A stretch of DNA of 54,884 nucleotides, from the NCBI GenBank assembly GCA_030445745.1, contig JASUTE010000010.1:1-54884 (forward strand). Reading direction: 5' to 3'. Positions 1 through 54,884 of the stretch are shown piece after piece. The translations under genes and the position numbers were made by a program. The notes under the pieces are model-generated. The model was not told the DNA's origin. It did no database searches and saw only the letters and a list, made by a program, of their open reading frames with translations. Source of the stretch: Candidatus Cloacimonadota bacterium (GTDB taxonomy: Bacteria; Cloacimonadota; Cloacimonadia; Cloacimonadales; TCS61). The first letter of the stretch is position 1; each line of letters starts with the position of its first letter.

Positions 1-214
1 CTAACCATTTGCAGCATAAGCAGTTAGCTTGCTTTTGTGTCCATTTTGGCCGTTCCGGTAAACTGCCAAAATAGGTTTTGTTTGCACTTATTTGCTTTTA
101 AAGATCCTTGCTTATTTTTTACCCCGTCAAACTTCTATCATTTTTATAGCTTGTCCAGTATTTCTTACCTTCCCAAAAATAATTTTTCCAACCAATTCTA
201 GGAGCACTTTCGAA
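1..214. other. Non-coding stretch downstream of the CARF-HEPN genes
   Basis: No complete gene is visible. Immediately after the TGA stop of the CARF-HEPN gene, the same minus-strand frame stays open for 31 more codons (from 214 down to a TAA at 119-121). The translation is aromatic-rich and protein-like, with several Trp, Tyr and Lys residues. It may be the remains of a longer C-terminus or chance. No CRISPR repeat units, tRNA or clear terminator are seen here. If the island's outer attachment site exists, it is not recognisable in this stretch. Confidence 0.4.
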
Positions 215-1861
215 TCAGCTGCTATCTATTTTAGAAATTAGCTTTTGCGAGATAATAGGCAGCCAGTTTACAAAATCTAAATTTATCTCATCTGAGATGG
301 CTGCTATTTGTTTCAACAGGGGACTCCCGAGAAATTCATCAGAATAGCTGATTTTCTTATTTTCTTTATTGAATAATATTTCATCCAATTTATCCTTTTT
401 TAAGCTGTCACCATTATGAATAAATTCATTGCGTTTATTTTTAAATTCAGAAAATGCAGAACCCTTTAGGAAGTTATCTTTAATTATTTTCGCAGTCTCT
501 TTTTTTGCGTTATTGTTATTGCAAAGAAAAGTAATAATAGATTCATAAGCAATAAAATTATCTATAATCAAATTAGTATCTGAACTATACAAAATTCTTG
601 GGTGTGGCTGGAATTCCTTAGATATTTCTTGAATTTTGTTCTTTTTAAATAAGAGTCTTCCATTTTTTTTAACACAACATTGTGGGATTGCATTACAAAT
701 AAATTTTGCACACAAATTTTCGACAGCCGTTATAAGCACAGTAGCAGCTCCCCAATAATTCCTGGTCCGGTAAAGATGCATCAAACGTATTAAACTACGA
801 GTACTGGAATTTTTATCTTTAGATAGCATCTTCTTCATGGTTTTATATAAGTTTCTGTGCTCAGAATCTTTGCTAGCCAAATCATCACAAAGTTTCTCTG
901 CCATTACAGGATCACCAGAAAGCCATTCATGAGCTAACCTAACCAATGCATAAATATCTGATTTCTTATGGACAAGACTAGTTGGTTTGCTGCAAATGCT
1001 GTAAGCTGCTGCAAAATCCCAATTTTGTATCCTATTTATCAGTTCATATCTTTCTTTAGCTTTCTTTTTATATTCATGATAAATGGAACGCCGGATGTTG
1101 TCATTCTGTTGGTCCTGGTCGTAAAAGTAGCTATTATCAGGAAAATATAATGAGCAAACTTCTTCTATCACATTTTTTACATCGGGTAACCCACCGGAAC
1201 AAGCTATCACAAGTTTTTCTGCTGGGTTATTCGTATCGATTTCTTTATTCTTTTCGTAAATATTAGTGTCCATGAAAGCAATAATGTCATTACGGTTGAT
1301 ATCATTAGATTTTGTCTGCACTTTGATGACCATAATTTCAGAAGGAAAATTGGTAAGATTGTAGTATTGTTTTAGTTGCGGATAGAACTGCTTGATAAGA
1401 TGAGCGAAATACCAGGGTTCTTGCTTCAGTCTTCCCTTTAATTTTTTGTCAGCACTATTCGCATATGCTTCATGCCGATCGGTATAATAGATATAGATTT
1501 TTTCCAGAGGAGTCCAAATGTTTTTTATGATATCATTGTTAGTTTTTTTAAGCACCTTTTCGATCAAAGGAAAAGTAATATTCAAAGAAATCTTATTCTG
1601 AGATGGTCTTTGGGATTTTCTAAAGACTTTGTGAACTAGGTTTTTATCTGGTTGCATATCCAGATCTTTTACAGAAAAGAAACTGTTTTCTAACTGATTT
1701 AATCTTTTCTTTTTCATGTAAGGCTGCCACTTCACACTAATTTCAGCTTCCGAAATTCTTTTTTGGAACTCCATTAAATCTCTTCTTTCTATGGGTTGGC
1801 AGCTGTTTTTCTGCACTACCTGTAAATCTCTCTGCCCGATTGTGGTTATAAGAATGCTCAT
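215..1861 (-). CDS. CARF-HEPN ribonuclease (Csm6/Csx1-like), paralog A
   Basis: Predicted ancillary RNase of the type III CRISPR system, switched on by cyclic oligoadenylate. The 548-residue protein opens with a CARF-type beta strand and loop (SILITTIGQRDLQ, residues 2-14). A second CARF ligand loop, SGGLPDV, lies at 222-228. The C-terminal third carries a HEPN-type R-x4-H motif, RNEFIH at 477-482, the catalytic signature of Csm6/Csx1 RNases. The start overlaps the TGA of the upstream paralog (ATGA, 1858-1861), so the two are translationally coupled. The paralogs share the N-terminal strand and an ITFP(L/I)IEK segment but are otherwise strongly diverged. Family rule: CARF binds cA4 or cA6 and the HEPN dimer cuts single-stranded RNA. 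Which ring size is sensed cannot be read from sequence alone. Confidence 0.8.
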   Translation of the reverse strand: MSILITTIGQRDLQVVQKNSCQPIERRDLMEFQKRISEAEISVKWQPYMKKKRLNQLENSFFSVKDLDMQPDKNLVHKVFRKSQRPSQNKISLNITFPLIEKVLKKTNNDIIKNIWTPLEKIYIYYTDRHEAYANSADKKLKGRLKQEPWYFAHLIKQFYPQLKQYYNLTNFPSEIMVIKVQTKSNDINRNDIIAFMDTNIYEKNKEIDTNNPAEKLVIACSGGLPDVKNVIEEVCSLYFPDNSYFYDQDQQNDNIRRSIYHEYKKKAKERYELINRIQNWDFAAAYSICSKPTSLVHKKSDIYALVRLAHEWLSGDPVMAEKLCDDLASKDSEHRNLYKTMKKMLSKDKNSSTRSLIRLMHLYRTRNYWGAATVLITAVENLCAKFICNAIPQCCVKKNGRLLFKKNKIQEISKEFQPHPRILYSSDTNLIIDNFIAYESIITFLCNNNNAKKETAKIIKDNFLKGSAFSEFKNKRNEFIHNGDSLKKDKLDEILFNKENKKISYSDEFLGSPLLKQIAAISDEINLDFVNWLPIISQKLISKIDSS

Positions 1862-3480
1862 TTTAACTCCAATTGTAATAATAAATCAATAATTTCATTT
1901 GCTCTTTTTCTCAAATCAAATTTAATTCCATCATCTTTGAACCATAGGTCTTTTAATTTAAAAAATGTTGAGTTTTCGCCCATAAAATTGTTCTCGAAAT
2001 CTAAGACCTCTGCAGTTATGTTCCACACTTTCACACTTGTTTTTACAGAATTTAATTTTTCAGGATCTAACCTTAAAAATTTAATAAAGCTACTTTTCTC
2101 TTTATCTTCTATAATTGTTAAGGCTTTGTGGATAACTTGATCTCTTACTTTCTTGATAGTAGCAAAATCATCACTCCAAGTTGTATAACTTTCATGTAAA
2201 TACAATTCATGATATTGCTTTAATAAAGGATTTTGTTGTATATAATTGTAATTTTTGAAAAAGAAATCCATCGGTTCATATTCTTGCGAATCATAAGCAA
2301 TTTTATCACTGTACAAGTAATTCTTTTTATTTTTTTCTTTATATACCAGTTTGTTATCTCTTAAATGCTGGAGTTTTATAATTCGTTTCAATGTCTTTTC
2401 CTGGATAATTTTTAATAAAATAGCGAGATAGCTGTAATTTTCTTCGTAAATTGCCGATAATACATTGGAATATAAAGAGATAAATATTGTATCCAATTTA
2501 TGACTGTTTTGTTCTTCAGATATTTTTTTAAATATGTCATCTATCAAATCAATTTTATCGTTTTGAATAAAAAACTCTTCTATTTCCAGGAATTGTTTTT
2601 CTGCAAAACTAAAATTAAGTCTAAGCAGCAAGCGGACTATTAAATTTCGCTTTTCAATTAGGTTTAAATATTCAAAGTTATCATTTAAGGTTAACATAGC
2701 TTGGGGCTGTTTTAAATTTATAGTTGTATCCTTTTCTGGTATACTGATAGTGTGAATAGTTTGATGATAGTAAATTGATCGGATGAGATGCTCTAATACT
2801 CTCTGCACTAACGGCATACCTCCGGCAAGAGAAAGGTAAATTGTTTTATTCTGCAGGGTTTCATATAAAGGAACAAGTGAGCTTTGAATTTCTGGATAAG
2901 TTAATTTATATGTATTGAAGTCTGCATATACAAGATCTGCCAGCAAATCTTTTTCAGTTTTATAATTTTGTGGATCAATTTTCATCATTTTTTTCAAAAC
3001 AGGATGATTATTACCGATTTTTATAGAGTGCAGATGAAACGCCTTTGATAATTCACGTTCTATGATATCTGAGTATAAGGAGGTATTATCTCTTTTGGCA
3101 TGAAAATAAAGATTATCGGCTAATGTTGCTGCTTCCAACCAATCTTTAGATAAGCTAAAATTAACTAGCTCTTCAAGTTTTGTCGCAAGTTTTTGTCGAT
3201 TAGTACAAAGTAAAATGATGCTTTCTATTTTTTCATTTCTTCGCTCAGTATAATTAATAGCCTTTTCTATGATAGGAAAAGTAATACCTATGGGAATTTT
3301 TGATTTGATATCATTTATATCCCTGCGATCCACTTCTTCAGAAACATCTTTTAGCTTTATGTATTGAAGGTTATTTAAATTATCTTTACCTGAAAAAATT
3401 CTCATTCTAACTTTCTGTCCATTATAATCATAAACATATTGAACATCCCGATTACCTATGGTTAAGAATAATACGCTCAT
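1858..3480 (-). CDS. CARF-HEPN ribonuclease (Csm6/Csx1-like), paralog B
   Basis: Second predicted cyclic-oligoadenylate-activated RNase, 540 residues. The N-terminus (SVLFLTIGNRDVQ, 2-14) and the LAGGMP loop at 218-223 mark the CARF domain. The C-terminal HEPN motif is RDQVIH at 446-451 (R-x4-H). A GGAGAAAG ribosome binding site sits just upstream of the ATG. The gene follows an array of REP-like hairpins (3500-3660) in its leader and overlaps paralog A by ATGA. Two different CARF-HEPN proteins in tandem could heterodimerise, answer different ring sizes, or differ in RNA preference. The sequence does not decide between these. Confidence 0.8.
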   Translation of the reverse strand: MSVLFLTIGNRDVQYVYDYNGQKVRMRIFSGKDNLNNLQYIKLKDVSEEVDRRDINDIKSKIPIGITFPIIEKAINYTERRNEKIESIILLCTNRQKLATKLEELVNFSLSKDWLEAATLADNLYFHAKRDNTSLYSDIIERELSKAFHLHSIKIGNNHPVLKKMMKIDPQNYKTEKDLLADLVYADFNTYKLTYPEIQSSLVPLYETLQNKTIYLSLAGGMPLVQRVLEHLIRSIYYHQTIHTISIPEKDTTINLKQPQAMLTLNDNFEYLNLIEKRNLIVRLLLRLNFSFAEKQFLEIEEFFIQNDKIDLIDDIFKKISEEQNSHKLDTIFISLYSNVLSAIYEENYSYLAILLKIIQEKTLKRIIKLQHLRDNKLVYKEKNKKNYLYSDKIAYDSQEYEPMDFFFKNYNYIQQNPLLKQYHELYLHESYTTWSDDFATIKKVRDQVIHKALTIIEDKEKSSFIKFLRLDPEKLNSVKTSVKVWNITAEVLDFENNFMGENSTFFKLKDLWFKDDGIKFDLRKRANEIIDLLLQLELK

Positions 3481-3499
3481 TTCTTTCTCCTTTTAGTGT

Positions 3500-3661
3500 C
3501 AAGCATCCTGCTTGTTATTTGTAGCGCAAGCATCCTGCTTGCCATTATGTAAGCCAAGCATCTTGCTTGGTATTTGTAGCACAAGCATCCTGCTTGCTAT
3601 TATGTAAGTCAAGCATCCTGCTTGGTATTTTTCTAAACAAGCTGGAAGCATTGGTTTACAG
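3500..3661. repeat. REP-like hairpin array, left flank of RAYT
   Basis: Five copies of a 15-bp palindrome, CAAGCAtcYTGCTTG (6-bp stem, 3-nt loop), start at 3500, 3527, 3555, 3582 and 3610, about 27-28 bp apart. They are separated by TATTTGTAG or ATTATGTAAG type spacers. A sixth, degenerate hairpin (AACAAGCTGGAAGCATTGGTT) ends the array and runs into the stop codon of the transposase. Hairpins flanking a RAYT are the standard substrate arrangement for that enzyme class. The array forms the leader of the CARF-HEPN pair. Confidence 0.85.
3530..3544 (-). promoter_or_regulatory. Possible sigma-54 -24/-12 element formed by a REP unit
   Basis: On the minus strand this reads TGGCAAGCAGGATGC. It has GG and GC separated by exactly 10 bases, and TGGCA matches the -24 consensus. 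The -12 part is ATGC instead of TTGC. A start near 3519 would give a ~39-nt leader before the CARF-HEPN pair. The match comes from the palindrome plus its CCA flank, so chance is a serious alternative. Confidence 0.25.
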
Positions 3662-4306
3662 CTGATTTAAAATATCTTCTTTTAAATAAGTAAATTTCCA
3701 TTGTTGCCACCTTTCAACAAGTTTTGCTTTGACAGGATTGTATAACAAATACTGAAGTTGATAACCAAAATCTTCCTCATTTCGTATTGCATGATCATAG
3801 TTCTCATTTTTCCAAAAAGAACCTGTTCTGTTTAATACTGCATTGCATTTGTTTGCCGAATAGCTTTTGATTGAATGCAAAATCGCTGAAAGAGAATAGC
3901 AATCTTCCCCTTTTGAGTAAGGTCGCATTATCGCATGAACATGATTAGGCATAATGCAAAATGCAATCATGTCATATTTTTGCTGATTGAAAAATAGCAT
4001 AGCTCCGTAAACGATTTTTGCAATATTATCTTGTTTTAACCAATCATTTCCTGATGAATACTTTGCCAGATAAGAATCAAAATTTTCAAAGTAAGTTTTA
4101 TTGAACTCTTTAACAAATAACTTTTTTTCCTTTCCTTTAAGTTTTGCTTTAGTTATATTGAAAAAATCTTTTTGTTCTTTCAGTTTCTGCAAAATAACTG
4201 CTGGCAGAGTGAATGCCAACCGGAAAGAAATAGCAAAAATTCCATCTTTCGGTTGATAATGCGGTAAATTTCGATGATAAAACTGCTTGTATGAAAGATT
4301 GTTCAT
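3656..4306 (-). CDS. REP-associated tyrosine transposase (RAYT, Y1_Tnp family)
   Basis: A 216-residue single-strand DNA transposase of the IS200-like Y1/HUH fold. It has the RAYT-style N-terminus (HRNLPHYQPKDGIFAISFRL, 11-30), the metal-binding HxH in MPNHVH (119-124), and a FWKNENYDHAIRNEED segment holding the likely nucleophile Tyr170. NPVKAKLV at 190-197 is the usual family C-terminal signature. GAGGAG lies four bases before the ATG. It is bracketed by REP-like hairpins on both sides and by 62-bp direct repeats (3599-3660 and 4379-4440). RAYTs nick and join REP hairpins and are usually domesticated single-copy genes. All motifs look intact, so it may still act on its hairpins. It splits the CARF genes from the cas operon. 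Confidence 0.88.
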   Translation of the reverse strand: MNNLSYKQFYHRNLPHYQPKDGIFAISFRLAFTLPAVILQKLKEQKDFFNITKAKLKGKEKKLFVKEFNKTYFENFDSYLAKYSSGNDWLKQDNIAKIVYGAMLFFNQQKYDMIAFCIMPNHVHAIMRPYSKGEDCYSLSAILHSIKSYSANKCNAVLNRTGSFWKNENYDHAIRNEEDFGYQLQYLLYNPVKAKLVERWQQWKFTYLKEDILNQL

Positions 4307-4333
4307 TTATCTCCTCTTTGAATCAACAAGCTA

Positions 4334-4440
4334 GAAGCATCTTGCTTGCTATTATGTAAGTCAAGCATCTTGCTTGCCATTATGTAAGCCAAGCATCTTG
4401 CTTGGTATTTTTCTAAACAAGCTGGAAGCATTGTTTTACA
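4334..4440. repeat. REP-like hairpin array, right flank of RAYT
   Basis: Three hairpin units (4334-4348, 4362-4376, 4390-4404) plus the degenerate terminal hairpin. The segment 4379-4440 is a near copy of 3599-3660, with 59 of 62 bases identical by eye, in the same orientation. The repeat ends exactly where the CARF relic begins. The unit at 4365-4379 also gives a TGGCAAGCAAGATGC sigma-54-like match on the minus strand, about 60 bp before the RAYT start. Confidence 0.8.
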
Positions 4441-4509
4441 TTTCAATTCTTATCTTTTGATAACAATCAATACATCACGATTACCAATAGTAATGAATAG
4501 AACACTCAT
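4441..4509 (-). pseudogene. Relic 5' end of a third CARF gene
   Basis: Reading from 4509 down, an ATG behind an AGAAGGAG ribosome binding site opens a 19-codon frame, MSVLFITIGNRDVLIVIKR, followed by TAA. The first 13 residues match paralog B (MSVLFLTIGNRDV) with one change, but many synonymous sites differ. This is therefore not a fresh copy of paralog B. It is the start of another CARF gene whose body has been lost at the junction with the REP/RAYT element. It sits directly behind the last cas gene, where an ancillary effector would be expected. Confidence 0.7.
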
Positions 4510-4542
4510 AGATAACTCCTTCTCTCTATAAAATTTCGCATA

Positions 4543-6522
4543 CTACAAATTTCTAAATGGATTGTCCTCAGCTACTTCATTGCGCTTTGGTTTTGAGTAA
4601 TTTTTCCAAGCTTGATTATTTTTTTGAAATGGTTTCTTACTATTTCTGCTAGATCTGTTATATGGATGTTTATTTTGATTATACTTGGGTTTTCTTCTTT
4701 GCTTTGCATATTCCTGCCTAATGTCTGAATGCCATTCTAAGGTCTTTCCTGAATCATCGTTCATTGAATCTTGACCCGGATAATGGAATTCCTCGTTGTG
4801 AACACCGAATGCATCTCTCATTTCATCATCGGATTTTAGACTCTGAGTCATGTCTGAAGTTTGGATTTCTGCGATTGATTTTGTCTGAAAATCTTTACCA
4901 TAATAAATTTTACTGGAATTTTCTATCTGGAATTTCACTGCCCCAATTCCATAATTCTTGGCATATCCTATTTGATGACAGAAAAAATCTTTATTAGTTT
5001 GAATTTCTTCTAAAGATTTTCCATCCAAACATAAAGCAAACTTCAATAAAGATAGTTCATATTTTGTTAGGTTCTCAAAATTAACTCTCACTTTGAATTC
5101 AACAGGGTCTTTAACTGACGCCTCGATAACATCGGTTAGCTTGATGCTATATTTTTTCAACTCAGAATTACTCTGTAGCTTTTGATTGATTACAGTCTTA
5201 TAAAATTTCCTCCCGGATAATCTGGTATTTTCTGCTGAAACCAAAGGCTCACCATAAGCCTGTAATTTTTTATCGCTTGGTTGTTGAAGATAAAATTCAT
5301 AAGATGATGGTTTTGGTTCTCCCGGACGCTTTAAGATGTAACTTTTTGTTTGATACTGAGAAACTGGTACAGCAAAATTGAAATGAACTTTGCCGGATTT
5401 TGATTTATTCTTTTTTTCCTTACCTTCATCTTGGAAAGAATAACCGAACATTTCTTCAAGAATGGTTAAATCTGATTCTTTTCGGATATCATCCTTAAAG
5501 TCATTTTGAGATAATCCCTTTTTGAAAGCCCAAGGATAGTAGAAGGTTTTACCGAAGGTTTTTATATTCAAATTTTTGTCGTATTCAAAGAAAATGGGAT
5601 CTCCAACTGAAAATGTTGAAATCTTCTTCCAGTTTTCTTGACCTAGAATTTTATTCTTCTGATTATCTGATAATTCTTTATGATTTATTATATATTTTTT
5701 TAAAAGATTAGTAGTTTTCTTGAATCCGTTAATGACATTTTCATTTGTAATAGTTATTGTTTTGCCATTAAAGAAATTTCTTTTTTCGAAGCCAATTGCA
5801 TTATGTGGTTTTGATTTACATTCTTTTTTTTCTTCTTCTGTCATTCCTTTTGTATGTTCGTTTACTAATATCCCTAATCCATCTATTCCATTTTGATAAG
5901 GAAAGAAATAATAATCTGCGAAATACTTTTCTTTCTTTCTGTTATACATGGGTTGTTTTGTAATATCATAATCCCTTATCTTTTCATCATATTCATTCAT
6001 TTTTATATAGCGATGAGTATCAGTATGTTTGAATTTTGTTTGTCTCTTTATCATTCTGAAAGTAATCGATTCTTTTGTTACACCTGTTACAATTCCACAT
6101 CCCCAAAAATATTCGGCATTATCCTTCCTCTCTTGAGCAGTAAGATTTATATTCGGTCTAAAAGAAAATCTTTGTTCATTTACTCTCTTCATCTTAGCCC
6201 CAAGAAAAGCAGCAAGAAAATTAGAAACACAGCCTTTTAGCGTGTAAGGTGAAATAAGGATTTTATCATCAATTTTTAGTGGATAAATTTCTGTGTATTT
6301 ATCTTCTCCTGATAAAGGTTTTTCTTCATGTTCATTCCCTACCAATAATGGATTAAGTGCATACATTTTGCAATCTAGATGACCAGAAAATAATTCTTCA
6401 TCGCCTTTTTTTAATTTATTGAAGTCTGCTTCTTCAGGTTTAGCTAAATCATTTCCAACCGGCACAAAAGTATAAGGTAGATTCTCTTTTGCTTTATGTA
6501 TTTCATTTTTAATATTACTCAT
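4543..6522 (-). CDS. Type III-D RAMP protein, Cas7 with insertion (TIGR03986-like)
   Basis: Predicted Cas7-family backbone subunit of the type III-D effector. The chosen start (MSNIKNE) has GGAGG seven bases upstream and overlaps the end of the csx19-like gene by 8 nt. The N-terminus contains PYTFVPV, typical of the RAMP family often seen in III-D loci. A RAMP fold signature follows at ILISPYTLKGCVSNFL. The middle (about residues 150-400) is a long Lys-rich insertion and GIGAVKF near 510 is the terminal glycine-rich loop. The last ~55 residues are basic, Asn/Arg/Lys-rich and probably disordered, which suits RNA contact. In Synechocystis III-Dv the equivalent subunit is called Cas7-insertion. 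The assignment rests on motifs, length (659 aa) and gene order. Confidence 0.75.
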   Translation of the reverse strand: MSNIKNEIHKAKENLPYTFVPVGNDLAKPEEADFNKLKKGDEELFSGHLDCKMYALNPLLVGNEHEEKPLSGEDKYTEIYPLKIDDKILISPYTLKGCVSNFLAAFLGAKMKRVNEQRFSFRPNINLTAQERKDNAEYFWGCGIVTGVTKESITFRMIKRQTKFKHTDTHRYIKMNEYDEKIRDYDITKQPMYNRKKEKYFADYYFFPYQNGIDGLGILVNEHTKGMTEEEKKECKSKPHNAIGFEKRNFFNGKTITITNENVINGFKKTTNLLKKYIINHKELSDNQKNKILGQENWKKISTFSVGDPIFFEYDKNLNIKTFGKTFYYPWAFKKGLSQNDFKDDIRKESDLTILEEMFGYSFQDEGKEKKNKSKSGKVHFNFAVPVSQYQTKSYILKRPGEPKPSSYEFYLQQPSDKKLQAYGEPLVSAENTRLSGRKFYKTVINQKLQSNSELKKYSIKLTDVIEASVKDPVEFKVRVNFENLTKYELSLLKFALCLDGKSLEEIQTNKDFFCHQIGYAKNYGIGAVKFQIENSSKIYYGKDFQTKSIAEIQTSDMTQSLKSDDEMRDAFGVHNEEFHYPGQDSMNDDSGKTLEWHSDIRQEYAKQRRKPKYNQNKHPYNRSSRNSKKPFQKNNQAWKNYSKPKRNEVAEDNPFRNL

Positions 6523-7012
6523 GCCATAACCTCCACTCTCCATTTTTTTCGTCTACAATTGCCTGGATTTTATCCCCTTTATTTAATTTGTGAATTGTTC
6601 CTAATCTTTGAGCAAATCCAAATCTGAAATTGTCTTTTTCGTTATCTTGGTTTTTAGATTCCACATTTTTGAGTTCTAAACGATTATTTTTTAGATTTTT
6701 ACAATGATGGAACAAATATTTTTTACAACTTTTGTCCGTAGTAATAAACTGAAATTGTTCTTCAGAGTTAAAGAAGATAAGATGAGTGCAATCCTCGTAA
6801 TTTTTTTTAAACTTATCCCAATCGATATCCTTTGTCAGAAAGATCCCTGTTTCTGCTCTTTCGCCCAGTTTATCATTTCTGTTTTCTGCATCTAAAATCT
6901 TTTGATTGAGTTCCAGACTCCATTTACGTTCACCAATCAGCCAAAGAGTATTTTTGTTTTGTGCATTTTTATTTATGTAGTCTTTAATTTCACCAAATGT
7001 TATTGTTTTCAT
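6515..7012 (-). CDS. csx19: Csx19-like type III-D subunit
   Basis: A 165-residue protein with no catalytic motif that I recognise. Length and position, between Cas7-2x and Cas7-insertion, match Csx19 (TIGR03984), a small structural subunit restricted to type III-D complexes. It starts at TAATG shared with the Cas7-2x stop and overlaps the next gene, so it belongs to the effector operon. The C-terminus (FRFGFAQRLGTIHKLNKGD) resembles a compact beta segment. The name depends mainly on context. A profile search with the Csx19 model would confirm or refute it. Confidence 0.6.
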   Translation of the reverse strand: MKTITFGEIKDYINKNAQNKNTLWLIGERKWSLELNQKILDAENRNDKLGERAETGIFLTKDIDWDKFKKNYEDCTHLIFFNSEEQFQFITTDKSCKKYLFHHCKNLKNNRLELKNVESKNQDNEKDNFRFGFAQRLGTIHKLNKGDKIQAIVDEKNGEWRLWHE

Positions 7013-8487
7013 TATTCACCCTCCTTAATTGTAATTTTGGGATAACAGCCGTTTGCTCCAAGCGAAATTAAACGATGTTCACAACCCTGTACTAAAAATT
7101 TAAACATTTCATCAATTGTGGTTTTATTGTTATCATAAATTTTTTTCGGAACTCTGATCTTTCCTTCTGCTTTTGCATAAAAAAGTCGTTCTTCATTGAA
7201 TTTTCCACTTCCAAAAACAGCTCGGGTAAATTCATCTTCTGCGTGGCGTTCGATGTTGATAAGGTGTTTTTTCTTATCGTTCATATCAGTTGAGAAGATA
7301 AGATCAGGAAAATAGATATAACCTTGATTTTTACTTCCTTCCTGACCAAAGAAATCTTTCAACCATTCGCTTTTTCCATATTTTTCAAGAAACATAGAAA
7401 AAGTTCCCTTCAAGGAAGAGCCGGGAATAAAAAGTCTTTCTCCAGTATTTATAAAAACACCATCAGATGGATTACCAGCAAGGCTTGAGTGAGTAACTCC
7501 GCCTTTTATGAGAAGAGCATTTGTGCCGTAGCCCTCATCTTCATCATTCATATCGACGGTTATTTCCCAGGTTTTGAAGCGAGGTTTTGGGTTCGACCAT
7601 TCAGAAGGTTTCGTAAACTCAACCATTCGGAAGGTCTCAGCATAAGGATTTTTAGACTTTATATATTTTTCAAATAATTCTTCCGAATCAATTATCCATT
7701 CTTCAGCTTGTTGTAATTTGCAATAACCATTTCCGGAAGTATTGTGGGCCCCAAAGAAAACACCTTCTTTCTGCCAGGAAGCAAATACCATTTTTACCCA
7801 ATTTTGCAAGGTTTCAATATCCTTATCCTTATTTTTAACAGAAAGGTTATCAATTTCAATATGGATATCAAGGCTAACCCCTTCCGGCTCAATTTCCCAA
7901 TAACTGAATAATTCACCTTCCTCAGCTGTTTTAGTCTTTCTGTTTATTTTTGTGCGATTACGGATTTTGATTTTATCATTTATGTTTTCAATTGATTCAC
8001 TTAAATTAATTGAGCGAAAAACTAATGGCGAACCGAAATTTTTTCTATATTTCTTTATGTTTCTGAAAATATTTTTATATTTCTCATGAACTTTCCCTTC
8101 ATCATTGTGGTATAGGTTTTCCAAGACGACAAGGAATTCTTCTGCTTTGGCTTTAAGTTCAATTTTTTCTTCAGTTGGTTGCGGGTAAAGGGATGTTAAA
8201 AGCTTTTTGTCCTTTTTAGGTACTAAATATATCGTATTGTTATCAGAAATGCATCTTGCAAAAAGAAATGAAATTTCTTCTTTTTTACCTTCAAGTTTTA
8301 GCAAATCTCTCAAAGTATCAAAAAACACTCCAGCAATAGAAGTTCCGGGAATAATATATTCACCAGCTCCATTTTGCATCATTTCGAATGAGCCAACCGG
8401 AGATTTTTGTGCACAACCGACGTGAAGTGCGGTTTGAAGATTAAGACCCGCTTTATATAAGATTTTGATGTTGTTGTTATCTGACAT
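7012..8487 (-). CDS. Tandem RAMP protein, Cas7-2x (type III-D)
   Basis: Two fused Cas7 domains in 491 residues. The first has the RAMP start LQTALHVGC and EYIIPGTSIAG (43-53). The second begins near 305 and has RLFIPGSSLKG (351-361), the classic Cas7 glycine loop. In the second unit SDGVFINTGE places Asp342 where the target-cleaving Asp of Csm3/Cas7 lies. The first unit has no Asp in the matching loop (SPVGSFEMMQNG), so it may not cut. Family knowledge: Cas7 repeats hold the crRNA and cleave bound RNA every 6 nt. TAATG junctions with both neighbours indicate translational coupling. Confidence 0.8.
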   Translation of the reverse strand: MSDNNNIKILYKAGLNLQTALHVGCAQKSPVGSFEMMQNGAGEYIIPGTSIAGVFFDTLRDLLKLEGKKEEISFLFARCISDNNTIYLVPKKDKKLLTSLYPQPTEEKIELKAKAEEFLVVLENLYHNDEGKVHEKYKNIFRNIKKYRKNFGSPLVFRSINLSESIENINDKIKIRNRTKINRKTKTAEEGELFSYWEIEPEGVSLDIHIEIDNLSVKNKDKDIETLQNWVKMVFASWQKEGVFFGAHNTSGNGYCKLQQAEEWIIDSEELFEKYIKSKNPYAETFRMVEFTKPSEWSNPKPRFKTWEITVDMNDEDEGYGTNALLIKGGVTHSSLAGNPSDGVFINTGERLFIPGSSLKGTFSMFLEKYGKSEWLKDFFGQEGSKNQGYIYFPDLIFSTDMNDKKKHLINIERHAEDEFTRAVFGSGKFNEERLFYAKAEGKIRVPKKIYDNNKTTIDEMFKFLVQGCEHRLISLGANGCYPKITIKEGE

Positions 8488-10607
8488 TATTCCCCCTCCT
8501 GTTTCATAATAAGATGAGCTAATCGGATGATTTTATAGTCTTTGGTTTTCTTCCATATTTTTTCATTGAATACTTTCCAATTATCGGCTGCCCGTGTATT
8601 CTTTTGAATATTCTTATCTATTTCATCATTAATTTCCTGCTCTTTTTTATTTGCTTCCATATAAGCAATGATGCGATTAGTAAAAGTTTTAGAATCTTTA
8701 GGATATTTTATTATGAATTTTTTGGCTTCTTCAAAATCGGCATCTGTCTTTTCTAAAGATTTCTTTATAAACTCAGTTTGTTTCACTTCCCCAATCTCAA
8801 AATCGTAAGATACTTTTGGTAGATCATCCTTTTTAACTTGATGAATTGAAAGATTAACTGCAGCCTGTCCGAATCCTTCATCTTTCTTAAACCCGACTCC
8901 ATGTTTTTGAATTTCCATCAAATCTGATTGTATGCTTTCCCAAGTAATTCCATCCTCCAATTCATACAAGAAACAACTCCCTTTAGCAATTACACGATCA
9001 GAAAAACGACGGAGACCAGCAAGGCCACTAAAAGATTGATGAATACGATTGGAAGCTACATAATTGACGAGTTTAACTTTGTCTTTCAATTTAAGATATT
9101 CAGGATGAATAACAGTTTCCGGCATCAGTTTTTCATCGTAAAGAATTACATCGGAAAGTAGAGTAAGAGTGAATTGTTTTTTATTGATTTTATTTTCACT
9201 AATTTCTGGTAAATCAATCACATTTTCAACTGCTCTAACTTTTAAAGGTTTTCCACCTCTACCGGTGTGAAAATAGAATTCCCCAGAAAGCCAATCTTTA
9301 AGTTTAGTTTGGAAATTTTTCGAGTCTTCTTCATTCTTAAATTCAATATCTCCGGCAAAGATAGTTCCTTTTTCAATCATTTCCTGAGTAAATATTCCGT
9401 CATCATCAGTTGATTGTGTTGATTCGGTAATACGGTTTCTCATAATGAGATTTTTCTTGGGTTTGAAGAAAACTGCATCTTCCCATTTCATCGCATTGTT
9501 TGGAAATATAAGATATTCACCGGAAATACTTTTGTCAGAAGCCTCATCTTGATCTTTATCATTATGAATAATCAAAGTGTCCTGGCTTACGAAATTCTTA
9601 AAAAGTTTTTTATTGGTTTTGTCTTTCGGTTTTGCATCCAGTGCCCACTGGGGAAGTTCCAGTTCTTTTTTAGATTCTTCGGCAGGCTCAGTATTACAAA
9701 TTTTTCTATGGTCACAATAGTATTCAGCATATTGATCAACCCCTTTATTTTTTCGCAAAGAAGAAGGTGCTGGAATAACGATTTTCGATTTTAAGTTCTC
9801 ATTCCATTTTTCGGCAACTGGATAAAAATTTGTTACCGAGACCTTACCGTCGTCTAAGAATGAAAGTTCGTTTAGATTATTTTCATTCAGAAGCTTTAAT
9901 AACGGATTTCTCAGCATTCCCAATGCAGATGTTCCGGTAATATAATCAAGGGAATGGATAATATTTCCTGTTTGTCCAGCTCCAGCAAAGCATGTGTCAT
10001 CTAATAGTTCTAAGAAGATGCGAAATTTAGTTTTTTTGGCTGAATTGGTTGAACTAGTTGAATTGGAGGAAATGGTTGAGCTGGTAATATCGCAAGAAAT
10101 TGCCCCAAACCCACGACGTCGATAACCGCCCATCCATTTTAGGTTTTTAACTCCTAATTCTAATAATTTTTTTACTTTATCTTTTTTATCAGCATTTTTC
10201 ATTTCAAAATGAATTTTTACCTCAAATTTACACCCTTTAGACCCGAATTCAATATCACGAAGTGAACCATCTTTTCCTGTTCCTTTTTCTTGGTCAATTG
10301 CAGTAAATGTGTGAATTATAAAAGGTGAATCACTTCCACAACCTTTATAATCTACAAATATATCTAAGGAACCAAGATTTTTGAACCAGAATATCTCATC
10401 AAATGCATCTTGGTATTCTGGAAGGTTTCTTTTCACTTCCAAGCAAGATTGTTTCAAAAGTCCTTTTAATGTTTCTGGATTAATATAGGGATCCCCGGCT
10501 TTATCTTTCACTTGTCCATCATCGTAAAGTCCTACACAGTCAAGACCGGTTCCGATATGAAAATCTTCCAAAGTTTCAATATTGAATTTTATGTTAATGG
10601 CTTGCAT
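8487..10607 (-). CDS. Cas7-Cas5-Cas11 fusion (Csm3-like + Csx10-like + helical tail)
   Basis: A 706-residue fusion. Residues 1-175 form a Csm3-like Cas7: LEDFHIGTGLD, YINPETLKGLLK, and the GGYRRRGFG loop at 160-168. Asp29 aligns with the catalytic Asp of Csm3. A Ser/Thr-rich linker (175-192, with visibly repetitive DNA) leads into a Csx10/Cas5-like domain (about 194-600): YITGTSALGMLRNPLLKLL, SGLAGLRRFSDRV and KHGVGFKKDEGFG. The last ~100 residues are charged and helical and probably equal Cas11. The same three-part fusion is a hallmark of the III-Dv complex of Synechocystis. The Cas11 part is the least certain. Confidence 0.78.
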   Translation of the reverse strand: MQAINIKFNIETLEDFHIGTGLDCVGLYDDGQVKDKAGDPYINPETLKGLLKQSCLEVKRNLPEYQDAFDEIFWFKNLGSLDIFVDYKGCGSDSPFIIHTFTAIDQEKGTGKDGSLRDIEFGSKGCKFEVKIHFEMKNADKKDKVKKLLELGVKNLKWMGGYRRRGFGAISCDITSSTISSNSTSSTNSAKKTKFRIFLELLDDTCFAGAGQTGNIIHSLDYITGTSALGMLRNPLLKLLNENNLNELSFLDDGKVSVTNFYPVAEKWNENLKSKIVIPAPSSLRKNKGVDQYAEYYCDHRKICNTEPAEESKKELELPQWALDAKPKDKTNKKLFKNFVSQDTLIIHNDKDQDEASDKSISGEYLIFPNNAMKWEDAVFFKPKKNLIMRNRITESTQSTDDDGIFTQEMIEKGTIFAGDIEFKNEEDSKNFQTKLKDWLSGEFYFHTGRGGKPLKVRAVENVIDLPEISENKINKKQFTLTLLSDVILYDEKLMPETVIHPEYLKLKDKVKLVNYVASNRIHQSFSGLAGLRRFSDRVIAKGSCFLYELEDGITWESIQSDLMEIQKHGVGFKKDEGFGQAAVNLSIHQVKKDDLPKVSYDFEIGEVKQTEFIKKSLEKTDADFEEAKKFIIKYPKDSKTFTNRIIAYMEANKKEQEINDEIDKNIQKNTRAADNWKVFNEKIWKKTKDYKIIRLAHLIMKQEGE

Positions 10608-12352
10608 TATTCGCCCCCTTTATCTTCTTCACGTTTATGGAAGTCCATTAATTCGATAACATCCAGAGCAGTGTTCAGAGTGATTTTGCTATAATCAATC
10701 TTTTCAGCGTTATTCCCTTTAATCCAGCCTGATTTATCTTGGGGATGGTAATCAATATCTAATTGGAATTTATCTATTTCATTTTCTTTGTTTATTTCCA
10801 AAATCTTGGAATAAAGTTCAGCATTAAGCTGACCGCTATTCAAGAGTGTTCTCAGACCCTTATATTTGTTTCTGCCTGAAGAGTTTTCAAAGTTTTCACC
10901 TTCTTTTTTTGGAATATTATCATAAAGATCCTTTGATTCTTGCCAAACCTTATAGGCTTCTTCCATTGTGCAAGGTCTGCGAGTTAGGATTTCAGTTTTA
11001 TCGTTGTATTGAAGCATATAGTTTTGTTTACGAATCTCATCGATTTCTTCGGTTCCGGTGGGAAAGTGAATATGCCAATCGAGAGCATTTCTGTATTCAG
11101 CTTTTCGATATTCTTCACCTTTTTCATTTTTAGCTGTTTTCCAAATACGGCTTTTTACTTTTGCAGAAGAAAGGAGTGATTCTGCTAATTCATGTGCTTG
11201 TGAAAATGGGAAAGAATATTTAACGAAGGCGATACCGGCAGAAACAGTTAGTTTCTTATCTTTATCCTTTGAGATTTCTTCTAATTGATGACCGAAATTT
11301 TTTACTAAATCAAATGCAATTTCAGGTACAGTGAGTAAAAGAAGATCATCACCACCAAGCATCAAGATTTGATAAGGGAGTTTATTTTTGCCATTGTAAT
11401 TATAAAATTTGAAATTTTTGGTGCTTTCTTTGTCCTCTTCATATTTTTTTGCAATTGTTTTAATTGCTTCTTCTAAGGCATTCCTAAACGTATCTCTTTG
11501 TTCAAACCAAAACTTTTCAAAGGAAATCATTGCATCAATCGTTTTCATTTCTTTTGCTTTATCTCTTTCATCTCTGAAACGGTTACCCATTGCATTTCCA
11601 TCGATGGTAATGATGGCAATTTTGTTATTTTGGGGAATTAAGGAGATGTCAGCTAATTCATTCAGATCTTCAGGAAAAGAATTTTTGTATTTCTCTTTTC
11701 CAGTAATTTTTTTCAGAAAAGCACAGAGATAATCATTTGTTTCACTTTCATAAAATTCAACTCCCTTTTCTTTGATTTTTAAAGTAACGCTACTGTCTTT
11801 TTCGCCTTTATGTCCTTTGACTAATTGAGGATTCTCACCATCTTCTGAAGAAGGATAAAAATATGGATTATCGATAAGAATTTGGGAAGAGTTTTTTGGT
11901 AATTCTATAACTTTTCCTTTAGTTTTATCATCAAAATCTTTAAATTTTTCCGGTAGTGTTTCATATTCTTTTAAGAAAAAAGAAAATCTTACCCCGGGAA
12001 TTATTTCTTGTGCTTTTTGTTTTACTTCCGTTAAGAATTTTTGAGCATCTGTTTCTGTCTCGAAGAATGTTTCAAAATGACCACCAGCTGAACAAATAAC
12101 ACCTTTTTTGAAATTTTCATTAATATTATCTGTTCCCCAAGATGGATAAGTTTCATCTTTTGCTGCTAAATAATCAGTCCAAATTTGAGGAATTGGATAA
12201 TTTTTTCGCAGTCCAGGCAAATCAACTGCAAAAAATTCACCTAAAAGTGAATTAGCTCCCAACATAGCTTTCAGTTTAGGAACTTTAAAAATAAACGATT
12301 GTACTTTTTGTGTTTTGATTTTCAGGTAAATTATCTCATTGTTTGTATCCAT
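10607..12352 (-). CDS. cas10: Cas10 (type III-D, GGDD cyclase, no HD domain)
   Basis: Large subunit and signalling enzyme of the type III complex. The first palm domain starts almost at the N-terminus (QSFIFKVPKLKAMLGANSLLG, 18-38; SAGGHFETFF, 88-97), so there is no HD nuclease domain, as is common in III-D. The second palm has ITIDGNAMG (249-256, metal Asp251) and an intact GGDD at 333-336, so conversion of ATP to cyclic oligoadenylate is predicted. SAGIAFVKYSFPFSQAHELAE is the usual post-GGDD helix region. No CxxC zinc ribbon is seen. The start lies 9 nt after the stop of the CARF-sigma54 activator and its GGAGG overlaps that TAG. Confidence 0.9.
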   Translation of the reverse strand: MDTNNEIIYLKIKTQKVQSFIFKVPKLKAMLGANSLLGEFFAVDLPGLRKNYPIPQIWTDYLAAKDETYPSWGTDNINENFKKGVICSAGGHFETFFETETDAQKFLTEVKQKAQEIIPGVRFSFFLKEYETLPEKFKDFDDKTKGKVIELPKNSSQILIDNPYFYPSSEDGENPQLVKGHKGEKDSSVTLKIKEKGVEFYESETNDYLCAFLKKITGKEKYKNSFPEDLNELADISLIPQNNKIAIITIDGNAMGNRFRDERDKAKEMKTIDAMISFEKFWFEQRDTFRNALEEAIKTIAKKYEEDKESTKNFKFYNYNGKNKLPYQILMLGGDDLLLLTVPEIAFDLVKNFGHQLEEISKDKDKKLTVSAGIAFVKYSFPFSQAHELAESLLSSAKVKSRIWKTAKNEKGEEYRKAEYRNALDWHIHFPTGTEEIDEIRKQNYMLQYNDKTEILTRRPCTMEEAYKVWQESKDLYDNIPKKEGENFENSSGRNKYKGLRTLLNSGQLNAELYSKILEINKENEIDKFQLDIDYHPQDKSGWIKGNNAEKIDYSKITLNTALDVIELMDFHKREEDKGGE

Positions 12353-12360
12353 AAAGCCTC

Positions 12361-13854
12361 CTATTTCTTTATTTTTTTATTCAAAGTCGTTTTATCTATC
12401 GATAACAATTCTGCCGCTTTTCTTTGATTATAGTTTGTTTGCCTTAATGCTTTCTCAATAATTTTCTTTTCCAAATCTGAAAGATATGATTTCAACTTTA
12501 TAGGTAAATGGGGTAATGGGTCTTTTTTATAAGTATTTCCATTTAGAATTTTACATTCACGAATTGTTTCGGGTGAAATATAAGAATCATCAGACCAAAT
12601 AATAGCGCGATTTAAAGTGTGTTGCAATTCCCTGATGTTACCTTGCCATTCATATTTTTCTAATTCCTCTATAGTAGCTCTATCAATTTTTCTCTTAACA
12701 TATTCAAATTCAAAAAAATGTTCAGATGAATACCTCTGATTATATTTATCTATAAAATATTTTGTTAATAAAGAAATATCTTCCTTTCTCTCTCTTAAAG
12801 GTGGCAATTCTATAATTTCAATCGCTAATCTATAAAAAAGATCTTCTCGAAACTTACCTTCTTGTATCAAATTTAACAAGTTTTTATGGGTAGCAGCAAT
12901 TATCTTAACATCAGCAAACTGTTCCTTTTCTTTACCAATAGGTAAATATTTTCCTTCTTGAAGAAACCTTAGTAGTTGTGATTGAACTCTAAGTGATAAA
13001 TCACCAATTTCATCTAAAAATAATATTCCTTGGTTACATCTATCTATTATACCCTTTTTATCTTTTGTTGCTCCTGTAAAAGCCCCCTTTGTATGACCAA
13101 ATAATTCACTTCTTACGAGTTCTTCTGAAAAAACAGAACAATTAAAAGCAAAAAATGGTTTGTCTTTTCTAGGACTGTATTTATGAATTTCTTTTGCTAT
13201 TAGTTCTTTCCCAGTACCAGTCTCCCCCAGAATTAAACATGATACATCAAAAATAGCTGCTCTTCTAGCCTTTTTTATAGCTTTCTGTAATTTCTCCGAT
13301 TTCCCTACTATATCTTTACTATAATCATTTTCTGAAACACTTTCTTCAATCATCCGATTAATACGACTTATGGTAATGTTGAATGGAATTCTTTTCTCTT
13401 CAAATACCTCAGTATTATTTTTACTATCATAAAATGTTTGATAATATTTTGCAGACAAATGTGTTTTGGCATATAGTAAAAGCATACTAGTGATAACTGG
13501 CGTCCCAGATGTCAGGTTTATATGCCACTTTATATCATGATAATTTTCAGGTATTATGGTTTTAATAATTTCATGAATTTTGGAATAATTTGTAGGATTG
13601 TAGTCTTTAACCAAGGAATGTGCATTAAATACGTTGATCTCTAATTCTGGAAATTCTTCATGAATAAATTCTTCAATGTCTTCATTTTTAATTTCATCAA
13701 AATCATTTACAATATATGCTGAGTCTATATCATTATTCTTTATAAGATTGCTGAGTATAAAAAACAATGGTCCTTTTTTATTGGCAGAACAATCCCTATT
13801 GAGTATTGCTTTGAGATCTTGCGATCCCAAAAAGGATAAGAATTCATTTTTCAT
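12361..13854 (-). CDS. CARF-domain sigma-54-dependent transcription activator (RtcR-like)
   Basis: A 497-residue bacterial enhancer-binding protein. Residues 1-165 form a Rossmann-like CARF domain ending in the ligand loop LTSGTPVITSMLLLYA (115-130). The AAA+ domain has Walker A GETGTGKE (210-217), the sigma-54 contact GAFTGA (257-262), Walker B LFLDEIGD (278-285) and the arginine segment FREDLFYRL. A Fis-type helix-turn-helix closes the protein (NYNQRKAAELLSIDKTTLNKK). The ATG was chosen eight bases after GGGGGAG rather than the GTG three codons earlier. The stop TAG sits in the cas10 ribosome binding site, so it is co-transcribed with the effector. RtcR is the known CARF-AAA+ sigma-54 regulator. 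Placement as the first gene of a cas operon suggests control by cyclic oligoadenylate. No good sigma-54 promoter lies in front of this gene. Confidence 0.88.
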   Translation of the reverse strand: MKNEFLSFLGSQDLKAILNRDCSANKKGPLFFILSNLIKNNDIDSAYIVNDFDEIKNEDIEEFIHEEFPELEINVFNAHSLVKDYNPTNYSKIHEIIKTIIPENYHDIKWHINLTSGTPVITSMLLLYAKTHLSAKYYQTFYDSKNNTEVFEEKRIPFNITISRINRMIEESVSENDYSKDIVGKSEKLQKAIKKARRAAIFDVSCLILGETGTGKELIAKEIHKYSPRKDKPFFAFNCSVFSEELVRSELFGHTKGAFTGATKDKKGIIDRCNQGILFLDEIGDLSLRVQSQLLRFLQEGKYLPIGKEKEQFADVKIIAATHKNLLNLIQEGKFREDLFYRLAIEIIELPPLRERKEDISLLTKYFIDKYNQRYSSEHFFEFEYVKRKIDRATIEELEKYEWQGNIRELQHTLNRAIIWSDDSYISPETIRECKILNGNTYKKDPLPHLPIKLKSYLSDLEKKIIEKALRQTNYNQRKAAELLSIDKTTLNKKIKK

Positions 13855-13895
13855 TGAATACACTCCCCCTAATTAAGCTTAACAATAATTAATCT

Positions 13896-13942
13896 GTGAA
13901 ATTAATAAATACTTTCCTACCTAATGATCAAACTAATTTCAC
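13896..13942. promoter_or_regulatory. Inverted repeat upstream of the CARF-sigma54 gene
   Basis: GTGAAATTA at 13896-13904 and its exact reverse complement TAATTTCAC at 13934-13942 form a 9-bp inverted repeat 29 bp apart, 40-90 bp before the activator start. On the minus strand TTGATC and TTATTA, 17 bp apart, lie between the arms as a weak sigma-70 candidate. It may be an operator, or an enhancer site for the HTH of the activator. It does not resemble a terminator. Confidence 0.4.
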
Positions 13943-13971
13943 AAAATAATGATTTAGATTTAATCTTTATT

Positions 13972-14400
13972 CTAATTAAATAATCCCCTAAAATAAGTCA
14001 AATATTTTATTCTAAAGATAAGGTTCAGAAAGTGGTCATATGAGATTCTATAATTTCGATCAATTTTTGTGCTAGCAAAATTTTTAAAAAATTCAATAAA
14101 ATTGATTTCTTTTCCTGTTGCTGGAGATAGCCGAATCCCAGTATTGCCCTCCATAAGTTGTATTTCTTTCTTATTCCTTATTGAAAGTGCTAATTTCAAG
14201 ACATTTTTGTTAGTTGTAAGATCTTTACTTTTTGCCGAAATATAAAGCTTTAAGTTTTCTGTTTCTCTTCTTTGCCCATTCCAATAGTCAAGGTACAACC
14301 GATAAAGTCCGCTCGGGTTCTTTCTATATCTAATCTTAATTTGATATCCATTATTTTGATTCTTAAGCTGCTTTAGAATACTCGGAATTTTTTCTTTCAT
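13972..14400 (-). pseudogene. Truncated phage-type integrase (arm- and core-binding domains only)
   Basis: A 142-residue N-terminal fragment of a tyrosine recombinase of the type common in Bacteroidota. It shows the arm-binding fold (YRLYLDYWNGQRRETENLKLY), a helix of the KNKEIQL type, then NFIEFFKNFAS and the start of the core-binding domain. The catalytic domain with its Arg, His and Tyr residues is absent and only ~110 bp remain before the next gene. GGAGGTG precedes the ATG. The gene lies right beside the 3' end of tRNA-Thr, the normal place for an island integrase. The element that carried the cas operon is therefore probably fixed. Confidence 0.75.
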
Positions 14401-14428
14401 AATACACCTCCAGCGACAATATTATAAT

Positions 14429-14461
14429 TATGCAACAATTATGCAACAAATATGCAACAAA
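14429..14461. repeat. Three tandem 11-bp repeats, likely integrase arm sites
   Basis: TATGCAACAAW occurs three times head to tail (14429, 14440, 14451). The period of 11 bp is one helical turn, so all copies face the same side of DNA. They lie between tRNA-Thr and the truncated integrase, about 30 bp before its start codon, where arm-type binding sites of tyrosine recombinases are expected. Confidence 0.6.
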
Positions 14462-14588
14462 ATTCGCCAAAATCAATGACTTTTAATCAAAATAAATCTT
14501 AGTAAATATCAATAAATGTAAAAAGCAGGCTCTAGGCTATATCCTTTATTTGCAGTTAGTTATAAGAGTGAAATGCTGATGAAACCAA

Positions 14589-14665
14589 TGGTGCTGGAAG
14601 GGGGACTCGAACCCCCGACCTACTGATTACGAATCAGTTGCTCTAGCCATCTGAGCTATCCCAGC
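14589..14665 (-). tRNA. tRNA-Thr (CGT anticodon)
   Basis: A 77-nt cloverleaf with encoded CCA. Acceptor GCTGGGA pairs with TTCCAGC, the D stem is GCTC/GAGC, the anticodon stem ACTGA/TCAGT encloses the loop TTCGTAA (anticodon CGT, reads ACG), and the T stem is GGGGG/CCCCC with TTCGAGT. The 3' end faces the truncated integrase, which makes this tRNA the probable insertion site of the island. I saw no second copy of its 3' end in the window. Confidence 0.97.
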
Positions 14666-14711
14666 TTGAATTTACAGAATTTGTGGGAATAATTTGGTCA
14701 AGTTGATTTTG

Positions 14712-15722
14712 TTATAAAAAGCGAATACCTTTTGTAGAAAAGGCGTTCAGAGTGAGGTCAGCAAAATCTTTATTCTGATATTTTTCTATAGCGGCAGCAC
14801 CTATCATAGCAGCATTATCCATACAATATTGCATTGCCGGGAAATACACTTTTGCCCCAATTTTTTTTGCCTGATCTGCAATCTGCTGCCTAAGCAAACT
14901 GTTAGCTGAAACTCCACCTGCTACTATTATCTTCTTTATTTTAGTCTTACGAGCATAGTTGATTGTTTTTTTCACCAAACTATCCACGATAGCCTGTTGT
15001 ACCGAAGCTGTGATATCTGCTAAATGCTCTTGGATGAACTGTGATGAGTGCTTTTCCAAATAGTTCCTCACGGCTGTTTTAAACCCGCTAAAACTAAAGT
15101 CGTAATTGTCTTTCCGATTCAATGCTCTTGGAAAATCGGCAAATTTAGGATTGCCTTCTTTAGCAATCTTATCTACGATAGGCCCACCCGGATAACCCAG
15201 CCCAAGCAATTTTGCCACTTTGTCGAAAGCTTCTCCAGCTGCATCATCGCGAGTTCTTCCTATAATTTCAAAACTATCGTTACTGGCAAAATATACCAAT
15301 TCTGTATGGCCACCAGAGATCACCAGAGCTAAATAAGGCGCCTGTATGTCCGGATTCTCTATTTTGTTAGCATAGATATGACCTAACATGTGGTTAACAG
15401 CAATCAGTGGTTTATTTAAGCTGTAAGCTAAAGCTTTGGCAAAGGAAACACCAACCAGAAGTGAACCGATAAGCCCAGGATTAACAGAAACCGCTATCGC
15501 ATCAATATTGTCGAAATTCAACTGTGCTTTTTCCAGAGCAGCAGTGGTAAGTTGCATAATATTTTTTAAATGTAAACGACTGGCCAGTTCAGGAACTACT
15601 CCGCCAAAATCTTCATGTTTCACCTGGGAAGAAATTAAATTCACCTGCACATGGTAATTATTATCGATAATGGCGACCGAAGTATCATCGCAGGAGGTTT
15701 CAAAAGCCAGAATTTTATTCAT
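14712..15722 (-). CDS. tsaD: tRNA N6-threonylcarbamoyladenosine transferase TsaD
   Basis: Universal enzyme that transfers the threonylcarbamoyl group to A37 of ANN-reading tRNAs. The 336-residue protein has the ASKHA fold: FETSCDDTSVAI at the N-terminus, VNHMLGHIYAN with the two metal His residues, VISGGHTELVY, GEAFDKVAKLLGLGYPGGP, and VAGGVSANSLLR near the end. Its start overlaps the end of the YbbR-like gene by 8 nt. Length and motifs are those of a complete functional enzyme. Confidence 0.97.
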   Translation of the reverse strand: MNKILAFETSCDDTSVAIIDNNYHVQVNLISSQVKHEDFGGVVPELASRLHLKNIMQLTTAALEKAQLNFDNIDAIAVSVNPGLIGSLLVGVSFAKALAYSLNKPLIAVNHMLGHIYANKIENPDIQAPYLALVISGGHTELVYFASNDSFEIIGRTRDDAAGEAFDKVAKLLGLGYPGGPIVDKIAKEGNPKFADFPRALNRKDNYDFSFSGFKTAVRNYLEKHSSQFIQEHLADITASVQQAIVDSLVKKTINYARKTKIKKIIVAGGVSANSLLRQQIADQAKKIGAKVYFPAMQYCMDNAAMIGAAAIEKYQNKDFADLTLNAFSTKGIRFL

Positions 15723-16611
15723 TTTCCTTAGTAACTTGAATAGATTGAGGAGTATAATCCAATAATTTCACGCCAGTTGGTAACTCGAAATATACATCCA
15801 CATACCGATTATTCAGAACTTCTTCTTTTTTTAATTTTGCTACTACATTACGATTATTTAGGCTATCTAATATTTCTTCTGGACCACTTAGCATTGCCGA
15901 GACCTTCTGTGGAATTATGGTTGCCTGTATATCATAAGGAAATTCTATGGGAATTAACGAGATCGTTTTAGTAACTATTTTAGTTTGTTTCACATTCAAA
16001 GATAGCTGAGTTGTCTCTAACTCAACTCGCGGATCTGGTTTTTGCAAATTTACATTGAGTTTACCATTTTCCACCATATTTTTGGAAATCTTTTCAGTTA
16101 GCACTGAACTTATATTTTTCAAAACTTCTGAAGGTCCACTAACCTTCACCTCTTTATTAGCAGCAGTTAATTTATTCTTGATGAAATACTCTTCATCTTT
16201 ACTACTCTGAAATTGAAACTCTATTTTTTTCCTAGCTGTGATAATTTTGTCCATTTCGATAGTTAATTTGGAATCAAGATTAATACTCTTTACAGAAATC
16301 GCTCTTTGGGGAGGTATTTTTAGTTGTTGTTCCGATATTTCTACCAAATTTTCTCCATCTTTAAAATTAGAAGCATCAATTTGAAAAGAATATTCGGAAA
16401 AATGTAGCTGCAGTATTTCTAAACCTCGCCCGCTAATAGTAACGGGAATTTTGGCAAGTTCGCTATTTACCTGTACTAGGTTAGAAGGAATATTCTGTAA
16501 AAAAACTGGTACCTGAATCTCTTCGGTTTGTGTTCTTAGCAAAACCTGCTGTACCCATAAAAAAATAGCAATCACTAATACGAGTACTTTTAGCCACAAG
16601 TTCTTTTTCAT
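15715..16611 (-). CDS. YbbR-like domain protein (CdaR-like)
   Basis: A 298-residue protein with one N-terminal membrane helix (WLKVLVLVIAIFLWVQQVLL) followed by repeated YbbR beta domains. Typical YbbR segments are VPVFLQNIPSNL, VTISGRGLEI, VSGPSEVLKNISSVLTE and AMLSGPEEILDSL, which point to three to four copies. YbbR proteins in other bacteria regulate diadenylate cyclase (CdaR), but no cyclase gene is next to it here. It is translationally coupled to tsaD and begins 1 nt after the HEAT-repeat gene ends. Confidence 0.8.
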   Translation of the reverse strand: MKKNLWLKVLVLVIAIFLWVQQVLLRTQTEEIQVPVFLQNIPSNLVQVNSELAKIPVTISGRGLEILQLHFSEYSFQIDASNFKDGENLVEISEQQLKIPPQRAISVKSINLDSKLTIEMDKIITARKKIEFQFQSSKDEEYFIKNKLTAANKEVKVSGPSEVLKNISSVLTEKISKNMVENGKLNVNLQKPDPRVELETTQLSLNVKQTKIVTKTISLIPIEFPYDIQATIIPQKVSAMLSGPEEILDSLNNRNVVAKLKKEEVLNNRYVDVYFELPTGVKLLDYTPQSIQVTKENE

Positions 16612-16612
16612 C

Positions 16613-17434
16613 CTACTTCCCTATAATACGAAAAAGTTTGCGCCCCATATGCGAAACATTTTTGTTCTCGTCATTTTTCCAATCGCGAATAGTTTGATCG
16701 GTTAGTAAAACAAAATCATGCTCTTTATCGCGTTTACTCCGCTGATTCACAATATTAGCCAACTTTTTCATTGAAACCCAAATCGTTTTTATTCTCTTAT
16801 CATCCGCTTTTGCTAACCATTCTCGGATATAGGGATACACTATAATAGGATTGGAACGTGCTACCTGAGTTAGAATATGAGTAATTTTTTTCTGAACCTC
16901 GATAGTTTCATCATCAATAGCATCAGAAATAAACTCCATAATATAGTTAGGATCGGATTTAGCGATATTTTCCATGCCATGGAAAGAGATTGCACGTTTC
17001 TTTTCATTATCCGATTTTACCCATTCCTTCATCCGTTGCTTCATCAATTCTGGATATTTTTTCCACATCTCATTGATTATACTTTCAGCTTCCCACGGGA
17101 TATCTTCAAAAGTCTCTCCCAAGATTTCCAACATTTTTTCCGGCTCTTGCATATACCGATTGTACATATAGAAAAGTGCCGTAGCTCTTATTCCATACAT
17201 TTTATGCTTCAGCATTTTTTTGGTTATAGGAAACATCTTACGTTGGTCTTCATAATCCAAAAGTTTTTTGCCAACATATTCGCGAATAAAATAGTTAGGT
17301 GTTTTGGAAAGGTTGTACAGTTTCTTTAGGGCTTTTTCTTTTTTATCTTCATCCAAAAGTTCGAAAACCTCATGCAGAATATTGTCGATCTCTTTTGTAG
17401 CTTCAGAATCTAATCTGCCTATTTTGTTAAGCAT
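16613..17434 (-). CDS. HEAT-repeat protein (DNA alkylation repair AlkD-like fold)
   Basis: A 273-residue all-helical protein. Pairs of amphipathic helices repeat every ~35-40 residues (for example IREYVGKKLLDY, YGIRATALFYMYNRY, KKRAISFHGMENIAK, IEVQKKITHILTQVA, KRIKTIWVSMKKLAN). This fits the HEAT-like array of AlkD-type proteins. I cannot confirm the AlkD substrate residues, so a DNA repair role is only possible. It is the first gene of a minus-strand run with ybbR and tsaD. Confidence 0.6.
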   Translation of the reverse strand: MLNKIGRLDSEATKEIDNILHEVFELLDEDKKEKALKKLYNLSKTPNYFIREYVGKKLLDYEDQRKMFPITKKMLKHKMYGIRATALFYMYNRYMQEPEKMLEILGETFEDIPWEAESIINEMWKKYPELMKQRMKEWVKSDNEKKRAISFHGMENIAKSDPNYIMEFISDAIDDETIEVQKKITHILTQVARSNPIIVYPYIREWLAKADDKRIKTIWVSMKKLANIVNQRSKRDKEHDFVLLTDQTIRDWKNDENKNVSHMGRKLFRIIGK

Positions 17435-17469
17435 AACACTCCTTAGTTCAATTTTTCAAAGGTATTCCT

Positions 17470-17488
17470 AAAACATTTACGATGTTTT
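17470..17488. terminator. Small AT-rich hairpin between 5'-nucleotidase and HEAT gene
   Basis: AAAACAT and ATGTTTT form a 7-bp stem around TTACG. It lies in the 129-bp gap after the 5'-nucleotidase stop. The stem is weak and lacks a separate T tract, so a terminator role is uncertain. Nothing else is seen in this gap. Confidence 0.25.
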
Positions 17489-17563
17489 AAAATAGGAACT
17501 ATTGGTTAATTGCTGCTGTGTATTCGATGACAAAGTAGGAAGATATACTAAACTCGTCAATAA

Positions 17564-19234
17564 TTATTTAGAATTTAATTTCCTTAACTCTTTTTGTAAC
17601 TCTTTGGTTTTCTCTGAGTTATCATCTCTAATCCATCTGTCGTCTATTTTTATATTAATAGGTGAGTGCTTGCGAATATAATCTACTATTGCATCTCGCA
17701 AATCTTTTTCATAACGGGTGATATCTTTTTCGGGAACTTTGGTGAGCATCGTTAAACCTGCATTACCTTGCATTAAAAAATTTGTTGTAGCTACAGTGTA
17801 AGTTTTATCTGCTCGCCAGGGTTCACCCCCTATTTCCAATTTTGTTATTCTATCATAATCTTCGCGCTCGCGGCTATATACCACTTTACCACCAGCTATT
17901 CTTAGTCCATGATGTGCACCAGAAACTCTCATCTCTATTATCCGCTTCAAGAATTCTCCACTGGCTTCAAAAGTAATTACCTGATTATCAAATGGCATTA
18001 CATTGAAAACATCGCGATAGGTAATGGGTCCTTTTTGAATATCAGAGCGTACCCCACCCAAGTTTAGGAAAGCAAAATCGGCATCTGTAGCATAGATCAT
18101 AGCCTGGCACACTAGGTTACCTATCTCGCTTTGTGCATCTACATCTCGAGAAGATATTTGGTCTTCTGCTACTCCAATAACTTCATCCATCCCTTTTTCT
18201 GCCAATTTCTGATAATATTCTAATGTATCGGCTATCTCGGGAACAGCTATAAATTCATCTTCGAAAACTGTTATCAAGCTGCCATCATCATAAGTAGGAA
18301 GCTCGTATCCGCTAATAGACTTGGTTTCCTCATCTATATTCAAAGTTATGTGCCCCACATTGCTCCCATAGGCATAACCCTGCAAAACCAAAGTATGGGT
18401 AACCGGATCTTCCCAGGGCTGTGCGTATCCTACATGAATATGGCCAGCAAAGAATACATCTATACCCTCTACCTCGTGAGCCAATTCCATAGCATTGTAA
18501 CCCCAATTGCGCTCTTGCTCACTATCATCGTTATTTTTATACATCCTGTCATAAGCATCTTGTCCATCATAAGGAAGTCCCATATGCCCAGCTACAAATA
18601 GCAAGTCCACTCCTTTAGCTTTTACTATTGGAATCCACTTTTCTAAGCTCTTTTTAGCATTTAGAAATTCTACGTTCTTAATATTTTCTGGGAAGCTCAT
18701 CTTTGCTGTATCGGTTGTGCTGAGCCCTATAATACCAATTTTAACTCCCATTTTTTTCATGATAATATAAGGTTCCACATAATCTACCAGCTCATCTGTT
18801 CCCTTCCTCACAATATTGCAAGCCAATATGGGAAATTCCGCTTGACTAAGTACTTCTTGTAGTCGTTCTTCACTCACATCGTATTCGTGGTTTCCCAACA
18901 CCATCAAATCGTAATCAACCATATTCATATATTTTATTACAGCTTCGCCATCACTCATGGTGCCTATTGGATGACCCTGAAAGAAATCACCTACATCAAC
19001 TAAAATAAGGTCTCTCTTTCCAGGTTCGCTCTTTTCTCGTACCTGGTTTATGTACGCTGCAGCAATTCCTCCACCTCCTAACATAGGTGGGAAATCGGGG
19101 TTGATGAAAGTTGCTGGATAGCGGTCTATGCCACCGTGAATATCGTTAGTAAATATTAAATCGAGTTTCAACTCTTTTGCTGTTATGCTGAAAAATGCTG
19201 CTATTAACAGAAGTATTATTATATTTTTTTTCAT
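17564..19234 (-). CDS. 5'-nucleotidase / UshA-family metallophosphatase
   Basis: Secreted two-domain nucleotide phosphohydrolase, 556 residues. A signal peptide (IIILLLIAAFFSITA) precedes the metallophosphatase domain, which has NDIHGGI, DVGDFFQG, LGNHEYD, VAGHMG and FAGHIHVGY for the dinuclear metal site. The C-terminal nucleotide-binding domain has LGGVRSDIQKGPITYRDVFNVMPFDNQV, the typical UshA signature. The product probably works in the periplasm or at the surface, releasing phosphate and nucleoside from nucleotides. It is the last gene of a set with two outer-membrane proteins upstream. Confidence 0.9.
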   Translation of the reverse strand: MKKNIIILLLIAAFFSITAKELKLDLIFTNDIHGGIDRYPATFINPDFPPMLGGGGIAAAYINQVREKSEPGKRDLILVDVGDFFQGHPIGTMSDGEAVIKYMNMVDYDLMVLGNHEYDVSEERLQEVLSQAEFPILACNIVRKGTDELVDYVEPYIIMKKMGVKIGIIGLSTTDTAKMSFPENIKNVEFLNAKKSLEKWIPIVKAKGVDLLFVAGHMGLPYDGQDAYDRMYKNNDDSEQERNWGYNAMELAHEVEGIDVFFAGHIHVGYAQPWEDPVTHTLVLQGYAYGSNVGHITLNIDEETKSISGYELPTYDDGSLITVFEDEFIAVPEIADTLEYYQKLAEKGMDEVIGVAEDQISSRDVDAQSEIGNLVCQAMIYATDADFAFLNLGGVRSDIQKGPITYRDVFNVMPFDNQVITFEASGEFLKRIIEMRVSGAHHGLRIAGGKVVYSREREDYDRITKLEIGGEPWRADKTYTVATTNFLMQGNAGLTMLTKVPEKDITRYEKDLRDAIVDYIRKHSPINIKIDDRWIRDDNSEKTKELQKELRKLNSK

Positions 19235-19241
19235 AATTAAC

Positions 19242-20567
19242 CTACCAGTTATAACTTACTGAAGCTTTTACCTCTAAAAAAGTTTCTTCTACGCTATCGG
19301 GGCGTTCCCAGCCTCTATCTGCTGGTTGTATATCTTGCCACAGCCCATAATGATCATAGTAACTATCCATAAATAAGTCAAGTGCATCATATTCGCGCCG
19401 ACCCAATTTAGCTCCCAGATCCACAGTAAATTTATCCATTACCCTAAAACCGGTTCCAGCTGTAAATGCAGGCATAGTGACCTCGTTGGCATAATGAACA
19501 CCGGAATCATCTATATGCTGATAATAAGTTTGGTAGCTGAAACCAAATCTTAACGGAATGGTATGTTTATAGATATGCTCTACTCCTACGTAATAATTCA
19601 ACTCGTCATCGTAAAGTGAATTCACATCTGACCAATTTACCATTTCCACATCTACATTAAAAAATGTACGCATTATGTTACGCGGTTCATAGGAAACTCC
19701 TGCACGCAAACGAGCAGGTGAAATATAATCACGAAAAACGCTATCTGGAGCTGCTGTTCCATCAATCTGATACTCTAATTTATCTACATCAAATTCAATT
19801 TTAGGTAGATAGCTAATTCCTAAACCTATTCTTTTGGTAATATTTCCCCTCACACCAACTTTAACTGTATTAGCCGAGAAATCTCTTTCTAATTTACTAT
19901 GAAAATCATCTAATTGCTCACTTGTAAGTTCTCGCGCAGCTTCTGTCCATACAATATCTTTATTCCAATTTGCATCTCCGTACAAGTGCATAACTTCAAA
20001 CCCAAAAGCTGCTATATCTCTGTATTTCACAGCTGCGGTAAGACCAATGTTGCTTATCTGGCCTTCAGATTCTATATAGTTTTTAGCAATAATAGGAGGA
20101 TAATTATCGTTATCGGAATTTTCATCGTTGCGGACTTCTTCCTCATAGTCTGCATCAAAATTCATAAATGGTTTATAGTGTAAGCCAAATACCACATTAA
20201 AATCGGTAAATTTTTGTTTATAATACGCTGCTGCAGCTAAATCGGCATAGTAATCAACATTGGAAACATAAACTGCATCTTGTACATAACCCGAGAAGAA
20301 ATCGTACATAGGAAGATTGCGATCTTCGGTATTTTTTAGTACTTTTAAGCTGGTTTGAAAACCAAATTTGGAATTCATCTCTGTTAGGTTTGCCGGATTC
20401 AGAAAACTGTCGAACAGTCTGTTTCCGCCAGCAGTTCCAGCTCCACCCATAGCAGTGATACGCGCATCCATATTGCCCACATAATTACCGCTAAATTCTT
20501 CCAAAATGGAGTAGGAAAATAAATTTACACTAATTACCAATAGGGTTAAAATTATATAACGTTTCAT
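19242..20567 (-). CDS. Outer-membrane beta-barrel protein (PorV/FadL-like)
   Basis: A signal peptide (RYIILTLLVISVNLFSYS) is followed by DARITAMGGAGTAGGNRLFDSFLNPANL. Together with alternating beta strands to a C-terminal YNW this is typical of FadL/PorV-like or UPF0164 outer-membrane barrels. The true start is the ATG behind GGAGG at codon 9 of a longer TTG frame. That longer frame would overlap the preceding gene. The mature protein is about 420 residues. Substrate unknown. It lies 12 nt after the HhH-barrel gene and 7 nt before the nucleotidase, suggesting co-transcription. Confidence 0.65.
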   Translation of the reverse strand: MKRYIILTLLVISVNLFSYSILEEFSGNYVGNMDARITAMGGAGTAGGNRLFDSFLNPANLTEMNSKFGFQTSLKVLKNTEDRNLPMYDFFSGYVQDAVYVSNVDYYADLAAAAYYKQKFTDFNVVFGLHYKPFMNFDADYEEEVRNDENSDNDNYPPIIAKNYIESEGQISNIGLTAAVKYRDIAAFGFEVMHLYGDANWNKDIVWTEAARELTSEQLDDFHSKLERDFSANTVKVGVRGNITKRIGLGISYLPKIEFDVDKLEYQIDGTAAPDSVFRDYISPARLRAGVSYEPRNIMRTFFNVDVEMVNWSDVNSLYDDELNYYVGVEHIYKHTIPLRFGFSYQTYYQHIDDSGVHYANEVTMPAFTAGTGFRVMDKFTVDLGAKLGRREYDALDLFMDSYYDHYGLWQDIQPADRGWERPDSVEETFLEVKASVSYNW

Positions 20568-20578
20568 CAATCCTCCAA

Positions 20579-23128
20579 TTAAAATTTCCAATCTAATTGT
20601 AATCTAATCGCATTTTCAGTTTTATCAACTGTTTTAAAATAATATTCGCCCGATTCCGGGAGCTCGTTCCACCAGGCCCGCCATTCGACTTCTTGGGTTT
20701 TATATCGTTTAGTTTTGTATTTTAAGGTTAAATATAAATTGTTCGAGATCTTATCGTGAAGGGAAAACCATAATTTAGTACCACCCTCACCCATAAAATC
20801 TATCTCAACATCTTCCCAATCCCAATGACTTACACCATTGCCATCCCAATAGATGAATGAACCTTGCACTTTCAGATTATCGTTAAAATGATGCGTATAG
20901 TCAACGCAGATATAATCCGCATGAGAAAGCATACTACCTTGAGCTATAGTATCACCACCAGGCTCTGGATCGTTAGTAAGGTAGGTATAAGGTGGTTGCC
21001 AAACATTCAGATAGCGATATTCTAATTCCAAAAGGTCAAAATTGGAAAGATAAGCCCTTATTTTACCAGTAGTTTCATTTGTTTTAGAAACACCACGATC
21101 GGCGTCGTCATCATACCGATTTGTCTGGTGTTTGTATTTCAATCTAAAACTAAGATCGTATATAGGACGAAAATCCAATTCGCCCTGGAAACGAACACTT
21201 TTTCTTCCATCAGCTTTGCGTTCCCATATATCCACATAAGTTCTATTCAAGGTAAGCATTCTATTGAATTGATAGCGTGTTTCAAAATATACGCCTTCCT
21301 CTGCTTGTGCTTGGGCGGAATTGATATACAAATCCCGCATCAGCGGATTAGCCAGGGTATGTCCGTATTTATCAAAAGCTGTATCCTCGAATTTTTGATG
21401 CTCAGAAAAACCACGGGAATAGGGATTATCGAAATTAAGATCGTAGTTTCTATATAACGAGAGTAGATAAAGATTATCGAATTGGGTGTAAGAACTTAAC
21501 ACCAGCGCTTTGGGGTCATCACCCAATTTCCACATATTGCCATCTACTTCCAATTCGGCATATTCACCTTGAATAGAAGTATTATTCAGCACTGTGCGCC
21601 AATCGAAACCATAAACACGGCGATAATTACGATCGTAGGTATCTGTTTTAGTGGAATAAAGCGCAGCTATTTCGCTGTCCATCATCTTATACTTGCCTTC
21701 CGCATCAGCCGGGTCTGGCATAAGCAAATAGCGCAAGCTATCGGGACCATAAACCACAAAATCTCTATCGTAAGTAGCTTCATAAGCGCTAACCCCAATA
21801 GAACTTCCTATGATAGGCGAATAAGCCAGATGACCACCTATAATGTTTTCCTGGAAAGCATCTTCTTCTGGTGCCATCGTATAGTTTGATTCTTCAAAAA
21901 TATCGGAATCGAAACTACGGGTTTGGGTTAAGTAGGCCAGCATGTTATCATCATCGGTAAAAAGTCCATCGCCGTTGCTGTCGTACACAACCGCATCTTT
22001 ATAATCGGAAGAGATAAACATCGCAGCATTGAACTTGGGTGAACGCCATTCTGCGGCAGCACCGTGCAAAGCATACTCTTTAGTTCTGGAAAGATCACCT
22101 ATAACACCTTTAATGGTTTTGCTAAAGCCAAATCCCGTTTTACGTGAACTGTAAAAATCAGTATTTTCCATCACCAGACCTTCGCCAAAAGTAACGCGGT
22201 AATTTCCAGCAAAAACTTTTAAGGAATTATTCCCATTAAATCTTTTCTGGTATCCTAAAAAATATTTACCATTTCGTTTAAATGTATCCATGTCGGCTTC
22301 TAGTAAATTGGTTCCGCCCTTTTTATTGCTATACACGACTCCAGCTTTCCACTGGTTGCCATAACGAGCTCTAATTTTGTTCATGACCTCTGGCTCAGTT
22401 TCTTCCATATGGTATTTTTGCCACAGATTTGTAATATAGGAAGTTGTGGAATCTACTTCTACTTCCAACTCAGTTGTTTTATACATCTCTTCTGGTTCTT
22501 CGCGATAAGGTGTATCATTATATTTCAATTGATAATCAATGTATAGTCTTTTTTCGTGTGGTTTTTCTTTGTAGTAAACATAATGGCGCAGGTTGGAAGC
22601 TCCATAATAGGAAATTCCGGTAGTGTTGCGTAGATCACGATAGTCGGCAATAGTATCGTTCAAAGCTAATCTTTTTAAAATCGCAGCTGCATCTATAGGC
22701 GATACATTGGGCATATTTCTGATTTCTTCAAAATTCAAATAATTTAAATTACGCGGGGTAATAAGATAATCTTCCCAAACATCACTTATTCCTTCCTGCA
22801 AGCCCTCGTTACTACCCAAACGTTCTATCAAATAGTAAATCTCTTCCCTTCTCTGTGCTGCTTCATCATCTGGTTCATAATGAGATATTTTTACCAGTGG
22901 CTTTAATTTTAGTAAAGTTCTCTGGTCTAGGGAAGGAATTTCTCGGAGATCGTAAATACTGCTGAAATAATCGATATAAAACCTGTAGTTGTAGATATCT
23001 TCCGCTTGTTTTTCGGTAATCGGAAGTTTTTTAATCTCTTCCAATGTTGCCTCGTTCAAATCTATCTGCTCAGCAACAAGCCAGGAAAATATCAAAACCA
23101 ATATAATTATTCCAATACCTTTTTTCAT
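20579..23128 (-). CDS. Helix-hairpin-helix outer-membrane barrel protein
   Basis: 849 residues from the chosen ATG (AAAGGA upstream). A signal peptide (KGIGIIILVLIFSWLVA) is followed by ComEA-type helix-hairpin-helix units (IDLNEATLEEIKKLPITEKQA; SIYDLREIPSLDQRTLLKLK; a further pair around LNYLNFEEIRNMPNVSPIDAAAIL). The remaining ~600 residues are long beta strands rich in aromatic and charged residues ending in WKF, which suggests a large outer-membrane barrel. The longer upstream start is rejected because it overlaps a TATAAT box. HhH units usually bind DNA, but here they may only be a fold. Function unknown. Confidence 0.65.
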   Translation of the reverse strand: MKKGIGIIILVLIFSWLVAEQIDLNEATLEEIKKLPITEKQAEDIYNYRFYIDYFSSIYDLREIPSLDQRTLLKLKPLVKISHYEPDDEAAQRREEIYYLIERLGSNEGLQEGISDVWEDYLITPRNLNYLNFEEIRNMPNVSPIDAAAILKRLALNDTIADYRDLRNTTGISYYGASNLRHYVYYKEKPHEKRLYIDYQLKYNDTPYREEPEEMYKTTELEVEVDSTTSYITNLWQKYHMEETEPEVMNKIRARYGNQWKAGVVYSNKKGGTNLLEADMDTFKRNGKYFLGYQKRFNGNNSLKVFAGNYRVTFGEGLVMENTDFYSSRKTGFGFSKTIKGVIGDLSRTKEYALHGAAAEWRSPKFNAAMFISSDYKDAVVYDSNGDGLFTDDDNMLAYLTQTRSFDSDIFEESNYTMAPEEDAFQENIIGGHLAYSPIIGSSIGVSAYEATYDRDFVVYGPDSLRYLLMPDPADAEGKYKMMDSEIAALYSTKTDTYDRNYRRVYGFDWRTVLNNTSIQGEYAELEVDGNMWKLGDDPKALVLSSYTQFDNLYLLSLYRNYDLNFDNPYSRGFSEHQKFEDTAFDKYGHTLANPLMRDLYINSAQAQAEEGVYFETRYQFNRMLTLNRTYVDIWERKADGRKSVRFQGELDFRPIYDLSFRLKYKHQTNRYDDDADRGVSKTNETTGKIRAYLSNFDLLELEYRYLNVWQPPYTYLTNDPEPGGDTIAQGSMLSHADYICVDYTHHFNDNLKVQGSFIYWDGNGVSHWDWEDVEIDFMGEGGTKLWFSLHDKISNNLYLTLKYKTKRYKTQEVEWRAWWNELPESGEYYFKTVDKTENAIRLQLDWKF

Positions 23129-23163
23129 ACTTAATCCTTTAAATTTGCTTTTCCCTTTTAGCA

Positions 23164-23169
23164 TTATAC
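23164..23169 (-). promoter_or_regulatory. -10 box for the HhH-barrel operon
   Basis: On the minus strand TATAAT lies 36 nt before the chosen ATG at 23128, with a poor -35 (TTGTTG, 15 bp upstream). A small palindrome, ACAACAATGTTGT (23182-23194), covers the -35 zone and may bind a regulator. This site sets the transcription start after the alternative upstream start codon. Confidence 0.5.
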
Positions 23170-23323
23170 AAACAAAAAATAGACAACAATGTTGTAAAGT
23201 TTTTTAATTTTTTTGCAGCTACGCAGGAGAATATCTGAAAAAAATTATAGGATATTTTATGAAAAAATTTGACATTAGAAGTTTAGTTCAGATTATTTGC
23301 TATGAAGATATATGGAGGAAAAA

Positions 23324-23746
23324 ATGGCTATAGAGAGAAGAAGTAAATTTTCTTTAATTGAGTTATTAATGATAATTATGTTAGTTGGCATTGTTGCTAC
23401 TTTGTATCTGCCCTTGCGTCAAGATACTATCAACCATAAAAAGATCAAAGAAGCGATAAAAAATATCCAAATAATTGCCCGCGCCAATGTAGAATTCAAA
23501 AACAATCCTGAAAATGGCTATTATGCTTTCGATATCAGTATGCTGAACGTCAAAGATGAATTGGAAAAAACTGGTAACGAATTTTTGTTTGACTACTCTT
23601 TAACAGATAGCACCGTGGTGGCTACTACAAACGAGAACTTTGGCACTGAAGGCGCTGAGATTTATTATTATCTGCCCAATGGACCTTGGAACATAGGAAA
23701 AGATAAAATCTCGCAAGCTATTTTAGATGCCAACTGGCTACCATAA
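23324..23746 (+). CDS. Type IV pilin-like protein (pseudopilin)
   Basis: A 140-residue protein with a class III prepilin signal: a short basic leader (MAIERRSK) then FSLIELLMIIMLVGIVATLYLP, with Glu at +5 as needed for methylation and assembly. The ATG was chosen because GGAGG lies just before it; the first possible ATG lies inside that site's leader. The globular part is short. It stands alone on the plus strand with its own possible promoter (TTGACA at 23270-23275) and a strong terminator. No pilus assembly genes are nearby, so it may be a minor pilin of a system encoded elsewhere. Confidence 0.75.
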   Translation: MAIERRSKFSLIELLMIIMLVGIVATLYLPLRQDTINHKKIKEAIKNIQIIARANVEFKNNPENGYYAFDISMLNVKDELEKTGNEFLFDYSLTDSTVVATTNENFGTEGAEIYYYLPNGPWNIGKDKISQAILDANWLP

Positions 23747-23762
23747 TCCATTTTTTTATAAG

Positions 23763-23798
23763 AAGCCTTGAATTCTGCGGAATTTAAGGCTTTTATTT
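23763..23798 (+). terminator. Intrinsic terminator after the pseudopilin gene
   Basis: A 13-bp stem (23763-23775 with 23780-23792, one G-T pair) with a TGCG loop is followed by TTTTATTT. It ends three bases before the ATG chosen for the PHP gene. The hairpin also covers a TTG codon that could extend that gene, which argues against the longer start. Confidence 0.85.
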
Positions 23799-23800
23799 AT

Positions 23801-25303
23801 ATGTTCATACCATTTATAGCCTCATATGCTGAAACTCACTATCACCTTAAATATCTTTTCCCCAAATATTTTACTAAATTCCCCGAGATAATTTTTGATA
23901 TTCCTAAAAGAGTTTGCACAAATAGAAGCAACACTCTGCCTCTGCTGCTTATTATCAAAGATGCCGATAAATTCCCCATTAAATTACTGGAAATTGAAAT
24001 AAAAATATTAGGATACAACTCTTATAAAGAGATTTTTAATCGAAAAATCGAAACTCCCTATTTTTCTGTGATAATCGATTTAGATATCTCCCACCTATCA
24101 CCTGGGAAATACCAACTTATCGCAGAAATTAAGGTGACAAAAAAGAATAAGACCTATCTATTTATAAACGATAACTACCAAGGACTCACTCCCGTTCCCT
24201 TTCAATTTCATATCACAGATAAACTACCCTATCCTACGGGATGGTACGCTGGTGAGCCCCATTATCACAGTAATTACACCAACGATCAGGTAGAGTTTGG
24301 CGCTGATCTCGGCTCAACCACTGTTATGGCTAAAGCTATGGGACTAGATTGGTTCTTCGTTACCGACCACTCCTACGATCTAGATGATAAGCCAGACAAT
24401 TATTTGCAGTTCGATCCCCACCTTAGCAAATGGAAAGATATGCAGTCTCAAGTTTCTCAACACGATTCACCTGACTGTCGCATTTTAGCAGGTGAAGAGC
24501 TCTCTGTGGGTAATTTTAAACACAGAAATGTACACCTGCTTATAATTAATAATCAGAAATTTCTGCAAGGTTTTGGTGATAGCGCTGAAAAATGGTTTCA
24601 TAATAAACCCACAATGAATATTTCCAATATAACCAAAGAACCAGCAGCGCTTTATATAGCTGCCCATCCCAATGAAAGGGTACCTCTAATCCAAAAGATT
24701 TCTCTGCGGCGCAGCAACTGGCAAACAGACGACTTCTTAGAAAATAATATCCAATTTTTACAAATAATAAACGATGATAACCACATTGACAGCAGTATTG
24801 AATATTGGAAAGAACTACTTTTAGCAGGTCACAAATTCTTTCTACTAGCTGGTAATGATGCTCATGGAAATTTTAATTTGATGCGGCAAATAGAAAAACC
24901 TTTTTTAAAATTATTCAGTAATCGTAACCAAATTTTTGGAAACTGGCATACCGTTTTTAAATATAAGGAAAATACCCCCATCGAGGGTTTGAAAAACAAG
25001 CAGATTATAGTCTCAAATGGTCCCTTTATGAATTTCTGGCTAGAAGATGCAACAGGAAGCTATCATATTGGCCAAACTATAGCAGCAGGAAACTACAAAA
25101 TCAATTGGGAACTTGCTACTACGGAAGAATTTGGAGATTTTACTCAAATTGATATTTGGCAGGGATACCAACAGCGAGAAACAAGATTAAAAAAGCAAAT
25201 AAATGGTGCTAGCGTATATCTACCTGCTAGTTCCTATCTGCGCTTTAGCGGAAAAACCCAAAAGGGTGGTCGGGTTTTTTGTAACCCTATTTGGCTAATC
25301 TGA
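23801..25303 (+). CDS. PHP-domain metal-dependent phosphoesterase
   Basis: A 500-residue protein. After a ~135-residue beta-rich N-terminal domain comes a PHP domain: GEPHYHSNYTND (first HxH), AKAMGLDWFFVTDHSYDL (second His), AGEELSVGN, YIAAHPNE and LLAGNDAHGNF (metal Asp and His). Such proteins hydrolyse phosphate esters with a trinuclear metal site; the substrate is unknown. The ATG follows the terminator hairpin directly, so it may need its own promoter or read-through. It converges with the TamB gene, the two stops being one base apart. Confidence 0.8.
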   Translation: MFIPFIASYAETHYHLKYLFPKYFTKFPEIIFDIPKRVCTNRSNTLPLLLIIKDADKFPIKLLEIEIKILGYNSYKEIFNRKIETPYFSVIIDLDISHLSPGKYQLIAEIKVTKKNKTYLFINDNYQGLTPVPFQFHITDKLPYPTGWYAGEPHYHSNYTNDQVEFGADLGSTTVMAKAMGLDWFFVTDHSYDLDDKPDNYLQFDPHLSKWKDMQSQVSQHDSPDCRILAGEELSVGNFKHRNVHLLIINNQKFLQGFGDSAEKWFHNKPTMNISNITKEPAALYIAAHPNERVPLIQKISLRRSNWQTDDFLENNIQFLQIINDDNHIDSSIEYWKELLLAGHKFFLLAGNDAHGNFNLMRQIEKPFLKLFSNRNQIFGNWHTVFKYKENTPIEGLKNKQIIVSNGPFMNFWLEDATGSYHIGQTIAAGNYKINWELATTEEFGDFTQIDIWQGYQQRETRLKKQINGASVYLPASSYLRFSGKTQKGGRVFCNPIWLI

Positions 25304-25304
25304 T

Positions 25305-28300
25305 CTACCAGAAACGGAAGGAACGCTGTAGCTGAATTTCGTGTGTGTTTTCATCATCAAATGGCAAAATATTGTATTTATAAGCTAATTTAAATTTATA
25401 GGGCAAATCGTATCTTAAAGTGAAATGGTGATAGATTCCCATTTTGGAGGTAACAGCTAATCCTTCTGGCTTTTGGAACTGCGCCTGATAATCCAGAAAA
25501 ATATCATCACTAATATATTTCCCCAAACCGACACTGAAATTGTCCATAAACATCTCATAACCGGAGCGAGTAATACTACTAGGCTTTGCTTCTACCACAT
25601 AGGCTTCTTCACTTACATTAGGTGAAGAATAGCGTTGAAAAATATTTTGAATTACATCGGTTTGTAAGTAAAAATAGTCTAGCCGTAACCACTGCCTTAT
25701 CTTATTTTCTATTGGCGAAATTAGAGGATCGATGATAGCATTGCTAACTCCTAAACCAGCGATTTGAACTACTTCGTCCTGTAGCAACACTCTTCTTTGC
25801 GTATCGGAAAGCTCATCAATGCCACGTCCATAACGCAAGCGAGCCAAGATACTGGTCAAAGTTTTATCATTGGTATTATCACTAGAAAACTCGTACTGCA
25901 GTTTGTTAATAGAGTACACTCCATCGCTACTTTCGTTAAAAACATCCAAGGTTATCATAGTGCCATCTGCCACTTTTTTATAAAAGCTACCAGAAATTTT
26001 CACTCCCTTTTGGTAGGGACTGATAAGCACTTGGGCAAAATCGGCTTCCATGGTGGTTCCCAATATATCTACACTTCCTTGCTCAGAAATAAAATGCGCT
26101 TCCGGTACTTGAAATTTTCCATCTTCATAGAGAAGATGCAAGTAACTCTCTGGGTTAACCTTAAGATCTAGGGGATAAGTAACATAACGAACATTATCGG
26201 TAAAATGCATCATTAAATCGAGCTCAAACGGCAGTTCTTTGGCTTCATCAGCCTCTTTGGCCTTGGGTTGAGGCTTTCTGCTGGGCCACTTAATATCTGT
26301 AACCTGGGTAAACATCTTTAGCAAATTTTCGGAATTTGGTGGATAAATAGCTCTACCATTACTAAAATAGATATCGCCCTGCAGCTGAATATCGTAGAAA
26401 GGACCTTTGACTATAAATTCGGCTGAATTACGCCCTTTCACTACTACATTTGCCACAGAGTTGTTCGGCATATAGTCAGGAATATGAACCAGCACACCCT
26501 CCGGAGAGGTTTTTAGCAATAACTGACCCAAATTGATGTTTGCTATTTCAAAATTACGCTCTGCTGCTATCTGATTGCTAATGTAAAGCCAACCAGAGCC
26601 CATAAATAGTTGCCATTTTTTTATCTGCATTTCATTTTCATTGAATAACAGATCAATTTGCACATGTTCCAATTGTTCTATTTGGTTTTGGATGCGCATA
26701 TTCCCATCTTCCAATTTCAGAAAACCATCTTCCAACAAAATTCCATCTTCATTGGTGCTAAAAACAAATCGGAAATCTGCTTTTGACCTACCATATGAAA
26801 TCAATTTTATTTGTTTGGAAAGAAATCGCAGTAAATCTCCCTTATATTCTAATACTAATTTACTAGAATCTGGGTAAATAGTACTTCTAAGAAAATTGTA
26901 TCCTACACTACCAGCAGCTCTAAAATCGATCTCTTTCTTGTTTTTTGCTAATAAATTGTTAATCACCAGCAAGCTATCTTGCTGCACGACATCTAGATAG
27001 AGGCTATCGAGCTTTGTGGAACCTACCTGGAAATCGATACTGCTTAGCTGAACAGATAAGCAGTCGTTATCAGTTGTCTTTTGCAAATTAAATCTGCCAT
27101 TAAAAGCCCCTTTCATATTCCCTTCCTTCCAATAATCTTGTATTTTTAACTGTTGGAAATCGCCAGAAATCTGATATTGCAAAGGGGAAAATTTTAAATG
27201 AGCCTGCAATTGCAAAGGTTCTTTCTGTGGTTGTTGCAACTGAAATTTTTCGAAATCTACCTGGTTAAAATCTCCATTGAACTTACATAAAAATTCTAAT
27301 GGCGCTATATTACTATAGGAAAGATTTTTAGCTGCTATCGTCCCAGTTACCCTAGTAGTATCCTGGTTAGAAACAGTAAGTTGGAAATCACTGGTGCCGC
27401 TAAAATCTCTTAATTGGTAGGATTTCATAAAATATCTCAGATAATCTGTAATGTCTATTTTCTCAGCAGCAACTTGCACGTAATACTGTAGTGAATCATT
27501 CCGCTTAAAATATGCATCTACACCAATCTCATTGTTTATGGAAAATCTTTGGGTGTGTAAGCTATCGCTATTTCCTTGTATAGTTATCTCTACGTCTAAA
27601 GGCTCATAGTTATAGCTCAACCGATTGGTTTTCAGCTCTATTTTAGTGCTATCTTTATCGAATTCATGCTGCATCGTTAGCAAAATATTGCCATCGAAAC
27701 TACCGAATCCCTGATCTGTTAAATTTACACTCGAATTCAATTTTATTTGGGAAGAATCGGCTGCAATATTCACATTACCACTTACCACTGGCCAATCTAC
27801 CTTACCTACCATTAAATTGGGATTAAACCGCTTTACCCCTAAGTTTAAAGACAATTGTTTTTTTTGCAGATCTGCCTGACCGTTTAAGACAATATCGCGC
27901 CGTTGGCGAGCCATATTTAGCCATATTTTATTATCTTGGAAACTTCCGCTGACATTCACTTTTGATAGTTGGTAATCTTGCCATTTCAGGGTAGAATTCT
28001 CTAAGGCAAAGGTTATTCGAGGTTGGTTTTTATATTCAAGAGAAGCAAAGAAATTGCCTTGCAATTTTCCACTTGCAATAGCGTATTGCAAGCTGTCACA
28101 TTCCAAATTAAAGTTCAGACCTTTGTTCAACTTATAAGTACCGTTACCAGTAAATTCATTTCCTTGCCAAATCGCTGAATTCAAATTTATATCAGCTCTA
28201 TCTTGAAAAAACTCTGCTTTGAACTCTACAGCATTTACCTTTTGCTTCTGGTAAACAATCTCTCTGGAATTAGATTGCAGATAAATATGTGGATCTACTA

Positions 28301-29300
28301 ACTTACCAATTGCCTGTAATTCTGTATTTATTTCGCCTTGTAATTCAGGGAAAAAACTAGCCAAATCTACATTCCCCATGAAGTTGGCATCAATATGAGG
28401 GTCATCGAGAAGACTATTTATAGTAAAACTACCCGAAACTGGGTTTGTTTGTAGTTGTGCCTGTTCAATTTCACCGGTTATAGTTTGTTTATCGCCCCTG
28501 AAATTTATTGCTTGGGCTGAAAAAGGAATACCCGCTTGCTTTAGATAAAAATCTTGCAGTTTACCTGTAAAATTAAAAATTTGCTTGGTAAAGAGTAACT
28601 CAGCATCAAGTTTAAAATCAGCTTTTTCTACCCAGGTGGTCTGTAATTTATCAAACTTGAAGTTCTCTATTTGCAAATTCATTTTTGTTAGGTTTTGGTT
28701 ATTTATTTCTGCCTCTAACTCAATTTTTTCGTTATTATTTTTGTTTTGGAAATCGATGCGAGAATTTTTTCTATTATCTATTGTTAAATTTATATTCCCC
28801 AAGCTTTTACTAAGCGAGAGATTTTCAGAAGTATAGTTGACTTGAGCTATTCCATCGTGTAATTCTAATTTTGTGAAATATTTTCCTAAATTTGGAAGCT
28901 CAAAAACAGCCTCCCTCTGATTTTTTTCTTCGGAATCAGATTTTTGCTGCCAATTATAAACAAACTTTGGTTCATATACATCGATTAATTTTATAGCTTG
29001 CTGAATTCCAATACGGGTGAAAAGTAATTTCAATAGGTTATATTTTATAAAAATCTGGTTAGCTTCAAATGAAAAATTATTTTCGCGTGCTTTAATTTGC
29101 AGATCGGAAATTGTAATTTGCCGATCATTAAAGGTGAAGTTGCCTACTTCGATCTCTGCATCTAAGTATTTTTCCAGATATTGGGAAAGTTTACTCTCGA
29201 TGTAATCGTCGATATCAACAATTCTGGTTACTGCGTAAAATGCTAGGTTGATGAGCAGTAGTAACCCTACCACTATTAGTAACCATTTCTTTTTTTTCAC
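25305..29300 (-). CDS. tamB: TamB-like translocation and assembly module protein
   Basis: A 1331-residue envelope protein. One N-terminal membrane anchor (KWLLIVVGLLLLINLAFYAV) is followed by an AsmA-like start (IDDYIESKLSQYLEKYLDAEIEVGNFTF), then over 900 residues of repeated beta strands that suit a lipid-conducting groove. It ends with the TamB domain (GNMRIQNQIEQLEHVQIDLL, GDIYFSNGRAIYPPNS, LTSILARLRYG). The C-terminus ends in an aromatic strand (SFRFW). TamB helps insert outer-membrane proteins and move phospholipids. It lies downstream of lolC-lolD, consistent with an envelope cluster. Confidence 0.85.
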   Translation of the reverse strand: MKKKKWLLIVVGLLLLINLAFYAVTRIVDIDDYIESKLSQYLEKYLDAEIEVGNFTFNDRQITISDLQIKARENNFSFEANQIFIKYNLLKLLFTRIGIQQAIKLIDVYEPKFVYNWQQKSDSEEKNQREAVFELPNLGKYFTKLELHDGIAQVNYTSENLSLSKSLGNINLTIDNRKNSRIDFQNKNNNEKIELEAEINNQNLTKMNLQIENFKFDKLQTTWVEKADFKLDAELLFTKQIFNFTGKLQDFYLKQAGIPFSAQAINFRGDKQTITGEIEQAQLQTNPVSGSFTINSLLDDPHIDANFMGNVDLASFFPELQGEINTELQAIGKLVDPHIYLQSNSREIVYQKQKVNAVEFKAEFFQDRADINLNSAIWQGNEFTGNGTYKLNKGLNFNLECDSLQYAIASGKLQGNFFASLEYKNQPRITFALENSTLKWQDYQLSKVNVSGSFQDNKIWLNMARQRRDIVLNGQADLQKKQLSLNLGVKRFNPNLMVGKVDWPVVSGNVNIAADSSQIKLNSSVNLTDQGFGSFDGNILLTMQHEFDKDSTKIELKTNRLSYNYEPLDVEITIQGNSDSLHTQRFSINNEIGVDAYFKRNDSLQYYVQVAAEKIDITDYLRYFMKSYQLRDFSGTSDFQLTVSNQDTTRVTGTIAAKNLSYSNIAPLEFLCKFNGDFNQVDFEKFQLQQPQKEPLQLQAHLKFSPLQYQISGDFQQLKIQDYWKEGNMKGAFNGRFNLQKTTDNDCLSVQLSSIDFQVGSTKLDSLYLDVVQQDSLLVINNLLAKNKKEIDFRAAGSVGYNFLRSTIYPDSSKLVLEYKGDLLRFLSKQIKLISYGRSKADFRFVFSTNEDGILLEDGFLKLEDGNMRIQNQIEQLEHVQIDLLFNENEMQIKKWQLFMGSGWLYISNQIAAERNFEIANINLGQLLLKTSPEGVLVHIPDYMPNNSVANVVVKGRNSAEFIVKGPFYDIQLQGDIYFSNGRAIYPPNSENLLKMFTQVTDIKWPSRKPQPKAKEADEAKELPFELDLMMHFTDNVRYVTYPLDLKVNPESYLHLLYEDGKFQVPEAHFISEQGSVDILGTTMEADFAQVLISPYQKGVKISGSFYKKVADGTMITLDVFNESSDGVYSINKLQYEFSSDNTNDKTLTSILARLRYGRGIDELSDTQRRVLLQDEVVQIAGLGVSNAIIDPLISPIENKIRQWLRLDYFYLQTDVIQNIFQRYSSPNVSEEAYVVEAKPSSITRSGYEMFMDNFSVGLGKYISDDIFLDYQAQFQKPEGLAVTSKMGIYHHFTLRYDLPYKFKLAYKYNILPFDDENTHEIQLQRSFRFW

Positions 29301-29308
29301 CTTTTCCC

Positions 29309-29983
29309 CTATTTAATTTTTGTCAAATTCCCATTTTTCAAATTGTAATGAACATGCATCTTTTGGGCAATCTCTTGGTTGTGAGTAACAATAACAAAAG
29401 TTTGGTGTTTAATTTTATTCAAACTGGAAATCAACTCTATGATCTCTTTGCTGTGTTCTTCATCCAAATTTCCTGTAGGCTCATCGGCAAAAATTATCTG
29501 CGGAGAATTTATTAGCGCTCTGGCTACTGCCACTCGCTGCTGCTCTCCACCACTCAACTGATTTGGATAATGTTGACGCCGATTATAGATATCTAATTTT
29601 TTCAACAACTCACGTGCCTGTTGTAAACTTTTCCCCAAATCCTTATTTTGCAAAAACATCGGCATAGCTATATTTTCTTCAGCTGTGAAATCTTCCAATA
29701 AATAATGGAATTGAAATACGAAACCAATGGTACGATTGCGAAATTCATGAATATTTTTCTGCTTTAAATTTACCTCTTGTTCGTTGTAAAATATTCTACC
29801 TTCATCAGCAGAATCTAGAAGCCCCAAAAGATGTAGCAGAGTACTCTTGCCGCTGCCCGATTGGCCAGTTATAACTGCTATCTGTCCTTTTTCCACTGAA
29901 AAATCAAGATTTCGGAAAACTTCCAGTCTGCCTTCTGTCTCCGGATATGTCTTTCGTAAATTCTCTGCTCGTAAAATACTCAT
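29309..29983 (-). CDS. lolD: LolD-like ABC transporter ATPase
   Basis: ATPase of a MacB/Lol-type transporter that releases lipoproteins from the inner membrane. Walker A is GQSGSGKST, the Q-loop is [17 protein letters not shown], the signature is [15 protein letters not shown] and Walker B is [12 protein letters not shown]. The start was set at the ATG (MSILRAENL) nine bases after the permease stop, behind GGGGTAAGA. A longer frame exists but overlaps the permease gene. About 224 residues, the usual LolD length. Confidence 0.88.
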
Positions 29984-29991
29984 TCTTACCC

Positions 29992-31215
29992 CTATTTTAT
30001 CGCTGTAGTTATCTGTAAACTGGTTAATTTCTTTATTGGAATCCACGCTGCTGCCAAAATTATCAATAGCGATACAACTAAAGTTATCATCCAGTTATAA
30101 AAATTTATACTTATATTGATCTTTTCCAAAAAATATACATCACCTTTCAGCATAAAAAATTGCTGGGTTCCTATAAACCAGGCTAACAAAAATCCAATAA
30201 TTTGTCCTAAATTCACAGTAATAAAAGCTATTAACATAGTTTTTCCCAAGTATATCTTCCTAATAATAGCATTGGTAGCGCCATAAGCCTTCAAAATACC
30301 CTGTTCCCGGCGTTTCTCCATTATAGAAGTGCTAACAAAACTTACCACATTGAAAGAAGCGATAAGCACTAGAAAACTTAAGATTATAAACAAAACCCAT
30401 TTTTCTAATTTCAGAAGAGAAAAGAGATTACCGTTGAAATCTATCCAAGAACTAAGCTGATAATCGTAGCCTAACTGTTCTTGCCACAAATAAGCATAAT
30501 AGTCAGCTTTATCAATAAAATCAGAGCCTAACTTTACCTCCACCATCGAAAATTTGTTCTCTATTTTTTTAAATTGCTGGGCTGCGGTCAAATTCATAAA
30601 CACATAGCGGCTATCGTATTCATACATTCCAGAATCGTAGAGGCCAACTACTTGGTAATTATTAGAACTGGTTTGTAAGCCCATTGGCGAAAATTCTACA
30701 TTGGCGGGACTAATCAATTTCACCTTCTCACCCACTTTCAGGTTGAGTTTTTGGGCTAATTTAGTCCCCAAAACCACTTCATCGGGTTTTTGCAGTTTAA
30801 AAGTACCTTGCTGTACAACTTGTTTGTAGGTAGTGGGCAAATTTTGCTGCTGCCAGTTTATCCCGCGAATTAGGCAGCCCTTCAACCGCTTACCGTTGGC
30901 AGCTGTAGCTTCACTTAAAACTATGCTGCCTACAGCAGCCACCTGCGGTTGTTTTTGCAGAAAAGTTTGTAAATGTTCTATATCTTCAGAATTTAAATAA
31001 TCCGATTTATTATTAAAAATGTATATATGCGAATTAACATTCAATATGGTTTCTTTCAACACAGTTTCGTAGCCCTGAAAAATAGCCAAGGCAATGGTTA
31101 GCGTGGCCACCGAGATAATTATGCCCACAACCATGAAGAGAGAATTAGCCTGCAACCACTCTTTCCGAGGTGAAACTATAAATTTTTTAAGAAAGAAACT
31201 AACTATTTTATTCAT
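29992..31215 (-). CDS. LolC/LolE-like ABC transporter permease
   Basis: A 407-residue inner-membrane protein with the FtsX/MacB fold. One N-terminal helix (FMVVGIIISVATLTIALAIF) is followed by a ~220-residue periplasmic domain and three C-terminal helices (ILSFLVLIASFNVVSF; FITVNLGQIIGFLLAWFIG; MITLVVSLLIILAAAWI). KREQGILKAYGATNAIIRKI is the FtsX-family coupling segment that contacts the ATPase. Only one permease is present, so it probably works as a homodimer (LolF-like). Same operon as lolD and tamB. Confidence 0.85.
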   Translation of the reverse strand: MNKIVSFFLKKFIVSPRKEWLQANSLFMVVGIIISVATLTIALAIFQGYETVLKETILNVNSHIYIFNNKSDYLNSEDIEHLQTFLQKQPQVAAVGSIVLSEATAANGKRLKGCLIRGINWQQQNLPTTYKQVVQQGTFKLQKPDEVVLGTKLAQKLNLKVGEKVKLISPANVEFSPMGLQTSSNNYQVVGLYDSGMYEYDSRYVFMNLTAAQQFKKIENKFSMVEVKLGSDFIDKADYYAYLWQEQLGYDYQLSSWIDFNGNLFSLLKLEKWVLFIILSFLVLIASFNVVSFVSTSIMEKRREQGILKAYGATNAIIRKIYLGKTMLIAFITVNLGQIIGFLLAWFIGTQQFFMLKGDVYFLEKINISINFYNWMITLVVSLLIILAAAWIPIKKLTSLQITTAIK

Positions 31216-31275
31216 GGTTTAAAAAATTTTCCTTCATAGATTTTTCTGTCAACTTATCAAATGTTATAGATCGAA

Positions 31276-31740
31276 TTATTTCCTGTGGTAACGGCTATGA
31301 ATAAAACTATTATAATAATGCTCGTAGTATTTTTCCCAGCAATGCCAATCTATTTTGGGAAAATAGAGATCGGCTGGATAATCTTTTTTAATCCAAGAAA
31401 TAAAAATTTCATCTGCAAAATTTAGTGCTTGTTGGTAAATCTGTTTCCCGCCAATAAAAAAAATATCTTTGCCAAACTTATCAGCTATTTTTAATGCTTC
31501 TTGGAAGTTGGAGGCAACTATAACTTTCCTATTTTCAATTTGGGATGAAGTCACCACTATATTTTTTCTGTTTGGCAATACTTTCCCAATTGTTTCCCAA
31601 GTATTTCTACCCATTATCACAGTGTTGCCAGTAGTAATTTTCTTAAAAAGCTGCAATTCTTCTGGCAGATTCCAGGGCATCTGACCTTGATAACCCATTT
31701 TACCATCTTTGGTAAGAGCTACTATAATTATTTTTTTCAT
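31276..31740 (-). CDS. folA: Dihydrofolate reductase
   Basis: A 154-residue DHFR that reduces dihydrofolate with NADPH. It has IIIVALTKDGKMGYQGQMPWNLPEEL (substrate pocket with Trp and Glu), the TVIMGRNTWETIG cofactor motif and FFIGGKQIYQQAL. The start overlaps the thyX-like stop by ATGA. This is of interest because ThyX makes tetrahydrofolate rather than dihydrofolate, so the pairing is not strictly required. Confidence 0.93.
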   Translation of the reverse strand: MKKIIIVALTKDGKMGYQGQMPWNLPEELQLFKKITTGNTVIMGRNTWETIGKVLPNRKNIVVTSSQIENRKVIVASNFQEALKIADKFGKDIFFIGGKQIYQQALNFADEIFISWIKKDYPADLYFPKIDWHCWEKYYEHYYNSFIHSRYHRK

Positions 31741-33119
31741 CTATTGAAACTATCTTTACCCATTAACAACTGAGCTGCATTGGGAAACAAATTACGTAAC
31801 AATGAGTCTATCTGCAAAGAAATTTCGCGAATCTCCCATTGGGCGTGTTTATCGGAACGTAATCTGGAAAAATGATATAATTCACGCAGGTTAACATGGA
31901 AGATTACATTCACCCGATGAGCATTGGTTAAAATATAACTTCCCAAACCCTTTTTTTCCTCTTCCAATTTATAAAACATTTTTTCAACTCGTTGCATTAA
32001 AAACTGTATCTCTTTTTCAGCTTTTATCTTCCTAAGAAGAGGGGGGATAACATAACCAGCTTGGGGTTGGTAATTACTTTTAATTATTGTACTCATCCTA
32101 TGGCGCTTTAGTTGTCCGAAACAACAAGAAGAGATCGAAAGTTGAAAGGTAAAATCAGCTAACTCAAAAGCCCGGGGAACAGATTGATAACTCTGAATAT
32201 TTTTAAGAATATTGCCAAAAATCTCATTTTTTTCCAGGGAGCTATATTCTTTTACTCTTTTCAAATGTTGGCTCATCAGGCCGCCATTTTTTTGGAATAA
32301 TAATGCAGCTAAAATTCTATCCTCGCCATCATAGTCGTAGTGCAAAAGTTGTAGTTGCGGCAAATTGTGCTTCACTGAAACTGTAGGTATTCGTTGCTCT
32401 AGCTCTTTTTCATATTCAGTTGCCTCGGTGTATTTTATTAAAGATGGAGCTATTCCTTTTATTTCTCTTTCGATCTTTTGTTTTAATTCTGCTGCTTCCA
32501 GCCACGGTAAGCTATCCAGCCGACACAATAATTTTTCCAAACTGCGGGCATTTATGGTTATACCCAGTTGAGTTTGTGTTGCAAGGGCAAGCACATACCT
32601 AGCATCTTCTTTTGCTTTCCCTTTCAATTCACGTTTACTACCCTCAAAGCCTACATCTTCCAGATAATTACAAGCTTTTTTATATAGCTTTTTATAGGTG
32701 TTATTTTGTTGAGTTATCAATTCTCGAAATTCTGTTTCTAACATAGTGCCAGCAATTTCCGCAGGTAGATAAAAATCACCGTCTAAGGTTACATAACGTT
32801 GTGATTTTTCTGTGAAAGATGCAAGTCGGGAATGCTGGATAAATTCCACCAGAAAGCGAGAAACCCCGATAATATCTAAATTGAATACAGCATGTTCGGC
32901 AATGGAGTTGTGTCCCATTTCAAATATTATCTTATCGTTCGATTTCCGTGCTTTTTCCACTTCCAGCAATGCTTGCTGCCTCAGCTCTGTAACTGTTTTT
33001 TTACTGCGGCTTATTCTGGCGTAAGCCGCTGATATAGTCTCTGGTGTTATCACCTCTTTCTTAGCATTTTGGGAAAAAACGCTGCTATCGACATTATATC
33101 CAGCCAAAACTACTTGCAT
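31737..33119 (-). CDS. thyX: Tandem ThyX-type thymidylate synthase
   Basis: 460 residues, about twice a normal ThyX. The N-terminal half has MGHNSIAEHAVFNLDI and HSRLASFTEKSQRY (96-109). This matches the ThyX motif RHRxxSxxExSxR from Arg98 on but lacks the first Arg-His. The C-terminal half has intact RHR (339-341) but has lost the later Ser and Arg of the motif, and carries NLRELYHFSRLRSDKHAQWEIRE. The two halves thus keep complementary parts of the active site. ThyX sites form between subunits, so a working site may form across the halves. It converts dUMP to dTMP using FAD and methylenetetrahydrofolate. Confidence 0.85.
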   Translation of the reverse strand: MQVVLAGYNVDSSVFSQNAKKEVITPETISAAYARISRSKKTVTELRQQALLEVEKARKSNDKIIFEMGHNSIAEHAVFNLDIIGVSRFLVEFIQHSRLASFTEKSQRYVTLDGDFYLPAEIAGTMLETEFRELITQQNNTYKKLYKKACNYLEDVGFEGSKRELKGKAKEDARYVLALATQTQLGITINARSLEKLLCRLDSLPWLEAAELKQKIEREIKGIAPSLIKYTEATEYEKELEQRIPTVSVKHNLPQLQLLHYDYDGEDRILAALLFQKNGGLMSQHLKRVKEYSSLEKNEIFGNILKNIQSYQSVPRAFELADFTFQLSISSCCFGQLKRHRMSTIIKSNYQPQAGYVIPPLLRKIKAEKEIQFLMQRVEKMFYKLEEEKKGLGSYILTNAHRVNVIFHVNLRELYHFSRLRSDKHAQWEIREISLQIDSLLRNLFPNAAQLLMGKDSFNR

Positions 33120-33129
33120 GGTAAACTCT

Positions 33130-33909
33130 CTATTTTATCAATTCCAAACTTTTACTTGCACCTATGCGATTGGCACCAGCTTTCAACATAGTTTCTGCTT
33201 TTTCTTTAGTATCGATACCACCAGAAGCTTTTACACCCATTTTGGGGCCAACCACTTGGCGCAATAGTTCCACATCGCGGGCAATAGCTCCTCCAGCTGC
33301 AAAACCAGTTGAAGTTTTAACAAAATCTGCTCCAGCTTTTTTGGCTATAAGGGCTGCAATTATCTTCTGTCTCATTGTTAGAATAGCAGTTTCTAAGATA
33401 ACTTTTAATATTACATTTTTACTATGACATTTTTCTGCTACTAATTTTATCTCTTCATAAACTGCATCGAATTCGCCCGACATCAACATGGCTAAACTTA
33501 TTACCATATCGATCTCGGAAGCTCCATGTTCAATAGCTAATTCTGCTTCAGCTGCTTTTATGGATGCCATATTTGCTCCATGTGGAAAACCAACCACAGA
33601 GCAAACTCCCACTTTTTTTACATGCTGCTTAGCTAATTTCACATAAACTGGGCTTACGCAAACTGTTTTAAATTTGTATTTTTCGGCTTCTTTGCAAAGT
33701 TGAATGATATCTTCCTTGGTAGCATATGGTTTTAGGTTTGTGTGGTCGATATATTGGGCGATATTTTTTATATCAACTGGCCATTGATCTTCCTGCTTAC
33801 TTCTGTCTATCACCGATTCCAGGCTAATTTCATGTTCGCCGCCTGAACGTGATTCCTTCTCTTCAGAAATGTTAAAAATTTCTTGAGCAATCTCTCTAAT
33901 CATCTTCAT
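33130..33909 (-). CDS. deoC: Deoxyribose-phosphate aldolase
   Basis: 259 residues with a ~50-residue N-terminal extension before the TIM barrel (IAQYIDHTNLKPYATKEDI). The Schiff-base region is ILKVILETAILT and the second Lys motif is GADFVKTSTGFAAGGA. GVKASGGIDTKEKAETML and ANRIGASKS bind the phosphate. It cleaves 2-deoxyribose-5-phosphate to glyceraldehyde-3-phosphate and acetaldehyde. GAGGAG precedes the ATG. It lies 10 nt upstream of thyX, which joins deoxynucleotide salvage with dTMP synthesis. Confidence 0.95.
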   Translation of the reverse strand: MKMIREIAQEIFNISEEKESRSGGEHEISLESVIDRSKQEDQWPVDIKNIAQYIDHTNLKPYATKEDIIQLCKEAEKYKFKTVCVSPVYVKLAKQHVKKVGVCSVVGFPHGANMASIKAAEAELAIEHGASEIDMVISLAMLMSGEFDAVYEEIKLVAEKCHSKNVILKVILETAILTMRQKIIAALIAKKAGADFVKTSTGFAAGGAIARDVELLRQVVGPKMGVKASGGIDTKEKAETMLKAGANRIGASKSLELIK

Positions 33910-33931
33910 ACTAAATCTCCTCTTTTTTATT

Positions 33932-34954
33932 TTAAGATCCTGCTGCTAATTGTCCACATGCAGCATCAATCTCGGTCCCTCTACTTCTTCTAACTGTTAA
34001 AGCTACTCTCAAATCCATCAGCTGCTTCATGAAATCATTTAGCTCTACTTCGGTTGGCGACTTAAATTCCGAACCTGCTATAGGATTCCAAGGAATTAAA
34101 TTCAATTTGCAAGAGATCTCCCCGACAAAAGCCCGCAGAGCTTTGATATCCTTCTTTCCCATATTGAAGCCTTTTATTAGCACATACTCGAAAGTTATGC
34201 GATAGGGATTATATCTTTGGAATTTTTTCAATGTTTGTTTTAATTTCGTCAATGAATATTTTCGAGAAATAGGCATTAAGTATTCTCTTTTTGTCTGTAT
34301 AGCTGAATTTAAAGACACAGCTAATTTAACCTTTACCCCGCTTACAGCCAGCTTTGCGATGCCTGGCACTACTCCGCTGGTGGAAATGGTAATACGGCGT
34401 GGACTAAATTTAAACGCCAGTTCATCCTGTAAAATTCTTACTGCTTGCATCATGTTTTCATAATTATCTAAAGGTTCACCCATACCCATGAAAACTAGAT
34501 TGGTTAATTTATTTTCTCCTAACTGCTGTTTAGCTAGATAAACCTGGGAAATAATCTCTGCTACATCTAAGTTGCGCAGAAGACCCATTTTGGCAGTAGC
34601 ACAAAATCTGCAATTGCGGGCACAGCCCACCTGAGAAGAAATGCAAAGAGTATTCTTCCCAGCTGCTGGTATAAGCACCATCTCTATTTTATTGGCATCT
34701 TGTAGCTGTAAAAGAAATTTGCGCGTGCCATCTGTTGCTACTTGCCCAGTGATAATTTTAGGAAGCTTGAACGAAATATTATCAGCAAGTTTACTACGTA
34801 AATCTTCAGAAAGGGAAGTCATTTTCTGCAAATTTAGCTGTTGTTTTTGGTAAACCCAGTTAAAAAGCTGCTTAGCACGGAATGATCTTTCGCCCATTTC
34901 TTCTAATTTATCACTTAATTGTTGGGAGGTAAAACTAAAAAAATTGGGCATCAT
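33932..34954 (-). CDS. rlmN: 23S rRNA/tRNA adenine C2-methyltransferase RlmN
   Basis: A 340-residue radical-SAM enzyme. It has the CARNCRFC cluster-binding motif (CxxxCxxC), LVFMGMGEPLDNYENM, SPRRITISTSGVVPGI and a C-terminal Cys in EIDAACGQLA that acts as the methyl carrier. It methylates A2503 of 23S rRNA and A37 of some tRNAs. Its start overlaps the RicT-like gene stop (ATGA). Confidence 0.96.
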   Translation of the reverse strand: MMPNFFSFTSQQLSDKLEEMGERSFRAKQLFNWVYQKQQLNLQKMTSLSEDLRSKLADNISFKLPKIITGQVATDGTRKFLLQLQDANKIEMVLIPAAGKNTLCISSQVGCARNCRFCATAKMGLLRNLDVAEIISQVYLAKQQLGENKLTNLVFMGMGEPLDNYENMMQAVRILQDELAFKFSPRRITISTSGVVPGIAKLAVSGVKVKLAVSLNSAIQTKREYLMPISRKYSLTKLKQTLKKFQRYNPYRITFEYVLIKGFNMGKKDIKALRAFVGEISCKLNLIPWNPIAGSEFKSPTEVELNDFMKQLMDLRVALTVRRSRGTEIDAACGQLAAGS

Positions 34955-35775
34955 CGTTCTTGTTTATCTTTTGTTTTTTGGTATTCTTTCAAGGTGATGA
35001 TATAATTTTCTCGCTCAGGAGTTTCCAGCGTTATCTGATCACTGAAATAATCATTTTTATTCACCCTCATCACTTTATTATTGTAGAAGATCTCTTCTCC
35101 AATTTCAGGAAATTTCAGTGCTTTTTTTAAATAGAAATCCTCTTCATAATGCAAACAACAGAGCAAACGTCCACAGGGGCCAGATATTTTAGAAAGATTG
35201 CCCAATAAATTCTGATCTTTAGCCATTTTTATACTAACTTGGTTGAATTTTTTCAGAAAAGTAACACAACAATAAGGTTTTCCGCATGGTCCTATTCCGC
35301 CTAATCTTCTGGCATCTTCGCGACCCGAAGTTTGATGCAGTTCTATTCTGGTCTTAAACTCAGTAGCCAGTTCCCGCACAAAATCACGAAAATCTATGCG
35401 CCCATCTGCTGAAAAGAAAAAGGTCAGCTTATTACCATCCAGTTGATACACAGTTTGCAGAAGTTTCATCTCGAATGGATATTTTTCCTCCATCTTAAGA
35501 AATTTTTCATGCGCTTCTTTTTCCTTGGCTTTCACCCTTTCCAATTGCTTCATATCTTCTTCAGTAGCGATGCGTAATATCTTCTGTGCATCTCTTTTTT
35601 GCATTTTTTCTTCCAGTTCAGCATTGCGTATCGAGCAGTTAACAATCTTACCTATCTCTTCTCCACGCTCAACCTTCACCACTATCATCATATCAGGTTC
35701 TAATTGTAAATCTTTGTCATTTATATAATATCCTGTTCGATTAGTTCTAAATATAACTTCAATGAACTCTTGCAT
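34951..35775 (-). CDS. ricT: RicT/YaaT-like PSP1 domain protein
   Basis: 274 residues with the PSP1 C-terminal domain. Cys-rich motifs GIGPCGKPYCCVTFLKKF and ISGPCGRLLCCLHYEEDFY are the signature of this family, whose Firmicutes member RicT carries Fe-S clusters in the Ric complex that assists RNase Y maturation. The N-terminus has a short beta domain (IEVIFRTNRTGYYI). The partners RicA and RicF are not in the window, so the role here is inferred from the family. Confidence 0.88.
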   Translation of the reverse strand: MQEFIEVIFRTNRTGYYINDKDLQLEPDMMIVVKVERGEEIGKIVNCSIRNAELEEKMQKRDAQKILRIATEEDMKQLERVKAKEKEAHEKFLKMEEKYPFEMKLLQTVYQLDGNKLTFFFSADGRIDFRDFVRELATEFKTRIELHQTSGREDARRLGGIGPCGKPYCCVTFLKKFNQVSIKMAKDQNLLGNLSKISGPCGRLLCCLHYEEDFYLKKALKFPEIGEEIFYNNKVMRVNKNDYFSDQITLETPERENYIITLKEYQKTKDKQER

Positions 35776-35788
35776 AATTTTCCTTTAG

Positions 35789-37012
35789 TTATTTCTTGGA
35801 AGCAAATTTCATTTTGTATATCTGATTGTAAAGCTCTTTTTCCGCTTTTGTTAAACACAAATCACGTCGTTTCTTTACCAAATCAGCAGTTTGCAGAAAT
35901 TTCTCGAATTCGTATCTTGCAGCTTTCTCAGGATTGCCCCATGTAAAATTTCTGACAAAATTGTTTGCATATTTATTTCCAAATATATTACAACCTATTC
36001 CAATTACCGTACCGGTATAAATTGTTGTATTGATAGCTGTTTTACTATGGTCACCGATGTATGTTCCCACAAATGTAGAGTTGGAATCTATTTTTTGGTT
36101 TTGACGATAGGAATACACTTTAACTGAGCTATAATTGTTTTTCAAGTCGCTGTTGTTGGTAGCTGCTCCCAAATTTACCCATTCGCCTAAGTAGCTGTGT
36201 CCCAAAAATCCACCGTGCTGTTTGTTGGAATAAGCTTGAATAATAGTCTCTTCCACTTCCCCGCCCACTTTGCACACTGGCCCAATAGTAGTTCCTTCAT
36301 AGATCTTGGCTAAAGCTTTTATTATACTCCTTTTCCCAATATAGCAAGGACCCTGAATGTAGGAATTCGCCATTATCTTCGCCTCTTCGTCTACCACAAT
36401 AGGCCCGTGCGAAGCATCCAAAACAACTCCTGGATATAGCTTAGCGTTTTCACCCAACCAAATGTTGTAAGGGTCTAATATTGTTACTCCGGTCTCAGTT
36501 TCAAAATAGTTATCCTGATCATAAAAATAGGTTTTAAAATCACTCTGGATGTACTGAGCATTGGCATTTACCAGCTCCCACAAATAGTGCCACAAACAGT
36601 TTTTTTTCAGTTGCTTCTGCGGTAGTTCTGCTACTAAAGCATCTATTTCTGTTATTTGGGAAACAACTTGCGGTAAAACTAGATGGGCAGCAACGATCTC
36701 TTCTTTGTATTTCAAAATTTTATTGGAAAGCGAATCGATCTGTTCCAAAATCTCATCACTGGGTTGCAAACGACTGTTCACAAACAAAACTTCGCCCTCA
36801 TCCAGCTCATTTACCTGCCAATCTTTATGTCTTTCTTTATACATTTCAGCTAAAATCTCTGGAATTATTACTCTAGTTTTTTCATCTTCAAAATAAGACC
36901 GCAGTCGCTGTCTTTGCTTCAAAATTCCCACTCGCAGATCGCCTGTAGAACGAGTTAAAGTGAGGGGATAGAAATTCTCAATCTGTTTATCATCAAAAAT
37001 TACCAGTTGCAT
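35789..37012 (-). CDS. GlmU-like sugar nucleotidyltransferase (alternative GlmU)
   Basis: 407 residues: a degenerate nucleotidyltransferase N-terminus (LVIFDDKQIENFYPLTLTRSTGDLRVG) plus a left-handed beta-helix acyltransferase domain (GENAKLYPGVVLDASHGPIVVDEEAKI; AYSNKQHGGFLGHSYLGEWVNLGAATNNSDLKNNY). This arrangement is the alternative GlmU family (TIGR03991) of FCB bacteria, proposed to make UDP-GlcNAc. It fits the cell-wall neighbours downstream of the PBP1A gene. Confidence 0.75.
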   Translation of the reverse strand: MQLVIFDDKQIENFYPLTLTRSTGDLRVGILKQRQRLRSYFEDEKTRVIIPEILAEMYKERHKDWQVNELDEGEVLFVNSRLQPSDEILEQIDSLSNKILKYKEEIVAAHLVLPQVVSQITEIDALVAELPQKQLKKNCLWHYLWELVNANAQYIQSDFKTYFYDQDNYFETETGVTILDPYNIWLGENAKLYPGVVLDASHGPIVVDEEAKIMANSYIQGPCYIGKRSIIKALAKIYEGTTIGPVCKVGGEVEETIIQAYSNKQHGGFLGHSYLGEWVNLGAATNNSDLKNNYSSVKVYSYRQNQKIDSNSTFVGTYIGDHSKTAINTTIYTGTVIGIGCNIFGNKYANNFVRNFTWGNPEKAARYEFEKFLQTADLVKKRRDLCLTKAEKELYNQIYKMKFASKK

Positions 37013-37022
37013 AGAGCTCCTT

Positions 37023-38585
37023 CTATCTTACTTGAATTATTTGCGGTTTTTTATCTTTAAATTCTGGCATTGCCATGCCCAAGTCAGCATTGATGTAGGT
37101 AGGATCACAAATCACGTATCTTTTGCCATCATAGGAAATAGCATCGCCCGGAATCTCTTCCTGAAATCGTACAGCTGTAGCAACATGGCCAGGATAATCT
37201 AATCCCAAAACTTCCAGTTTCAAAAGTTTCCTAACTAAATAGGAAAACAACACCGACCTATCTTCACAGTCGCAATAAGGATAATACAAAGTTTCTTCTG
37301 GGAAGAACGCTTTTTCACGACCGAATTGCTGGGCATCGGTTTTATATTGGAATCCAGTTTGCACGAAACGCAATAAAATATTAGCTGCTTCAGCCTGGCT
37401 ACGTCCCTCCAAAATTTGTTTCAGCTGTTTCAGAACCTCATATTCCACTTCTCGTTTCATAGGTGAATCGAAATAAATATTCAAGTTCGTATTAGGATAA
37501 ACATCATAATATTCAATATTTTGAGGGTTATAAACCAGTTTTACTTTAAATTCCTCACCTCTGTATTCAAATTCCACTATTTTTTCTTTCAATTGGGAAG
37601 AAAACGCTGGTGCCTGTTGCAAAAACAGGTTCATAGTTTGCTTGGCATCGGCATGATTCCCTTCATAGGTATATAAATTTGCAAATTTAGCAGAATCATT
37701 CTGGAAAGAAACAGCGTAATAACGCTGCCCTTCTACTTTAAGGTAGGGTTTACCAAAAAATACCTGCCCCGAAGCTAATAGCAGTTTTACAGCTTCATCA
37801 TTGTAACCTATCTTGCACTTATAACCAGACTGAGTAAGCATGAACCAGGTGAAAAGTGTGGCTAAATTTTTATCTTCATAAAGCTGTTCGCCTGCTTTAT
37901 ACAGCAGAAGCGCATAGCCCCAGTCATTCAATTCCATATCCTGCTTGAAATTTCGTAACTGCTTCAGAACAGTCTCAAATTCTTTCTGGCTTAACTCTTT
38001 CCAAAATTCTGCAATTTTCTTGTTATCAATTGGTTCTTTTAAATTAACTTGTAAACTTTTATCGTAACCCAATCTCAAATTTTTCTGGAAAAAGTTAATC
38101 TGGATAGCATTAGTAGCTTTAGTTTGGCTAACATTGCCAACTTCCTGCTTCTTCTGTACCTTAGGTTTTGTCACTATTTTTGAAGTAGATTCTGCTTGAG
38201 AGCCAGATTCGGACTGGACTGTGGCTTTATTTTCCAACTTTTTTGTTTCCACTTCTGGTATTTTTTTCTCTTTTGGTAGATCTTGTACAGGAGTAGGTGC
38301 AGGCACTTCTATCGCTTCTACGATATTTTTTTGCGGTAAGGGTTTAGGTTCTTTAATTTCAACCCTAGGAACCTTTATCGGCTTGGGTACTTCATCTAAC
38401 TTTTCACCCTTAAAAACATTAAAAGCCTTCCAATTTTTTTCAAGAAATTCGGCAAACTGCCTATCCTGCTCATTTTTAAACTGTTGCATCTGTTCTTTTT
38501 GTTCTGCTTTCCAGGTCTCATAATCCGATTGTGCCCACAGCAATGTGAATAGCACCAACAATAAAAATAACAAAGCCTTTTTCAT
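37023..38585 (-). CDS. Secreted transglutaminase-like protein
   Basis: 520 residues with a signal peptide (KALLFLLLVLFTLLWAQ). A charged region and a Pro/Lys-rich, probably disordered region (about 60-150) follow, then a helical domain. The C-terminal transglutaminase-like domain has YCDCEDRSVLFSYLVRKL (Cys438 or Cys440), GHVATAVRF (His467) and YVICDPTY (Asp494), which make a Cys-His-Asp triad. Such domains act as proteases or crosslinkers. The substrate is unknown. It lies between the glycosyltransferase and GlmU-like genes and is likely exported. Confidence 0.75.
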   Translation of the reverse strand: MKKALLFLLLVLFTLLWAQSDYETWKAEQKEQMQQFKNEQDRQFAEFLEKNWKAFNVFKGEKLDEVPKPIKVPRVEIKEPKPLPQKNIVEAIEVPAPTPVQDLPKEKKIPEVETKKLENKATVQSESGSQAESTSKIVTKPKVQKKQEVGNVSQTKATNAIQINFFQKNLRLGYDKSLQVNLKEPIDNKKIAEFWKELSQKEFETVLKQLRNFKQDMELNDWGYALLLYKAGEQLYEDKNLATLFTWFMLTQSGYKCKIGYNDEAVKLLLASGQVFFGKPYLKVEGQRYYAVSFQNDSAKFANLYTYEGNHADAKQTMNLFLQQAPAFSSQLKEKIVEFEYRGEEFKVKLVYNPQNIEYYDVYPNTNLNIYFDSPMKREVEYEVLKQLKQILEGRSQAEAANILLRFVQTGFQYKTDAQQFGREKAFFPEETLYYPYCDCEDRSVLFSYLVRKLLKLEVLGLDYPGHVATAVRFQEEIPGDAISYDGKRYVICDPTYINADLGMAMPEFKDKKPQIIQVR

Positions 38586-38597
38586 CTTAACCTCCCC

Positions 38598-39707
38598 TCA
38601 GCGTTTCCATCTGAAGATTTCTAATTGCCCACAAATTGCTACAGCCAGTATATACAAAGGCTGCGCAATAAACCACAAGCCATACATCTTTATCTTTTTT
38701 TTCTCAATTCCAAAGATACTAAAACTCTTGTGTAAATATAACAGATCAGCTAAAATTCTTGCAAGAAATAAAATAAGAGCCAAAGGCCAATTGGTGAAAA
38801 GAACAATCCACGGTAAAATTGTTATTAAAATAAAATCTGCCAAATAAAAAAAGAATTCTGGATTCAATAGTAGTTGCCATTTGTAGTTGGAAGCCCAGCG
38901 AAAACGCTGGTTCAGAAATTGTTTGAAATTTGCAATTGGTTGAGTTTGAACAAAACTATGTTTTATAAAAGAAAACCTGATTTTAAAACCAGCTTTTCTA
39001 AAAAGTTGCATTAAATTAACATCATCGCCAGAAATAAGATGCTTTATCTTCTGAAAACCGCCCACTTTTTCGAAAGCACTTTTGCGATAAGCTATGTTTT
39101 GCCCAGTACTGGAAAAATATTTCCCGGAACTAGTTGCTCCAGCAGCAGCAGCTAATAATAACAAAAAGTCAAAATGCTCATACTTCTGAATCAGCTTACT
39201 TTTTTCCCAGTTTTTTAACTTCGTTTGGGAAAAACCGCTTACCATAGCCACATTAGGTGTAAAATTAGCTACCATAGCTTCAATCCAATACTGGCTAACC
39301 ATACAGTCGGCATCGGTACTTAGAATAATTTCTCCCTGCGCTACCTCTATAGCTTGTGTTAAAGCATTTTTCTTTGGTGATTTTGCCAATTGTCTGTTTT
39401 TTACATTCACAATTTTAAAATTAGCCCATTTTTGAGTAAATTGCTCCACAATCGTTGCTGTTTTATCGGAAGATTCATCGTTGGCTACTATTACCTCATA
39501 TAATTTAGGTGAATAGGTCTGGTTAGCCAAAGCTGTTAGCAAAAAAGGCAGATTTTTCTCTTCGTTCCGCGCTGCTATAACAACTGAAACTGTAGGTTTG
39601 GCATTGCTTATATCTTGGGAATGACTGGTTAAACCCAAATAAAATCTAACAATATAATAGAGGTAAACAACCAGCACCACAATTGAAATAATCGTAAAAG
39701 TATCCAC
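38598..39707 (-). CDS. Family 2 glycosyltransferase (membrane)
   Basis: 369 residues. One N-terminal helix (TIISIVVLVVYLYYIVRFYLG) precedes a GT-A domain with VSVVIAARNEEKNLP, VIVANDESSDKT, ILSTDADCM (the metal DxD-type site), SGDDVNLMQLFRKAG and the QRFRW motif found in processive enzymes. At least two C-terminal helices follow. It may build a surface polysaccharide or glycolipid. The acceptor cannot be told from the sequence. Confidence 0.85.
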   Translation of the reverse strand: MDTFTIISIVVLVVYLYYIVRFYLGLTSHSQDISNAKPTVSVVIAARNEEKNLPFLLTALANQTYSPKLYEVIVANDESSDKTATIVEQFTQKWANFKIVNVKNRQLAKSPKKNALTQAIEVAQGEIILSTDADCMVSQYWIEAMVANFTPNVAMVSGFSQTKLKNWEKSKLIQKYEHFDFLLLLAAAAGATSSGKYFSSTGQNIAYRKSAFEKVGGFQKIKHLISGDDVNLMQLFRKAGFKIRFSFIKHSFVQTQPIANFKQFLNQRFRWASNYKWQLLLNPEFFFYLADFILITILPWIVLFTNWPLALILFLARILADLLYLHKSFSIFGIEKKKIKMYGLWFIAQPLYILAVAICGQLEIFRWKR

Positions 39708-39716
39708 TACTATCTC

Positions 39717-42332
39717 TCACTCCTGTAAAATTTCCTGAAACAAAGTGTCGATCGCATCTATACTTTCCGGATATTCAACATCAGTAGAATCGGGACCATA
39801 GAGCATACTGTCTGGTCGGGTAACATACACGTGATCTTTCATTATCTTGGCACCACGCAAATCGATGCGATCTGGCACATGTTTTACTCGCAATACACTA
39901 TCGCTAGGCCATCTATGAGCTCTTCCACCCAGATAGTAGAAGAGAGAATCGATATCGTTCTGCAAAAATAGCTCTGGATAGAACTTGTATGAGAAATTTT
40001 CTAAGTTAAGCGAATCACGAACAATTACCAGAGAATCCACCCAACCAGGTGCTTTGTAACTCTTTCCATCAACAAAATATAGCAAAGAATCCATATCTTC
40101 TGCCAAATTTAAGGTAGGGAAATAGTTCATACTATCTTTATAAGCAGTATCCAATCTTACATATTCATATTCTGTTGAATCTGGCCACTTATAGGGTTCA
40201 CCTCCCAAATCTATTACCAGTGAATCCATCTCGTTCATACGATAAGCTGTAGGTATAAAGTTATATTCCAAACTATCGGAAAGTGGAGTTGGTTCAGTAC
40301 CAGGCACAAAATATTCTTTTATAGTTTTCTCGTATTCCGATTTTGGCAACAATCCAGTTTCTTTGGAAACTTCTACCGTAACTACCTCATCAGGTTTTTC
40401 AAATTTATATTGGGAAGCATCTACGATAGGCTTGCCTCTATTATTTTTAGGAGATTCCAAATAGATAGCTTTTTTCATAATAAAAGGCCAGGCAGGTAGA
40501 GCAGCCACAGCCCCAGATTGACTTTTACCTAAAGTTCTGGAATCATCAAATCCTACCCAAATACCTGTAACCAATTTCCTGTGGAAACCAATAAACCAGG
40601 CGTCACGAAAATCGTTGGTTGTACCGGTTTTACCCGCAGCAGTCCATTTATAGCTTATCGAGGAATGCTTGCCTACTGCTGGCTGCCATCTAACTCCGCG
40701 GCCAGTTCCTTCATCTACCACCGATTGCAGGAGAGTGGTCATAATGTAAGCTACCGATTCATCTACAACCTTGATTTTTTCTATCTCTGCCGATTCCAAA
40801 ATATTACCTTGGCTGTCTTCAACTCTTCTTATGAAAATTGGTCTCACCCGTTCACCATTATTGGGAAAAGTAGTATAAGCAGTTATCAATTCGTAAGGAA
40901 TAAGATCTAAACTACCTGCAGCCAGTGAATATACCGGAGGGATAGGAGTGGTAATGCCAAAACGACGGGCATAATCTGTCACCTTTTCAGGTCCAAGATC
41001 GTAGATTAATTTAGCTGCGTAAATATTTCGCGATTTTTTTAATCCCTCTCGCAGCCTAGTATAGCCAAAATAGCGATTTGAATAATTATGCGGTTTCCAA
41101 AAAAGGGTATCGCTTTGAATAAAGCTTACCGGTTCATCCTGAATTACCGTAGCTGGTGTGTAACCATTATCTAGAGCAGCAGTGTATAATATTGGTTTAA
41201 AGGCAGAACCGGGTTGACGCCTGGATTGCGTCATTCTATTCAATTTACTGTGATTGAAATTTCTTCCACCTATCATCACCTTCACATAGCCAGTTTGTGG
41301 CTCTATAGAAAAAATACCTCCCTGCACATAATCGGTAGCTATATTAACTGTGTCTACAGGGAAATCGGCATATTTAACTTCATAATCATTTCTGTTTTCC
41401 AGCTTAGTAAGCTGAGCGTTCATTATTGAATCTGCATATTGCTGCAATTGCATATCCAGCGTGGTATAGATCTTCAATCCACCAGTAAAAAGCTGAGTTG
41501 TGCCATACTTTCTCTCTAATTTTTTGCGGATATGCTCTAAAAAATAATCAGCAGCACCGTGATTTATTTCCGGCTCATGCAGCTCTATTTTACTGTTCAC
41601 CGCTTCTGTATATTGCTGCTTTGTAATCACGTTTTCCTGTAGCATTCTTTTTAACACGAAATTGCGCCTATTCAAAGCTCTTTGCGGATATCTAAAAGGG
41701 TAGTACCCGCTGGGCAGCTGGGGCATTCCAATTAGCAGCGCAGCTTCGGCAATATTCAGATCTTTTGCTTCTTTTCCAAAATATTTGGAAGCAGCTATCT
41801 CAATACCATACAAACCTGGCCCGAAAGCTGCCTTATTAAAATAATATTCCAAAATCTCCTGCTTAGAATAGTGCTTTTCAATTTGAACAGCCAGTAAAAG
41901 TTCCTTGATCTTTCTAGGAATTTGCTTATCCAGGGTTAGGAACATATTGCGGGCAAGTTGCTGGGTAATGGTACTGCCACCTTGCGAAAAACTTAGCGTT
42001 TTTATATTGGCTACCACTGCCCGTACAAACCCAAAAAGATCCATACCCCAATGTTGGTAAAAATTATTATCTTCCACAGCTATTAAGCCATCAATAAGAA
42101 AATCTGGTAATTCATTCAAATTGGTAAGCTGACGGCGCTCCACCGAGAAAATATGAATCAACTCATCATTGGTATCATAAACTTCCGAGCCTACTTTCAT
42201 ATCGAAATGGGTTAACTCCGACAGCGGCGGTAATTCTTTACTATAGTAGTAAAAAATTCCTGCTACAGCTCCCATTCCCAAAAAAATTATCGCTAAAAGT
42301 ATGGTTAAATACTTCCAAAAATATCTCTTCAT
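39717..42332 (-). CDS. Penicillin-binding protein 1A with repeat tail
   Basis: Bifunctional peptidoglycan polymerase, 871 residues. A membrane anchor (FWKYLTILLAIIFLGMGAVAGIFYYY) precedes the GT51 domain (AVEDNNFYQHWGMD, QGGSTITQQLARNMFL, KEILLAVQIEKHY-like helix). The transpeptidase has SRRQPGSAFKPILY (active Ser), KSRN and AGKTGTTND. After the transpeptidase, residues 680-871 form an unusual Asp/Ser/Tyr-rich tail with three degenerate ~45-residue repeats built on MDSLxxxxGGxxxxWP. Starts one base before the FucI-like gene ends. Confidence 0.93.
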   Translation of the reverse strand: MKRYFWKYLTILLAIIFLGMGAVAGIFYYYSKELPPLSELTHFDMKVGSEVYDTNDELIHIFSVERRQLTNLNELPDFLIDGLIAVEDNNFYQHWGMDLFGFVRAVVANIKTLSFSQGGSTITQQLARNMFLTLDKQIPRKIKELLLAVQIEKHYSKQEILEYYFNKAAFGPGLYGIEIAASKYFGKEAKDLNIAEAALLIGMPQLPSGYYPFRYPQRALNRRNFVLKRMLQENVITKQQYTEAVNSKIELHEPEINHGAADYFLEHIRKKLERKYGTTQLFTGGLKIYTTLDMQLQQYADSIMNAQLTKLENRNDYEVKYADFPVDTVNIATDYVQGGIFSIEPQTGYVKVMIGGRNFNHSKLNRMTQSRRQPGSAFKPILYTAALDNGYTPATVIQDEPVSFIQSDTLFWKPHNYSNRYFGYTRLREGLKKSRNIYAAKLIYDLGPEKVTDYARRFGITTPIPPVYSLAAGSLDLIPYELITAYTTFPNNGERVRPIFIRRVEDSQGNILESAEIEKIKVVDESVAYIMTTLLQSVVDEGTGRGVRWQPAVGKHSSISYKWTAAGKTGTTNDFRDAWFIGFHRKLVTGIWVGFDDSRTLGKSQSGAVAALPAWPFIMKKAIYLESPKNNRGKPIVDASQYKFEKPDEVVTVEVSKETGLLPKSEYEKTIKEYFVPGTEPTPLSDSLEYNFIPTAYRMNEMDSLVIDLGGEPYKWPDSTEYEYVRLDTAYKDSMNYFPTLNLAEDMDSLLYFVDGKSYKAPGWVDSLVIVRDSLNLENFSYKFYPELFLQNDIDSLFYYLGGRAHRWPSDSVLRVKHVPDRIDLRGAKIMKDHVYVTRPDSMLYGPDSTDVEYPESIDAIDTLFQEILQE

Positions 42333-43202
42333 CTATACCACCATTAAATTTGCCAGGCGGGCAAAAATTTCCAATTCATAGCTCCAATCTCCTGGAATTA
42401 GCACCTGATGATTGCCCAAACTAGCCTGCATCCATCTTTCTATATCTTGATTTAGCTGGATCTTGGCATGAGTGCGGCATAATTGGCTGCTGTAAGCTGG
42501 ATCTTCCAGTACTTTGCCACTTACCAACTGCATTTTTTTGTAATCTTTGCCAAAACGCAGTAGAGTTACCTCTTTTGGCACTAATCTACCCTGCAAGGCC
42601 ACACTCAAATCAGATTCCATATGTGTAACCAATGTGCGGGAGTGTTTATTCGTCAATAATTTTGTAGGAACACTGCAATGTGCCAGCAGTAGTGTGTTAG
42701 TTTTTTTATCTATTTGGGAAGGATTCGCCATCCATACCGACAAACCACTAAAATTATCGGAAGTAAGCAACCACCCGGAAGGTTTGCCTATCATTCCTAG
42801 CTTATGTGTGTGTAATTTATTTAGAACCGAATGAGCAAGAACTATTTTGTCGAGTTTTTGCTTAAATTCAGCTATTTCTGCGTAGATGCGCCCTATTTGT
42901 TCACGATAGCAGGCTTGTACTTTCAAAGCAGCTGCTAAAGAATTTTTGTGCGGATTAGCCCACACTATTGTTTTTCTTTTTTGCATTTTCAAAACTGCTT
43001 CGATCATCCGCTCGCTTCCACTATTAGCAACCGCTATCAAAGGCAGATCGTTCTTTTCTATTTTTTCTGCTACTTGCAGTGCTTTTGCTACTGAATTCAC
43101 GTATAATGCTGGCAGTTCGGAAGTAATTTGCTGAAATTGAGCTTTAATTTGCTTATAGGTGTTTAATTTTGAAAAAACATAGATAAGTTTAACCATATTC
43201 AT
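42333..43202 (-). CDS. FucI/AraA-like sugar isomerase-family protein
   Basis: 289 residues, shorter than true L-fucose isomerases. The C-terminal part follows the family pattern: LLLAHCSVPTKLL, THMESDLSVALQGRLVPKEVTLLRFGKD, LCRTHAKIQL and LGNHQVLIPGDWSYEL. The His and Glu positions that bind metal in FucI appear to be present in THMES and GNH. The N-terminal domain is reduced (KLIYVFSKLNTYKQI; AVANSGSERM). It overlaps the Gx-transporter stop by ATGA. The substrate is unknown, and a non-catalytic role is possible. Confidence 0.55.
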   Translation of the reverse strand: MNMVKLIYVFSKLNTYKQIKAQFQQITSELPALYVNSVAKALQVAEKIEKNDLPLIAVANSGSERMIEAVLKMQKRKTIVWANPHKNSLAAALKVQACYREQIGRIYAEIAEFKQKLDKIVLAHSVLNKLHTHKLGMIGKPSGWLLTSDNFSGLSVWMANPSQIDKKTNTLLLAHCSVPTKLLTNKHSRTLVTHMESDLSVALQGRLVPKEVTLLRFGKDYKKMQLVSGKVLEDPAYSSQLCRTHAKIQLNQDIERWMQASLGNHQVLIPGDWSYELEIFARLANLMVV

Positions 43203-43696
43203 AACTTTCCAAAATGCAATTTTGCGTGCAACAAATAAGCTATGTAGCCAGTAACAACTCCCGTAGCAATTCCTAATAAAATGAGATATGGTGTTATTTT
43301 AAAAACAGCATCCTGGGTTATTAACAGCAATCTGACCATAGCAAGTTGGCCTAAATTATGAAAAACAGCCCCCGCAATGCTTATTCCAACAATACTGAAA
43401 TTTAACTTAGAACAAATTAGTAGTAGCATAACAGTAAAAGAAAGCAAAGTGCCACTTAAAGCCAAAAGTGAGGTGGGACTTACCAGTGTTCCCGAAAACA
43501 AACCCCCAATGAAAATTTTGGCTATCGCTACCACAGCTGCTGCTGCAAATTCACGGCGCCAGAGCAATATTAATACAATTACATTTGCTAAACCTAACTT
43601 CATAAAAGGCAATGGTTTGGGAATAAAATTCTCGACCACATACAACGAAACTGCCAGGGCAGTGAAAAAGGCTAACCTGATTGCTTTATTTTGCAT
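43199..43696 (-). CDS. Gx-transporter / HepS-like membrane protein
   Basis: About 165 residues, largely hydrophobic with five to six membrane helices. AFFTALAVSLYVVENFIPKPLPFMKLGLANVIVLILL is the signature region of the COG4769 family (Gx transporter, also called heptaprenyl diphosphate synthase component I). The ATG at 43696 was preferred over a TTG nine codons upstream, which lies inside the serC terminator hairpin. The ribosome binding site is weak. Probably an ECF-type small-molecule transporter subunit. Confidence 0.7.
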   Translation of the reverse strand: MQNKAIRLAFFTALAVSLYVVENFIPKPLPFMKLGLANVIVLILLWRREFAAAAVVAIAKIFIGGLFSGTLVSPTSLLALSGTLLSFTVMLLLICSKLNFSIVGISIAGAVFHNLGQLAMVRLLLITQDAVFKITPYLILLGIATGVVTGYIAYLLHAKLHFGKL

Positions 43697-43701
43697 ATAA
43701 C

Positions 43702-43730
43702 AAAAATGCGGGTTGAAACCCAACCCGCAT
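43702..43730 (-). terminator. Intrinsic terminator after serC
   Basis: On the minus strand ATGCGGGTT and AACCCGCAT form a 9-bp stem around a 7-nt loop, followed by TTTTGTT. It lies 16 bp downstream of the serC stop and ends just before the start of the Gx-transporter gene. Confidence 0.85.
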
Positions 43731-43746
43731 CCAATTTGTATCTAAT

Positions 43747-44832
43747 TTAACTATTCTTTTTCTCGAATTCTTGCATGAATTCAGCTAACTTTCTGGCTGC
43801 TTCCATAGGCAAAGAATTATACAATGAAGCACGGCAACCGCCCACACTGCGATGACCCTTCAGAGTTAGCAAATCGTGTTCGGCAGCTTCCGCAATGAAT
43901 TTCTTTTCCAATTCTTCGGTAGGAAGACGGAAAGGAATATTCATCATTGAGCGATCTTCTTTCACCACGGTGCCACGATAGAAATCGGAATTATCTAAAA
44001 TATCATAGATATATCCAGCTTTTTCTTCATTACGCTTCTGCATGCCACTCACACCACCATTATCTTCTATCCATTTTAGCACTTTACCAATTACATAGAT
44101 TGCAAAAGTGGGTGGAGTATTGAAGGCTGAATCCTTTTGTATGTGAGTTTGATAATCCATCATTGTTGCTAAACCTTCTCTTTGTTTTTCCAATAACGAT
44201 TTCTTAATAACCACAAAAGTAGCCCCAGCTGGCCCAATATTTTTCTGAGCTCCACCATACATAAGATCGTATTTGGAAAAATCTAACGGTTTACTTAAGA
44301 AATTAGAAGACATATCGGCAATAAGAGGCACTCCAGCAGGTACATCTGGATCTGTTTTCCATTCAGTCCCACGAATAGTGTTGTTGGTAGTTATATGAAG
44401 ATAAGCTGGGTTTTCGGATAGTTGCCATTCTTTGGGAATATAGGTGAAATCTTTGTCTTCCGAACTAGCTGCGATATGCAATTTCTTCCCCATTTTCTTG
44501 ACTTCTTTTATAGCTTTGGTAGACCAAGCGCCAGTGTTGATAAAGTTCGCTTCTTTATCATCTGGTAAGAAGTTCAAAGGGATCATATAAAACTGAGTGC
44601 TGGCTCCACCCTGTAAGAATAGAGCTACATAATCATCGCCCAATCCCATTAATTTTAACATTCTACTACGAGCATCTTCCATTATTTGCTTGAATTCGGT
44701 AGAACGGTGGCTCATTTCTAAAACAGAAAGGCCTTTCCCCTGGTAACTTAAAAGTTCTTGTTGAACTTCCTTCAAAACAGACTCGGGCAATACTGCTGGC
44801 CCGGCACTGAAATTGTAAACACGCTTTACCAT
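43747..44832 (-). CDS. serC: Phosphoserine aminotransferase
   Basis: A 361-residue PLP enzyme of serine biosynthesis that converts phosphohydroxypyruvate and glutamate to phosphoserine. It has NFSAGPAVLPESVL, MSHRSTEF, LFLQGGASTQFYMIPLN, IADMSSNFLSKP and the PLP-lysine region YGGAQKNIGPAG. HRSVGGCRASLYNSLP near the C-terminus is the phosphate-binding motif. Complete length. It is followed by its own terminator. Confidence 0.97.
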   Translation of the reverse strand: MVKRVYNFSAGPAVLPESVLKEVQQELLSYQGKGLSVLEMSHRSTEFKQIMEDARSRMLKLMGLGDDYVALFLQGGASTQFYMIPLNFLPDDKEANFINTGAWSTKAIKEVKKMGKKLHIAASSEDKDFTYIPKEWQLSENPAYLHITTNNTIRGTEWKTDPDVPAGVPLIADMSSNFLSKPLDFSKYDLMYGGAQKNIGPAGATFVVIKKSLLEKQREGLATMMDYQTHIQKDSAFNTPPTFAIYVIGKVLKWIEDNGGVSGMQKRNEEKAGYIYDILDNSDFYRGTVVKEDRSMMNIPFRLPTEELEKKFIAEAAEHDLLTLKGHRSVGGCRASLYNSLPMEAARKLAEFMQEFEKKNS

Positions 44833-44989
44833 AGCTCCTCCATCATTAATTTATTCTGTACTTATCTTAATTTTGCTATATAAAATGCAAGCTTTTTTTT
44901 GGAAAATGAGCCAGATTTTTTTATTATTCGAAAGCTTACTGGTTTTTACCAAAATTTGATATTACTTGACCATAAGAAAAATATTTGGA

Positions 44990-45040
44990 AACTCATCCTG
45001 CTGCCCTTCTCTTTCTCGCAAGCTCGAAGAGAAGGAACAT
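44990..45040. repeat. ~50-bp hairpin repeat, copy 1
   Basis: AACTCATCCTGCTG is followed by a 9-bp inverted repeat CCTTCTCTT / AAGAGAAGG (45005-45013 with 45027-45035) around CTCGCAAGCTCG, then AACAT. A near-identical copy lies at 45795-45849 in the same orientation and a partial one at 45919-45947. It is unrelated to the REP units near the RAYT. Confidence 0.75.
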
Positions 45041-45103
45041 GTCAAAGTCTGAAAGTAAAGAGTAGTATTTATTGTTTTTTTGAATGAAAATCGGAGGTAA
45101 AAA

Positions 45104-45382
45104 ATGACTAGAAAAAAACTTAAAAAAATTATAGGAAAAATGGATGAAAACGATTATGAAAAATTTAGGAAAGATTTTGGAGGTGATGACACTGAAGATG
45201 AATTAATTAGAAACTACATAGATCATCCAGAATGGGAGCCCAGAATATGTCATATACTTGGTTTAAAAACTGAGAAAGAAAAAATGCAGCAAGCAACTAT
45301 TTTCACCGGTTATGCAGCTGTTATTTCTTCAAGTATAGCTTTGATATCGTTAATCGTAACCTTAATTACTATTTATAATTAA
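45104..45382 (+). CDS. Small membrane-anchored protein
   Basis: 92 residues with a good ribosome binding site (GGAGG, seven bases before the ATG). The N-terminal two thirds are charged (RKKLKKIIGKMDENDYEKF, PEWEPRICHILGL) and the C-terminus is one membrane helix (YAAVISSSIALISLIVTLITIY). No family recognised. It sits between two copies of the ~50-bp repeat next to a broken VOC gene. Confidence 0.55.
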   Translation: MTRKKLKKIIGKMDENDYEKFRKDFGGDDTEDELIRNYIDHPEWEPRICHILGLKTEKEKMQQATIFTGYAAVISSSIALISLIVTLITIYN

Positions 45383-45396
45383 AATAGAGGGAAAGC

Positions 45397-45794
45397 ATGA
45401 AATTTAAATTTGATTTGATCGGGTTATTTGTAAAAGATATGCCCAAAATGGTGGAATTTTACCGAATGCTTTAGGCTTGGAAGTAGATTGGGATGGAAAA
45501 GACCCTTATGCCGAGTTCCAGCACAAAGGTATTCGTTTTGCCATGTTCCAAAGAGACAAATTGCCAGAATTATTGGACAAAAAACCATCCTACCCAACAG
45601 GCATAAATGGCTCTTTTGAACTGTCTATAAATGTGGGTAACCCAGAAAACGTCGACAAAACTTATAAGCAATTGCTGCAAAATGGCGCGCAAGCTATTAA
45701 TTAACCAAGAAATGAACCATGGAAGATGCGTTCTGCCATGATTGCTGATCCCGATGGCAACTTAATAGAAATTGCCAGTGATTTTTGGAAGTGA
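45397..45794 (+). pseudogene. Broken VOC/glyoxalase-family gene
   Basis: The start (ATG at 45397 behind AGAGGG) reads KFDLIGLFVKDMPKMVEFYR and then hits a stop. A one-base loss near 45470 would restore FYRxALGLEVDWDGKDPYAEF. The frame then runs through SFELSINVGNPENVDKTYKQLL to an in-frame TAA at 45702-45704, and continues PRNEPWKMRSAMIADPDGNLIEIASDFWK to a TGA at 45794. Together these are all the parts of a VOC (glyoxalase/bleomycin resistance) protein of ~130 residues, inactivated by one frameshift and one nonsense change. Confidence 0.85.
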
Positions 45795-45947
45795 ATAAAC
45801 TCATCCTGCTGTCCTTCTCTTTCTCACAAGCTCGAAGAGAAGGAACATAAGAAGTTGTGAAAGAACTTATGACATATAAAATATAAATGCCAAAAATTTT
45901 AGAAATCACGAATAAAATAGCTCGAAGAGAAGGAACATAAGAAGTTG
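45795..45947. repeat. ~50-bp hairpin repeat, copy 2 and partial copy 3
   Basis: Copy 2 (about 45797-45849) starts right after the VOC pseudogene stop and repeats copy 1 with few changes, including the 9-bp inverted repeat (45813-45821 with 45835-45843). Copy 3 (45919-45947) keeps only the right half, AGCTCGAAGAGAAGGAACAT, followed by AAGAAGTTG, which also follows copy 2. No gene is seen in the rest of the gap to 46067 apart from a terminator. Confidence 0.7.
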
Positions 45948-45990
45948 GGAAGGGAAAAAGAATAATAATTTACCTTCAGTTAATTTTCTT

Positions 45991-46047
45991 AACAAAAATC
46001 TCCCCTTCTCTGCCTGTGACTTGTGCGCCAAACTGGTGCAGAAGGGG
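45991..46047 (-). terminator. Terminator of the beta-propeller/TonB/ABC unit
   Basis: On the minus strand CCCCTTCTGC pairs with GCAGAGAAGGGG (small bulge) across a ~24-nt loop that itself can pair, followed by AGATTTTTGTT. It lies about 20 bp after the beta-propeller stop. Confidence 0.65.
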
Positions 46048-46067
46048 CTGGGGAATAAGTAAAAACC

Positions 46068-47351
46068 CTACTTCACCAACAACATTTTTCTGCTAACTGT
46101 TCCTTGCTTTGTTCGTAACCTATAAAAATAAACTCCGCTAGCAACAGCATTGCCAATATTATCTGTTCCATTCCAAATTAGGTTATGTGCTCCTGAAGCT
46201 AAGTTGCCACTGTAAAGTTGTTTGATTTTTTGTCCTTTCGTGTTAAAAATAGTAATTCCTACCTGACTCGCCTGGCTTAAACTAAAGCTGATTTTGGTTT
46301 CCGGATTAAAAGGATTAGGATAATTGCTTAGGCTTTGCACAAGTGGTGTAGGGATTTCTTCATTTGAAACTGCACTTAATCCAAACTTAACATCAGAAGC
46401 ACCTACTCCCACTTCGTATTGTTGCAATAATTCCAGGCTATCAACGTCATAAAAGTAAATCTCCGAATTTTCCACATAATCCTTAGCATCTACCGAAGCT
46501 AAAATTCCGTTTTGAGCAGCTAAAGAATTTCCGCCTAAAATATCGTTTTCTGCTGGTGTAGACAGCACTTCTAAATTCTGAGTATCGTAGATATAAATTC
46601 CAGCCGGCCAGGCATTTCCTATAAAAGCTTTATTTCCATTGGAAGCTATCGCCTGCGGACAACCACCAAGCTCCAGAGTATACTCCACCTCTTTCTCTAC
46701 AGGATCTATTATCTCAATATTGCCTGGCACATCTACGTAATTACCGGTGCAAACCAAGTGCAATTTATTGCCAACTACCGCAAATTCGCAAGGATTCAAG
46801 CTGGTTTCTATGGTCTTGTAAACAGTAAAATCATCCAGCTCGATTACAGAAACAGTTCCCGGATCATATTCATAGGTAGAAATATCGAAACCGGTATTGG
46901 CTACATACAAAAAATCGTTGTAAACAGCCATTCCCTGAGGGGCTTTGCCAACTTCCAAGCTACCTACCATTTCTTCGGTTTCTAAATCTACCTTATAGAG
47001 CTTATAGCTGTTGTTACCGGTAACATAGCCGTAGTTTCCCACAATTTCAATATCATTGGGATAACTGCTGTCTTCCAAATAGATAGATGCCACCTTTTGG
47101 CCTGTGTTCAAATTGATCTTCTCCAATGTGTTTTCGTAAGTTATTACCACATAAGCAAATTGCTGAGTTAAAGCGATTTTATTGGGTGCGCTGCCCGGAG
47201 TTTGCCCCAAAATTGCAAAGGAATTTTCAACCTGTTGTTCTGCCAAATCAATTTGCGATAGGGTTTGTGAGTTGGAATTGACTACATACACATTTTCGGC
47301 TGCTAACATAGCAAAAATTAAGATTACAAAAATTACAATAAACTTTCTCAT
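46068..47351 (-). CDS. YncE-like beta-propeller with FlgD/T9SS-type sorting domain (BtuG-like candidate)
   Basis: 427 residues. A signal peptide (KFIVIFVILIFAMLAA) is followed by six to seven beta-propeller blades (AENVYVVNSNSQTLSQIDL; YPNDIEIVGNYGYVTGN; PQGMAVYNDFLYVANTG; PCEFAVVGNKLHLVCTG; PQAIASNGNKAFIGNA). LSNYPNPFNPETKISFSL and VASGVYFYRLRT...KMLLVK form the C-terminal FlgD-like sorting domain that directs proteins to the surface in FCB bacteria. It directly follows a B12-type TonB receptor gene. In Bacteroides, BtuG is a surface beta-propeller that binds cobalamin and caps BtuB, so a similar role is inferred here with a different anchoring method. Confidence 0.75.
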   Translation of the reverse strand: MRKFIVIFVILIFAMLAAENVYVVNSNSQTLSQIDLAEQQVENSFAILGQTPGSAPNKIALTQQFAYVVITYENTLEKINLNTGQKVASIYLEDSSYPNDIEIVGNYGYVTGNNSYKLYKVDLETEEMVGSLEVGKAPQGMAVYNDFLYVANTGFDISTYEYDPGTVSVIELDDFTVYKTIETSLNPCEFAVVGNKLHLVCTGNYVDVPGNIEIIDPVEKEVEYTLELGGCPQAIASNGNKAFIGNAWPAGIYIYDTQNLEVLSTPAENDILGGNSLAAQNGILASVDAKDYVENSEIYFYDVDSLELLQQYEVGVGASDVKFGLSAVSNEEIPTPLVQSLSNYPNPFNPETKISFSLSQASQVGITIFNTKGQKIKQLYSGNLASGAHNLIWNGTDNIGNAVASGVYFYRLRTKQGTVSRKMLLVK

Positions 47352-47363
47352 TTCTCCTCCAAT

Positions 47364-49463
47364 TTAACTTTCTTTTAATTCTATTTTCATCCCTGCCTGC
47401 CAATTAAATCCAGGCTCGGGATTAAGTAGATATTTTTGATATTTTGTATTCAGTAGATTGTTCAGTTGCAAATTGCTACTGAGGGCAAATTTTCCTATTC
47501 TTATTCGGTAGGAAACAGCCGCATCCACTGTTTCATAAGCCGGCAAATATCCCCATAGATGGTCGCGGCTTGGCCATCTTTTACCCGTTCGCTGGTAGGA
47601 AACATGTGACTGGAAATTTTCTATATTAAAGTGTAAACCAAGCTTGGTTTTATAGTTAGGGAAATAAGTTAAAAATTTGCCTTCATAAGCACTATTACCA
47701 CTACGATCGTAGGCAAAATTGCGCTGCCAAGAAAAGTGTAATTTTGCCCAGCTACAAAGGGCAATTTTACTTTCCAAATTATAGGAACTTACTTCGGCTC
47801 CACCGATATTTCCCGGTTTCCAACTTAACAGCGATTTATACCAATATATAGAATCTTCCAATTTTTTGCAGCTATAGGTGAATTTAGCATAGGAATCGTG
47901 GTAGGAAATTTGCGAAAATAGTTGATACCCTCGTGATTTTTCCGGTTTCAGGTTAGGATTACCAGCAGTAGCTAGCCCGCCCTTCCAATAAAGATCGTAA
48001 AATGAGGGTAATAGGTAGGAATTTCCCCAGCTAGCTCCCACAGCATACTGCAAAATATTTTCATATTCCAGTTTACCAGAAAGATGATAACTACTGAAAG
48101 CTTGAAAATCGAGCGAATCGCTGCGCTGAGGAATATCGTGGCGCAAACTTAACTTGCCGGTAAATTCACACGGAAACAGCAGCCATTTATTTTGTAGATG
48201 CAAAAAAGCTGCATAATTTGTCATACTGGTTTGAGGCACTGAATTTACCTCAGCTGTTAGTTCTTTATACTCGAAATCTTGCTTTATTATTTCCACCCCA
48301 GGTTCTACTTTTATTTCCTCTTTTTGCCAAACTAGCGAGCTTTTATTGCCATAGCGATTATAGAAATTTTTGCCCACAGTATTCAATATTCCCGAAGATT
48401 TGGAATTATCGTAGCGTGAAAACTCGTGCAATTGGAAAAATCTGCTTTCCCATGAAATTTCCCCAATTTCGCCATTTAAATTAAGCATGTTTTTTAGCGA
48501 TTCACCTTCCAAAAAACATCTATCAAACTGAGTTAAGGAACCAATATTTCCCGGTAATTGTTTGTGATATTTCTGGTAAAAAGTCTTTAGTGCCCATTGC
48601 GAATTACTATTCCAACCCAGTTGCAGCCCTACATCAAACATCTTTTTAGCATTATTTTTTCTCTTTAAATTCTCTTCACCACTAAGCTGGTTATCATAGG
48701 TAAAATCGTTTTGAGCTGTAGTATAAGCTGCGTTTATTCCTATTTGGAATTTAGGAAAATTATGATTAATCTGCAACTGATTTTTGTAATGATCAAAGGA
48801 ACCAAAACTGCTTTGAAAACTGCATGGTTGTGGGTATTGAGTAATAAAATTCACAATTCCGCCTACAGCTCCACTGCCGCCAATTGCGCCAGCATTGGTT
48901 GTAATCACTTCCACCTCACTAACCATTTCCAAGGGTAAAGTAGAAATATCAAATTCCTGACCACTACGGTTCATAGGAATGCCATTTAACATTATCAAGC
49001 TGTACTTGGGATCTAACCCTCCGATAGAGATTGTTTGTTTACTGCTATCTGTTCCCGATTGAGATATTTGCAACTCTGTTTCTGCTTGCAAAGCTGACTG
49101 TAAATCCTGGTTTTGCACTTTTATGATGCGCCCATTAGCCAAATTTGCCAGCTCTTGTGTTTTAGGTAAAATCGAAATTACTTTTACACCTGCTGAAGGC
49201 ACACTTTGTCGCTGCAATTGCACAACAGAAGGTATTTCCGAGCTCGCAAGAGTAAGCTTTTCATAACCCAGACGAGAGAATTGCAGGCTATCCGAGTAAA
49301 TTTCAATCTCAGCAACTCCCTTTTCATTGGAAAGGTAAATTTGCTCTCCACTTTTTATAATAACTCCGGGGATGGGTCGATTAGCTGTATCCACAACCCG
49401 CAAAGTACGCGCTGGCAACAATAAAACGGAAAAAATTACGGCAATTAGCCAGATTCTCTTCAT
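47364..49463 (-). CDS. TonB-dependent receptor (BtuB-like)
   Basis: A 699-residue outer-membrane receptor. A signal peptide is followed by a carboxypeptidase-regulatory-like domain (RPIPGVIIKSGEQIYLSNEKGVAEI), the plug (LQSALQAETELQISQSG; SLIMLNGIPMNRSGQEFDISTLP; GGSGAVGGIVNF) and a 22-strand barrel. The end has LSSNLQLNNLLNTKYQKYLL, the usual TonB receptor C-terminal pattern. Its start overlaps the ABC ATPase stop (ATGA). With a riboswitch-controlled btuFC unit nearby, cobalamin is the likely ligand. An iron chelate is the alternative. Confidence 0.85.
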   Translation of the reverse strand: MKRIWLIAVIFSVLLLPARTLRVVDTANRPIPGVIIKSGEQIYLSNEKGVAEIEIYSDSLQFSRLGYEKLTLASSEIPSVVQLQRQSVPSAGVKVISILPKTQELANLANGRIIKVQNQDLQSALQAETELQISQSGTDSSKQTISIGGLDPKYSLIMLNGIPMNRSGQEFDISTLPLEMVSEVEVITTNAGAIGGSGAVGGIVNFITQYPQPCSFQSSFGSFDHYKNQLQINHNFPKFQIGINAAYTTAQNDFTYDNQLSGEENLKRKNNAKKMFDVGLQLGWNSNSQWALKTFYQKYHKQLPGNIGSLTQFDRCFLEGESLKNMLNLNGEIGEISWESRFFQLHEFSRYDNSKSSGILNTVGKNFYNRYGNKSSLVWQKEEIKVEPGVEIIKQDFEYKELTAEVNSVPQTSMTNYAAFLHLQNKWLLFPCEFTGKLSLRHDIPQRSDSLDFQAFSSYHLSGKLEYENILQYAVGASWGNSYLLPSFYDLYWKGGLATAGNPNLKPEKSRGYQLFSQISYHDSYAKFTYSCKKLEDSIYWYKSLLSWKPGNIGGAEVSSYNLESKIALCSWAKLHFSWQRNFAYDRSGNSAYEGKFLTYFPNYKTKLGLHFNIENFQSHVSYQRTGKRWPSRDHLWGYLPAYETVDAAVSYRIRIGKFALSSNLQLNNLLNTKYQKYLLNPEPGFNWQAGMKIELKES

Positions 49464-50236
49464 TTCAGCTCCGGGTAAATTAGATTGGGATTCTTGGTTA
49501 CTGGATTTTGTATTACCTGAAGTCGAGCATTATATAATCTATGTAAATTTTCTTGATTGATGATCTCTGCGGGCTTGCCATCTGCCAAAACTCTGCCTTG
49601 TTTAAGCATCACTATTCGTTCGCAATACTCAGAAGCCAAATTTATATTGTGCGAAATTAGCAAGATCAATTTACCATCCTGCTTGTTTATCTGGCTTAAA
49701 ATATGCATTATCTCTATCTGATGATTGATATCAAGTTGCGTAAAAGCTTCATCCAGCAGCATGATATCAGTTTGCTGAGCCATGGCTCTGGCAATGGAAA
49801 CGCGCTTTTTCTCGCCTCCACTAAGCTGGCTATACAGTTTGGAAGCATAGTTGCTCAGGTCTAACTTAGCCAAGATCTCTGCTACAATTTGCCTGTCTTT
49901 GTCGGAATAGTTTTGCCAGTAGCCCAAATAGGGAAAACGTCCCATTAGAACCAGCTCTTCTACTGTATAGTCGAACTGCAAACTGAACTCCTGCGAGATC
50001 AAAGCGATGTTTCGAGCCAATTCCCTTTTGCTCCACTTCTGCAGAGAGCGTTTTTTTATTAAAATATCGCCACTAGTGTAGGGTAAATAGCCTACAATGG
50101 TTTTTAATAAAGTGGTTTTACCAGCACCGTTGGGTCCTAAAAGAGCACAGAATTCCCCTTTAGGAAACTCCAGATCTACCTGGTGTAGAATTTCCTGTTC
50201 CCCATATCCTGCTGTTAATTTTTTAATTTCTAACAA
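49460..50236 (-). CDS. btuD: ABC transporter ATPase, BtuD/FhuC family
   Basis: 258 residues with Walker A GPNGAGKTTLLKTI, Q-loop ISQEFSLQF, signature LSGGEKKRVSIARAMAQ, Walker B IMLLDEAFTQLD and the switch SHNINLAS. It is of the class that powers FecCD/BtuC permeases. No other ATPase of this kind is in the window, and btuC-btuF at 52687-54418 lack one, so it probably serves them. No riboswitch is seen in its 5' region. Confidence 0.85.
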   Translation of the reverse strand: MLEIKKLTAGYGEQEILHQVDLEFPKGEFCALLGPNGAGKTTLLKTIVGYLPYTSGDILIKKRSLQKWSKRELARNIALISQEFSLQFDYTVEELVLMGRFPYLGYWQNYSDKDRQIVAEILAKLDLSNYASKLYSQLSGGEKKRVSIARAMAQQTDIMLLDEAFTQLDINHQIEIMHILSQINKQDGKLILLISHNINLASEYCERIVMLKQGRVLADGKPAEIINQENLHRLYNARLQVIQNPVTKNPNLIYPELK

Positions 50237-50344
50237 TTTTTAAACCTTATTTTTTCCTTAATTTTACAGCATAATTAACTGTTTCTAATTAGATAACACA
50301 AATAGCTTTTTCTAAAATTACAAACATATTTTTGCCAAAACTAT

Positions 50345-50372
50345 TTGACAATTCCTACTAATTTACTATGTT
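50345..50372 (+). promoter_or_regulatory. Sigma-70 promoter of the iscR-nifS-iscU unit
   Basis: TTGACA (50345-50350) and TATGTT (50367-50372) with a 16-bp spacer. An imperfect inverted repeat (TTATCC 50371-50376 with GGATAA 50384-50389) overlaps the -10 and the ribosome binding site. This is a good position for autoregulation by the Rrf2 protein. Confidence 0.6.
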
Positions 50373-50392
50373 ATCCCTCAAGAGGATAAAAA

Positions 50393-50809
50393 ATGCATAT
50401 ATCAACGAAAACTGGATACGCTTTAAGAGCCTTGGCAGAGCTGGCAGATGATGAAAAAAAACAGCCAGTTTCCATCGCCCATATCTGCAAAAAGCAAAAC
50501 TTGCCGGCAAAATATATCGAACAGCTGTTTAGGAAGCTAAAAAAGAACGGCATTATAACTAGTGTTCATGGTTCGCGTGGCGGTTATCTTTTAAATCGCA
50601 AAGCAACAGAAATTTCTCTGAAAGATATAATGCAAGCTGTGGACGAAAATATGAACTACACCTATTGTGACAACGACCAGGATCCTCTTGCTTATTGCCA
50701 AGGCAATAATTGCGGTTTTCGTAAAATTTGGGATGAGATACAGACACACTTAGATGATTATTTTTCCTCGATAAAATTAGATAAAATATTAGATAAAATA
50801 AAGGAGTAA
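50393..50809 (+). CDS. iscR: Rrf2/IscR-family transcriptional regulator
   Basis: 138 residues. The N-terminal winged helix (ISTKTGYALRALAELA; HICKKQNLPAKYIEQLFRKLKKNGII; VHGSRGGYLL) is typical of Rrf2 proteins. Three Cys residues (92, 102, 107) lie in the Fe-S region where IscR has its cluster ligands. It is the first gene of an operon with a cysteine desulfurase and an IscU-type scaffold, so it likely senses Fe-S status and represses its own operon. GAGGAT lies six bases before the ATG. Confidence 0.88.
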   Translation: MHISTKTGYALRALAELADDEKKQPVSIAHICKKQNLPAKYIEQLFRKLKKNGIITSVHGSRGGYLLNRKATEISLKDIMQAVDENMNYTYCDNDQDPLAYCQGNNCGFRKIWDEIQTHLDDYFSSIKLDKILDKIKE

Positions 50810-50813
50810 GGAG

Positions 50814-51992
50814 ATGAAAAAACCGATCTATTTGAACAACTGTTTAACCTCGAAGCCAGCACCAGAAGTGATTGAAGCAATGCTTCCCTACTGGCAGGAA
50901 AAGTTCTACTTTCCAGAAAATTTTATGAGCCAGGGTACGCAGATCGAAAGTGATATTGAAAAATACAAACAAGTAGTTGCAGACAGTATAAATGCCAAAC
51001 CCGATGAAATTCATTTTACTACTGGCGGAACTTCGGCCAACAATTTGGCAATTAAAGGTTATTTGATGGCTAATTCGCATAAAGGAAATCATATTATTTG
51101 CTCGCGAGTAGACTACCCGGATCTACTTACCAATGCTGCTTTTTTTGAAAAGAGCGGATTTGAGGTAACTTATCTGGATGCTGATGAAGAAGGATTTATC
51201 GATCTAAAGCAGCTACAACAAGCTATAAAACCGGAGACCATTATGTTCATGACTACCTGGGCCAATCACACTACCGGCACCCTGCAACCTATAGAACAGA
51301 TAAGTAAAATTTTGCAAAAAGCCGATCATAAAATTGCTTTCCACGTAGATGCCGGCCAAGCTTACGGCAAGGTTCCCATCAATGTTGAAGAGATGAAAAT
51401 AGATCTGCTTTCTGTTAGCGCTCACAAAATTCATGGTCCGGTTGGCATTGGTGCGATGTATGTTCGCCAAGGAATTAAACTGGCACCTACCAAACATGGT
51501 ATAAACCGCATCGATGAATACGAAACTGGCGGTATAAATATTGGGCTGATAGCCGGATTTGCCAAAGCCGTAGAGTTAAATTTTTCCAATTTTAACGAAA
51601 ATAACGCTAAATTGCGCCAACTCTCCGATTATTTACTAAAAAAAATCGAAGCTACCATTCCCTACACACTTTTGAACGGCCCGCGTGGTGATAAACGTGC
51701 TCCGCACAATGTCAATATTTCCTTCCGCTACATAGAAGGCGAAGCTATAATGATGATGCTAGATGCGGCTGGAATTATAGTAGCCACTGGTAGCGCCTGT
51801 TTTTCCAAAGGATTAAGCCCCAATTACATTCTTATGGCCATTGGTCGCAATCACGAAGAATCGCATGGCTCGATGAAATTCACACTTAGCCGCTATAACA
51901 CCAAAGAAGAGATCGATTATACAGTAGAAAAACTGGCTGAAATAGTTTCCGAACTTAGAAAAAGAAGTCCATTATATAAAGAGGAGAAATAA
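50814..51992 (+). CDS. Cysteine desulfurase (NifS/IscS family, atypical)
   Basis: A 392-residue PLP enzyme that supplies sulfur for Fe-S clusters. FTTGGTSANNLAIKG and VSAHKIHGPVGIGAMYV (PLP Lys205) are standard, and Cys329 in ATGSACFSK is the persulfide Cys. Two points are unusual: the N-terminal NNAAT-type motif reads NNCLTS, and the usual Glu-His pair that stacks on PLP (SxxEHxAVL) reads SRVDYPDLL, with Tyr101 in place of His. It is coupled to the scaffold gene by TAATG. Confidence 0.88.
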   Translation: MKKPIYLNNCLTSKPAPEVIEAMLPYWQEKFYFPENFMSQGTQIESDIEKYKQVVADSINAKPDEIHFTTGGTSANNLAIKGYLMANSHKGNHIICSRVDYPDLLTNAAFFEKSGFEVTYLDADEEGFIDLKQLQQAIKPETIMFMTTWANHTTGTLQPIEQISKILQKADHKIAFHVDAGQAYGKVPINVEEMKIDLLSVSAHKIHGPVGIGAMYVRQGIKLAPTKHGINRIDEYETGGINIGLIAGFAKAVELNFSNFNENNAKLRQLSDYLLKKIEATIPYTLLNGPRGDKRAPHNVNISFRYIEGEAIMMMLDAAGIIVATGSACFSKGLSPNYILMAIGRNHEESHGSMKFTLSRYNTKEEIDYTVEKLAEIVSELRKRSPLYKEEK

Positions 51993-52612
51993 TGAAATAC
52001 TCACAAAAAGTCTTAGATCATTTTATGCACCCCCACAACATAGGAAAACTGGAATTGCCGGATGCTAAAGCTACTGAAGGTAGCCCTGCCTGTGGTGACC
52101 AGGTTTCCATGTATTTGAAAGTTAACGAAGATAGCAAAGTAATCGAGGATATCAAATTCCAATCCTACGGTTGCGCTTCCAATATTGCTACAGCCTCCAT
52201 TATTACCGATATGGCCAAAGGCAAAACCTTGGATGAAGCTAAAAAACTAACTTGGAAGCAAGCCGCTGATGAGCTGGATGGTTTGCCACCTGCTAAGATG
52301 CATTGTTCAGTGCTGGCTGTAGATACTCTGCGCAAAGCTATCAAAGATTACGAAATAAAACACAACCTGGCCAGCGAAGATGAATTTAAAAAAACCACCA
52401 TTGTAGAAGAGCTGAAACACATTATTTACCCCAAAGTGGGCGAAGATATCGTTTCTCTGAAGATGGTTAAATATGTTGGTTTTGAAAATGGAGTAGCTAC
52501 CGTAGATATCGAAATTCCTAAATTCGACCAGTATCGCCAGAATGTCGCCGATGAAATTCGTGAACATCTGGAAAAATATGACGCGATAAAAAAGGTCGAG
52601 ATCAATATGTAA
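51992..52612 (+). CDS. IscU-type scaffold fused to a MIP18/DUF59 domain
   Basis: 206 residues. Residues 1-120 are an IscU/NifU scaffold with all three cluster Cys residues (Cys34 in SPACGDQ, Cys61 in SYGCASN, Cys105 in MHCSVL) and Asp36, which favours cluster release. Residues 135-206 match the MIP18/PaaD fold (VEELKHIIYPKVGEDIVSLKMV; VATVDIEIP; VEINM), usually a separate Fe-S targeting factor. The fused domain lacks the common Cys of that family (IPKFDQY in its place). It is the last gene of the iscR operon. Confidence 0.85.
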   Translation: MKYSQKVLDHFMHPHNIGKLELPDAKATEGSPACGDQVSMYLKVNEDSKVIEDIKFQSYGCASNIATASIITDMAKGKTLDEAKKLTWKQAADELDGLPPAKMHCSVLAVDTLRKAIKDYEIKHNLASEDEFKKTTIVEELKHIIYPKVGEDIVSLKMVKYVGFENGVATVDIEIPKFDQYRQNVADEIREHLEKYDAIKKVEINM

Positions 52613-52618
52613 TTTTCT

Positions 52619-52651
52619 CAGAAGCCATTCGCCCTCGGCGGATGGCTTCTG
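52619..52651. terminator. Hairpin between convergent iscU-like and btuC genes
   Basis: A 15-bp stem (52619-52633 with 52637-52651, one G-T pair) around a 3-nt loop. There is no T tract on either side, but it sits exactly between two convergent genes and may stop transcription from both. Confidence 0.6.
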
Positions 52652-52686
52652 CACTCATCCCACTATATGCACGTGTAAAGAACTAT

Positions 52687-53604
52687 TTATTTTTTCAACA
52701 TTATCAATATAAAAAAGGGACAGCCGATAAAAGCTGTAATTGTTCCTACCGGAATTTCGATGACCGCGATATGCATTGCTATAAAATCGCATAAAATTAA
52801 TAGGAAGGCTCCGCCCAGGGCTGAAATCGGCATGGAATAAGTTTTATTACCACCCAAAAGTAAACGCACCAAATGCGGAACTACTAAACCCACAAAACCA
52901 ATAATGCCAGCATAGGCAACTGTGAAGCCGGTTAGCAGCGAGCTGATTACAAAAATTCTTTTGCGAACTTTTTTTACGTCCACTCCCAGACTGGTGGCTA
53001 CTAAATCTCCCGTAACCAGTATATTCAGCTGGCGCGAAAGCGAAAACAAATAGGCCATAAGTAATATTGAAACTACCAAAATAACGATAAATATCTGCCA
53101 TTCCAAATTACTGAAAATATGACCTAAATTACCCATTAACACATTCATTATCGAGCTTATGTCATCTTGATTGAGATACATGACCAGCGAAATTAGGGCA
53201 GAAAAGAAGAGTCCGATGATAATGCCGGAAAGCAGTAGGCGGGTTTTGCTGAAAATACCGCCCCAATGCGCTAACTTCCAAACTAAAACCATGGTAAACA
53301 AAGCCCCGGCAAAACCAAACAGCGGCATGAACAGAAAAAATCCTAAAACCGAAGCTAAAATACTGCCAAAAGCAGCTCCCGAGGAAATTCCCAAAATATA
53401 GGGCTCCGCCAAGGGATTATTCAGCATTATCTGGTAGGAATGGCCGATGCCGGCCAGTACCAAACCGGTTAGAAAAGCCAGCAAAAAGCGCGGTAGGCGT
53501 ACTTGCAAGGCTATGAAGCGGGAATCTACCCGAAAACTGAAATAGAAATAGACTAGCAAGCCAAACAGGAGCAATGAAACCAGAGCTAAGATTTTCTTAT
53601 TCAT
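52687..53604 (-). CDS. btuC: BtuC/FecCD-family ABC permease
   Basis: 305 residues, nine to ten membrane helices. PRFLLAFLTGLVLAGIGHSYQIMLNNPLAEPYILGISSGAAFGS is the family signature (PR-hinge and GxxxGAA-type loop), and YAGIIGFVGLVVPHLVRLLLG is the ATPase-contact segment. It overlaps the start region of the btuF gene end by 8 nt. The riboswitch upstream of btuF makes cobalamin the substrate. Confidence 0.92.
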   Translation of the reverse strand: MNKKILALVSLLLFGLLVYFYFSFRVDSRFIALQVRLPRFLLAFLTGLVLAGIGHSYQIMLNNPLAEPYILGISSGAAFGSILASVLGFFLFMPLFGFAGALFTMVLVWKLAHWGGIFSKTRLLLSGIIIGLFFSALISLVMYLNQDDISSIMNVLMGNLGHIFSNLEWQIFIVILVVSILLMAYLFSLSRQLNILVTGDLVATSLGVDVKKVRKRIFVISSLLTGFTVAYAGIIGFVGLVVPHLVRLLLGGNKTYSMPISALGGAFLLILCDFIAMHIAVIEIPVGTITAFIGCPFFILIMLKK

Positions 53605-54418
53605 GAATTAGCTCCTGCAGTTTAGCTATGCCCTGCACAAAGCGGGGTGAAGCACGTAAGATTATATCCGGATCGATATCTTGGATGGTGTAGATGCGGC
53701 CGTTTTGCACTGCTGAAATATTCTGCCAGCCTTTGCGGGCAGCGATTTGCGCTTTAGTTACCCCAGGATAAGTTGTAATAATAATCTGCGGATCGGCAGC
53801 AATCACCTTTTCAGGGCTTATACGAGAGTAATCACGCGGTAAAGTGGGAAAAATATTTTTTCCGCCCGCTGCCTGCAAGAGCTGGCCCACAAAAGAGCTA
53901 TCAGAAACGCTCATCAAAGGCTCACCATAAATTTCAATGTACACCCGCGGAGTTTGCGCAAACTTTCTGGCTTGCAACTGTTGCAGCTGTTGTTCCAATC
54001 TGCTGCGCAATTTTTGGGCTGCCTGGGGTTTATCTATTTCATTCCCTATTTTTATAATAGTATCTAGCAGCTGTGGAATATCTTGCGGATAGGCCGCCAC
54101 CACGGGAATTTGCAGCTTCTGCAACTGACTTCTTAGCTGATCTTGTTCCAAAGCGGTGATAAATATTTTTTGGGGCTGCAAGCGCACAATTTTTTCCAGA
54201 TCTACATGACCAAAAGTGCCTACTAATGTCTTGTTTTGTAATTCAGGTGGAAAATCGCACTCTTGGGTAACTCCCACAATGCTTTCGGCAGCACCAAGTT
54301 TAGCTATGATCTCGGCTAATTCAGGAGAAGTAACAACCCAGCCTTGGGTAGAGGATGAAGAAGTACAGGATAAGATAATGGTGGAAATTATTAACAAAAA
54401 CGTGATCTTTTTCAACAT
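53597..54418 (-). CDS. btuF: Cobalamin-binding periplasmic lipoprotein BtuF
   Basis: 273 residues. The signal ends in a lipobox (STIILSC, Cys about residue 17), so it is a lipoprotein. The type III binding-protein fold is seen in RVVVTSPELAEI-like start (WVVTSPELAEIIAKLGA), VGVTQECDFPPEL, LVGTFGHVDLEKIVRLQPQKIFI and SRISPEKVIAADPQIIITTYPG. GGAGAAAG precedes the ATG. First gene behind the cobalamin riboswitch. Confidence 0.92.
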   Translation of the reverse strand: MLKKITFLLIISTIILSCTSSSSTQGWVVTSPELAEIIAKLGAAESIVGVTQECDFPPELQNKTLVGTFGHVDLEKIVRLQPQKIFITALEQDQLRSQLQKLQIPVVAAYPQDIPQLLDTIIKIGNEIDKPQAAQKLRSRLEQQLQQLQARKFAQTPRVYIEIYGEPLMSVSDSSFVGQLLQAAGGKNIFPTLPRDYSRISPEKVIAADPQIIITTYPGVTKAQIAARKGWQNISAVQNGRIYTIQDIDPDIILRASPRFVQGIAKLQELIHE

Positions 54419-54504
54419 ACTTTCTCCTTTTTAGTTTACGTGCAGCTTAAGATGCGAGAAAATATGTTTTTGGCTGCTTTCTTTTGCTCCGAAGATGCAG
54501 CTAA

Positions 54505-54660
54505 AAACTCAATGGCAGGTTTCCTGACTTTCAGCGTTAAAATAGATCTAGCCTTCCCATTCCTGTTTGGAACAGTGACCAGACCCGCAAAAGGCTGATT
54601 ACAGTGGCGGAGACCGCTCCCGATTCTCACGAGATTCCCTTTTACTCCAGCACCATTAAG
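54505..54660 (-). promoter_or_regulatory. Cobalamin (AdoCbl) riboswitch
   Basis: On the minus strand the leader of btuF contains the conserved blocks GGTGCTGGAG near the 5' end (P1/P2 side), GGGAATC, the B12-box core GCCACTG, and AGTCAGGAAACCTGCC at the 3' end. These are the standard markers of the cobalamin riboswitch. It lies about 90 nt before the btuF start, so it can sequester the ribosome binding site or stop transcription when B12 is high. Confidence 0.93.
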
Positions 54661-54699
54661 CTCACGTTATGTTACTAAATTTTGGATTCTCTATTTTTG

Positions 54700-54705
54700 T
54701 GTCAA
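54700..54705 (-). promoter_or_regulatory. -35 box upstream of the riboswitch
   Basis: TTGACA on the minus strand, about 45 bp before the riboswitch. The -10 is poor (AAATTT at 17 bp). The rest of 54706-54884 shows no gene, repeat or RNA that I recognise. Confidence 0.4.
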
Positions 54706-54884
54706 GGGATTTGGTGGGAAGTAATTATTTCTTTTTATTTATTTCTAACAGAACAATGCAATAGCTCTGGTTGGGTGACAAAATGGTTTGAGTGGGTTTG
54801 GGGAATTAATAAATTATAGCTGTAATCTAACATTGTAAAAGATATTTAATAATATTATTTGTTATCAAATAAAAATATTGTTTG

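Follow-up and report, generated by a model that had tools for sequence, protein, structure and literature searches.

A probable BtuG-like corrinoid-capture propeller with a T9SS-type C-terminal domain behind a BtuB-like receptor in a Candidatus Cloacimonadota bacterium

The window analyzed here is a stretch of 54,884 nucleotides from a Candidatus Cloacimonadota bacterium (contig JASUTE010000010.1), a member of an uncultured phylum. On its minus strand lies a btu cluster in the order riboswitch, BtuF, BtuC, a 2.4 kb insert, BtuD, receptor and propeller protein (Table 1). The BtuD and receptor reading frames overlap by 4 bp, and only 12 bp separate the receptor from the propeller gene. An earlier note, made from sequence alone, had placed the propeller gene directly after a BtuB-like receptor and a B12 ABC ATPase. 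This held, with the reading frames as described, and the span given there (46068-49463) takes in the whole receptor gene as well. The same note overlooked the cobalamin riboswitch in front of the cluster, the only one in the genome, and the BtuF and BtuC genes beyond an opposite-strand Rrf2-NifS-NifU block. As for the need for the vitamin, the genome encodes methylmalonyl-CoA mutase, MeaB and lysine 5,6-aminomutase. CbiD was absent from all 30 genomes searched for it, one gene not being a full test of B12 synthesis.

Table 1. Features of the btu cluster and of the propeller protein (window coordinates)
Feature	Position	Strand	Basis
Cobalamin riboswitch	54497..54672	-	RF00174, 84.3 bits (gathering threshold 31.5); sole one in genome
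BtuF-like periplasmic binding protein	53597..54418	-	PF01497; NCBIfam BtuF 84 bits, under cut-off
BtuC-like permease	52687..53604	-	FecCD 260.7 bits; top NCBIfam models BtuC, under cut-off
Rrf2, NifS and NifU genes	50393..52612	+	antisense within the btu cluster
Conserved element between Rrf2 and BtuD	50354..50374	-	15-sequence alignment; single 0-mismatch copy in genome
BtuD-like ABC ATPase	49460..50236	-	ABC_tran; best models heme, iron and corrinoid ATPases, under cut-offs
BtuB-like TonB-dependent receptor	47364..49463	-	Plug and barrel domains; TIGR01779 top NCBIfam model
Receptor loop SIYWYKSLLSWKPGN	47808..47852	-	Trp548 aligned with BtuB3 Tyr538 of loop EL8
BtuG-like propeller protein, 427 aa	46068..47351	-	ORF, profile match, AlphaFold2 model
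Plain signal peptide, about residues 1-18	47298..47351	-	by eye
Seven-bladed propeller, residues 20-325	46377..47294	-	AlphaFold2 model, mean pLDDT 93.3
C-terminal T9SS/FlgD-type Ig domain, residues 338-427	46071..46340	-	TIGR04183 and PF18962 over cut-off; strands in model

The btu cluster thus encloses an antisense iron-sulphur operon, and the same nesting was seen in Cloacimonadota relatives. This operon is likely a neighbor and not a part of the uptake device. We also considered the conserved element on the Rrf2 side as the mark of a wider regulon, which was not shown: the genome holds only one exact copy, and in the genome search a reversed control pattern gave as many loose matches as the element itself.

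The propeller protein was modeled by AlphaFold2 as seven blades (pTM 0.76) followed by a short low-confidence linker (residues 329-334) and an Ig-like domain. Its C-terminus matched FlgD_ig (PF13860, 43.3 bits, cut-off 27), Por_Secre_tail (PF18962, 31.7 bits, cut-off 27) and TIGR04183 (41.4 bits, cut-off 23). No lipobox cysteine was found at the N-terminus, on a reading by eye without a signal-peptide predictor. The claim of a plain signal peptide joined to a FlgD/T9SS-type C-terminal domain therefore held, the domains scoring over their cut-offs and the signal peptide being read by eye. The net charge of the propeller domain is -31, against -10 for BtuG1 counted alike. The closest named relatives of the protein come from other Candidatus Cloacimonadota bacteria, at no more than 49% identity.

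We compared the propeller with proteins of known structure by sequence profile. A profile built from 22 relatives (A1) matched the BtuG entries of the PDB at 3e-21 to 3e-17 and aligned with BtuG1 as one collinear stretch (23-324 with 61-382); the single propeller sequence reached 6.4e-9 against BtuG. Generic YncE gave 1e-5 in the same profile search, about 40-50 bits below the BtuG entries. The top profile match was an archaeal repeat propeller, 1l0q (2.5e-26), through three repeated stretches. A Foldseek search with the model also ranked 1l0q first, followed by BtuG entries at ranks 2-17 and then by nitrous oxide reductase at about 1e-12. Against single-propeller BtuG entries, the model gave an rmsd of 2.6-3.2 over about 340 columns. 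However, the Z-scores were close to one another (1l0q 37.4, BtuG1 36.5, 6-phosphogluconolactonase 34.3, nitrous oxide reductase 34.0). Since unrelated seven-bladed propellers score nearly as high, we rejected fold likeness alone as proof of kinship, and membership in the BtuG family rests on the sequence profile and the gene context.

Six residues (N25, N57, P98, N186, P187 and G203) are common to the propeller and BtuG1. The CTGxY motif of the propeller family is missing from BtuG1 and was found in two Bacteroidetes proteins, at loci L107 and L109. Rotated versions of BtuG1, L107 and L109 never scored more than about 2 bits above the native order against the family profile, a test which says little, as rotations shift only the cut point. 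Pfam DUF5074, which the Bacteroidetes members match (L107 84 bits, L109 44.9 bits), was not among the matches of the window protein at E-values up to 1; it was found in one of the 22 members of profile A1, at 0.0029, and in the Ignavibacteriae protein L067 (32.2 bits). A ligand pocket unlike that of BtuG would have counted against the earlier note. What we can state, without a superposition of the pockets, is the same fold and the collinear alignment, together with the shared residues and the missing motif described above.

The receptor scored 94 bits against TIGR01779 (TonB-B12), far short of the 599.7 cut-off, yet this was its best NCBIfam model. Searched against the PDB, the receptor-family profile found BtuB2 (4.7e-73), BtuB1 (1.1e-69), BtuB3 (3.9e-69) and E. 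coli BtuB (9.2e-66), so that its top solved matches are the BtuG-partnered BtuBs of B. thetaiotaomicron. The single receptor sequence matched only BtuB entries at 1e-10. When the receptor alone was used to scan genomes, no matches were returned. In BtuBG, the lid holds the corrinoid in a central pocket, from which loop EL8 of BtuB dislodges it; the loop residue that contacts the ligand is Tyr538 in BtuB3, a Trp in BtuB1 and a Phe in BtuB2 (PMC10404256). We placed Tyr538 by counting in chain 8p98_A, as the Y of GFYSPVN; the tip residues Ser524-Leu531 were not placed. An aromatic residue stands at this position in all 29 receptor rows shown (25 W, 3 F, 1 Y), followed in most rows by xPxN, as in BtuB2 and BtuB3. 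As a sign of a BtuG-partnered receptor the aromatic residue is weak: E. coli BtuB also has a tyrosine there, without the next three residues, and only the following xPx differs. A model of the complex, suggested in the earlier note, was built as a tethered single chain by reading through the receptor stop into the in-frame propeller. It reached a pTM of 0.60 and showed no interface and no confident orientation.

We then turned to the B12 link across 98 relatives, searched with the propeller, the receptor and the riboswitch family before positions were compared. A propeller homologue extending beyond the tail was present in 85 genomes, from which the fragment G015 was dropped (n = 84); 13 of the 98 relatives had no near-full-length homologue. 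In 46/84 genomes the propeller follows a BtuB homologue on its own strand within 600 bp: 30/31 in the family of the window, 10/14 in other families and 6/39 in family f10. The earlier note had asked whether homologues of the receptor-propeller pair sit behind cobalamin riboswitches. In 34/84 genomes a riboswitch was found at most 400 bp upstream of the propeller itself, 32 of them among the 39 of family f10 and two among the 14 of other families. Of the 39 propellers in f10, 28 carry a riboswitch of their own while lacking any BtuB within 5 kb. Taken together, 77 of the 84 propellers have a BtuB or their own riboswitch, three of them both. Neither link was found in seven (G034, G048, G049, G051, G058, G070 and G083), of which G034 and G051 begin at a contig end.

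A wider scan of genome contigs, with patterns of the propeller region only and without the tail or the receptor, returned 79 loci from several phyla of the FCB group: Cloacimonadota, Zixibacteria, Calditrichota, KSB1, WOR-3, LCP-89, Ignavibacteria, Neomarinimicrobiota and Bacteroidetes, the others being unnamed bacteria. This set overlaps that of the relatives, with at least eight contigs common to both. A blastp comparison with the receptor of the window (E 1e-5) placed a BtuB-like receptor at most 800 bp upstream in 59/79 loci and farther away in six. No match was obtained at 14, one of which (L082) does follow a receptor, as judged by its plug domain. Among the same 14, two adjoin SurE (L100, L103) and one a T9SS-tailed peptidase (L093), and these three show no B12 link. 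A riboswitch lies at most 500 bp upstream of the receptor or the propeller in 28/79 loci, and immediately upstream of the propeller at three of the 14 without a receptor match, L066, L087 (by position only) and L107, the last a Bacteroidales locus where a lipoprotein with DUF5074 follows its own riboswitch. Most of these riboswitches were mapped by position only, without proof of contig identity. Eight loci were checked directly with an Rfam scan, and all eight carried the riboswitch; in six it stood immediately ahead of the receptor and in two immediately ahead of the propeller. Homologues mostly beside non-B12 receptors would have refuted the earlier note; on the counts from both sets, this is not the case.

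The anchor of the propeller is exchanged among relatives. By rule, the 83 propeller frames of the 79 loci carry a T9SS-like tail (39), a dockerin-like tail (16), a strict lipobox (19) or none of these (9), and a lipobox is visible by eye in seven of the last nine. Pfam Dockerin_1 was detected in 7/9 suspected dockerin proteins tested, five of them over the cut-off. The anchors are nearly mutually exclusive, the lipobox pattern occurring in 2/55 frames with a C-terminal tail versus 19/28 without (Fisher p 4e-10, nominal as the rows are related). For a tree and a second Fisher test, seven rows that the lipobox pattern had missed (L061, L066, L093, L100, L103, L108 and L109) were counted as lipobox on inspection by eye. 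The quick tree of 83 rows, with the truncated L098 and L106 left out, required at least eight anchor changes and placed the Bacteroidetes rows in one clade on a long branch. We infer that every anchor type would hold the propeller at the surface, as a capture device requires. In the genome of the window, a search that covered SprA and PorU only found SprA over its cut-off (a 2045-aa frame) and a PorU-like protein at 386 bits, under the 420 cut-off. Delivery to the surface by a route other than that of BtuG, as the earlier note proposed, is thus inferred from the tail and the SprA- and PorU-like genes.

On this evidence, we regard the propeller protein as likely (about 0.77) a BtuG-like corrinoid-capture propeller that partners the adjacent BtuB-like receptor, in the absence of binding data. 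The gene order is shown, as are a riboswitch that heads the cluster, the homology of propeller and receptor to BtuG and BtuB, the T9SS-type tail together with T9SS genes, and the swapping of anchors among relatives. The idea of a BtuG-like B12 binder was thus largely supported, and over a wider range, of several phyla, than had been guessed. The protein is best described as a BtuG-like non-lipoprotein variant, which probably works like BtuG without meeting the lipoprotein criterion. The steps of its action are inferred. The protein would be made with a Sec signal peptide, and its C-terminal domain would probably take the propeller across the outer membrane via the type IX system. Remaining at the surface, the propeller would bind corrinoids with its strongly acidic face and cap the receptor, which in turn may strip off the vitamin by a hand-over loop and pass it to BtuF-BtuCD.

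Other explanations remain possible to different degrees. The propeller could bind B12 on the cell surface, or after release as a scavenger, without acting as a lid, and raise the local concentration in the manner of BtuH and BtuJ. The many propellers of family f10 with their own riboswitch and no nearby BtuB speak for this, a shared transcript not being needed there, as does the tethered model without an interface. Against it, the propeller is kept directly behind the receptor in 46/84 relatives and 59/79 wider loci, and the EL8 loop motif is retained in the receptors; we consider this reading unlikely.

Two further readings appear more remote still. A surface propeller of the generic YVTN/S-layer type, serving as an adhesin or a structural protein, might be co-regulated by chance, and the close fold scores of unrelated propellers, with 1l0q as the top match, could be taken in its favor. 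However, a propeller riboswitch in 34/84 relatives and the margin of about 40-50 bits of BtuG entries over generic YncE make it very hard to sustain. It is at least as improbable that receptor and propeller serve another corrinoid-like or metal ligand, for instance heme or cobinamide, instead of cobalamin. The receptor and the ATPase do fall short of the B12 cut-offs and match heme models as well, and BtuG2 itself binds cobinamide (PMC10404256), but the riboswitch control and a receptor profile nearest to BtuB in the PDB argue against it.

If the lid reading is correct, the system recalls several known ones. Like BtuG1-3 of Bacteroides thetaiotaomicron (PMC10404256; PMC6143338), the window protein is a seven-bladed acidic propeller with a collinear profile match, whose gene lies beside btuB in a cobalamin-riboswitch cluster. 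BtuG is also marked by very tight corrinoid binding, which for the window protein is inferred. In contrast with them, it comes from another phylum, shares about 20% identity, and has a T9SS-type C-terminal domain in place of a lipobox or lipoprotein export signal. It resembles T9SS type A cargo by its Sec-type N-terminus and a C-terminal sorting domain over curated cut-offs. Such cargo is typically a protease, an adhesin or a glycosidase, whereas here it would be a putative vitamin-capture lid. A TonB-dependent receptor with a surface lid, as proposed here, also matches the SusCD-type transporters (PMC10404256), with a propeller as the lid; SusD-type lids are helical lipoproteins. BtuH and DUF4465 (BtuJ) likewise bind B12 at the surface in an accessory role and are encoded in riboswitch loci (PMC13398666). 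Their folds differ from that of the window propeller, and the domain search found no BtuH or DUF4465 domain in the window protein.

BtuG was described as found only in Bacteroidetes, with an origin tied to the gut (eLife 2018, PMC6143338), and lidded TonB receptors as seemingly exclusive to that phylum (2023, PMC10404256). In the literature searched, which covered no preprints and few subscription papers, we found no BtuG-like protein outside Bacteroidetes or with a T9SS tail. A bolder reading is that the lidded B12 importer is old across the FCB group, its lid anchor being repeatedly exchanged between a lipid, a T9SS-type domain and a dockerin-like domain. In this reading the Cloacimonadota cluster is also wrapped round the antisense iron-sulphur operon with its conserved Rrf2-side element, so that B12 capture would answer both to B12, through the riboswitch, and to iron-sulphur status. 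Taken as a whole, we hold it to be more doubtful than credible. If the lid is indeed FCB-wide, in bacteria of sediment, water and digesters, then its origin does not lie in competition within the gut. The series of anchors would also offer a natural experiment, an N-terminal lipid versus a C-terminal sorting domain on the same lid, which tests whether the pedal-bin hinge needs an N-terminal tether.

As observed in the window, where an Rrf2-NifS-NifU group is nested in the cobalamin (btu) cluster (see table), the same opposite-strand nesting was listed for L034, L037, L038, L039, L043, L044, L048, L051, L063 and L074, L-numbers designating the loci found by a scan with the BtuG-like propeller region alone. 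Iron-sulphur genes occupied the position between BtuC and BtuD in 15 of the 17 Cloacimonadota-type loci examined. For this count, four loci were truncated at contig ends and L032 had no Rrf2 match. Among these 17 loci, no iron-sulphur genes were observed at this position in L052; the other locus outside the count, L036, has its sequence cut off.

In the window and in 14 loci, the intergenic stretch between Rrf2 and BtuD carries a conserved element (AACATA...GTA...) roughly 30 bp long. The element and the likely Rrf2 promoter overlap, and in many genomes no more than about 25 bp separate the element's end from the BtuD start; only one exact copy was found in the window's genome. This element is possibly an Rrf2 operator acting on both directions.

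Coordinates of the features described in the window
Feature	Position	Strand	Location
Rrf2-NifS-NifU	50236-52687	opposite to btu cluster	between BtuC and BtuD
AACATA...GTA... element	50354-50374		between Rrf2 and BtuD
Short-frame remains and repeated stretch CTTCTTATGTTCCTTCTCTTCGAGCTT	45400-45800 and 44990-45880	- (remains)	between propeller and SerC

Between the propeller gene and SerC, the short-frame remains appeared glyoxalase-like by eye and are broken by a stop.

Tandem arrangements were also observed. In L062, L065 and L070 (WOR-3 among them), one receptor is followed by two tandem propellers, the first with a lipobox and the second with a T9SS-like tail. In L054, L057, L078, L083, L088, L094 and L098, a lipoprotein propeller is directly preceded by two tandem BtuB-like receptors. 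Since the Zixibacteria propellers end in dockerin-like repeats at the C-terminus (L047, L049, L050, L053, L059, L064, L069, L096 and others), an unknown cohesin-like surface partner may exist for these proteins.
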